From a virus: a stretch of DNA of 33,534 bases. Below the pieces are notes generated by a model that had not been told where the DNA came from, ran no database searches, and worked only from the letters and a program-made list of their open reading frames with translations. The DNA is taken from positions 1 to 33,534 of IMG/VR virus record IMGVR_UViG_3300029787_000181, one strand, 5' to 3'. Positions 1 to 33,534 of the stretch are shown here, in pieces. The position numbers and the translations under genes were made by a program. Within the stretch, counting starts at the first letter, position 1; each line of letters opens with the position of its first letter.

Positions 1-98
1 AAGACAATCTAAAAACAGCGTTGGCGTTTTATGACGCGCAAGAAAAGCTGGCAGGCGATCTTGAACAGCAAAACAACAAGCTAAACGAAGAGGCTTAC
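1..98. repeat. Terminal direct repeat, left copy (assembly overlap of a circular genome)
   Basis: Identical over 98 bases to 33435-33532; the last two bases of the window then diverge (AA instead of TT). The repeat lies inside a continuous reading frame, so joining the ends restores one gene. This is what a circular or circularly permuted phage contig looks like. It does not look like a biological terminal repeat, although sequence alone cannot exclude one. Confidence 0.93.
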
Positions 99-953
99 TT
101 TCTAGGATTTACTGGCAAGCAAACGCTGACTTATGCGGAACTATCTCGCGTTATTCCTGTTGGCTACCTAGATGCAAAGATTGCGGCAAGCTCCGCGCAA
201 GCTGGCTTTGCCATTGTAGATGGTCAGTCAAGAGGGGCTGCAACTATCGGTGCCAGCGCTGCCAAGCGATTGATTTACGACTTTTTAGACGAGCAAAACT
301 ATCTTAGCCCGGAAATGCGTGACAAGCTAAACAGCCAAATCGGCACTAGTTCAAATTTGTCATTTCCTGACACGTCAAATCCAAACGAAAAAACTCGGCT
401 TAACTCACTGGCTAATTTCGGCAAGCTAACAATTTCTGATTTGGAGGAAGCAAAGTTAACACGCAGCTTGTCTGCTCAAGATTACATCATTCTGGAAAAC
501 AAGATCTTTACCAAGAACAACGAGAACGTAAACGAGTTCCTGCGCTTTGCCAAAGCAACCTACAACTACACCGAGGAAGTGGCAGCATCAACTGACGAGG
601 TAAGCGTGGCGATCACAGCCGCCTATGATGCTGTTGCCCAAGGTCTAATTGATTTTGCCATTTTAAACCCTGACGCCACAGCTTCACAAATAAAAACAGA
701 AGGCAATAGTTTAATCCAAGATCAAACAGACGCATTTAATGCGGCAAAACGCGAAGGGTATTTAAGATACCTTGATAACACAGGCGATGGCGCAGTGCCG
801 TTTTCTTTCCCTATAGACCCAGACAATCCCGTGGAAAGCATCCGAGAGTTTATGAGGTCGGGCGCAGTGTTAACAGAGTCGCAACAGGGAATTTTGTTAG
901 GCCGCATTCGCGTTCTTAACAGTTCGCGTTTTAAGGCGCAGTGGCAACAATGA
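1..953 (+). CDS. Internal virion protein, gp15-like position (C-terminal part; gene continues from window end)
   Basis: This is the C-terminal part of the protein that starts at 32603. Across the circular join the frame is continuous and gives about 594 residues in total. The visible segment is soluble, helical and rich in Gln, Asn and Ala, without a membrane segment or recognisable enzymatic motif. Its position between a gp14-like gene and a very large gp16-like gene matches the T7 gp15 slot, an internal core protein that enters the cell during DNA ejection. That assignment rests on gene order, not on recognised sequence. The next gene overlaps its stop as ATGA at 950-953. A TTG at 21 is not a real start; it merely lies in frame near the contig edge. 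Confidence 0.8.
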   Translation, partial: DNLKTALAFYDAQEKLAGDLEQQNNKLNEEAYFLGFTGKQTLTYAELSRVIPVGYLDAKIAASSAQAGFAIVDGQSRGAATIGASAAKRLIYDFLDEQNYLSPEMRDKLNSQIGTSSNLSFPDTSNPNEKTRLNSLANFGKLTISDLEEAKLTRSLSAQDYIILENKIFTKNNENVNEFLRFAKATYNYTEEVAASTDEVSVAITAAYDAVAQGLIDFAILNPDATASQIKTEGNSLIQDQTDAFNAAKREGYLRYLDNTGDGAVPFSFPIDPDNPVESIREFMRSGAVLTESQQGILLGRIRVLNSSRFKAQWQQ

Positions 954-2380
954 CAAATTTCCTTAACACTGACAGAGAAATAGAGCGCTACGACGAGGCT
1001 GAACTCTACGCAGAAACAGCAACGCCTGACATGATAAAAGGCATTCGCTCTAGCTTTAACACTGACACAGGCCGCACAGATCTGATGGCACCGTTGCCAT
1101 CTGGCGGCTTTGTTACGTTGGCAAGCGAAGCGCCAGAGATTATGATGGAAGCGCCAGCCATGCCGGGTATGGGCGCTGATGCAGCACTGCCTGTTGAAGA
1201 TGACGAGTTCCAACTGCAATCAATCAGGAATTACGCAGCCAGCGGCGCAAACATATCGTCACGCGATGATTATCTGGCGGCTGGCTATAGTGATCAACTG
1301 ATCGATGCGTCTGGCGTTATGGGCGAAACCCAGCAAAAGTCAGTCAGCATTGAGCCGTTATCAACCACCGAGATTGAGGACATCTTATCTAAAGGCGGGA
1401 CAGTCTTTCAGAACTCTGACCCCACCATGCGCGAGAACGGCGCAGCAGCGCTTACCGAGACATTGATTGAATTGCGCGTGGATGAGCGCCGCGAGGAATT
1501 AATGGCGCAAGGCGTAGATACTGCCGAGATCAGCCGCATCATAGCATCAGAGCAACCAGAAATGCGGTCACTGTCAGAGAACTTGGCAGATGCTGTGTTC
1601 GGCAACAAAAACGTGCTTGGCACCGGGGTGGGCGATTTTGTCACCGCAGGCGTCATGGATATGCAAGAGGGCTGGCGCATGTATACTGATGCGCTGCGCA
1701 ACGACAGCCCTGCCAACCGGGCGCTGGGCGTGTTGCTTATGGCGGCTGGCGTAGCAGAGGCCACAGGCGTTGGCATGGTCTTAGGCAAGACAATCAAGAA
1801 AAGCATCCCCATGATGCAGAGCGCATTGCTGAAGGCTGGCCAAAACGCAGAGTTGCGTATGGCAGAACGTGGCCCAGCTGTTGACTTTCTATCCAGCACC
1901 ATGATGTCTGGTGTTGACCCGACAATAGTCACAGATCCACTGGTGGCGGCTGCTGGTCGGGCTGTGGGGGATGGAGAGATGTCTAGCAAAGCACAAGATG
2001 CTGCAAGTAAGTTGTTTCGTGTTTACCACGGTGGCCCTGAAAAAATAACTGTACCTGAGATGCGTTCTGATCCAGAGGGCTTACCTTTGGGCTTTAGTGT
2101 TACGCCAGATAAAAATATTGCAGAAACTTACCAAGGGAAAAAAGGCGCAGTTTCAAGTTTCGATATAGATTTGCAAAACGCAAAAATAATTACGGAAATG
2201 GAATTTTACGACCTTGTTAATAATTTAGAATTAAAATTAAATATTGACGAGGGTGAGGCTTCAGAAAGTCAGATTTCAACAGCTTTGCGCGATGCGGGGG
2301 TTGATGCCATCCAGTACCCCGATTCTGAATTTGGGATTCGCGTTATTAACCCAGATATTTTGACAACAGCCCTAGACTAA
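950..2380 (+). CDS. Virion-associated protein with C-terminal ADP-ribosyltransferase-like domain
   Basis: A 476-residue protein. The first ~350 residues are acidic and helical, with a hydrophobic stretch at about 245-270 (ALGVLLMAAGVAEATGVGM). From about residue 350 the sequence changes character: FRVYHGGPE (Tyr359, His360, Gly361), then GFSVTPDKNIAETYQG, then DAGVDAIQYPDSEFGIRVIN near the C-terminus. The series YHG, a small residue followed by S-x-(T/D)P, a conserved ETY, and a final G-x-x-x-x-x-(F/V)-x-x-x-P-x-x-I is the layout of ART domains found in phage polyvalent proteins. The DNA of this domain (roughly 2130-2260) is clearly richer in A+T than its flanks. The gene lies between two internal virion genes, so the product is probably packaged and ejected, by analogy with T4 Alt. 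Start chosen at ATG 950 (ATGA overlap); GTG 941, with AAGG five bases upstream, is an alternative. The ART assignment is from pattern, not from a search. Confidence 0.72.
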   Translation: MTNFLNTDREIERYDEAELYAETATPDMIKGIRSSFNTDTGRTDLMAPLPSGGFVTLASEAPEIMMEAPAMPGMGADAALPVEDDEFQLQSIRNYAASGANISSRDDYLAAGYSDQLIDASGVMGETQQKSVSIEPLSTTEIEDILSKGGTVFQNSDPTMRENGAAALTETLIELRVDERREELMAQGVDTAEISRIIASEQPEMRSLSENLADAVFGNKNVLGTGVGDFVTAGVMDMQEGWRMYTDALRNDSPANRALGVLLMAAGVAEATGVGMVLGKTIKKSIPMMQSALLKAGQNAELRMAERGPAVDFLSSTMMSGVDPTIVTDPLVAAAGRAVGDGEMSSKAQDAASKLFRVYHGGPEKITVPEMRSDPEGLPLGFSVTPDKNIAETYQGKKGAVSSFDIDLQNAKIITEMEFYDLVNNLELKLNIDEGEASESQISTALRDAGVDAIQYPDSEFGIRVINPDILTTALD

Positions 2381-2404
2381 CCACCACATCACCAGACTAC
2401 CACA

Positions 2405-2429
2405 AGGGCGCTTTTCAGCGCTCTTTTTT
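2405..2429 (+). terminator. Rho-independent terminator or attenuator inside the virion operon
   Basis: Stem AGGGCGC/GCGCTCT (7 bp with one G-U pair), loop TTTTCA, then a run of Ts at 2424-2429. It lies in the 63-base gap after the ART-domain gene and before the large internal virion gene at 2444, within an otherwise tightly overlapping cluster. Confidence 0.75.
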
Positions 2430-2443
2430 ATTGTGAGGCCCGT

Positions 2444-5400
2444 ATGGCAATAGACCCCCAACAGATCGCAACTGAGCAAACACAGCGCGCGGCGTTGGCG
2501 CAACGTGGCGCGCCTACAGAAATGGCGGGTAGCCCGGAGAATGCCGTGCGTCTGGCTGGCTTGGGCAATTTTATACCGGGGCCGGGTGTTCTATCTTCAA
2601 TAAATAGGCTGGGTAACAGCGTGTCGGTGGATGCTGTTGTGGATACAGTTCCCCCAGCAAGGCCAGCCCCACCCGCCGCAGGGCAAACTCCAGCAGGCCC
2701 AGCCAGCGGCGAGGTAGGTGCAGCCCCAACAGTCACCAGCGATGCCCCAACAATACAGCAGCCATCCCGCGTCCCAACGCCTGCTGAAGTGGGCGTGATG
2801 CAAAACACTGGCGCATATAGCGAAACCGCCACGAAAAAGCTGTTAGCGCCGCAGGTACTCAGCCCGGAAGGCTTAGAGAAATTTAAAGCAATGGGTTACA
2901 AAGCTGACGGCACACCGCCAGAGGCTGACCCGCTCAAGACCGCACAAGAGGCGCTAGACGAGCAAACCGCAGAAGCTATTGACGTAAGCAAGTTAGCACA
3001 GCAAGCGTTAACGGCTGACGAGCGAGGCTTTAAGCCAACCACCGCTGTTGCATCTGAGGAAGCCGCCGACGAGATCCTTGCCGCATTGGCGCGCGATGAG
3101 GCAAACATCAAATCGCTGGCAGATGGCGGTGACTTTAACTTTGACTACATTGACACCGAGGATGACGTTCAAGCGCTAATCACAGGCGTAGGCGAACAGT
3201 TAACTGACGAGCAGTTAATTCTTACTCGCGGCAAAATGAATAAAAACGCCACGATGAATGAAGCGGCTGGCATCCTTGCTGACGAGATTGGCTTTCAGCG
3301 TGAAGTGCTGCGCCGCAAGATTGGCGAAGGTGGGTTTACCGCAGCGCAGTTTGTGGCAGGGCGCACTATCCTAGTAAAATCTGGCCAGACGCTGACAGAT
3401 CTGGCGGCAAAGATAAAAGGCGGCACAGCAGACGCTGGTGATCGCCTACGGTTCAGACGCCAGCTTGCAATCCACAGCGGCATTCAATTGCAGCTAAAGG
3501 GCTTTCAAACAGACGCTGCACGGGCGCTGCAATCTTTTCAGATCAAAATAGATGGCGAGTTAGATTTAGCGCGCTTTAATGAGGAAGCCGCGACAATGCT
3601 GGCCAACGATGGCGATGCAGGCATAACCGATGAACTGGCGAAAAAACTGCTGGGTGCCGTTGAAAAGAATGGCTCATTAAAAACAATCAACACGTTTGCA
3701 GATTTGGGATGGAGCGCCAGAACCAGCCAGATGGTAAGCGAGGCGTACCTTGCCGGGTTACTATCTTCACCAGCTACACAGGTCAAAAACATCGTCGGCA
3801 CCGCAGGCTTTATGTTGTACCAACTGCCAGCAGAAATAATTGCAGGCATGACAGGCTCTGTGTTTCGCAAAGGCCAGCAAATACTTGGCGACTCATATCC
3901 AATTGATCCTGATCAAGTTTATGTTGAGGACGCCATGCTGCGCTTTAAGGGCTGGATGGACAGCTATAAAGACGCCCTGCGCGCGGCATCAATTGCCTAT
4001 AAAACTGAGGTGCCAGCGGGTGGCGTCAGCAAGCTAGACGTGGATAACTACACGGCTGTGCAAGGCGATCCACGATCACAGTCTGTGTTCAGCCGCAGCA
4101 TCACAGACCTTGGCAAGCGCATGAGAATACCGTTTCGCTTGCTGCTGGCTGGCGATGAGTTCTTTAAAACAATCAGCCAACGCGGCGAATTATACACAGC
4201 CGCCAACCGGGCATATCAAGATGTGATCCGCAACGGTGGTACTGTTGTTGAAGCCGAGGACGCGGCAGGCATTGTGTTGCTTGATCCTAGAGCAATATCT
4301 GACCAGCTAGACACCAAAGCAAAGTATGACACTATGCAATCAGATCTTGGCGATTTCGGCAAGTTCACAGGCATTATGCAGCGCGCGCAAATTGGGGGCA
4401 TACCAGTAGGTCGATTTATTCTACCGTTTGCCACAGCGCCAACAAATGACGCATTGCGCACGTTAGAGTTCCAGCCGTTAAATCTTGTGGCTTGGGCTAG
4501 AATATTTGGCAACAAAGGCACACCAGCAGAACGTCAGATGGCTTTTGGCAAGATGGCTGTCGGCAGCGCTGTCATGGGTGTTTTTGCTCTTGACGCTATG
4601 GAGGGCCGTATAACTGGTGGCTATCCCAGCGATAAAAAGCTGCGCGATGCATTGCCCCCCGGCTGGCAACCTTACAGCTACGTTACCAAAGGCGAGGGTT
4701 TTCCAGAAGGCTTGCCGCTTTATGATCAGTACGGCGTTCCAAACGGGCCGCTGAACTATACGTCATATAATGGATTTGGCCCTGCCAGCACATTAGTTGG
4801 CTTGACCGCCAACGTGTTGCAAAACGCAGTAAGAACGCGCGACCCGGAACTGCAGGGCGCATATATATCGGCTGCTGTGTTGGGCGCTGTTGATTACTTT
4901 TCAGAACTGCCAATGCTGCAAGGCGTGGCTGACATTCAAGAAATGATTGATCAGGCCAAACGCGGCGATACCGCTGGGGCAGTTGCACAGTTTGGGCGCG
5001 GCCCTGCTGAAGCTGCCACACCGATTGGCGTTCCTAACCCGTTAAGCGCAGCCCAGCGCGCTATTGCCAGAGTAAACGACCCTACTGTGGTCAAGCCCAA
5101 GGATGACATTGAATACTACACAATGGAAGACATGGCGCTGGTGGTTGATAACCCGGACGGCACCAAAAGCTGGAAATATGATCTGTACGGTGAGCCAGAT
5201 TGGGCGCGTGTTGGTACGCCTAAGAATGACGAGTGGGCATGGATGCATTCGCTGCTGGGCAAGCTGGATGCGCTGCAAAGCAAAGACAGCGTGTTTGGGC
5301 TGATACCCGGCGTAGAGGGTGAGCGCGATAAGAACACCATAGTCTATGACACGCTAGGCAATGCGCGCGGCGCTGATGCGTTTAGCTTGGCAAACAATCC

Positions 5401-5833
5401 AAAGATGGCGATCTTTAACAACGTGTCTGGCATTAAGATCACACCCGGCAAATCACCCACCATCTTAGAAGCTGAGTTGATCAGGCTGTCCACTATAGCC
5501 AGAACATGGCCGCTGACCAACAAAGAGCAAATGGAAGGCATCCAATTGTCTTTTGGCGATCAGATGCAACTGGTTAATCAAGCAAAGAACATTACTCAGG
5601 TTCGGAAGTATGACGATCTGACATTCCGCAAGGCGCTCAGTAAACTGGTGCAGGACGATCCATATTTGGAAAGCACCACTAAGGAAAAGCTGACGTTAAT
5701 ACGCAAGCTAAACAATGATTATTTTGAGCAAGCGTTTAACGAAATTATAAACAGACCAGAAAACCTAAAAGTGAAAAACGCCGTGCTTGGCAGGAAAGAA
5801 GCGCAAAAGATACTTGAGAGAGGCAACCAATGA
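2444..5833 (+). CDS. Large internal virion (ejection) protein, gp16-like
   Basis: At 1129 residues this is the largest protein of the phage. The N-terminal ~110 residues are Pro/Ala-rich and low complexity. A central block around residue 435 contains LAGLLSSPATQVKNIVGTAG and a following hydrophobic stretch; the 'LLS-x-PATQ-x-x-N' pattern recurs in large podoviral internal proteins and polyvalent proteins. A second hydrophobic patch lies near residues 700-720. I see no lysozyme/transglycosylase Glu motif of the T7 gp16 type. Size and position (last of the internal protein genes, before the tail fibre) give the gp16-like role: part of the channel for genome ejection. GAGG at 2434-2437 precedes ATG 2444. 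The stop overlaps the tail-fibre ATG (ATGA at 5830). Confidence 0.75.
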   Translation: MAIDPQQIATEQTQRAALAQRGAPTEMAGSPENAVRLAGLGNFIPGPGVLSSINRLGNSVSVDAVVDTVPPARPAPPAAGQTPAGPASGEVGAAPTVTSDAPTIQQPSRVPTPAEVGVMQNTGAYSETATKKLLAPQVLSPEGLEKFKAMGYKADGTPPEADPLKTAQEALDEQTAEAIDVSKLAQQALTADERGFKPTTAVASEEAADEILAALARDEANIKSLADGGDFNFDYIDTEDDVQALITGVGEQLTDEQLILTRGKMNKNATMNEAAGILADEIGFQREVLRRKIGEGGFTAAQFVAGRTILVKSGQTLTDLAAKIKGGTADAGDRLRFRRQLAIHSGIQLQLKGFQTDAARALQSFQIKIDGELDLARFNEEAATMLANDGDAGITDELAKKLLGAVEKNGSLKTINTFADLGWSARTSQMVSEAYLAGLLSSPATQVKNIVGTAGFMLYQLPAEIIAGMTGSVFRKGQQILGDSYPIDPDQVYVEDAMLRFKGWMDSYKDALRAASIAYKTEVPAGGVSKLDVDNYTAVQGDPRSQSVFSRSITDLGKRMRIPFRLLLAGDEFFKTISQRGELYTAANRAYQDVIRNGGTVVEAEDAAGIVLLDPRAISDQLDTKAKYDTMQSDLGDFGKFTGIMQRAQIGGIPVGRFILPFATAPTNDALRTLEFQPLNLVAWARIFGNKGTPAERQMAFGKMAVGSAVMGVFALDAMEGRITGGYPSDKKLRDALPPGWQPYSYVTKGEGFPEGLPLYDQYGVPNGPLNYTSYNGFGPASTLVGLTANVLQNAVRTRDPELQGAYISAAVLGAVDYFSELPMLQGVADIQEMIDQAKRGDTAGAVAQFGRGPAEAATPIGVPNPLSAAQRAIARVNDPTVVKPKDDIEYYTMEDMALVVDNPDGTKSWKYDLYGEPDWARVGTPKNDEWAWMHSLLGKLDALQSKDSVFGLIPGVEGERDKNTIVYDTLGNARGADAFSLANNPKMAIFNNVSGIKITPGKSPTILEAELIRLSTIARTWPLTNKEQMEGIQLSFGDQMQLVNQAKNITQVRKYDDLTFRKALSKLVQDDPYLESTTKEKLTLIRKLNNDYFEQAFNEIINRPENLKVKNAVLGRKEAQKILERGNQ

Positions 5834-7593
5834 CCGTTACGTCAACAAACCAAAAAGTACAGTTCAACGGCGACGGCTCAACTACAGTCTTTGCCTACAA
5901 CTTTAAAATATTTGCCAGCAGCGATCTGTCTGTCATCTTGCGGTCAGCCGCTGGCACAGAGACTGTCCAGCAGCTAACCACCAACTACACTGTCAGCGGC
6001 GTAGGTGAAACATCTGGCGGCAATGTCACGATGGGCACAGCCCCGGCATCAGGCACCACCCTGACAATCCTGCGGGTACAGCCAAACTTGCAAGGGCTGG
6101 ATCTGGTGCCAAACGATCCTTTCCCGGCTGGCAGCATGGAAGATGCTTTAGACAAGCTGACATTTATGGTGCAGACGCATGACGAGGAAATTGGCAGATC
6201 GATCAAGGCATCAAAGACAAACGTCATTGCTGATAGCGAATTTACCGTCAGCGCGACAGATCGGGCCAACAAGCTGTTTAGCTTCGACAGCAGTGGCAAC
6301 CTATCTATCGCGCAGGAGCTTGGGACGTATCGCGGGGATTGGGCAGCAAGCACGACATATGCCGTGCGGGATCTGGTGAAGGACACCAGCACTGGCAACA
6401 TCTTTATCTGCGTTACGGCGCACACGTCCAGCGGATCACAGCCGCTTACCACCAACACAGACAGCGCAAAGTGGTCTTTGATTGTCGATGCTGCATCTGC
6501 GACCACTAGCCAAACAGCGGCGGCGACGTCTGCCACGGCAGCGGCAAGCAGCGCCACAGCAGCGGCTAGTTCAGCAACGGCAGCGGCCAGTTCAGCTACA
6601 GATGCGGCAGGATCGAGCGGGGCGTCTGGTGCGGCCACTAGCGCAACAGCGGCGGCATCATCTGCAACCGCAGCGGCATCATCTGCAACATCTGCGGCCA
6701 GCAGTTTAAGCACATTCCAATCGCAGTATCACGGCGCTGCAAGTTCAGATCCATCTAGCAATCTGTCTACCGGGGATCTGTATTTTAACACGTCCAGCAA
6801 TAGCCTAAAGGTCTACAATGGTTCAGCTTGGGTAGCAGCGGCGTTTGATACCAGCGGCGCATTGATTAACACAAACAACCTTAGTGATGTTTCAAACGCA
6901 GCAACGGCGCTGACAAACCTTGGTGTCAACGCAACCGCCGCTGAAATCAATCTAATTGACGGCGGCACAGCGCGAGGTACAACTGCCATTGCTGACGGAG
7001 ATGGGTTGCTTGTTAATGACGCTGGCACGATGCGTATGACCAACGTGCAAACAGTCAAAACATATATGACGGCTGGCGTTGGAGGTGGTGGCACAGAGTT
7101 TATAGCTTCTTCGGGCGCTATCTCCGATGCAGCTTCAGTATCTTTCACAGGCTTTGACGCAAGCAGTTTTGATCATTACGTCTTTTATATGCAATATGTT
7201 AAGCCTGTATCGGACAGTCAAGAACTTCTTGCCTATGCAAGTACAAATGGCGGTAGTTCTTATGACACCACAAACGGTAATTATCACCAACCAAACACTA
7301 CTGATAGAACCAGTTTTTCTATCAATGCGGGAGACCCTCTAGGTAATGACACAAACGAATACGGCATAAGTGGTCGTTTCTTCGTTTATAGTCCCGCATT
7401 TGCAGCTTACACTTATGCTGAAACTTCTGCCGTTTTAATGACGGCATCAGGCGGCATTCTTAGAACTACGGTATATAATTCAAGCGGATCGGTTTATCTA
7501 AGCACTACTGCTGTAAATGCCATTCAATTTAAGTTTGGTTCAGGAAATATTGCTAGTGGTGAAATCACCATGTTTGGGATTAAGAACGCATAG
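5830..7593 (+). CDS. Tail fibre protein (T7-like N-terminus, Ala/Ser coiled repeats, distinct tip)
   Basis: A 587-residue protein. Residues 1-130 (VQFNGDGSTTVFAYNFKIF, then LQGLDLVPNDPFPAGSMEDA) match the pattern of the T7 gp17 N-terminal virion-attachment domain. Residues ~215-290 are about seven near-heptad units of AAASSAT, as in the collar/stalk repeats of lambda-type side-tail fibres, and probably form a trimeric stalk. Next come a short LYFNTSSNSLKVYNGSAW domain and a tip from about residue 415 (GFDASSFDHYVFYMQY, LAYASTNGGSSYD). The DNA of the tip (about 7110-7590) is A+T-richer than the stalk, suggesting an exchanged receptor-binding module. The gene is translationally coupled to the upstream gene (ATGA). 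Confidence 0.9.
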   Translation: MTVTSTNQKVQFNGDGSTTVFAYNFKIFASSDLSVILRSAAGTETVQQLTTNYTVSGVGETSGGNVTMGTAPASGTTLTILRVQPNLQGLDLVPNDPFPAGSMEDALDKLTFMVQTHDEEIGRSIKASKTNVIADSEFTVSATDRANKLFSFDSSGNLSIAQELGTYRGDWAASTTYAVRDLVKDTSTGNIFICVTAHTSSGSQPLTTNTDSAKWSLIVDAASATTSQTAAATSATAAASSATAAASSATAAASSATDAAGSSGASGAATSATAAASSATAAASSATSAASSLSTFQSQYHGAASSDPSSNLSTGDLYFNTSSNSLKVYNGSAWVAAAFDTSGALINTNNLSDVSNAATALTNLGVNATAAEINLIDGGTARGTTAIADGDGLLVNDAGTMRMTNVQTVKTYMTAGVGGGGTEFIASSGAISDAASVSFTGFDASSFDHYVFYMQYVKPVSDSQELLAYASTNGGSSYDTTNGNYHQPNTTDRTSFSINAGDPLGNDTNEYGISGRFFVYSPAFAAYTYAETSAVLMTASGGILRTTVYNSSGSVYLSTTAVNAIQFKFGSGNIASGEITMFGIKNA

Positions 7594-7602
7594 GAGACAG
7601 TA

Positions 7603-7878
7603 ATGCCAAGATACCACAACGTTAACGGCAACATGGTTCAGTTCACTGCCCAAGAAGAAACTGCGCGTGATGCAGAGGAAGCGGCATGGGCGGCTGGTGC
7701 TGCGACACGTCAAGCTGCAGAGGTGCGTAAAGAACGTGATGACAAACTAGCTGCATGTGATTGGCGCGCGTCATCAGATGTAACCCTGTCAAGCGAGTGG
7801 CGCACGTATCGGCAGGCGCTACGTGATGTTCCGAGCCAGCTACCGGGCGCAATTACTTGGCCGACTGAGCCTAAATGA
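7603..7878 (+). CDS. Tail fibre assembly chaperone-like protein (Phage_tail_APC type)
   Basis: A 91-residue protein. The C-terminal half reads RDDKLAACDWRASSDVTLS, then W-x-x-YRQALRDVPSQ, then ITWPTEPK. This matches the pattern of the phage tail assembly chaperone family (R-D-x-x-L-x-x-x-DW ... W-x-x-YRQALRD-x-P-x-Q ... WP-x-x-P). It follows the tail fibre by nine bases, with GGAG upstream of ATG 7603, as expected for a fibre-folding helper. Residues ~25-50 are a charged Ala/Glu helix. Confidence 0.75.
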   Translation: MPRYHNVNGNMVQFTAQEETARDAEEAAWAAGAATRQAAEVRKERDDKLAACDWRASSDVTLSSEWRTYRQALRDVPSQLPGAITWPTEPK

Positions 7879-8072
7879 TGGACAAGCGTACAGTCAGCAG
7901 CGCGCACCAGCGCATAGATGAAATGCAATTGCAGATCGTCGAGTTGCGCACGGAAGCCAAGGTCAATTTTCGTGACCTGTTCAACAGGGTGAAGCGTTTG
8001 GAGGCCGTGCTGATTTGCACATCTGGCGCATCAATCGTTATGCTGCTGACTATCCTGTCCAAGATGCAGTGA
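7875..8072 (+). CDS. Small coiled-coil protein with C-terminal membrane anchor (XhlA-like layout)
   Basis: A 65-residue protein. A helical heptad-like N-terminus (RIDEMQLQIVELRTEAKVNF, then RDLFNRVKRLEAV) is followed by one membrane segment, LICTSGASIVMLLTILSKM. This arrangement resembles haemolysin XhlA-type phage proteins that act with holins, but the length and motifs are too short for a firm family assignment. It overlaps its predecessor by ATGA (7875-7878) and its successor by GTGA, placing it at the head of the lysis/membrane gene string. Confidence 0.7.
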   Translation: MMDKRTVSSAHQRIDEMQLQIVELRTEAKVNFRDLFNRVKRLEAVLICTSGASIVMLLTILSKMQ

Positions 8073-8263
8073 CACACGTATTTGTACTTATCTTATGGCA
8101 AGGTATTGGCGCAGATAGGCAAATAATAGCAGAGGTTGAGTTTAGCAATCTCCAGCATTGCCTAATTGCTGCGCAGCTTTTGGTTAAACGATACGGCTAT
8201 GAAACGCCAAAGGATCGCGCGTTGGCGTACTGCATTCCCAAGCGGGTAGCCCCAGAAGCATAA
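8069..8263 (+). CDS. Hypothetical small protein
   Basis: A 64-residue protein from a GTG start overlapping the previous stop (GTGA at 8069-8072). An open frame extends upstream to 8015, but the GTGA coupling fits the rest of the cluster better. The sequence has a hydrophobic start (THVFVLILWQGI), a short amphipathic middle and a CIPKRVAPEA tail. I do not recognise a family. A role near lysis or the membrane is suggested only by its neighbours. Confidence 0.6.
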   Translation: MTHVFVLILWQGIGADRQIIAEVEFSNLQHCLIAAQLLVKRYGYETPKDRALAYCIPKRVAPEA

Positions 8264-8274
8264 GAGGCCGCGCA

Positions 8275-8709
8275 ATGGAACCTATCAGCGTAGCCGTGGC
8301 AGCGTTTGCCGCGATCAAAAGCGGTGTCAAGTTGGGCAAAGATGCTCAGTCAATGATGTCAGATATTGGCAAAATGTGGGGCGCAATCGATGAGGTTCGC
8401 GGCGAGCACAAGAAGAAAAAGAAATCACCCTTCACATCTGCAAACGAGGAAGCCTTAGAGACTTTCGCGGCGTTAAAAAAGGCCGAGGACTTGGAACGCG
8501 AACTTGAAAAAGTTGTGAAGATGACGCGCGGATTTTATGCGTGGCAAGAGTTGCTCAAGATCCGAGGTCAGATCAAGCGGGAACGCATGGAAGCAGAGAA
8601 AGCAAGGAGAGCCAAGATGCAGCAACGCCTTGAACTTGGCGCAGCCGTAGCGCTGTTTGTCCTACTGGTAGCCACTATGATCTTTGGCGTGTGGTTGTTC
8701 CTGACGTGA
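8275..8709 (+). CDS. Tail-anchored coiled-coil membrane protein
   Basis: A 144-residue protein. The N-terminal 20 residues are an Ala-rich amphipathic helix (ISVAVAAFAAIKSGVKLGKD). A lysine cluster (HKKKKKSP) comes next, then a long charged helical region (~60-115), and a single C-terminal membrane segment VALFVLLVATMIFGVWLF. Topology suggests an inner-membrane anchor with a cytoplasmic coiled coil. I cannot name a family; similar proteins sit beside holins in marine podoviruses. GAGG-like sequence (AGAGGC) precedes ATG 8275. Confidence 0.7.
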   Translation: MEPISVAVAAFAAIKSGVKLGKDAQSMMSDIGKMWGAIDEVRGEHKKKKKSPFTSANEEALETFAALKKAEDLERELEKVVKMTRGFYAWQELLKIRGQIKRERMEAEKARRAKMQQRLELGAAVALFVLLVATMIFGVWLFLT

Positions 8710-8975
8710 TCCCGGCGCTTGTGTTGTCAGTCGCATTGGCTGGGGTGGCAAACCCCACCCATGTGCAATGTCATCTATGGAAAAGATTTACTGACCGGGA
8801 TGGTCAAAAGGTTTGCGTTTATCGCTTCACCGCAGGCTACGGTGGGTTGGGTTATCACTTCCCAACCTTGTCGTTCTCCGAGTGTCCCAAGCGGATGTCC
8901 TGCCTTTATGAGCGCAAAGATAAGCGTCCAAGTTTGGGCGAGATTTTAGACGGGATTGGAAGGGGTTTCGAATGA
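8706..8975 (+). CDS. Small exported Cys-containing protein
   Basis: About 89 residues from GTG 8706, which overlaps the previous stop (GTGA). An in-frame GTG at 8691 is an alternative. The N-terminus IPALVLSVALAGVANPTH looks like a signal peptide with a possible A-x-A-like cleavage region. The mature part has four cysteines (QCHLW, KVCVYR, FSECPK, MSCLYE), which could form two disulphides in the periplasm. Spacing within the lysis string suggests a periplasmic partner, but no spanin lipobox is seen. The stop overlaps the next ATG (ATGA at 8972). Confidence 0.65.
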   Translation: MIPALVLSVALAGVANPTHVQCHLWKRFTDRDGQKVCVYRFTAGYGGLGYHFPTLSFSECPKRMSCLYERKDKRPSLGEILDGIGRGFE

Positions 8976-9172
8976 CACCAGAGAAATTAGACGCATGGCG
9001 CATTGTGCCACGCCTGCTGATCGTCAGCTACATGATTGTATTTTACCAGACTTGCAATTGGTTCATGGGGCTGGGCGATCCTAACAACGCACAAGCCGGG
9101 TTTGTCTCAGTGATCGTTGGCGCAGGCGCAGCTTGGTTTGGGTTGTATCTCAATGGCGGTGGCAAGAAATGA
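8972..9172 (+). CDS. Two-TM small membrane protein (holin-like candidate)
   Basis: A 66-residue protein with two hydrophobic segments, LLIVSYMIVFYQTCNWFM and AGFVSVIVGAGAAWFGLYL, joined by a short polar loop (GDPNNAQ), and a Lys tail. Size and topology fit a class II-like holin or a holin partner. A better holin candidate lies directly downstream, so this protein may instead be an antiholin or accessory protein. It overlaps both neighbours by ATGA. Confidence 0.65.
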   Translation: MTPEKLDAWRIVPRLLIVSYMIVFYQTCNWFMGLGDPNNAQAGFVSVIVGAGAAWFGLYLNGGGKK

Positions 9173-9522
9173 TTGCGCAACTGATCGGCAGTCTCACCGG
9201 GCTGGCCACGTCTGTCATCGACAGCAAGACGCAGATCAAACTGACCGAGGCTGAGATCAAGAAAAAGCAGCTTACTGGTGAGATTGATTGGGACATCGAA
9301 GCAATACGCGGCACACAGAATAGCTGGAAAGACGAGTGGATCACGTTGCTGTTTAGCATCCCGTTGATCTTGGCGTTCTGTGGGGATTGGGGCAACGCCA
9401 TAGTGGCCCGTGGCTTTGCGTCATTAGAGGCCATGCCTCAGTGGTATCAGATCGCCCTGGGCGGCATCGTATCAGCCAGCATAGGGATGCGATCTGTCAG
9501 CAAATTCTTTGGCAAGAAATGA
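9169..9522 (+). CDS. Holin of the GTA 3TM type
   Basis: A 117-residue protein from ATG 9169 (ATGA overlap with the previous gene; an upstream in-frame GTG at 9133 is less likely). It has a membrane-active N-terminal helix (MIAQLIGSLTGLATSV), a charged helix with KKKQLTGE, then W-KDEWITLLFSIPLILAFCG and YQIALGGIVSASIGMRSV as membrane segments, and a basic end FGKK. The KDEW-x-x-x-x-x-x-x-P pattern and layout match the three-TM holins first described for gene transfer agent release in alphaproteobacteria. It would let the amidase at 9644 reach peptidoglycan. Confidence 0.8.
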   Translation: MIAQLIGSLTGLATSVIDSKTQIKLTEAEIKKKQLTGEIDWDIEAIRGTQNSWKDEWITLLFSIPLILAFCGDWGNAIVARGFASLEAMPQWYQIALGGIVSASIGMRSVSKFFGKK

Positions 9523-9647
9523 CCACCGACAAGGTGATCCCTCTGCACAACCCACACTCAGAGATCGATCAGCAGTGGCTGGCTTTAGAGCGTCAGCAGC
9601 AACAGATCAGAGAACAACTAGAAAAGATATTGGAGCAGAAGAAATGA
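9519..9647 (+). CDS. Very short helical protein between holin and endolysin
   Basis: A 42-residue ORF, MTTDKVIPLHNP then a Gln/Glu-rich helix ending in Lys-Lys. It overlaps the holin stop (ATGA at 9519-9522) and the amidase start (ATGA at 9644-9647). The double coupling is the main evidence that it is translated. The helix (EIDQQWLALERQQQQIREQL) could dimerise. Function unknown. Confidence 0.6.
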   Translation: MTTDKVIPLHNPHSEIDQQWLALERQQQQIREQLEKILEQKK

Positions 9648-10072
9648 GAGCCGTAAACGAAATCATTATTCACTGCACAGCCACTCGCGCCAACTGGATG
9701 GAAGGCAGGCCCGTTGCTGATGTGGTTGCTGAACTTACCCGGTGGCACGTTGAGGACAACGGCTGGAGCGATTGCGGTTATCATTACGTCATCACACGCG
9801 CTGGCGAGGTCGGCACAGCACGTCCTGTTGAACGCAGCGGCGCACACTGCCGGGGACGCAACAAGGGCAGCATAGGCGTTACCCTGTGCGGTGGTCGCGG
9901 TGGTCAGGAAGATGACGTGTTTGAAGAGAACTACACGCCAGCACAAGAGGCTGCGTTGCGGGATCTCATTGGCGATCTGAAAGACAAGCACCCTGAGATC
10001 CAGCAAGTATCCGGGCATAACGAATATGCTGCCAAGGCTTGCCCATGCTTTGACGTAAAGGATTGGCTGTAA
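9644..10072 (+). CDS. N-acetylmuramoyl-L-alanine amidase endolysin (T7 lysozyme type)
   Basis: A 142-residue protein, close to the T7 lysozyme length of 151. Zinc ligands are recognisable: His10 in IIIHCTATR, His125 in SGHNEYAAKACPCFDV and Cys133. Lys131 takes the place of the T7 catalytic Lys, with the same six-residue spacing from the second His. CGYHYVITRAGEV carries the conserved Tyr. It cleaves the amide bond between muramic acid and L-Ala in peptidoglycan. The phage has no T7-like RNA polymerase, so the polymerase-inhibiting role of T7 lysozyme has no partner here. Start is ATG 9644 (ATGA coupling); the open frame extends upstream but reads through the small gene before it. Confidence 0.93.
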   Translation: MRAVNEIIIHCTATRANWMEGRPVADVVAELTRWHVEDNGWSDCGYHYVITRAGEVGTARPVERSGAHCRGRNKGSIGVTLCGGRGGQEDDVFEENYTPAQEAALRDLIGDLKDKHPEIQQVSGHNEYAAKACPCFDVKDWL

Positions 10073-10275
10073 TGGGCGCACCAGTAAAAAGCGGAGACAA
10101 CCCACGCCGCGCAGCATTCTTGCAGAGGATGGGCAAGATGCCGGGGCCGCAGAAAACGCCAGACGGCAAGCCAACGCCATTGCTGTCATCATTGAGGGCA
10201 TGGGGTGCCAGCAGCAAGGCTGACGCTGTGGCGAAGGGCAAGGCAATCAGCAGACGCAACGAAAGGAAAGCGTAA
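10072..10275 (+). CDS. Small basic hypothetical protein
   Basis: A 67-residue protein starting at ATG 10072, which shares one base with the amidase stop (TAATG), and ending with another TAATG overlap at 10275. It is Arg/Lys/Pro/Gly-rich (PRRAAFLQRMGKMPGPQKTP) and ends in ISRRNERKA. It looks unstructured and nucleic-acid- or virion-binding. I do not recognise a family. Confidence 0.65.
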   Translation: MGAPVKSGDNPRRAAFLQRMGKMPGPQKTPDGKPTPLLSSLRAWGASSKADAVAKGKAISRRNERKA

Positions 10276-10433
10276 TGTCACTGTATGAGAATATTAACAA
10301 ACGCAAGGCAGAAGGCACGTCAAGATCAAAAGCAAAAAGCACGATCTCTGACAAGTCATACGCGAATATGAAAGCAGGCTTTCCTAAATCAAAGAAAAAG
10401 AAAAGCCTGATGGGCAAGTCAAGTAAAGGCTAG
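10275..10433 (+). CDS. Small Lys/Ser-rich protein of a type common in marine phages
   Basis: A 52-residue ORF starting MSLYENINKRKAEGTSRSKA and ending in KKKKSLMGKSSKG. The opening '(M)SLYENINKRK-x-x-GTSR-SK' followed by 'ANMKAGF' is a pattern I associate with short conserved proteins of marine podoviruses and pelagiphage-like genomes; function unknown. It is coupled by TAATG to the gene before it. It is the last plus-strand gene before the minus-strand block, and its 3' end overlaps the convergent gene at 10430 by four bases. Confidence 0.7.
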   Translation: MSLYENINKRKAEGTSRSKAKSTISDKSYANMKAGFPKSKKKKSLMGKSSKG

Positions 10434-10636
10434 TCAGGCCAATCCATAGGGCGATGCCCATCAAGATATGCTTGTACGAGCCGTACCATGCGTGGGGCTG
10501 GTGGTCGGCTGGTTTTTGCTTCGCTAGGCATTTCCATACGGCGCACCGATTGACCGTCTGTGTCTAACAGACGGCCCAAATCGGACTGCGTAAGGCCCAA
10601 CGATTGCCGAGCTTGTTTAAGCTGTGATGGTGTCAT
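10430..10636 (-). CDS. XRE-family helix-turn-helix regulator (small)
   Basis: A 68-residue protein. LKQARQSLGLTQSDLGRLLD then GQSVRRMEMP is a clear HTH_XRE pattern (helix 2 LTQSDLGRLL, recognition helix DGQSVRRME). The C-terminus is PAPRMVRLVQAYLDGHRP, typical of small alphaproteobacterial XRE proteins. It is last in the minus-strand block and overlaps the end of the gene at 10617 by 20 bases. It could be a repressor or modulator of the lysogeny block, but its terminal position is unusual for a main CI-type repressor. Confidence 0.8.
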   Translation of the reverse strand: MTPSQLKQARQSLGLTQSDLGRLLDTDGQSVRRMEMPSEAKTSRPPAPRMVRLVQAYLDGHRPMDWPD

Positions 10637-10862
10637 TATTTAGTTTTACAGCCTCTGACATTGCTTGTTCTAAAGTTGCGTAGCTACCAAATCCTTCAAG
10701 GGCAAAATCATCAATACTAATTTTAACGGCCCTTGTGACTGTATATGGCGTTTCGGCGTCATATGGGCACACCTGCACAGCAATATCCCAATTGCTGTTT
10801 AACACCCATTGGTCATCTGTGCTTTGATCTTCAGCTGGTTCAAACTCAAATAAATCTTTCAT
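10617..10862 (-). CDS. Hypothetical acidic protein upstream of the XRE gene
   Basis: An 81-residue acidic protein (MKDLFEFEPAEDQSTDDQWV) with a probable small alpha/beta fold: WDIAVQVCPYD, VTRAVKISIDDF and a helix LEQAMSEAVKLNND. The start at 10862 has a good Shine-Dalgarno site (AGGAGA seven bases upstream on the minus strand). Pairing with a downstream XRE gene resembles toxin/antitoxin gene order, but no toxin residues are recognisable, so I do not call it one. Confidence 0.65.
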   Translation of the reverse strand: MKDLFEFEPAEDQSTDDQWVLNSNWDIAVQVCPYDAETPYTVTRAVKISIDDFALEGFGSYATLEQAMSEAVKLNNDTITA

Positions 10863-10883
10863 CTCGTATCTCCTGAAATTGGC

Positions 10884-10929
10884 GGGGCGTCATGCCCCTA
10901 TGCATATTAATGTAGGGGCAATCGCCCCT
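10884..10929. promoter_or_regulatory. Two GGGGC/GCCCC hairpins in the leader of the 10862 gene
   Basis: Hairpin A: GGGGC (10884-10888), loop GTCAT, GCCCC (10894-10898). Hairpin B: AGGGGC (10914-10919), loop AATC, GCCCCT (10924-10929). Between them is an AT-rich stretch containing TGCATATTAATG. They lie just upstream of the Shine-Dalgarno site of the minus-strand gene at 10862. They could be operator half-sites or leader RNA structures; no T-run follows on either strand, so terminators are less likely. Confidence 0.5.
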
Positions 10930-10975
10930 CAGTGCAAGCGGTAAATAAAAATAAATTTGCACCTTCTGCATTTTA

Positions 10976-11221
10976 TTAATGCTTGGCACCCTTCCTAACG
11001 ATCACGCCAAGCTGGCCATCAATGACGCCAGCGTAAAACGTGTCGTTGCGCAGCCGCTTGGTATTCATGCGCAACATCATCGCGCGGATTGCCATCGCGC
11101 TGCTATCAATGATCTCTTCCCAGCCAACGCGGTTAACCTCATCAGCCAGCACCTGCGCACGCGCGTGAACGTGGGCATAAGCAACCTCATCAAATAGCGG
11201 GTGGTTGGTATCGCGGATCAT
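10976..11221 (-). CDS. Hypothetical helical protein
   Basis: An 81-residue protein starting MIRDTNHPLFDEVAYAHVHA, using the ATG that overlaps the stop of the upstream gene (ATGA at 11221-11218). An in-frame ATG at 11242 lies inside that gene and is less likely. The sequence is mostly helical, with Met/Arg-rich MAIRAMMLRMNTKRLRND and a basic end VIVRKGAKH. No family recognised. Confidence 0.6.
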   Translation of the reverse strand: MIRDTNHPLFDEVAYAHVHARAQVLADEVNRVGWEEIIDSSAMAIRAMMLRMNTKRLRNDTFYAGVIDGQLGVIVRKGAKH

Positions 11222-11442
11222 AAGATCACCGCCACACACCACGCGGCAATAATTGATCCCAGCATGATCGCCAGCACAGCGATAAACTCTAAAATGATGG
11301 TCAGAAAGTTGGAACTTTTGCGGTCAACACACTGAGGTACATACGCATCTGTGCGCGCCAGAGTTCCAAGTTTTCTGCATAACTGATTGTCTTTATTTAC
11401 TTGCGGCTGTCCTGCCGGGGTCGCCATACATACATTAACCAT
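11218..11442 (-). CDS. Small C-terminally membrane-anchored protein
   Basis: A 74-residue protein. A polar N-terminal half (MVNVCMATPAGQPQVNKDN) contains several Cys. The C-terminal membrane segment is FLTIILEFIAVLAIMLGSII followed by AAWCVAVIL. GAAAG precedes ATG 11442 on the minus strand. It may be a superinfection-exclusion or lysogenic membrane protein, given its place in the integrase block, but that is only context. Confidence 0.6.
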   Translation of the reverse strand: MVNVCMATPAGQPQVNKDNQLCRKLGTLARTDAYVPQCVDRKSSNFLTIILEFIAVLAIMLGSIIAAWCVAVIL

Positions 11443-11499
11443 TTGATTTCACTTTCTTTTTTTTCTGTCAGAGTTCCAACTAATTTATCTTGGAACTTT
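11307..11499. repeat. Four copies of an AGTTCCAA motif beside the integrase gene (possible attP or operator)
   Basis: Copies: AGTTGGAACTTT (11307-11318, reverse orientation), AGAGTTCCAAGTTT (11360-11373), AGAGTTCCAACTAA (11470-11483) and CTTGGAACTTT (11489-11499, reverse). The last two form an inverted repeat AGTTCCAA (11472-11479) / TTGGAACT (11490-11497) around a 10-base AT-rich centre, in the 73-base gap just 3' of the integrase gene. This has the geometry of core-type sites flanking a crossover, with further copies as arm sites. An operator for the 11442 promoter is the alternative. No tRNA-like 3' end is visible nearby. Confidence 0.5.
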
Positions 11500-11515
11500 A
11501 CGTGCTAAATCTCAA

Positions 11516-12619
11516 CTACTTTATTTGAGTAATAGCACCCCCTGTCAGCGCTGCGCGCCTGCTGTATTTCTTTATGTAGCGCTCAATCTCCTTTAATGAT
11601 TCGTGGCCTGTCCACGCGCCGATCTGCACAGATGTTGCGCCAAGTTCTGCCCAGCGGATTGCGCGAGATTTGCGCAAGCCATGTGCTGTGCGCCTGTCCA
11701 GCCCAACGTCACGCGCTTTGCCAGCAAACCAATTGCTGACAGCGTGTTCTGATCGTGACGCGCCTCGTGCTGTGCATAGGTACGTCATGTGCTTGACAGG
11801 CTGGGCATCGATTGCGGCGTGCAGCATTTGCAGATCGCCAGCATCAACTTGCGCAAACGCAGGCAGTGGGCGGTCAAAAGGAATGTCAACTTGGCCACCA
11901 GTTTTGCTTTGCTTGAACGACAGCCAGCCATCCCGCGTAACATGGCCACGGCCCAGCGTGACTGCATCACTACAGCGCGCGCCTGTCCAATATAGTAGCT
12001 CCATTGCCAGCCGGGGTGCCTGATCCAAGCCGTACATCTTGCGGAAATGCTGCACGTCATCCATTGACCACGGCTCATGCCCGTCTGACTGTGCTACCTT
12101 TGCCCGTGCGATGTCAGCCGTAGGATCTGCAATGCCATATTCAGTCATCAAAAATTTAGCGAAGTGCCGCCACATTTTAAGGTGATTGCGTTGCGCATGA
12201 CCGTCGAAACGTGACAGGTCTTTGTTGACGTGTGTTGCCTGCAAGCCTGACACCTGTGCAGCGCCGTACAGATCAATCATGCCTTCCAGCCTCTTGCGCC
12301 GCACAGAGCGTGTGGCAGGGGCTAGAAGGCTAAACCCGTGGCTTGCCTTGTACCCTGCCGCAGCTTCAGCCAGTGATCCCGGTGCAACGCCTGTGTGGCC
12401 AGTGCATGTCGGATCTTGCTGCATCTGGTTCCACAGTGTCAGCGCTTCAGCATAGGATTGCAGAAACGTAGACGAGCGCAAAGGCGCGGCTGGCATTTTC
12501 CAAGCCGCAGGCAAAGCGCCCCGGAATTGCTTGGGTCTAAAGTAGTACCGGTCATGGCCATTCTTGTGCTGGCCAGATCTGTTTAGGTGGCGATACCAAA
12601 CACCTTGTTTGTGTCGCAT
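11516..12619 (-). CDS. int: Tyrosine integrase
   Basis: A 367-residue protein with the complete catalytic set: Arg215 in WTGARCSDAV, Lys239 in KQSKTGGQVDIP, His313 and Arg316 in TAHGLRKSRAIRWAELG, His339 in WTGHESLKEIERY and the nucleophile Tyr348. Residues ~80-175 look like the SAM-like core-binding domain; the N-terminal ~75 residues (HDRYYFRPKQFRGALP) may bind arm sites. It catalyses site-specific integration and, with an excisionase, excision. The start at 12619 overlaps the excisionase-like gene by 37 bases and has GGAGAAGG about 6-10 bases upstream. An intact integrase shows that the phage is temperate. Confidence 0.95.
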   Translation of the reverse strand: MRHKQGVWYRHLNRSGQHKNGHDRYYFRPKQFRGALPAAWKMPAAPLRSSTFLQSYAEALTLWNQMQQDPTCTGHTGVAPGSLAEAAAGYKASHGFSLLAPATRSVRRKRLEGMIDLYGAAQVSGLQATHVNKDLSRFDGHAQRNHLKMWRHFAKFLMTEYGIADPTADIARAKVAQSDGHEPWSMDDVQHFRKMYGLDQAPRLAMELLYWTGARCSDAVTLGRGHVTRDGWLSFKQSKTGGQVDIPFDRPLPAFAQVDAGDLQMLHAAIDAQPVKHMTYLCTARGASRSEHAVSNWFAGKARDVGLDRRTAHGLRKSRAIRWAELGATSVQIGAWTGHESLKEIERYIKKYSRRAALTGGAITQIK

Positions 12620-12822
12620 TCTTCATCCTTCTCCCCATCCAGCGCCAATGCCGTCAGTGCATCCTCAAGTTCTGTCCTAAGCCAGATCTTTGCACCGCCT
12701 GCATTGCGCGCTGTTGGCATTGTGCCGTTTCTAATCATCTTGCCAAATTGGCTGACGCTTATTCCGCAGAAGTCAGCGGCGTCAGACCGCTTCATTGCGT
12801 TTGGCTTTATTTTTGTGGGCAT
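12583..12822 (-). CDS. Excisionase-like winged-helix/HTH_17 protein
   Basis: A 79-residue protein. KRSDAADFCGISVSQFGKMI, then RNGTMPTARNAGGAKIWLRT followed by ELEDAL, is the AlpA/Xis-type helix-turn-helix pattern: helix, turn, recognition helix, small wing, and 'W-x-R-x-E-L-x-x-A-L'. Its position immediately upstream of and overlapping the integrase gene supports a recombination-directionality or regulatory role. The start at 12822 has GAGGT four bases upstream. Met10 (12795) is a possible alternative. The first 41 bases overlap the end of the gene upstream. Confidence 0.82.
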   Translation of the reverse strand: MPTKIKPNAMKRSDAADFCGISVSQFGKMIRNGTMPTARNAGGAKIWLRTELEDALTALALDGEKDEECDTNKVFGIAT

Positions 12823-13747
12823 CTAGACCTCGCTTGTAATAATTACTCACGCCACTGGCGTACCAAAGTTTTGGATTATTCTTTGTTGAAGTAGGACTTG
12901 GCACACCGTGGCTGTTCAGTTCATCCGCGATGCGCTGGAATGACATGCCTTGCTTTCTGTATGTATACAGCATGTCGAAATACATAAGTGTTCTTTTAAG
13001 CGCGATTTCAGATTTGCGCTTGTTGGCTATGCTGGGGTCAGGCGCACCCAGCTTGGTGATCATATTGCCCTTGTGTGATATGTGCGCGCTGCCATCGCCA
13101 AATTGTTTTTGGATCTTGTCCAGCGCTGCTTTCGTGCGCGCAGCCACAGCGTTGATGTTATCCTCGGCAAAGTCGATAGCCATGTCGATGTTGTTGATGT
13201 TGCATGACGGGCTGCGCTCAATTCGGAACTGCACGTTTGCCTGCTTGAGAAAGCGCAGCGCTTCAGCTTTTGTTTTGCCGAAGTTGTTGAGCTTGACGGC
13301 CACGAACATTGCACCTGTTTTTTGGCAATGCTCTATGGCGCGCCAAAGTACCGGGCGATCTTGCGGTTGCATTCTGCTGTGATCCTCTGCCTCGCGGAAA
13401 TACTTTGGTGAGTGCAGATCGTCCTGCATTTTAATGTAGCTGCGCAATTCGCGGCCATCGTCAGTGTCGCGCATGTAAGCTGCGCATGTGTGTGTGGTCA
13501 TTTTCTGTTTCCAGTGTTGTGATTGTTTTTGTTTTGCGTTGGATCGAAAATGAAATGATGGTGGGCCTGCTGGCCCGTTAGCCCAGACCGTGGTTGCGCC
13601 TGATGCTGCAACCGATGGTGTACTCAGCGAAGCAGATGCAAGCATCGTGCAAATAGTTTTGTTTGCCGTTGACCCAGCGTGCTTGCCATACTTCAAGTAC
13701 AGCACGTTTCCTCTTTCGGTTGGGTAAGGCGATGTTATCGTCTGCAT
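12782..13747 (-). CDS. Serine-recombinase-like protein with degenerate catalytic site
   Basis: A 321-residue frame. The resolvase-like fold begins about residue 83 (MTTHTCAAYMRDTDDGREL): YMRDT aligns with the Y-A-R-V-S of resolvases, so the nucleophilic Ser is replaced by Thr95 (Arg93 kept). AEDHSRM followed by QPQDRPVLWRAIEHCQK matches the 'D-x-S-x ... RP-x-L-x-x' segment, but the D-R-L-x-R motif reads KLNNFGKT, so the active-site arginines are lost. Residues ~240-315 (FQRIADELNSHGVPSPTST, then LWYASGVSNYYKR) match the C-terminal recombinase DNA-binding domain. It probably binds DNA without cutting it. The 13747 start has a strong GGAGGTGA site six bases away, but residues 1-82 do not look like a recombinase; ATG 13501 is the alternative start. 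Confidence 0.7.
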   Translation of the reverse strand: MQTITSPYPTERGNVLYLKYGKHAGSTANKTICTMLASASLSTPSVAASGATTVWANGPAGPPSFHFRSNAKQKQSQHWKQKMTTHTCAAYMRDTDDGRELRSYIKMQDDLHSPKYFREAEDHSRMQPQDRPVLWRAIEHCQKTGAMFVAVKLNNFGKTKAEALRFLKQANVQFRIERSPSCNINNIDMAIDFAEDNINAVAARTKAALDKIQKQFGDGSAHISHKGNMITKLGAPDPSIANKRKSEIALKRTLMYFDMLYTYRKQGMSFQRIADELNSHGVPSPTSTKNNPKLWYASGVSNYYKRGLDAHKNKAKRNEAV

Positions 13748-13823
13748 TTTAGTTCACCTCCACTCTGCGGTCTGTGTCGTCGCCGCAGCCGATTAATTAA
13801 TATCAGCATGATCTCGGACAAAT

Positions 13824-13838
13824 CATACTGTCTAAAAT
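13824..13838 (+). promoter_or_regulatory. CATACAAGTCTAAAT-type motif, copy 1
   Basis: CATACTGTCTAAAAT. It differs from the consensus at the TG and at the added A. Its complement contains TATGAT, a possible leftward -10 box for the 13747 gene. Confidence 0.5.
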
Positions 13839-13854
13839 GCACATGTTATTAATT

Positions 13855-13868
13855 TATACAAGTCTAAT
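13855..13868 (+). promoter_or_regulatory. CATACAAGTCTAAAT-type motif, copy 2
   Basis: TATACAAGTCTAAT. Flanked by TTAATTTA on the left and AATTC on the right. Lies 31 bases after copy 1 and 46 bases before copy 3. Confidence 0.55.
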
Positions 13869-13900
13869 AATTCAATATTTACACAGATAAATTGCCATGT

Positions 13901-13915
13901 CATACAAGTCTAAAT
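13901..13915 (+). promoter_or_regulatory. CATACAAGTCTAAAT-type motif, copy 3
   Basis: CATACAAGTCTAAAT, the consensus form, 21 bases before the ATG of the ribbon-helix-helix gene at 13936. Either an operator that overlaps an early promoter or the promoter itself. Confidence 0.65.
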
Positions 13916-13935
13916 TTACCTTACAGGTGAGATAA

Positions 13936-14115
13936 ATGAAAAAACGTCAATTTAACATTAAGTTACCAGATCACATAATACGCGCAGTGAAGCTAAAAGC
14001 GCTGCAAAATTATCGTGATACGTCCCGTGAAGTAGAGGTCGCGCTGCGTAATCATCTTAATATGCACGATGATTTGCATGAAGCGTCAGTCAAAGCTGCG
14101 GGTGAAACACATTGA
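13936..14115 (+). CDS. Ribbon-helix-helix (Arc/MetJ-like) DNA-binding regulator
   Basis: A 59-residue protein: MKKRQFNIKLPDHIIRAVKL, then KALQNYRDTSREVEVALRNH and a polar tail. RQFNIKLPD is the DNA-contacting beta strand, followed by two helices with the conserved turn, as in Arc- and CopG-type dimers. AGGTGAG precedes ATG 13936. It is the first gene of the rightward early operon and sits directly downstream of three CATACAAGTCTAAAT-type motifs, so it is a natural candidate to bind them and control itself and the divergent block. Its stop overlaps the TTG start of RuvC (TTGA). Confidence 0.82.
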   Translation: MKKRQFNIKLPDHIIRAVKLKALQNYRDTSREVEVALRNHLNMHDDLHEASVKAAGETH

Positions 14116-14558
14116 TATTTGCAGGGATAGATCCGGGCTGGTCAACTGGCGGCGTGGCATTGTTGCAAGGCAACTGGGCTGAAGTACATGACCTGCCTGT
14201 GTTTACCAAAGCTGGCGTCGATACAGAGCAGCTTATGGACATCCTGCGCTCTGTCGAAATTGAACTGTGTGTGGTGGAAAAGCAAAGCACCAGACCCGGC
14301 CAAGGCATCGTGTCAGCAGGCAAGATCATGTTTGCATATGGGCAGATCTTAACCTGCCTCATCGCCACTAAAACACCGCACAGGATTGTCACGCCAGCCA
14401 AGTGGAAACGTGATGCAGCCGTGCCAAGCGACAAGGATGGTGCGCGCAGGATGGCCCAGCAGTTGTACCCTTCAGTCAGCCAACGTCTGCGTCACAAGAA
14501 AGATGAACATAGAGCTGAAGCGCTGCTGATGGCGGCATATGGCGAGGCGCTGGGATGA
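14112..14558 (+). CDS. RuvC-like Holliday junction resolvase
   Basis: A 148-residue protein, close to the RuvC length. Acidic catalytic positions are visible: Asp7 in FAGIDPGWSTGGVAL, Glu56 in LCVVEKQSTRPGQG, and Asp131 with Glu136 in KKDEHRAEALLMAAYG, where the usual final Asp is Glu. The central AGKIMFAYGQ segment is also RuvC-like. It is expected to resolve branched recombination or replication intermediates before packaging, working with the exonuclease and SSB encoded nearby. The TTG start at 14112 is supported by the TTGA overlap with the previous gene. Confidence 0.9.
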   Translation: MIFAGIDPGWSTGGVALLQGNWAEVHDLPVFTKAGVDTEQLMDILRSVEIELCVVEKQSTRPGQGIVSAGKIMFAYGQILTCLIATKTPHRIVTPAKWKRDAAVPSDKDGARRMAQQLYPSVSQRLRHKKDEHRAEALLMAAYGEALG

Positions 14559-15358
14559 GGTACAAGCTGCCAGATCAGCCGACATTGATTTCATTCAGCG
14601 GTGGGCGCACGTCAGGCTATATGCTGCATGAAATTCTGTCGGCAAATGGCAGCTTGCCAGAGTATTGCAAGGTAATCTTTTGCAACACAGGGCGTGAGGA
14701 TGACGCCACGCTAGACTTTGTGCAGGCTTGCTCTGACCGCTGGAACGTGCAGATCACATGGCTGGAGTATCGCCGGGTTGATGGCAAGGTGGCGTTTGAA
14801 ACAGTCAGCCACAACTCTGCCAGCCGTAATGGTGAGCCGTTCCAAGCGCTGATCGACAGCAAGCATGGATACCTGCCCAACCAGCAAGCCCGATACTGCA
14901 CAGAAGAAATGAAGGTGCGCACAATCAAGCGTTACCTCGTCAGCGAAGGCTGGCAGTCATGGGTTAACACCGTTGGCATTCGTGCTGATGAAGGCCACAG
15001 AGTGCGCGACAGCAAAGATAAGCGCTGGTCAAACTGGTATCCACTAGCTGACGCACTAGCCACCAAGCAAGACGTCATGGCGTTCTGGGGCAAGCAACCG
15101 TTTGACCTGCAGATAGCGCCGGGTCGCGGCAATTGCGTGGGATGCTTCCTTAAATCAGAGGCCACACTGGCTGCGCATTGGCGGGACGATCCTGCGCATA
15201 TGCAGTGGTGGGCTAACCAAGAGCAATTAAAGGGCAGCACGTTCCACAAAAGCAGAAGCTATGCCCAGCTTGGTGACTTTGTGCAGCGTCAGTCTGATTG
15301 GATATTCGACGATGAAGCGTACCTCTGCCAAGCGGATGGCGGGGAATGCACAGGATGA
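14555..15358 (+). CDS. PAPS reductase-family PP-loop enzyme
   Basis: A 267-residue protein. The PP-loop SFSGGRTSGYMLHE (Ser15-Gly21) binds ATP in N-type ATP pyrophosphatases. VIFCNTGREDDATLDFV is the second family signature. Cysteines in QARYCTEEMKV and in GNCVGCFLKSE could bind an Fe-S cluster or zinc, as in phosphosulfate reductases and DndC-like proteins. Phage members sit in replication or modification clusters with unknown substrates; roles in sulphur modification of nucleic acid or nucleotide activation are possible. Its overlaps with RuvC and the zinc protein (ATGA on both sides) put it in the replication/recombination operon, not in a sulphur-assimilation operon. Confidence 0.88.
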   Translation: MRYKLPDQPTLISFSGGRTSGYMLHEILSANGSLPEYCKVIFCNTGREDDATLDFVQACSDRWNVQITWLEYRRVDGKVAFETVSHNSASRNGEPFQALIDSKHGYLPNQQARYCTEEMKVRTIKRYLVSEGWQSWVNTVGIRADEGHRVRDSKDKRWSNWYPLADALATKQDVMAFWGKQPFDLQIAPGRGNCVGCFLKSEATLAAHWRDDPAHMQWWANQEQLKGSTFHKSRSYAQLGDFVQRQSDWIFDDEAYLCQADGGECTG

Positions 15359-15519
15359 TCACATGCCCGGAATGTAATGGCGATAAGTACATCACCATCA
15401 CGCTGTACCACCGTCAGTCGTTTAGCCGGGACATTGGATACGAGGAAGAGCGGCAAGAGGTTTGTCCCACTTGCCAAGGAGAGGGTCAAATTGAAGGAGA
15501 ACATGATGACCAAGAGTGA
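15355..15519 (+). CDS. Mini zinc-ribbon protein with DnaJ-type CxxCxGxG half-motifs
   Basis: A 54-residue ORF. Cys pairs MITCPECNGDKY and EVCPTCQGEGQIEG match the CxxCxGxG repeats of the DnaJ zinc-finger domain, separated by about 30 residues of strand-forming sequence. Only one zinc site would form from the two pairs. The start overlaps the PAPS reductase stop (ATGA at 15355-15358), and its end overlaps the next gene by 17 bases. It may be a zinc chaperone or adaptor; the substrate is unknown. Confidence 0.75.
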   Translation: MITCPECNGDKYITITLYHRQSFSRDIGYEEERQEVCPTCQGEGQIEGEHDDQE

Positions 15520-16021
15520 AGCAGAGGACGCAGGCGGTGAAGTCATAGCCTTCATTAAGCGCAATTGCGACAGGAATACCAAGTGGGCGCATGACGTGCT
15601 GGCTTGTACTGACAACCGTAAAGCAGCGGCAGTGGATGTGCGCGCTGAAGCACACAAGTACCTCAAGGAAACCATCGCTCATCATCAGCAGTTTATTGAT
15701 TGCATCCACTACATAATTGATAAGGTGCCAGAAGAATATAGCCATGACGCGCGCACCAGAGATGAGGTGGAAAACCCTGTTGAATTGCCAGACGTTGCTG
15801 CAGTTACTGCGCGAGATATTATTGACTACATTTGGGATGCACCTGAAGGTATGCACATAAGAGGCCGAGCGTTAAAAGTAGTTAAACGCGAGGTATTGGA
15901 CACACCTGCAGCAAAACTGTTTGACCTCAAGCTGGAGCATTGGCTGCGGCACCAAAACTGTGGCCGCAAGACAGCCAACTTTATTATGCAAACGCTGGCA
16001 GATATGCGCGGTGCAGCATGA
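15503..16021 (+). CDS. Hypothetical protein with C-terminal HhH / RNAP alpha-CTD-like segment
   Basis: A 172-residue protein from ATG 15503 (AGGAG five bases upstream); the open frame extends back to 15377, but that part overlaps the zinc gene. The N-terminal ~80 residues are helical with CDRNTKWAHDVLACTDN. The C-terminus reads LKLEHWLRHQNCGRKTANFI then MQTLADM, which resembles the 'L-L-x-x-x-N-x-G-x-K-(S/T)-x-x-x-I-x-x-x-L' helix-hairpin-helix of bacterial RNA polymerase alpha-CTD. If so, it could bind DNA or imitate the alpha subunit. The assignment is by eye and tentative. Confidence 0.6.
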   Translation: MMTKSEAEDAGGEVIAFIKRNCDRNTKWAHDVLACTDNRKAAAVDVRAEAHKYLKETIAHHQQFIDCIHYIIDKVPEEYSHDARTRDEVENPVELPDVAAVTARDIIDYIWDAPEGMHIRGRALKVVKREVLDTPAAKLFDLKLEHWLRHQNCGRKTANFIMQTLADMRGAA

Positions 16022-16773
16022 TCACCACAGAAACAAACGAGGCATACCACGCCAACGATGCGATAGGCAGCACCAGCGTGAAGTCTGTCGCGCTTAACTC
16101 AGTGGCGCACTGGTTTGGCACTGAGGTCAAGTCATCGCCAGCAATGCAATTTGGTAGCGCTGTCCACGCCAACTTTTTGGAGCCCGAAAAGAACCTTGTT
16201 CACCGGGGCCCAGAAACGCGGCGCGGCAAGGCATGGACTGAATTAGAGGACGGGATGGGGCCAGACCAGATCCTGTTGCCTGTCCAAGAATACCACCGGG
16301 CTGAGAAGGCTACCCAAGCATTGCGGGACAACATGCAGGTCGAGGAACTGTGGAGCATGGATGGCTGGCAGATAGAGCAAAGCATCTATGTGACATGCCC
16401 GGAGACAAAGCTGGATCTGAAGTGCAAGCCTGATGGTTTTAACGAGCGGTTGCGCACGCTGATGGATGTCAAAACATGCCAGACAGCAGCGCCCAGCGCT
16501 TGGCAATCGCCATACGGGCCGTTTTACAAGTACGGCTATCACATACAGATGTCGTTTTACCTGTACGTTTGTGGCATCGAAGGCATCAAGGTAGACACCG
16601 CCAACATATTCGCTGTCGAAAGCAACGCGCCACATGCAGTGCAATGCTTTGACATCAGCCAAGACACGCTGCGGCACGGCCACGCCATCATGTTGGATAC
16701 GCTGAAGCTGATCGCAGAGGCCAAAGAAGCTGGCGAGTACACCACTGGCTGGCCTGATTGGGTGGAGCTTTGA
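16018..16773 (+). CDS. PD-(D/E)XK exonuclease, RecE/DUF3799-like
   Basis: A 251-residue protein from ATG 16018, which overlaps the previous stop (ATGA); upstream frame to 15940 rejected. N-terminal YHANDAIGSTSVKSVALNS then MQFGSAVHANFLEPE is the family opening, with the metal-binding H in 'G-x-A-V-H'. The nuclease core is KCKPDGFNE followed by TLMDVKTCQTA: Asp of PDG, and Asp and Lys of DVKT. YHIQMSFYLYVCG provides the conserved Gln. It likely resects double-stranded ends to make 3' tails for recombination with the SSB at 16882. A dedicated annealase of the Beta/RecT type is not recognised in this window. Confidence 0.87.
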   Translation: MITTETNEAYHANDAIGSTSVKSVALNSVAHWFGTEVKSSPAMQFGSAVHANFLEPEKNLVHRGPETRRGKAWTELEDGMGPDQILLPVQEYHRAEKATQALRDNMQVEELWSMDGWQIEQSIYVTCPETKLDLKCKPDGFNERLRTLMDVKTCQTAAPSAWQSPYGPFYKYGYHIQMSFYLYVCGIEGIKVDTANIFAVESNAPHAVQCFDISQDTLRHGHAIMLDTLKLIAEAKEAGEYTTGWPDWVEL

Positions 16774-16806
16774 GCGTGTCTGACAAATAAACTTATTAAA
16801 CCCGTA

Positions 16807-16881
16807 TTGACAGAGCGTTTCCATATGCGGGTTTGATCTGACCATACAAGTCTAAATATACATCATACAGAGGAGATAGAT
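16807..16881 (+). promoter_or_regulatory. Promoter/leader of the SSB gene with a consensus CATACAAGTCTAAAT motif
   Basis: The 108-base gap 16774-16881 holds TTGACA (16808-16813), CATACAAGTCTAAAT (16843-16857) and AGGAG (16871-16875) six bases before ATG 16882. TTTGAT about 17 bases before AATATA could be a -35/-10 pair that overlaps the motif. It starts a second early transcript covering the SSB and primase. Confidence 0.6.
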
Positions 16882-17502
16882 ATGATTTACGCACTAGAAA
16901 ACGTCGAAGCATTATGGCCAAAACTAGACAGGGCTTACAAATTTGACGCCGTACAAAACCGCAGCGTGGCCACTGACGCCACAGATGTTGAGGGCAGTTA
17001 CGAGGTCAACGTGGTGCTAAACGAAGCTGACGCAAAGGCGCTGGCAGGGGCAATGCGCAAAGAGTTTAACGCCCAGCGCAAAGACGATTGGAAGGATTGG
17101 ACGCCAAAGTCTTTGGATGACGTGTTTAAGAAAGATGAAACCGGGCATTACATCGCCAAGATCACAAAGAAAACGTATGGCGATGCTAACTCTAAGCCCA
17201 AGCAATGGATGCAAGACGGATCTGCGGCACAGCCTGACTTTCAGCTAACCACAGGGTCAAAAATCTGCGTTCAGTTTATCATCAAGCCGTGGAACTACGC
17301 AGGCAAAGCAGGCGTTGGCTTGCGCCCTACCGACATTATGGTTCTGGAATTAGCTGAACGCAAAGACAGCCAAGGCGGCAACCCGTTTGCCAGCAAGGCT
17401 GTGGGCGGCAACCCGTTTGGCCTGCCCAACCAATCAACGCCCAGCGCACCGCCGCCAGCCGCCCAAGCGTTTGATCAGATCGATGATGAAATCCCGTTTT
17501 AA
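16882..17502 (+). CDS. Single-stranded DNA-binding protein (DUF2815 / T7 gp2.5-like)
   Basis: A 206-residue protein. An OB-like body (YEVNVVLNEADAKALAGAM, a lysine/aromatic-rich middle KRKDDWKDWTPKSL and KKTYGD, then ICVQFIIKPWNYAGKAGVG) is followed by a Gly/Asn/Pro-rich flexible linker with two GGNPF repeats and an acidic tip FDQIDDEIPF. The acidic Phe-ended tail is the protein-interaction tip typical of SSBs. It would coat single strands made by the exonuclease and helicase. It lies between its own motif-bearing promoter and the primase-helicase. Confidence 0.87.
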   Translation: MIYALENVEALWPKLDRAYKFDAVQNRSVATDATDVEGSYEVNVVLNEADAKALAGAMRKEFNAQRKDDWKDWTPKSLDDVFKKDETGHYIAKITKKTYGDANSKPKQWMQDGSAAQPDFQLTTGSKICVQFIIKPWNYAGKAGVGLRPTDIMVLELAERKDSQGGNPFASKAVGGNPFGLPNQSTPSAPPPAAQAFDQIDDEIPF

Positions 17503-17512
17503 ACCGCAGCAA

Positions 17513-17530
17513 GGGCGGTTTGCGCCGCCC
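17513..17530 (+). other. GC-rich hairpin between SSB and primase genes
   Basis: GGGCGG (17513-17518), loop TTTGCG, CCGCCC (17525-17530). No T-run follows, so it may attenuate or protect the SSB message instead of ending it cleanly. Confidence 0.5.
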
Positions 17531-17556
17531 TACGCACAGACCAACAGGGCTTTAAA

Positions 17557-19434
17557 ATGGGTAAAGAGATGTCAAATCATCCGGTATGGTGGCACGAATG
17601 GGCACCAAAGATTGTCGCCAAATATAACCTAAAAAAAACTGGCGTTAATCATTACAACGGGCCATGCCCCCAATGCATTGGCACCGACAGGTTTTACATG
17701 AGTGAAAAAGCAGGCGTGGTGCGGATCAACTGCAATCAAGGCTGCAATTTTAAAGACCTGACGCAAACAATGCGCGACGATGGTGCTTGGCCAGAGTTCA
17801 TAAAAGGTGAACCAATAGCGCCAATGCCAAGGATTAACGGCAACCCGTTTGCCAAGCATGGCAGTAGTTCGCAGCTTTACCACGATATTAAAGGAGTGCC
17901 GCTGTATGGCGCTGCTGTGGTGGATACCAGCGTAGTCATTAAGGTGATCGCCAAAGACGGCAAGCAAGTTGGCAGTCAAACAATTAAGCCAGACGGCACC
18001 AAGCGGTTTACCGCAGGCATGGTGACAGATGGGTCGTTTGCGGTGCTTAACGGGGCTGTCGAGGGCAGAACGTACCTATGCGAGGGATGGGCCACAGCAG
18101 CGTCAGTGGCGCTATCTACAGGGCGTCCTGCGGTGTTCTGCCTGTCATCCGGGAACTTACCCAAGGTGGCGGCAATACTAGAAGAGTTGCGCCCGGAAGC
18201 TGATCTGTTTGTTGCGGCAGATAATGATGCAGCCGGGATCAAAGCCGCCAAAGAAACGGGGTTGCAATGGAAAGCGCCAAGCACAGCAGGGCATGATTGG
18301 AACGATGTATTGCTAGCGCAAGGCGCAGAGGCCGTCAAAGATGCGCTGGAAACCAAGCTGCTGGATACGGTGTTTACCCCGTCACAAGCGCGGCCAATCT
18401 TAACAGCAAACTATCTGATAAAGGGATGGCTGGGCTGCGGTCAGATGTCGGTGATGTACGGGCCAAGCAATGTGGGCAAGTCATTTGCTGCGCTGGATAT
18501 GGCTTGGCATGTCGCGTCAGGCGAAATGTGGCACGGGTTTAGGGTATCAGGTGGGCCAGTGCTGTATCTGGCAACAGAGGGCGGCAGTAGCTTTCACAAC
18601 AGGATATACGCGCTGGCGCAGAAGTATGAGCGCACCGACGTGCCGCTATACATCAGGCCCAGCCCGGTGGATCTGTTGCGGCCAAATGCTGATCTTGCTG
18701 AAATCATAGCGCTAGTCGAGGAAATCAAAGAAGCGTCAGGGCAGGATTGCGTCCAGATTGTGGTTGATACTGTGTCTCGCGCAATGGCAGGGGGCAATGA
18801 GAACGGCCCGGAGGATATGACGGCGTTTATCAGCAACGTAGACGCCATGAGAGCAACAACCGGGGCGCACTGCATGTTGGTTCATCACAGCGGCAAGGAT
18901 GTTGCGGCAGGGGCAAGAGGGCATAGCTCACTGCGCGCCGCAACAGATACCGAAATTGAAATGGAGTTAAGCAAAGAGGACGGCTTGCGGTTTGCGCGCG
19001 CCACAAAGCAAAGGGATATGGAAACCGGGGCAGAGTTCGCGTTCAAGCTGGATGTCATTACGTTGGGCGTTGATCAGGATGGGGATGACGTAACCACCTG
19101 CGTGATTGAGCCAGTGCAAGGCGACGAGATAGCAGACGCCAAACGAAAGCCAATGTCAAAGAACGGCAAGCTGCTGGTGGAGTGCTTCATGCAGTTGCAG
19201 GGGGAGCGCATTGGAGCGCCAAATCCAAGCGGCGCAGGGTGGCCAGATAGTGGCACCAGATGGGCAATTTCAGAGGCAGATTTGCGGTCACATTTCTACG
19301 GAAAAATCACCACGCAAAACAAAAGAGGGACGTTCAGAGAGACCGTTTCGGTGATGATAAGTGACGGTCATTTAGCGGCAAATGACGAGCATTTTTGGCT
19401 TTGCGCGTCAAAATACAAAATCAGGCAAGCGTAG
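17557..19434 (+). CDS. Primase-helicase: zinc ribbon, TOPRIM and RepA-type AAA ATPase
   Basis: A 625-residue protein. The zinc ribbon has Cys37, Cys40, Cys59 and Cys63 (GPCPQCIG, INCNQGC). TOPRIM residues are Glu176 (YLCEGWATAAS) and Asp222/Asp224 (AADNDAAG). The RepA/AAA_25 helicase domain starts about residue 280, with Walker A GPSNVGKS at 302-309; the Walker B region is CVQIVVDTVSRAM and a later sensor VHHSGKD. It should both lay primers and unwind DNA at the fork. No phage DNA polymerase is present, so it would recruit host polymerase. Start ATG 17557 chosen; ATG 17569 is an alternative. Strongly structured repeats follow its stop. Confidence 0.93.
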   Translation: MGKEMSNHPVWWHEWAPKIVAKYNLKKTGVNHYNGPCPQCIGTDRFYMSEKAGVVRINCNQGCNFKDLTQTMRDDGAWPEFIKGEPIAPMPRINGNPFAKHGSSSQLYHDIKGVPLYGAAVVDTSVVIKVIAKDGKQVGSQTIKPDGTKRFTAGMVTDGSFAVLNGAVEGRTYLCEGWATAASVALSTGRPAVFCLSSGNLPKVAAILEELRPEADLFVAADNDAAGIKAAKETGLQWKAPSTAGHDWNDVLLAQGAEAVKDALETKLLDTVFTPSQARPILTANYLIKGWLGCGQMSVMYGPSNVGKSFAALDMAWHVASGEMWHGFRVSGGPVLYLATEGGSSFHNRIYALAQKYERTDVPLYIRPSPVDLLRPNADLAEIIALVEEIKEASGQDCVQIVVDTVSRAMAGGNENGPEDMTAFISNVDAMRATTGAHCMLVHHSGKDVAAGARGHSSLRAATDTEIEMELSKEDGLRFARATKQRDMETGAEFAFKLDVITLGVDQDGDDVTTCVIEPVQGDEIADAKRKPMSKNGKLLVECFMQLQGERIGAPNPSGAGWPDSGTRWAISEADLRSHFYGKITTQNKRGTFRETVSVMISDGHLAANDEHFWLCASKYKIRQA

Positions 19435-19595
19435 GAAAGCGGAGGAAAATGGAACGTCATATAAATAAGGGGTTTGAGAGCGTGTTTCCTCCGCTTTCCT
19501 CCGCTTTCCTCCGCCTAAACCTCCAGCGGCGAATGGGTGGAGGAGGTGGAGGAAATACCTTTAGGTATCCTCCGCCCTCCTCCATCGCTCAAAAT
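19434..19595. repeat. Purine/pyrimidine-skewed repeat cluster, candidate replication origin
   Basis: Three perfect tandem copies of TTTCCTCCGC (19485-19494, 19495-19504, 19505-19514). An inverted 15-base copy GGAAAGCGGAGGAAA lies at 19434-19448 and pairs exactly with 19485-19499. Downstream, GGAGGA...TACCT (19548-19560) pairs with AGGTATCCTCC (19563-19573) apart from a two-base bulge. Further GGAGG units lie in between. The cluster lies immediately 3' of the primase-helicase gene, a usual place for a phage origin with iterons. No clear gene fills it (a short overlapping frame is discussed under rejected items). Confidence 0.6.
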
Positions 19596-19609
19596 CGGGT
19601 CATCCTGCG

Positions 19610-19798
19610 GTGAAAGATAGACATGAAATATTCCTTCTGAAGATAAATAAGATCACTTGTCTTGGCGAGTTGGAAGGGTTCGCAAACCGCCGACGAATTT
19701 TATACGAGCAGGGATGCAATCCTTGGATTTTACCAGTTTGGAACGCTGACGAGTTAGACGCGATACGCAAACGTAAACATGAACTAGAACAGGAGTAA
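19610..19798 (+). CDS. Small helical hypothetical protein
   Basis: A 62-residue protein from GTG 19610. The sequence EGFANRRRILYEQGCNPWIL, then a charged helix LDAIRKRKHELEQE, is amphipathic and lacks membrane segments. No family recognised. Located between the repeat cluster and the winged-helix gene at 19803. The start is uncertain because the upstream region is structured and no clean Shine-Dalgarno site is seen. Confidence 0.5.
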   Translation: MKDRHEIFLLKINKITCLGELEGFANRRRILYEQGCNPWILPVWNADELDAIRKRKHELEQE

Positions 19799-19802
19799 AA
19801 AA

Positions 19803-20231
19803 ATGACAACAAGTACAGATCTAATTTTACAACGTACAGCACAGCGTCTACCCGTCGACGTGCTGCGGCCCGGTGCAGAGGCAGCGTTGGGCAAGGCAAT
19901 GCTGGAGTTTGAACGTGAGCAAGCAAAGCAAGTCAGGCGGCAAGTGCTGCCGATAGATCGGACATACGTCAGACGGCAAGTCAACGATGACGCAATCATC
20001 CTGCTGAACGAGATGCGTAAAGCTGGGCCATGCACGGCAAAGTATTTGGCAGAGCGCTTATCGATCAGCACGCACAAGAGCGCCAACCTGATCAAGTCAC
20101 TGACTGTGGCTGGCCTAGCCGAGAAAGTGTGCATCACTCGGCGCAGCGTCGTGCAAGAGGACAATTTGTCTTACCGGGTCGGACATCGTGAGCGCAATGA
20201 CTGCTGGGTCTACAAGGCGTGGGAGCAATGA
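19803..20231 (+). CDS. Winged-helix DNA-binding protein
   Basis: A 142-residue protein. The N-terminal ~60 residues are helical and basic (REQAKQVRRQVLPIDR). From about residue 63, DAIILLNEMRKAGPCTAKYL, then AERLSISTHKSANLIKSLTV followed by AGLAEKVCITRR, forms a winged-helix pattern (helix, HTH, wing), as in MarR/DUF-type regulators. Aromatic NDCWVYKAWE ends the protein. It may act in delayed-early control or at the adjacent repeats. AGGAG (19789-19793) precedes ATG 19803; the stop overlaps the next ATG (ATGA). Confidence 0.72.
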   Translation: MTTSTDLILQRTAQRLPVDVLRPGAEAALGKAMLEFEREQAKQVRRQVLPIDRTYVRRQVNDDAIILLNEMRKAGPCTAKYLAERLSISTHKSANLIKSLTVAGLAEKVCITRRSVVQEDNLSYRVGHRERNDCWVYKAWEQ

Positions 20232-20599
20232 AGGCGTTGGACGTATTGGAAAGGGCGATCAGTCTAATTCATGGCCAACGCGCCAAAGATTATGGTGACG
20301 CTCAAAGCAGCTTCCAACGCATGGCAGATCTGGTCAATCCAATCATTAAAAAAGCTGACGGAAACTTGAGCGCATCCGACATGGCGCTGGTGATGATCCA
20401 AGTAAAGATTGCAAGGCTGCAAGAAAGCCCAAATCACGCCGACTCATGGATAGATATTGCAGGGTACGCAGGATTGGGCGCGCAGTTAGCCCTGAGAGAG
20501 TCTGAGAGGCCCCCTACAGCGCCATCTAAGGCTAACGGTAAGGGTGCCATAGGGCCGAACGATATGCGGCCCCATGCAGCCGATTATTCACAAGGTTAA
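20228..20599 (+). CDS. DUF6378-like protein
   Basis: A 123-residue protein from ATG 20228 (ATGA overlap; the frame opens nine bases earlier). ISLIHGQRAKDYGDAQSSF, then RMADLVNPII and DMALVMIQVKIARLQESPNH followed by DSWIDIAGYAGLGAQL, match the pattern of a phage-typical domain: 'R-x-x-DYG-x-x-x-x-x-F-x-x-x-A', 'D-x-A-x-x-M-x-x-x-K-I-x-R', 'D-x-x-x-D-x-x-GY'. The all-alpha fold with Asp/Glu/His residues is reminiscent of MazG-like or dUTPase-like all-alpha pyrophosphatases, but I do not assign activity. The C-terminal 30 residues are disordered. Confidence 0.78.
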   Translation: MKALDVLERAISLIHGQRAKDYGDAQSSFQRMADLVNPIIKKADGNLSASDMALVMIQVKIARLQESPNHADSWIDIAGYAGLGAQLALRESERPPTAPSKANGKGAIGPNDMRPHAADYSQG

Positions 20600-20602
20600 A
20601 AG

Positions 20603-21118
20603 ATGGTACGAAAGAAGAAAAAAGCCAAGCCGCTGAACGAGGCCAGAAGCAGGGCTGATCACGGCACACCAGAGGCGCTGCGGCAGGCTGACGGTGTGCA
20701 GTATGAGACAGTGGATGGCGGCAGGTTAGGCAGTGTCAAACGGGCCTACATTTCGCGGCAAACGCCAATGGATCGATACCGTGCAAGGGGGCTGGTCAGC
20801 CAGCGGCAATACGATGCTGCCCATGCGTTCTATGTGCTGTTTGACAAGACGCGACAGGCTGGCAGGGTCACGTCAAACTACGATAGGATTATCGTCGATG
20901 GCGGTGGCGGCGGCGGGATCAATGAGTATGCGTTCAGCGATTACATCAAGCTGCAGCAAGCATTGGGCATGGATCATGTCAGCGTGGTGCGTGCTGTTGT
21001 CGTGGAGTGCGAGAGTGCCAACAGCTGGGCCAAGCGCTACAGATTGCCGCCAAGGATGGGCATCGAAAGGCTGCGGGATGGCTTAGATAAGCTGGCGAAT
21101 GTCATGGGCATATCGTGA
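20603..21118 (+). CDS. DUF6456/ArpU-RinA-like helical protein, candidate late regulator
   Basis: A 171-residue protein. A basic N-terminus (VRKKKKAKPLNEARSRADHG) leads to DRYRARGLVSQRQYDAAHAF, then YIKLQQALGMDHVSVVRAVV and RYRLPPRMGIERLRDGLDKL. Paired helices of the form 'D-R-Y-R-x-x-G-x-x-x-x-x-Q-Y-x-A' and 'G-x-x-x-x-x-V-V ... G-x-x-x-L-R-x-x-L-D-x-L' recall DUF6456 of alphaproteobacteria and the ArpU/RinA late-transcription regulators. It is the last gene before the terminase gap, exactly where a late activator would lie. Function is inferred from position and pattern only. Confidence 0.65.
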   Translation: MVRKKKKAKPLNEARSRADHGTPEALRQADGVQYETVDGGRLGSVKRAYISRQTPMDRYRARGLVSQRQYDAAHAFYVLFDKTRQAGRVTSNYDRIIVDGGGGGGINEYAFSDYIKLQQALGMDHVSVVRAVVVECESANSWAKRYRLPPRMGIERLRDGLDKLANVMGIS

Positions 21119-21186
21119 GGGCGGCGGTGTATGTTGGATAAATAAACAGCAGAACGCAGGTAGACGTTTGGTTTAAGCCGCCCTCA
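21116..21186. repeat. 10-bp inverted repeat upstream of the terminase genes
   Basis: TGAGGGCGGC (21116-21125) pairs perfectly with GCCGCCCTCA (21177-21186) around 51 bases. The left arm includes the stop codon of the preceding gene. It may be an RNA structure ending the early transcript or a DNA site for packaging or regulation. Confidence 0.55.
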
Positions 21187-21349
21187 ACGCGCTCATAGCA
21201 TAAGTGTAACCAAAACTAAATATCGCATATACAAATAAAATCTATTTACCATGTAGCACCTGATGTGCAATGGGATGCTACAATAGCATTCCCTGTGTTG
21301 TTTCACTGGCGTCCCTTTTGGGGCGCTTTTTTTTGTTGGAGGTGCTGCA
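21187..21349 (+). promoter_or_regulatory. Non-coding gap with late-promoter candidates before small terminase
   Basis: AT-rich 21207-21250 (ACTAAATATCGCATATACAA) may hold a promoter. Hairpin GGGATGCTA (21272-21280) / TAGCATTCCC (21284-21293) is followed by the terminator at 21309. GGAGGT (21338-21343) is the ribosome site of the small terminase. No coding frame of note. Confidence 0.45.
21309..21334 (+). terminator. Rho-independent terminator before the packaging genes
   Basis: Stem GCGTCCC (21309-21315) / GGGGCGC (21320-21326) with loop TTTT and eight Ts (21327-21334). It separates the early operon from the late operon, ending 15 bases before the small-terminase start. The promoter for the late genes must lie beyond it, or the late regulator must act as an antiterminator. 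Confidence 0.88.
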
Positions 21350-21772
21350 ATGCCCGGACGCAAACGCAAAACCACCCCAACTGTTATGCGCAAGATTGCC
21401 GAGCGCTTAGCTGAAGGTGAAACGCTCATTGACATTTGCAAGGGCAGTGACATGCCAAGCTACCGTGCAGTCACTGATGCAATTATTGTGGACGAGGAAG
21501 TCTATGAGATCTATCGGCGTGGTCGTGTGCTGCAAGGTGAATACTTTGCTGACGTGATCAACAGCGTGGCGTTGGCACCGTTGCCAGACGTTGACCCAAG
21601 AGCGCAACACGCGGAGAACGGACGGCGCACATTGCTGATCAATACGTTGAAGTGGACAACTGGCAGGGCGCAGCCGCATGGCATCAGAGATCGCAAGGAA
21701 GATGCACCAGAGCAGCAGGCTATCACGATAAGCTGGGCTGGTGGTGATGTTGACGTGAGTGCAGATGGCTGA
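21350..21772 (+). CDS. terS: Terminase small subunit
   Basis: A 140-residue protein. The N-terminal HTH-like part (VMRKIAERLAEGETLIDICK, GSDMPSYRAVTDAI) follows the small-terminase pattern 'I-x-x-x-L-x-x-G-x-x-L-x-x-I-C ... M-P-S-x-x-x-V'. YRRGRVLQGEYFADVINSVA and RRTLLINTLKWTTGRAQPHG match the downstream oligomerisation part ('R-x-x-I-x-x-x-K-W'). It recognises the packaging site and feeds DNA to the large subunit at 22435. GGAGGT lies six bases before ATG 21350. Confidence 0.85.
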   Translation: MPGRKRKTTPTVMRKIAERLAEGETLIDICKGSDMPSYRAVTDAIIVDEEVYEIYRRGRVLQGEYFADVINSVALAPLPDVDPRAQHAENGRRTLLINTLKWTTGRAQPHGIRDRKEDAPEQQAITISWAGGDVDVSADG

Positions 21773-22145
21773 GTGGAAAGGCCCAGTACCTTTTGACCCA
21801 AAGAAACATAAGCCTGTTGATGCTGGATCTGGCAAGAAGATGACAGAATTTCTTGCCACTGAGATTGCAGAAGATGGTCAGGTGTTTAATCATCCAACTG
21901 TTTGGTTCGCACAAAATGGTCAGGTCGTTGATCTTTCATCACCTGATGATCGTGGAACGGCAACGCAATTGGCTAAACAATATGAGGCAGCAACAGGCAA
22001 AAGGTTCCCACGATTTGGCAAGGCATTTGATGCTGATGGCAACAAGATCAAAGAAAACTTTAAGAAGGGCAGCACCACCGCGCAACGGCGAAGCAACGCA
22101 GGCGGTGCAACAAGGCGGTCATTGATTGGCTCTGGTGATCGGTGA
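21765..22145 (+). CDS. Hypothetical protein between terminase genes
   Basis: A 126-residue protein from ATG 21765 (an in-frame GTG at 21759 is possible). WKGPVPFDPKKHKPVDAGSG and FNHPTVWFAQNGQVVDLSSP are conserved-looking segments; the C-terminal 35 residues are basic and disordered (TTAQRRSNAGGATRRSL). I have an impression of similar proteins in marine podoviruses next to the terminase, but cannot name the family. It overlaps the small-terminase stop by eight bases. Confidence 0.65.
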   Translation: MAEWKGPVPFDPKKHKPVDAGSGKKMTEFLATEIAEDGQVFNHPTVWFAQNGQVVDLSSPDDRGTATQLAKQYEAATGKRFPRFGKAFDADGNKIKENFKKGSTTAQRRSNAGGATRRSLIGSGDR

Positions 22146-22434
22146 AAAGTCCTGTATATCACACATCCAAAGCTGCCGATCTACGCGCGCGAAGCTCGGC
22201 ATCAATCAGCGCCCCATCATTGTCATAATGATAACTCGCAGCGCTCAAAACAGCTAAGTTGTTGTAAACAAGCAATAACACTGTTAACATAATATCGATT
22301 ATGCGTCCTACAACACCTTGCGGTTGTTTTTGGAAATCCCAAACCCCACCCCCGCAAGAAATTTCCGCCCCTGTCTATAGCGTAAGGCCCGACCTGAGAA
22401 TGCACACATCCACTGCCAGCGGAGGCCAACCTCT
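22146..22434 (+). other. 289-base gap before large terminase
   Basis: On the plus strand no convincing gene is seen. A GTG at 22142 overlaps the previous stop and could make a 28-codon peptide. TTGTAA (about 22262) and TAACAT (22285-22290) are spaced like weak -35/-10 elements. The remainder is Pro-codon-like CCCCACCCCCGC sequence. The gap could hold a late promoter, a packaging site or the minus-strand frame at 22159-22290. Confidence 0.4.
22159..22290 (-). CDS. Possible small antisense-strand membrane protein
   Basis: A 43-codon frame on the minus strand in the 289-base gap between 22145 and the large terminase. MLTVLLLVYNNLAVLSAASY is a plausible membrane helix, followed by HYDNDGALIDAELRARR. 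The open frame extends upstream another ~30 codons (GVVGRIIDIM before the Met), without a standard start codon. There is no good Shine-Dalgarno site. It would be the only minus-strand gene outside the lysogeny block. Confidence 0.3.
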   Translation of the reverse strand: MLTVLLLVYNNLAVLSAASYHYDNDGALIDAELRARRSAALDV

Positions 22435-23709
22435 GTGGAAATCGTAATCCCATATACGCCGCGTCCTCTGCAGGAAAGCTTGCATGACGAGATGCAGGCC
22501 AAGCGGTGGGGCGTTGTGGTAACTCATCGACGCTTTGGCAAAACCGTGTGGGCCATCAATCACATTCTGCGCGACTGCATTATGTCCAAACATGCGCGCC
22601 CCCGGTACGCCTACATTGGCCCTAGTTATAAGCAGGTTAAAGCTACTGCATGGGATTATCTGAAAGAATTTGCTGGCGGCATTCCCGGCGTTAAGTTCAA
22701 TGAAACTGAGTTGCGCTGCGATTTACCCACTGGCGGCAGAATATCCTTACTTGGAACTGAGAATTTCGAAAGTCTGCGCGGCTTATACCTAATGGGTTGC
22801 GTGATGGATGAGTACGCCAGCATTCCTGAGTCAGTGTTTCCTGAGATAATCAGGCCAGCCCTCAGCGATTACAAGGGTTGGTGTTGTTTTCTCGGCACGC
22901 CCCAAGGTCACAATGCGTTCTTTGATCTTTATGAGCAGGCCAGCGCTGACGATGATTGGTTAAACGCGATTTACAAGGCCAGCGAAACCAAGCTGCTGGA
23001 TGAGGAAGAGTTAACCGCTGCCCAGCGCATGATGAGCGAAAGCCAATATCTGCAAGAATTTGAATGCAGCTTCAACGCCAATGTTCCCGGCGCAATCTAC
23101 GGCAAGGAGTTGGAAGCCGCGCAAGACGAGGGCCGCATCTGCAACGTCCCTTATGACCCGGCACACAAGGTTGACACATTTTGGGATCTTGGCGTGGGTG
23201 ACAGCACGTCAATTTGGTTTACCCAAACTGTTGGCAGGGCAATCCACGTGATTGACTTCTACGAGGCGCGCAACGAGGGCTTGCCGCATTATTGCAAGAT
23301 GCTGACTGACAGAAGATATGTTTATGGCGATCACCACGCCCCGCACGACATTGAAGTCAGAGAGTTAGGCAGCGGCAAATCACGGCGTGAAATCGCGTGG
23401 GATCTTGGCTTGAATTTCCGCGTCGTGCCTAAGCTGCCTTTGGAAGACGGCATTCACGCGGCACAGATGCTGATACCCCGGTGTTACTTTGATCGAGAGC
23501 GCTGCAAAGACGGGCTAGAGGCATTGCGACAATACCACCGGGCGTACAACGAGCGTACTAGATCTTTCAGAGCATCCCCTGTGCATGACTGGTCATCTCA
23601 TGCCAGCGATAGTTTTAGATACCTTGCCGTTGGAATGCGGCAACCCCGCGATCACCAGAGAGTACCGCAGCAAATGGCTGTGATGGAGTACAACCCGTTC
23701 GCGGCATAA
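22435..23709 (+). CDS. terL: Terminase large subunit
   Basis: A 424-residue protein. ATPase: Walker A HRRFGKT at 31-37, Walker B LMGCVMDEY with Asp125-Glu126, and a coupling motif CFLGTPQGHNAFFDLY. Nuclease: DTFWDLGVGDSTSIWF (first acidic), VYGDHHAPHDIEVRE (second) and SPVHDWSSHASDSFRYLAVG (third). It translocates DNA into the procapsid and cuts it. The start is GTG 22435 (VEIVIPYTPRPLQESLH); no better ATG exists upstream. It has AGGCC/GGAGG (22419-22423) upstream. Confidence 0.95.
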   Translation: MEIVIPYTPRPLQESLHDEMQAKRWGVVVTHRRFGKTVWAINHILRDCIMSKHARPRYAYIGPSYKQVKATAWDYLKEFAGGIPGVKFNETELRCDLPTGGRISLLGTENFESLRGLYLMGCVMDEYASIPESVFPEIIRPALSDYKGWCCFLGTPQGHNAFFDLYEQASADDDWLNAIYKASETKLLDEEELTAAQRMMSESQYLQEFECSFNANVPGAIYGKELEAAQDEGRICNVPYDPAHKVDTFWDLGVGDSTSIWFTQTVGRAIHVIDFYEARNEGLPHYCKMLTDRRYVYGDHHAPHDIEVRELGSGKSRREIAWDLGLNFRVVPKLPLEDGIHAAQMLIPRCYFDRERCKDGLEALRQYHRAYNERTRSFRASPVHDWSSHASDSFRYLAVGMRQPRDHQRVPQQMAVMEYNPFAA

Positions 23710-23719
23710 GGAGATAGAT

Positions 23720-24109
23720 ATGGGCAGCATGGCATCAGCAGCGGCTGACGATGTAAAGATTGGTTTGGGCCGCATGGAGCCTACCGAGGGTTTTAGGCAG
23801 CGCACGGCTCAACGCAAGCAAAGAGAAGCTGACGCAATCAGGGACTTTCAGCTTTTGCGCAACGACGATAGCCCCGCCCGCCAAGCCGCACTGCCAATGA
23901 CAGTTTCTGCGCCCAACTACGGCATAGCCCCGGTAGCCGCTGCCCCAACAATTCCTGACCCTGACGCCATTGGCGAAACTGAGCAAGCATTGCTTGACGC
24001 GCAGAAAAAAGGCAGGTCATCGACGATTGCCACCAGCGCCAAAGGTTTGCTGTCTGACGAGGATAGCACCCGCAAAAAGCGCAGCCTTATGGGTGGATTA
24101 ATATCATGA
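23720..24109 (+). CDS. Hypothetical protein, structural neighbour of portal
   Basis: A 129-residue protein. The N-terminus is small-residue rich (GSMASAAADDVKIGLG), a charged helix follows (RQRTAQRKQREADAIRDF), then a Pro/Ala linker. The C-terminal SSTIATSAKGLLSDEDSTRK plus SLMGGLIS is a short signature that recurs in podoviral genes next to the portal. Its role is unknown, possibly a head-completion or internal protein. AAGGAGATAG lies just before ATG 23720. Confidence 0.7.
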   Translation: MGSMASAAADDVKIGLGRMEPTEGFRQRTAQRKQREADAIRDFQLLRNDDSPARQAALPMTVSAPNYGIAPVAAAPTIPDPDAIGETEQALLDAQKKGRSSTIATSAKGLLSDEDSTRKKRSLMGGLIS

Positions 24110-24288
24110 TGTATAAAAAGAAAAACATCGCTGGCGAAATGGGTGCCAAGGCATCCCAGCCAGCCAAGCGCCGTCAAACTGTTGACCCATTGGAGCGCGC
24201 AAGCCAGAAGATGGAAGGCCGCATGCAGGGCGGTGATCCCAAAAAGGCCAAGCGCAAGTCAATGATGAATAGCTACGGGCTGTCCTGA
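24106..24288 (+). CDS. Small basic hypothetical protein
   Basis: A 60-residue protein rich in Lys, Arg, Met and Gln (KKKNIAGEMGAKASQPAKRR, then KKAKRKSMMNSYGLS). ATG 24106 overlaps the previous stop (ATGA), and its own stop overlaps the portal ATG at 24288. Probably disordered and nucleic-acid or capsid binding. No family recognised. Confidence 0.65.
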   Translation: MMYKKKNIAGEMGAKASQPAKRRQTVDPLERASQKMEGRMQGGDPKKAKRKSMMNSYGLS

Positions 24289-25898
24289 TGCAGATTTCCC
24301 CGATGATTGCGCAGCTTGATCGGCGCTTTAAGCAGTTGCAGTCTCAGCGCAGCAATTGGGAAAGCCATTGGCAGGAGTTGGCAGATTACATGCTGCCGCG
24401 CAAAGCCGAGATAACCCGGAAGCGCACCCAGGGCGATAAGCGCACCGAACGCATTTTTGACGGCACCGCAATTCACGCTGTCGAACTGCTGGCGTCTAGC
24501 TTGCATGGCATGCTCACGTCACCATCCACCCCGTGGTTTAGCATGAGATACCGCAACCCGGCGCTGCAAGGTGATGACGAAGCTAACGAATGGTTGGAAC
24601 TCGCGATCGACCAGATGTATCAGGCGTTCAATCGCAGCAACTTCCAGCAAGAGATCCACGAGTTGTATTACGATTTAGTGACCTTTGGCACCGCTGCCAT
24701 TTATGTCACTGGCGATGCAGAAGGCTTGCAGTTCAGCAGCCGTCACATTGCCGAAATTTACATCAGCCAGAATGCCAAAGATCAGGTCGATACGGTCTAT
24801 CGAAAGTTCAAGCTAACAGCCCGTGCAATGGAGCAGCAATTCGGCGCTGATGCTTTACCTGCTCAGTGCATTAAGGATCTGAAAGAAGAACCTTACAAAG
24901 AACACGAAATCATCCACGTTGTGTTTCCGCGCGCAGATGCCAAGGGCAAGCTGGCTAAAGCCAAACCGTTTGCCAGCATTTACTACCACGCTGACAGCCG
25001 CAAGCTGCTGAGTGAAGGCGGCTTTGACGATTTCCCATTCATGGTGCCGCGTTTCAATAAAGACAGCAGTAGCAGCTACGGCAGATCTGTCAGCATGAAC
25101 GCCCTGCCAGACACTAAGATGTTGAACAAAATGTCTGAGGTGACGATCAGGGCAGCACAAAAGCAAATCGATCCACCGCTTATGGTGCCAGATGATGGCT
25201 TTATGTTGCCGGTGAGAACAACCCCCGGCAGCTTGAATTTCTACCGTGCAGGCACCCGTGATCGGCTGGAGCCACTACAGATCGGCGCAAACAATCCGCT
25301 GGGTCTGAACATGGAAGAACAGCGCCGCAATGCTATTCGGCAGGCGTTCTTTGTTGATCAGCTTTTAACGGCCCAGCAAGGCCCACAGATGACTGCCACG
25401 CAAGTGCTTCAGATGAACGAAGAGCGCATGAGAGTGCTTGGCCCGGTTTTATCGCGTTTGCAATCTGAACTACTACAGCCCTTGATCAGCAGATCGTTCG
25501 GATTGCTCCTCCGGGCGGGGCTTCTCCCACCCGCCCCGGAGGCCCTGCAAGGCCAAGACATCGACATTGAGTATGTCAGCCCATTGGCGAAAGCGCAGAA
25601 GCTAACAGATCTGCAAAGCATGTTGCGCGGCTTTGAGGTGATGATGCAGGTCGCTGAGATTGCACCTGTGATGGACTATTTGGATACAGATAAATTAGTT
25701 AAGTACCTTGTTGAAGTCACAGGCATACCCGCTAGGGTTGTACGCAGCGATCAGGAAGTTGAAGAGATGCGCGAACAACAGCAGGCGCAGCAAGCCCAAC
25801 AAATGCAGCTTGACCAACAGACGCAAACTGCTGAAGCGATGGGCGCAGCGGCACCAATGGTTAAAGCTGTCGGCGGTCTGGACATGCTGCAGCAATGA
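24288..25898 (+). CDS. Portal (head-tail connector) protein, T7 gp8 / BPP-1 type
   Basis: A 536-residue protein, the usual length for this family. N-terminal QRSNWESHWQELADYMLPRK, then RIFDGTAIHAVELLASSLHG followed by MLTSPSTPWF, is the signature of the podoviral head-tail connector family. YYDLVTFGTAAIYVTGD and PDTKMLNKMSEVTIRAAQKQ with PPLMVPDDGF are further conserved blocks. The C-terminus is a Gln-rich helix (REQQQAQQAQQMQLDQQTQT). It forms the dodecameric ring for DNA passage and connects head to tail. Confidence 0.95.
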   Translation: MQISPMIAQLDRRFKQLQSQRSNWESHWQELADYMLPRKAEITRKRTQGDKRTERIFDGTAIHAVELLASSLHGMLTSPSTPWFSMRYRNPALQGDDEANEWLELAIDQMYQAFNRSNFQQEIHELYYDLVTFGTAAIYVTGDAEGLQFSSRHIAEIYISQNAKDQVDTVYRKFKLTARAMEQQFGADALPAQCIKDLKEEPYKEHEIIHVVFPRADAKGKLAKAKPFASIYYHADSRKLLSEGGFDDFPFMVPRFNKDSSSSYGRSVSMNALPDTKMLNKMSEVTIRAAQKQIDPPLMVPDDGFMLPVRTTPGSLNFYRAGTRDRLEPLQIGANNPLGLNMEEQRRNAIRQAFFVDQLLTAQQGPQMTATQVLQMNEERMRVLGPVLSRLQSELLQPLISRSFGLLLRAGLLPPAPEALQGQDIDIEYVSPLAKAQKLTDLQSMLRGFEVMMQVAEIAPVMDYLDTDKLVKYLVEVTGIPARVVRSDQEVEEMREQQQAQQAQQMQLDQQTQTAEAMGAAAPMVKAVGGLDMLQQ

Positions 25899-26110
25899 AG
25901 CAAATCGAAGATCTGAAGTTAGCATACCGCCGCACGTTTAATAGCGAAGATGGCGAGACTGTGCTGGCTGATCTTAAAACACGGTTTGCCTTTGAGCAGA
26001 CCACATTTGTGCAGGGCGATCCGCACCAGACAGCGTTCAACGAGGGTCAGCGTAGCGCAATATTATTGATCGCCCGGATGCTGTCTGAGGACGCCAAACC
26101 TAAGAGGTAA
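25895..26110 (+). CDS. Bbp19-like small structural protein
   Basis: A 71-residue protein. LAYRRTFNSEDGETVLADLK, then FVQGDPHQTAFNEGQRSAIL followed by LIARML, matches the Bbp19 pattern of Bordetella phage BPP-1 ('F-x-x-x-x-G-x-x-V-L-x-D-L ... T-x-F-x-E-G-x-R-x-x-x-L-x-I'). It is positioned between portal and scaffold as in BPP-1-like phages, and overlaps the portal stop (ATGA). Confidence 0.8.
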   Translation: MKQIEDLKLAYRRTFNSEDGETVLADLKTRFAFEQTTFVQGDPHQTAFNEGQRSAILLIARMLSEDAKPKR

Positions 26111-26117
26111 ATCCAAA

Positions 26118-26918
26118 ATGAGCGAAGAGGCAACCCCGTCAGCGGGATCTCCAGACGTGGCTGAAGCAGCCCCGGCAGTTAGCTTCCTAGATACGCTGCC
26201 AGAAGATCTGCGCGGCGAACCCAGCTTACGCAATTTCAACGATGTTGGCGCGCTGGCGAAATCATACACACATGCCCAGCGCATGATTGGCGGCGATAAG
26301 ATCGGCAAGCCGCAGCAATCTTGGACAGATGATCAGTGGACTGAGCATCACATTCACAGCGGCAGACCCGACACGTCTGACGGCTACGAGTTCAAGCTAG
26401 AAGGCCAACTGGCTGACAGCACGTTGGAAGGCTTTAGAGATAGCGCATTCAAGGCAGGCCTATCAGGCAAGCAAGCGCAAAGCGTGGCTGAGTTTATGGA
26501 CATGAGTTTAGGCCAGATGGCAACTGACCGGGCTGATCAGGCTGAAACCCTGCGCCATGAAGGTGAGCAGGAGTTAAGACAGCAGTACGGCAAGGCATTC
26601 GATCAGCGCATGGAAATGGCAATGGGCGCAGCAAGGCAAATGCTTGGCGATAAGGTAGACATCTTAGAAGATGTTGAACTGTCTGACGGCAGATTGCTGG
26701 GCGATCACCCGGAGATCATCAGGATGTTCAGCGCGTTTGCCGAGCAGATCGGTGAGGATAACTTGATCGGAGAAACAGCCGAGATGGTTATGACGCCAGA
26801 CGAGGCGCAACGCCAGCTAAGTGAGGTTACGCGGCGGGACGGCCCCTATTGGGATCGTGATCACCCGGAGCGTGAAGCATACGTGCAAGAGGCGTTACGC
26901 CTGCGCGAATACCTTTAG
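26118..26918 (+). CDS. Capsid assembly scaffolding protein
   Basis: A 266-residue acidic protein. The N-terminus is disordered (Ala/Pro/Glu), then SFLDTLPEDLRGEPSLRNFN followed by DVGALAKSYTHAQRMIG, the standard opening of T7-type and podoviral scaffolds. GRPDTSDGYEFKLEGQ precedes a long helical region with a Gln/Met-rich core. The C-terminus is basic/aromatic, PYWDRDHPERE then AYVQEALRLREYL, probably the capsid-binding end. It directs procapsid formation with the coat protein at 27101. Confidence 0.88.
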   Translation: MSEEATPSAGSPDVAEAAPAVSFLDTLPEDLRGEPSLRNFNDVGALAKSYTHAQRMIGGDKIGKPQQSWTDDQWTEHHIHSGRPDTSDGYEFKLEGQLADSTLEGFRDSAFKAGLSGKQAQSVAEFMDMSLGQMATDRADQAETLRHEGEQELRQQYGKAFDQRMEMAMGAARQMLGDKVDILEDVELSDGRLLGDHPEIIRMFSAFAEQIGEDNLIGETAEMVMTPDEAQRQLSEVTRRDGPYWDRDHPEREAYVQEALRLREYL

Positions 26919-27100
26919 AGTTTAGCGGATAAGCTACGGCCCCGCGCATCACGCTGGTGTGACCAGCAGGCTGACAACCTTTACCGTCATCATACAATTC
27001 TAAACTTACCTGACTTGTATGCTGGCGGCGTCAAGCACGGCCCCGGCTGGGATAACCGAGCGATAAACCCTTTAATCTCATAAGCTTAGGAGTGAGACAA
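26919..27100 (+). promoter_or_regulatory. Leader/promoter of the major capsid gene
   Basis: A 182-base gap. CATACAATTCTAAAC (26991-27005) is a copy of the early-gene motif. TTGTATG at 27015-27021 makes an inverted partner, its complement reading CATACAAGTC. CACGCTGGTG and CACCAGCG-like short inverted sequences lie at 26950-26970. AGGAG (27088-27092) is eight bases from ATG 27101. A dedicated capsid promoter or operator is likely. Confidence 0.6.
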
Positions 27101-28474
27101 ATGTCTTCACAAATCACTACAGCTTTCGTCAACCAGTATTCCAGCAATATTCAAATGCTTTCCCAACAGATGGGATCGCTATTGCGTAATGCAGTGGATG
27201 TCGAAAGCGTCAACGGCGAAAAAGCCTTAACATAAGAGGGCCACTGGTTAGTAATAGCCAGATGCAAACTGTGTGAATTGCTGGGAACCCCTAACGTATA
27301 AAGCCGAGGGCAATCAGCAGCCAAGCCTCTAACGAGGAAGGTTCAACGACTATCCCGCAAGGGAGTAGGGCCAAGCGGCCCGAAGCGCATAGCACCCTAA
27401 AAATTAGGGTGGTGATATAGTCTCATCTATGGGGAAACTCATAGCAGCCGAAAGGCGGTCTGGTTCTAGCGAAATCAGGCGAAGATATTGTCTTTGACCA
27501 AGTGGGTTCTGCAGCCGCAGTACTCAGAACAACCCGTCATGCGGATACCCCGTTAACTTTAGCGGCCTAGCAGAGCAATCTGCTTTGAAAAACTCTGTGA
27601 ACTCAGGGGAAGTCTCATTGAGATAATCCTGAGCCAAGCCCTGTAAAGGGAAGGTGCAACGACTATCCCCGGTAGGGGAGTAGACCCAAGCGGGTCGAAG
27701 CGCAGAGCATCCCATTGGGATGGTGATATAGTCTCATCTGCATGGCGACATGCAGCGGCCCAGCAGGGCGGGGCAGGATTAGCGATCTTGTTCGAAGGTA
27801 ATGTAATCGATACACCGCACAGCCGCCGCATGGTCACAATGTCAGACTATGAATACGCTGACTTGATTGATGATCAGGATAAAGTTCGCCTTCTGGTTGA
27901 TCCAACATCAACCTATGCGCGTGCCGCTGCCAGTGCCATGGGCCGTGCAATGGATGACGTGATCATCGCAGCCGCGATTGGGACAGCTAAGACAGGCAAA
28001 GATGGTTCAACATCTACTGCCCTGCCAAGCACCCAAAAAGTTGCGCATGGTTCGGCTAATTTGACCATCGCTAAACTGCTATCGGCCAAACAAATCATGG
28101 ACGAAAGCAGCGTTGATCCATCAATCTCGCGTTACTTAGTTTGCGCGCCAGATCAGATCAGCGCTTTGCTTAACACAACACAGGTCACGTCGAGTGATTT
28201 CAATACTGTACGCGCCTTAACAACCGGAGAGATTAATTCGTATCTGGGATTCAACTTTATCGTGTCTAATCGTCTGACCACTGACAGTGACGGCAACCGC
28301 GCCGTAATCGCCTTTGCTGGCGATGGTATCAAACTGGCGATGGGCAAGGAGCCTACAGCAAGGATCGATGAGCGTTCCGACAAATCGTACGCTACTCAGG
28401 TGTACTACTGCCAGACGATTGGCGCGACCCGGATGGAAGAAGCCAAGGTCGTTGAAATCGCGTGTACGGAATAA
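27101..28474 (+). CDS. Major capsid protein, split by two group I introns: join(27101-27227, 27491-27553, 27804-28474)
   Basis: Spliced length is 861 bases, 286 residues. Exon 1 ends ...VESVNGEKA plus one base. Exon 2 supplies FFDQVGSAAAVLRTTRHADT-P. Exon 3 starts in the codon for Leu, giving TPLIDTPHSRRMVTMSDYEY. The joined sequence matches a podoviral coat protein family ('F-x-DQ-x-G ... RH-x-DTPL-x-DTPHSRR ... DYE-x-ADLID-x-QDKVR'), whereas the unspliced frame meets a stop at 27233-27235. Both junctions keep the frame, and the product is continuous without gaps against the family pattern as I remember it. This is the shell protein of the head. Expression depends on splicing, so capsid yield may respond to intron folding. 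Confidence 0.92.
27228..27490 (+). ncRNA. Group I intron 1 in the major capsid gene (subgroup IA-like, no ORF)
   Basis: 263 nt. P1: exon GCCT (27224-27227) with GGGC (27238-27241), splice after the U of a U-G pair. P10: AAGA (27234-27237) with TCTT at the start of exon 2. P2: CTGGTTA/TAGCCAG (27244-27261). P3: GTGTG (27271-27275) with CGCAT (27386-27390). P4: TGCTG (27279-27283) with CAGCA (27315-27319). P7: ACGACTA (in GTTCAACGACTA, 27341-27352) with TATAGTC (in GATATAGTC, 27414-27422). P7.1: TCCC-GCAA-GGGA (27353-27364). P7.2: GGGCC/GGCCC (27368-27381). P8: 27394-27410. P9: 27427-27444. The last base is G (27490). The presence of P7.1 and P7.2 points to subgroup IA. No endonuclease frame. 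Confidence 0.92.
27554..27803 (+). ncRNA. Group I intron 2 in the major capsid gene (subgroup IA-like, no ORF)
   Basis: 250 nt. P1: exon CCGT (27550-27553) with GCGG (27562-27565), with U-G at the splice. P10: TTA (27559-27561) with TAA of exon 3. P2: AGCAGA/TCTGCT. P3: CTGTG (27595-27599) with CGCAG (27701-27705). P4: CTCAGG (27602-27607) with CCTGAG (27628-27633). P7: in GTGCAACGACTA (27654-27665) and GATATAGTC (27725-27733). P7.1: TCCCC/GGGGA (27666-27679). P7.2: GACCC/GGGTC (27683-27696). P8: 27708-27722. P9: CTGCATG-GCGA-CATGCAG (27738-27755). Ends in G 27803. The second half (R to S) is nearly alignable with intron 1, and P3, P4, P7.2 and P8 covary between them, so the two share ancestry and both look functional. 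Confidence 0.92.
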
Positions 28475-28485
28475 GGAGATAGAAA

Positions 28486-28947
28486 ATGGCTACTGTTTAT
28501 TCTGTTCAAAGAACTAACTCCCGCGCAACCCCAATCACGAAAAACCCTGCCAATGCAATGGGTGGACGTGTGCGGATTGCACATGGCGTTTATGAGGCAT
28601 CTAGCTTGGCATCTGGCGATGTCATTGAGATGTTCACATTGCCAGACGGCGCGCGCTTGATTGAAGGATCGTTGGCGCATGACGCGCTAGGAAGCAGCAC
28701 AACGCTTAGTGTCGGCTATGCAGCCCACACCAATGCGGCGGGTACTGCTGTGTCAGCGGCTGCGGCGGCTTACAAAGCTGCGGCTGCGTCAACATCAGCG
28801 CAAAAGGTGGACATCATCGCCACCTTGGCGCTGGGGTCTGGCACTGTCACTGACACCAATGAAGATGGCGTCATCGCGACTGTCACGATGGGCGGTGCCG
28901 CTGGCACTGGCACCATTGAGGTGACCATCAAATACGCTGTTGACTAA
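28486..28947 (+). CDS. Capsid decoration-like structural protein
   Basis: A 153-residue protein. MATVYSVQRTNSRATP, then NAMGGRVRIAHGVYEASSLA and IEMFTLPDGARLIEGSLAHD, are beta-rich; an Ala-rich stretch (AAAAAYKAAAASTSAQKVDI) and GGAAGTGTIEVTIKYAVD end it. The short gene right after the coat gene, with its own AAGGAGATAG site, is typical for a head decoration or minor capsid protein. Not identified at family level. Confidence 0.72.
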   Translation: MATVYSVQRTNSRATPITKNPANAMGGRVRIAHGVYEASSLASGDVIEMFTLPDGARLIEGSLAHDALGSSTTLSVGYAAHTNAAGTAVSAAAAAYKAAAASTSAQKVDIIATLALGSGTVTDTNEDGVIATVTMGGAAGTGTIEVTIKYAVD

Positions 28948-28954
28948 CTAACCC

Positions 28955-28980
28955 GGCGGGGGCGGCTTGCTGCCCCTGCC
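28955..28980 (+). other. Strong G+C hairpin after the decoration gene
   Basis: An 11-bp stem (28955-28965 with 28970-28980, including two G-U pairs) and loop CTTG. It is followed by TCTCTACACCCCC without a T-run, so it is more likely a transcript-stability or partial termination element between head and tail genes. Confidence 0.6.
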
Positions 28981-29011
28981 TCTCTACACCCCCTAAAAAT
29001 TTGGTGACCAG

Positions 29012-29617
29012 ATGACCTCAACGGTGGACATCGCCAACAATGCGTTGAACGTATTGGGGGCCAGTAACATATCTGCGTTTGACGAGAACAGCAAAGCTGC
29101 CCGAATTGTCAATCAGCGATATGACAGCATCCGCGACAGCGTGTTTCGCGCACATCCGTGGAATTGCCTCATCCGCAGGCAGGATCTCGCGCAATCATCC
29201 ACAGCCCCGACATTTGGCTATGCTCACCAATACCCGTTGCCGACAGATCCCTATTGCTTGCGAGTGCTGGAGTTCAGCAACGGCAGCATGTCCTATCCCC
29301 AAGACAACATGATGAACAACAGCGGTGGCCCTGCGTTTGTCATCGAAGGCCGCAACATCGTCACCGATGAAGGCACCGCAAAAATCAAATACGTGGCGCG
29401 CATCACAGATCCCAACGAATATGACAGCGGCTTAATTGAGGCATTGTCTATGCGCTTGGCTGCTGAAATGGCCTACGCAATCACCGGGTCAACCAGCATG
29501 GTGCAGATCACCACATCAGCATACGATCAGTCGCTAAAAGAAGCGCGCTTCGTTGACAGCACAGAAGGCGCAACCCGGCGCATAGAAGCGTCTGACTTTA
29601 TTGAGGCGCGTTACTAG
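29012..29617 (+). CDS. Tail tubular protein A (T7 gp11-like)
   Basis: A 201-residue protein, close to T7 gp11 at 196. VDIANNALNVLGASNISAFD, then RYDSIRDSVFRAHPWNCLIR and YPLPTDPYCLRVLEFS, is the standard opening and middle. LIEALSMRLAAEMAYAITGS and the C-terminal SLKEARFVDSTEGA follow. It makes the gatekeeper ring below the portal. The start at 29012 has GGTGACC just upstream. The gene ends directly before the gp12-like gene at 29618. Confidence 0.93.
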   Translation: MTSTVDIANNALNVLGASNISAFDENSKAARIVNQRYDSIRDSVFRAHPWNCLIRRQDLAQSSTAPTFGYAHQYPLPTDPYCLRVLEFSNGSMSYPQDNMMNNSGGPAFVIEGRNIVTDEGTAKIKYVARITDPNEYDSGLIEALSMRLAAEMAYAITGSTSMVQITTSAYDQSLKEARFVDSTEGATRRIEASDFIEARY

Positions 29618-31624
29618 ATGGCGCGATCAGCCCCATCATTCAGCAGCTTTGCAGCGGGTGAAATCAGCCCACTGCTGGAAGGCCGCACAGGTATAGAGAA
29701 ATACCGCGAAGGTCTGGCAGATCTTACCAACATGGTGGTTATGCCGCAGGGCGGTGTGAAGCGCAGACCCGGCACAGAATTTCTTGGCGAGGTCAAATCG
29801 TCTAGCGTCAAAGCGCGCCTGATCCCGTTTCAGTTTAAAACCAGCGACACATATATATTAGAGTTTGGCGACAGCATCATGCGCGTTTACAGAAACGGCG
29901 CTCAGGTGCTAAACGCCACAGCCAAGACAATCACCGCGATCACCAAAGCCAACCCCGGCGTATTGACCAGCAATAGCCACGGTTTCAGCAATGGCGATGA
30001 GGTTTACATCACGTCTGTTGGCGGCATGACAGAGTTAAACGGCAGGAACTACCGGGTTGCCAACAGCACAACCAACACGTTTACCCTGACGGATCTCTAC
30101 AGCACTGCAATCAACACCACCAGTTTTACCACGTTCACCAGCGGCGGCACTGCCACCGAGATCTTTGAACTGGCCAGCCCATACCCGGAAGCTGTGCTGT
30201 TTGATCTGCGCTTTGTGCAATCTGCTGACACGATGTACTTTGTGCATCCTAGCTACGCGATCCGCACCCTAGTCAGATCTGATCACAACAACTGGACGTT
30301 TGCCACACCATCGATCAGCGGATCACCATCGCCAAACCTCAACAATGCATCAGACAACTACCCGTCAGTGGTGACGTTCTTTGAGCAGCGGTTAGTCTTT
30401 GGCAATACAAACAACAACCCGCAGACGCTGTGGTTCAGCAAGAACGCTGACTACCTCAACATGACCACAGGCACTGGCGCAGATGACGCCCTGATATACA
30501 CCATTGCGTCAAACCAAGTAAACGCGATCCGTTACCTGTCGCCAACGCGGGTGCTGACTGTCGGCACCACTGCTGGCGAGTATGTAGTGACGGCAACATC
30601 TGATGGCCCGGTTACGCCAACTACCACGTTAATCAGAAAATATTCGAATTATGGATCTGCCGCTGTTGAGCCTGTGCAAGTTGCTGACGTGACGCTGTTT
30701 GCGCAACGTGGTGGCCGCAAGGTGCGAGAGTTCAAGTTCGCTGGCGATGTAAACACGTCAGGCTATCAAGCGCCTGATATGACGATCCTCGCTGAACACA
30801 TCACAGATGGCGGCATCACGCAGTTTGCTTATCAACAGGAACCCGAAAGCATCATTTGGGCGCTGCGGTCTGACGGCACTTTGCTGGGCATGACATATCG
30901 CCGCGAAGAGGATGTTGTGGGCTGGCACAAGCATGTGATCGGCGGCGTGTTTGGCACAGGTCAAGCGGTTGTTGAAAGCATTGCGCCGTTGCCGACAGAC
31001 ACTGGCAATGATGACCTTTACATGATCGTCAAGCGCACGATTAATTCACAGACCAAGCGCTACGTTGAGGTGCTGAAGGTGTTTGATTTTGGCAGCGTCA
31101 CCACATCTGCATTTTTTGTTGACGGCGGCTTGGCGTACAGCGGATCTGCCACCACCAGCCTGACCGGGCTGTACCATCTGGAAGGCCAGAGCGTGACCAT
31201 CTTAGCAAATGGCGCAACGCATCCTGACGAGACAGTCAGCGGCGGCGGGATCACGTTGGACTACAGCAGCACCACAGCAGCGGTTGGGTATTCGTTCCCA
31301 TCCAATATGCAGACCATGCGGATCGAAAGCGGATCTGAGGACGGCACCAGCCAAGGCAAGCCCAAGCGCATTCACGCTGTCACGCTGCGGTTAAATGAGA
31401 CTGTTGGTATTGAAGTCGGCAACGCTGCTGACGAGTTAGACCGCATCCCGTTCCGCGACAGCAGCATGGCGATGGATCAAGGCATTCCGTTGTTTACTGG
31501 CGATAAGGACGTAGAATTTCGCGGCGGTTATGACAACAACGACAGGATCTATGTGCGGCAATCGCAGGCACTGCCTCTGACTGTGCTGGCGCTGTATCCA
31601 CGCATGAACACATTCGACACATGA
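29618..31624 (+). CDS. Tail tubular protein B / nozzle (T7 gp12-like)
   Basis: A 668-residue protein. PSFSSFAAGEISPLLEGRTG, then LADLTNMVVMPQGGVKRRPG and ARLIPFQFKTSDTYILEFG, is the recognised N-terminal signature of podoviral nozzle proteins. An Ig-like insertion about 105-195 (ITAITKANPGVLTSNSHGFS) is common in marine members. GTTAGEYVVTATSDGPVTPT, VQVADVTLFAQRGGRKVREF and a beta-rich C-terminus complete it. It forms the hexameric tail nozzle under the gp11-like ring. The stop overlaps the next ATG (ATGA at 31621). Confidence 0.92.
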   Translation: MARSAPSFSSFAAGEISPLLEGRTGIEKYREGLADLTNMVVMPQGGVKRRPGTEFLGEVKSSSVKARLIPFQFKTSDTYILEFGDSIMRVYRNGAQVLNATAKTITAITKANPGVLTSNSHGFSNGDEVYITSVGGMTELNGRNYRVANSTTNTFTLTDLYSTAINTTSFTTFTSGGTATEIFELASPYPEAVLFDLRFVQSADTMYFVHPSYAIRTLVRSDHNNWTFATPSISGSPSPNLNNASDNYPSVVTFFEQRLVFGNTNNNPQTLWFSKNADYLNMTTGTGADDALIYTIASNQVNAIRYLSPTRVLTVGTTAGEYVVTATSDGPVTPTTTLIRKYSNYGSAAVEPVQVADVTLFAQRGGRKVREFKFAGDVNTSGYQAPDMTILAEHITDGGITQFAYQQEPESIIWALRSDGTLLGMTYRREEDVVGWHKHVIGGVFGTGQAVVESIAPLPTDTGNDDLYMIVKRTINSQTKRYVEVLKVFDFGSVTTSAFFVDGGLAYSGSATTSLTGLYHLEGQSVTILANGATHPDETVSGGGITLDYSSTTAAVGYSFPSNMQTMRIESGSEDGTSQGKPKRIHAVTLRLNETVGIEVGNAADELDRIPFRDSSMAMDQGIPLFTGDKDVEFRGGYDNNDRIYVRQSQALPLTVLALYPRMNTFDT

Positions 31625-32079
31625 TCCTATATCACGTTGAGCGGCTGAGAGACATCCACGAAGAACTAAAGCCGCTGATTGAAAACCATTGGAAAGAGGT
31701 CGCGCTAAACCAAGGCACGATCAATTTAAACGTCAATTGGGATGCATTTTTCCAAATGGACGATGACGGCAGATTGCATTGCTCAACAGCGCGCGAAGGT
31801 GACAAGCTGGTGGGCTACTTTGTAAACATCATCGTGCCGCACCTACATTATGCGGATCATCTGTTTAGCCACAACGATGCCATTTATGTAGACCCGGCGT
31901 ATCGCAAAGGCTTTACCGCATGGCGGCTGATTAAATTTGCTGAAGAGCAGCTTACAATCGCTGGCGTCAGCGTAATGATGATCAACACAAAAATGCACAA
32001 GCCATTTGATAAACTGCTTCAGCGGCTGAATTTTGTTGGCACTGAAACGATTTACAGCAAGCGGTTGGGAGTAGAATAA
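31621..32079 (+). CDS. GNAT-fold acetyltransferase
   Basis: A 152-residue protein. LVGYFVNIIVPHLHYADHLF supplies the central strand pair, and DAIYVDPAYRKGFTAWRLIK followed by FAEEQLTIAG matches GNAT motif A with the acetyl-CoA loop (R-K-G-F-T-A). VSVMMINTKMHKPFDKLLQR then LNFVGTETIYSKRL is motif B. Phage GNAT genes often sit beside internal virion genes in marine podoviruses; the substrate is unknown, possibly host proteins or the virion. It overlaps both neighbours (ATGA, TAATG-like). Confidence 0.87.
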   Translation: MILYHVERLRDIHEELKPLIENHWKEVALNQGTINLNVNWDAFFQMDDDGRLHCSTAREGDKLVGYFVNIIVPHLHYADHLFSHNDAIYVDPAYRKGFTAWRLIKFAEEQLTIAGVSVMMINTKMHKPFDKLLQRLNFVGTETIYSKRLGVE

Positions 32080-32606
32080 TGGGCGCAACCGCAGCAGTCA
32101 TTGGGGCCGGAGCAAACATTGTTGGCGGCATCAGTTCGCGCAACGCAGCCAACGCGGCAGGCGCAGCAGCGCAGAGGGCAGCTAACTTTAACGCCAGCAT
32201 AATAGAGCGTGACATTGGATTGCTGGCCAGACAGCGCGGCATCATCAATCAAAACTTTGAGATCGATCAGGAACGCGCAGGCGAGGCATTCGAGCGCGAG
32301 GTGCAGGGCGCGGCAAGGGCTGGGTTTGGCTACGCTGGCGTGGATATGTCTAGCGGCACACCGATGGCCGTACTGCAAGCCAACGCGCGTGAGTTCGATT
32401 ACGCAATGAGTGTTGCTGAGTTTAATAACGAGATGACAAACCTACAGATCAGCGATCAGCAAGAGGATGCGCGATTGCAGGCACAGCTTGCCAGAATGGG
32501 CGGCGATGCGTCCCGGTCAGCATACAGAAGCCAAGGCAAGGCCAGCCTAATCTCAGGCTTTGGCAACGCAGCATTAGGCATATCAGGTTCGGGATACTTT
32601 GGATGA
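32079..32606 (+). CDS. Internal virion protein, gp14-like
   Basis: A 175-residue protein. The Ala/Gly-rich N-terminus (TAAVIGAGANIVGGISSRNA, then ANAAGAAAQRAANF) has membrane-active character, followed by heptad-like helices (GLLARQRGIINQNFEIDQER) and GFGYAGVDMSSGTPMAVLQA. Size, composition and place match T7 gp14-like ejection proteins, which insert into the outer membrane. It overlaps the GNAT stop by one base and the next ATG (ATGA at 32603). Confidence 0.85.
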   Translation: MGATAAVIGAGANIVGGISSRNAANAAGAAAQRAANFNASIIERDIGLLARQRGIINQNFEIDQERAGEAFEREVQGAARAGFGYAGVDMSSGTPMAVLQANAREFDYAMSVAEFNNEMTNLQISDQQEDARLQAQLARMGGDASRSAYRSQGKASLISGFGNAALGISGSGYFG

Positions 32607-33534
32607 GAATACCAGTTTACAGATCTGATGCGCAGCGCACCAATGAAGCACCGGGGCGGTCATTCTCTGCGCGTATGGATGCGCGGCCATTCGTTGAGGC
32701 GGCACTGCAAAAAGGCGCATCCACCCGCGCCTTGGCTGACGCTGTTGGCGAATATGCCGAGCAGCGCGGTAAGATGATTGCAGATGCAGAGTATAACGAA
32801 ACAGCATTGGCGTTGGATGAGGAAATCCGCACAGCGACATATGATTTATCCCGGTCAAACGATATTGGTAATATCTTTGATGGAAATAAGCTGTGGGAAA
32901 AGCGGATGAAAAGCATTCAGTCCAACGTTTTGGGCCGAGTGAAAAACAGCAACGTCAGACGCAAGCTAGACTTCAGCTTTAATCAATCGGAAATCCAAAG
33001 CAGGTTCAAGCTGCAAGGCGTAGTTGATGATAAGATCATCAAGCGCGATCAAGCGGCGATTGCTGCAAGGCAGACAAACGCTGTTGCGGCATTGTCTCAG
33101 ATCGGCGCAACTCCCAGTGATTACTATGCATGGTTTGACGCTCAAAACCCTACCATGACTGAAGGCGGCGTAAAGAATGGCAAGTTTAATCCTGCTGCCG
33201 TAAGCAAGGCTAACCTTGCCCAGCGCGTGGATGTAGCGTCAGGATATGTATCCAACCGATATGGCGCTGAACCTACATCAGCAATGAAACTAATCAGTTT
33301 TGTGAATACGCTAGATGAAATGGAAATGCAAAGTAGTCTTAGTCTGGTTGACATAACGACCAGAGCAGGCATTGACGCCTACGCAGCTACTGTGCTGTCG
33401 CAAATCCCAAGAGATCAAGCGCTTAAAATTGTTAAAGACAATCTAAAAACAGCGTTGGCGTTTTATGACGCGCAAGAAAAGCTGGCAGGCGATCTTGAAC
33501 AGCAAAACAACAAGCTAAACGAAGAGGCTTACAA
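32603..33534 (+). CDS. Internal virion protein, gp15-like position (N-terminal part; continues at window start)
   Basis: This starts at ATG 32603, overlapping the gp14-like stop (ATGA). The frame is open to the window end, and position 33455 corresponds to position 21, giving a ~594-residue protein together with 1-953. The N-terminus reads RIPVYRSDAQRTNEAPGRSF, then AALQKGASTRALADAVGEYA, a pattern seen at the start of large podoviral internal proteins. The remainder is helical with Gln-rich segments. No enzymatic motif is visible. The final two bases (AA) deviate from the left-end copy and should not be trusted. Confidence 0.85.
   Translation, partial: MRIPVYRSDAQRTNEAPGRSFSARMDARPFVEAALQKGASTRALADAVGEYAEQRGKMIADAEYNETALALDEEIRTATYDLSRSNDIGNIFDGNKLWEKRMKSIQSNVLGRVKNSNVRRKLDFSFNQSEIQSRFKLQGVVDDKIIKRDQAAIAARQTNAVAALSQIGATPSDYYAWFDAQNPTMTEGGVKNGKFNPAAVSKANLAQRVDVASGYVSNRYGAEPTSAMKLISFVNTLDEMEMQSSLSLVDITTRAGIDAYAATVLSQIPRDQALKIVKDNLKTALAFYDAQEKLAGDLEQQNNKLNEEAY
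33435..33532. repeat. Terminal direct repeat, right copy
   Basis: Identical to 1-98. Removing one copy gives a circle of 33,434 bases. Confidence 0.93.

What the first reader, a model, noticed from the sequence alone, without database searches (positions are those of the whole stretch)
2000..2380. ART-like toxin domain on a probable ejected virion protein
The C-terminal ~125 residues carry YHG (359-361), GFSVTPDKNIAETYQG and a closing GIRVINPDI, as in ART domains of polyvalent phage proteins. The gene sits between gp15- and gp16-like ejection genes, so the enzyme would enter the host with DNA, like T4 Alt. The domain's DNA is A+T-richer than its surroundings, suggesting separate acquisition.
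Basis: partly seen in the sequence, partly recalled or inferred. Interest (0 to 1): 0.75.

Follow-up and report, generated by a model that had tools for sequence, protein, structure and literature searches.

The report
Swappable effector tip on ejection protein
A short-tailed phage carries, among the proteins it is expected to shoot into the host with its DNA, one whose tail end is swapped wholesale between close relatives for unrelated enzyme-like domains; the copy here is probably a small, unusual ADP-ribosyltransferase-like domain.

Summary
The 479-aa gene (941-2380) lies between gp14/gp15-like and gp16-like genes, and its last 137 residues carry the described motifs in A+T-rich DNA. The ART reading is likely but unproven: ART-PolyVal is the best Pfam hit (E 0.014) but far below cut-off, both structure predictions failed, and the expected His-Tyr-Asp triad is not intact (His kept, Tyr to Ser, third residue unassigned).

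Residues 1-342 are a conserved trunk. Everything after an 'LAAAGRA'-type junction is a cassette replaced wholesale between near-identical phages, with 89-98% identical DNA on both sides. In about 75 related loci I count 12 unrelated C-terminal types (ART-PolyVal, DUF7178, GNAT-containing, unnamed). Trunks identical over 250 residues carry unrelated tips; 97%-identical tips sit on 44%-identical trunks. Sister ART tips are under purifying selection (dN/dS 0.08-0.17). The window's tip is a singleton type.

Best reading: a podophage ejection-complex protein with an interchangeable effector port, delivering early host-modifying or counter-defence domains. Virion location and activity are inferred. 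It is a new variant of known kinds (polyvalent proteins, MuF polymorphic toxins, mosaic ejection proteins).

The parts
941..2380 (+). whole gene: trunk plus exchangeable C-terminal domain, 479 aa (GTG start; ATG at 950 gives 476 aa)
   Evidence: ORF; relatives start at either codon
941..1966 (+). conserved trunk, residues 1-342, probable ejection-complex protein
   Evidence: 73-96% identical in L002-L008; same N-terminal family in 66 of 74 gp16-anchored loci
1937..1966 (+). swap junction PLVAAAGRAV, residues 333-342
   Evidence: DNA identity to relatives ends at 1965-1967; the same junction motif recurs in exchanged pairs
1967..2377 (+). exchangeable C-terminal tip, ART-PolyVal-like, singleton type
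   Evidence: Pfam PF18760 E 0.014, DUF3990 E 0.2; no homologue among the other loci
2024..2035 (+). YHGG, putative ART motif 1, His363
   Evidence: counterpart of FHGS in sister ART tips
2090..2131 (+). GFSVTPDKNIAETY, putative ART motif 2; Ser386 where sisters have Tyr (GLYFSDKEAIAEWY)
   Evidence: aligned in register to the sister ART core HMM
2294..2317 (+). AGVDAIQY, counterpart of AGIPGIKY in sister ART tips
2333..2356 (+). GIRVINPD, last strand, counterpart of NYVIFDD; third catalytic residue not assignable
2404..2425 (+). terminator-like hairpin between tip and gp16-like gene; identity to L005 resumes at 2381
2444..5833 (+). gp16-like internal virion protein, 1129 aa
   Evidence: phrog_6651 E 7e-22; internal virion proteins of pelagiphages, roseophages and cyanophages by tblastn
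32079..32606 (+). gp14-like internal virion protein
   Evidence: PF24072 T7_gp14, 27.2 bits, cut-off 27; phrog_418 internal virion protein
32603..33434 (+). gp15-position gene, first part (continues at 1-953), 594 aa in all
   Evidence: 98-base overlap of the record ends
1..953 (+). gp15-position gene, second part

Best explanation
The gene encodes a component of the podophage ejection complex, in the slot between the gp15- and gp16-like proteins. Its trunk (residues 1-342) is structural, and its C-terminus is an interchangeable effector port. Recombination between homologous sequence in the trunk and in or near gp16 swaps the whole C-terminal cassette among related phages (the swap is shown; the recombination route is inferred). 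In this phage the cassette is a small ART-PolyVal-like domain with a non-canonical active site (likely, about 0.75 for the fold, 0.4 for ART catalysis). The protein would be packaged in the head, ejected with gp14, gp15 and gp16 and exposed in the host cytoplasm at the start of infection, where the tip modifies or binds a host target, most plausibly for counter-defence or takeover rather than killing (inferred). The variety of tips would reflect differing host defences (inferred).
For: Cassette swap: window DNA matches relatives up to 1965-1967, then not at all, and identity to L005 resumes at 2381 at 96%. In six other pairs both flanks are 89-98% identical with unrelated tips between. 66 pairs have trunks at least 80% identical with tips under 35%; 108 pairs have trunks under 45% with tips at least 85%. 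12 C-terminal types on 13 N-terminal clusters. Ejection slot: T7_gp14 match, gp16-like phrog_6651, and trunk variants L048 and L051 match residues 162-289 of that same phrog_6651 while the gp16-like gene matches 1015-1169. ART: window tip E 0.014, best family, with DUF3990 also hit (E 0.2), as in sister L021; first of 5,001 against shuffles; sister tips reach 31.3 bits, over the cut-off. Function: sister ART tips dN/dS 0.08-0.17. Tips share domains with known polyvalent proteins: GNAT above the Pfam cut-off and DUF7178 at 1e-25.
Against: No virion proteomics. The window trunk itself has no named family match. The window tip is below the Pfam cut-off, hhalign to sister ART tips is not significant, and AlphaFold models of the window tip and of a sister tip are both of low confidence. 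The Tyr and perhaps the Asp of the H-Y-D triad are not conserved, so catalysis may be absent. The window tip is a singleton, so selection on it could not be tested. No counter-defence role is tested.
Confidence: 0.6

Rival explanations
1. Trunk and swap are as described, but the window tip is a non-enzymatic ART-like relic or binding domain (pseudo-enzyme) that does not ADP-ribosylate anything.
For: Ser386 replaces the Tyr of the H-Y-D triad and the last acidic residue is not assignable; two of 13 sister ART tips have lost the first-motif His yet keep dN/dS 0.17.
Against: His363 and the order of all motifs are kept; other ART groups use other second and third residues (general knowledge of the ART superfamily).
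Confidence: 0.35
2. The tip is not an ART at all but an unrelated small domain with chance motif likeness; the swapping trunk is real.
For: Sub-threshold Pfam score, non-significant hhalign, no homologues, failed fold prediction.
Against: The best of 24,736 families is the very family found in the same slot of sister proteins; controls give no ART hit; the tip ranks first of 5,001 on a core ART HMM.
Confidence: 0.22
3. The trunk protein is not ejected but is a tail or assembly protein whose variable end acts outside the host or in the producing cell, for example in receptor adaptation or superinfection exclusion.
For: No proteomics; the slot is adjacent to tail fibre genes, and a hypervariable region near virion core and tail genes is read as receptor-linked in pelagiphage Skadi (PMC10504331).
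Against: Tips resemble intracellular enzymes (ART, GNAT), not binding domains; the gp14-gp15-gp16 order is that of ejection proteins; trunk variants match an internal virion protein.
Confidence: 0.15
4. The tip variants are assembly chimaeras of metagenomic contigs.
For: All loci are metagenome assemblies; the conserved flanks are where assemblers would mis-join.
Against: The same tip types recur on many independent contigs with both flanks joined; flank identity between swapped pairs is 89-98% rather than 100%; reading frames stay open and show dN/dS 0.08-0.17.
Confidence: 0.03

Closest known systems
Polyvalent proteins of phages and conjugative elements (Iyer et al. 2017, PMC5512222)
   Same: Proposed injection with DNA; tips draw on the same domain pool (ART-PolyVal, GNAT, methyltransferase-like); encoded among virion genes
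   Different: The window protein has one recognisable effector domain on a structural trunk; one C-terminal cassette is swapped at a fixed junction in small podophages, rather than a giant multi-enzyme chain
MuF polymorphic toxins of temperate phages (Jamet et al. 2017, PMC5576092)
   Same: Conserved phage structural N-terminus with variable C-terminal effector; proposed delivery by the phage
   Different: No MuF domain; T7-like ejection cassette instead of a packaging-module head protein; at most about 230 bases between tip and gp16, so little room for an immunity gene there; not Firmicutes prophages
Mosaic podophage ejection proteins, T7 gp14/gp15/gp16 (review PMC8954989)
   Same: Same gene order; domain swapping among ejection proteins is known
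   Different: The swap described there is of a peptidoglycan hydrolase between gp15 and gp16 homologues; here a separate gene carries many unrelated effector-like domains
T4 Alt, injected ADP-ribosyltransferase
   Same: Proposed delivery of an ART with the genome
   Different: Alt is R-S-E class; the tip has His in motif 1 and lies, if anywhere, near the H-Y-D ART-PolyVal group
Hypervariable internal-virion-protein region of HTVC010P-type pelagiphages (PMC10504331)
   Same: Related phages by portal protein (57-62%); variability at the virion core region already reported
   Different: That paper reports low read coverage at the region, not interchangeable effector domains

Membership tests
ART-PolyVal (PF18760, H-Y-D ARTs) | Profile match over curated cut-off | tested here: not met
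   16.6 bits against 31.2, E 0.014; sisters L022 and L042 reach 31.3
ART-PolyVal (PF18760, H-Y-D ARTs) | His in strand 1 (xHG) | tested here: met
   YHGG 362-365, inside the Pfam match
ART-PolyVal (PF18760, H-Y-D ARTs) | Tyr in strand 2 | tested here: not met
   Ser386 aligns to the Tyr of GLYF
ART-PolyVal (PF18760, H-Y-D ARTs) | Asp in strand 5 | tested here: inconclusive
   VINPD against VIFDD; which Asp is catalytic was not established and the alignment allows two registers
ART-PolyVal (PF18760, H-Y-D ARTs) | ART fold | tested here: inconclusive
   AlphaFold pLDDT 50 without alignment, Foldseek uninformative; sister tip pLDDT 46
T4 Alt / R-S-E ARTs | Arg in motif 1 | tested here: not met
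   His363 in that position
Polyvalent proteins | Two or more disparate effector domains in one chain | tested here: not met
   One tip domain in the window protein; met in sisters such as L021, GNAT plus ART
Polyvalent proteins | Injected with DNA | not testable with these tools
   Gene order only
MuF polymorphic toxins | MuF domain | tested here: not met
   No MuF match in Pfam or PHROGs
Polymorphic-toxin-like organisation | Constant N-terminus with interchangeable C-termini among relatives | tested here: met
Polymorphic-toxin-like organisation | Cognate immunity gene next to the toxin | tested here: not met
   Gap to the gp16-like gene is 63 bases here and at most about 230 in the loci scanned
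T7-like ejection (internal virion) proteins | Position in the gp14-gp15-gp16 cassette | tested here: met
T7-like ejection (internal virion) proteins | Sequence match of the trunk to an internal virion protein family | tested here: inconclusive
   Trunk variants L048 (1.8e-5) and L051 (0.016) match phrog_6651; the window trunk does not
T7-like ejection (internal virion) proteins | Present in virions and ejected | not testable with these tools
   No proteomics found in the paper library

The most novel reading that the evidence does not exclude
A widespread group of podophages has a dedicated, exchangeable effector port in its ejection complex: one gene slot whose C-terminal cassette is traded among at least a dozen unrelated domains, so that each phage delivers a different enzyme at the moment of DNA entry, shaped by local host defences.
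Probability: 0.5. Interest if true: 0.8.

Novelty: new variant of a known kind. Interest (0 to 1): 0.62.

Why it matters
It points to a defined position in podophage genomes where early-acting effectors are exchanged. That would give a way to collect new injected anti-host or counter-defence enzymes by position rather than by homology, and could explain why the virion-core region of HTVC010P-type phages is hypervariable. It also provides natural experiments: phages with near-identical trunks and different tips.

Tried and rejected
Homologues of the window tip alone: none in viral contigs by peptide patterns or by a degenerate GFx-TPD motif, none significant in phages or plasmids, none in solved structures. 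Host: no trunk or gp16 relative in 84,980 species genomes, so no prophage and no host call. AlphaFold on the window tip and on a sister tip with ten sequences failed to reach usable confidence; the PDB matches of the first are noise. Aligning the window tip to sister tips with MAFFT misplaced the motifs, so I did not fold on it. Direct hhalign and a full-length ART HMM were not significant; only the core HMM without the long inserts ranked the tip first. Named defence or anti-defence match: none in PADLOC; NCBIfam gave nothing for the window protein. Homologous slot gene in isolates: HTVC028P gp34 (954 aa) is in the same position but shows no similarity to the trunk. T4-Alt-type membership rejected (His, not Arg). 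A first GC3 figure was out of frame and is replaced.

Full report
Observation. The gene at 941-2380 reads 479 residues from GTG 941. The motifs, the A+T-rich tip and the position between gp15- and gp16-like genes are all real. Third-position GC is 0.33 in the tip against a mean of 0.56 elsewhere, a value reached by 1.2% of equal-length windows, so the bias is not just amino-acid composition. The record ends overlap by 98 bases, which joins the gp15-position gene across the ends into 594 residues.

The trunk and the swap. Relatives in viral contigs match residues 1 to about 345 at 73-96% and then stop. Reading them out shows different C-termini: L003 and L004 carry an FHGS...GLYFSD...NYVIFDD domain, L006 a GNAT-like segment before the same domain, and L005 a chain of about 770 unrelated residues. 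At DNA level the identity to L002, L003, L005 and L006 ends at 1965-1967 and to L005 resumes at 2381, one base after the stop, at 96%. The unit exchanged in the window is therefore close to 1966-2380.

Census. The gp16-like gene anchored 76 loci; in 66 of the 74 scanned loci the trunk family was found upstream, and most of the others are cut by contig ends. Clustering the last 120 residues of 75 entries (a few contigs occur twice; 60 distinct complete proteins in the anchored set) gave 12 C-terminal types; clustering the first 90 residues gave 13 groups, and single N-terminal groups carry up to six C-terminal types. L082 and L129 are identical over the first 250 residues with unrelated tips; L069 and L134 share 97%-identical C-termini on 44%-identical trunks. 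DNA on both sides of swapped tips is 89-98% identical in six tested pairs, and the junction falls repeatedly at LAAAGRA- or NPVGP-type sequence. Simple assembly chimaeras are unlikely because the same tip types recur on many contigs.

What the tips are. Pfam finds ART-PolyVal in L003, L006, L021, L022 and L042 (31.3 bits, over the 31.2 cut-off, for the last two), GNAT over cut-off in L017, DUF7178 at 1e-25 to 1e-27 in L034 and L056, and a weak methyltransferase in L034. Of thirteen ART tips compared, 11 keep the first-motif His and two have Ser; dN/dS is 0.08-0.17 where it could be computed, so these tips are kept for a function.

The window tip. It is a type of its own. Its best Pfam family is ART-PolyVal, E 0.014 for the isolated domain, repeated at 0.018 with tighter borders, with DUF3990 at 0.2; eight shuffles and the reversed sequence gave no ART hit. 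A core HMM from nine sister ART tips, with their long inserts left out, scores the true tip above all 5,000 shuffles and aligns GFSVTP to GLYFTD, AGVDAIQY to AGIKGIKY and VINPDIL to VIFDDKL; the margin over the best shuffle is small. Direct hhalign is not significant and structure prediction failed. I put the ART fold at about 0.75 and catalytic ART activity at about 0.4, because the Tyr of the published H-Y-D triad (PMC5512222) is Ser here.

Delivery. The order gp14-like, gp15-position, trunk, gp16-like, tail fibre is that of T7-like ejection cassettes. Two trunk variants, L048 and L051, match residues 162-289 of phrog_6651, an internal virion protein, while the gp16-like gene matches residues 1015-1169 of the same family: in those variants the trunk and gp16 look like a split internal virion protein. 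This supports, but does not prove, that the trunk is ejected. The cultured pelagiphage HTVC028P has a 954-residue gene in the same slot without detectable similarity, and roseophage CRP-125 has no gene there.

Mechanism. Shown: conserved trunk, sharp junction, exchange of whole C-terminal cassettes, purifying selection on sister ART tips. Supported: membership of the ejection cassette, ART-like nature of the window tip. Inferred: packaging, ejection, action in the host cytoplasm at DNA entry, and counter-defence or takeover as the benefit. A killing toxin is less likely for a phage that needs the cell, and no immunity gene fits between tip and gp16.

Prior knowledge. Polyvalent proteins (PMC5512222), MuF polymorphic toxins (PMC5576092), mosaic ejection proteins (PMC8954989) and a hypervariable region containing an internal virion protein in HTVC010P-type phages (PMC10504331) are each known. 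I found no description of a podophage ejection-slot gene with a dozen interchangeable C-terminal domains; the paper library is partial.

Noticed in passing
window 1-98 and 33435-33532: The record ends repeat each other over 98 bases, so the map is circular or has a terminal overlap; the gp15-position gene runs across it.
   Followed up: yes
window 11516-12619 (-), 10430-10636 (-): Tyrosine integrase (Pfam E 1.6e-9) and a small helix-turn-helix-like ORF suggest a temperate phage, yet no relative was found in species genomes.
   Followed up: partly
window 31621-32079: A GNAT acetyltransferase-like gene sits just before gp14, as in HTVC028P.
   Followed up: no
window 2404-2425: Terminator-like hairpin with T-run between the tip gene and gp16; the stretch from 2381 on is 96% conserved in L005 although the tips differ.
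   Followed up: partly
L094 and L100, C-terminal ART tips: First-motif His replaced by Ser (FSGS) while dN/dS between the two is 0.17: possible pseudo-enzyme tips under selection.
   Followed up: partly
L037:5001-6137: ART tip cut short by an apparent frameshift soon after the FHGS motif; sequencing error or inactivation.
   Followed up: no
L139:2733-5597 (Pelagibacter phage HTVC028P gp34): 954-residue hypothetical protein in the same slot, no Pfam or PHROG match and no relative among phage records: a possible further effector carrier in a cultured phage.
   Followed up: partly
window 5830-7593: Tail fibre with T7-type N-terminus, a weak carbohydrate-binding match and an alanine/serine repeat stretch near 6480-6710.
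   Followed up: no
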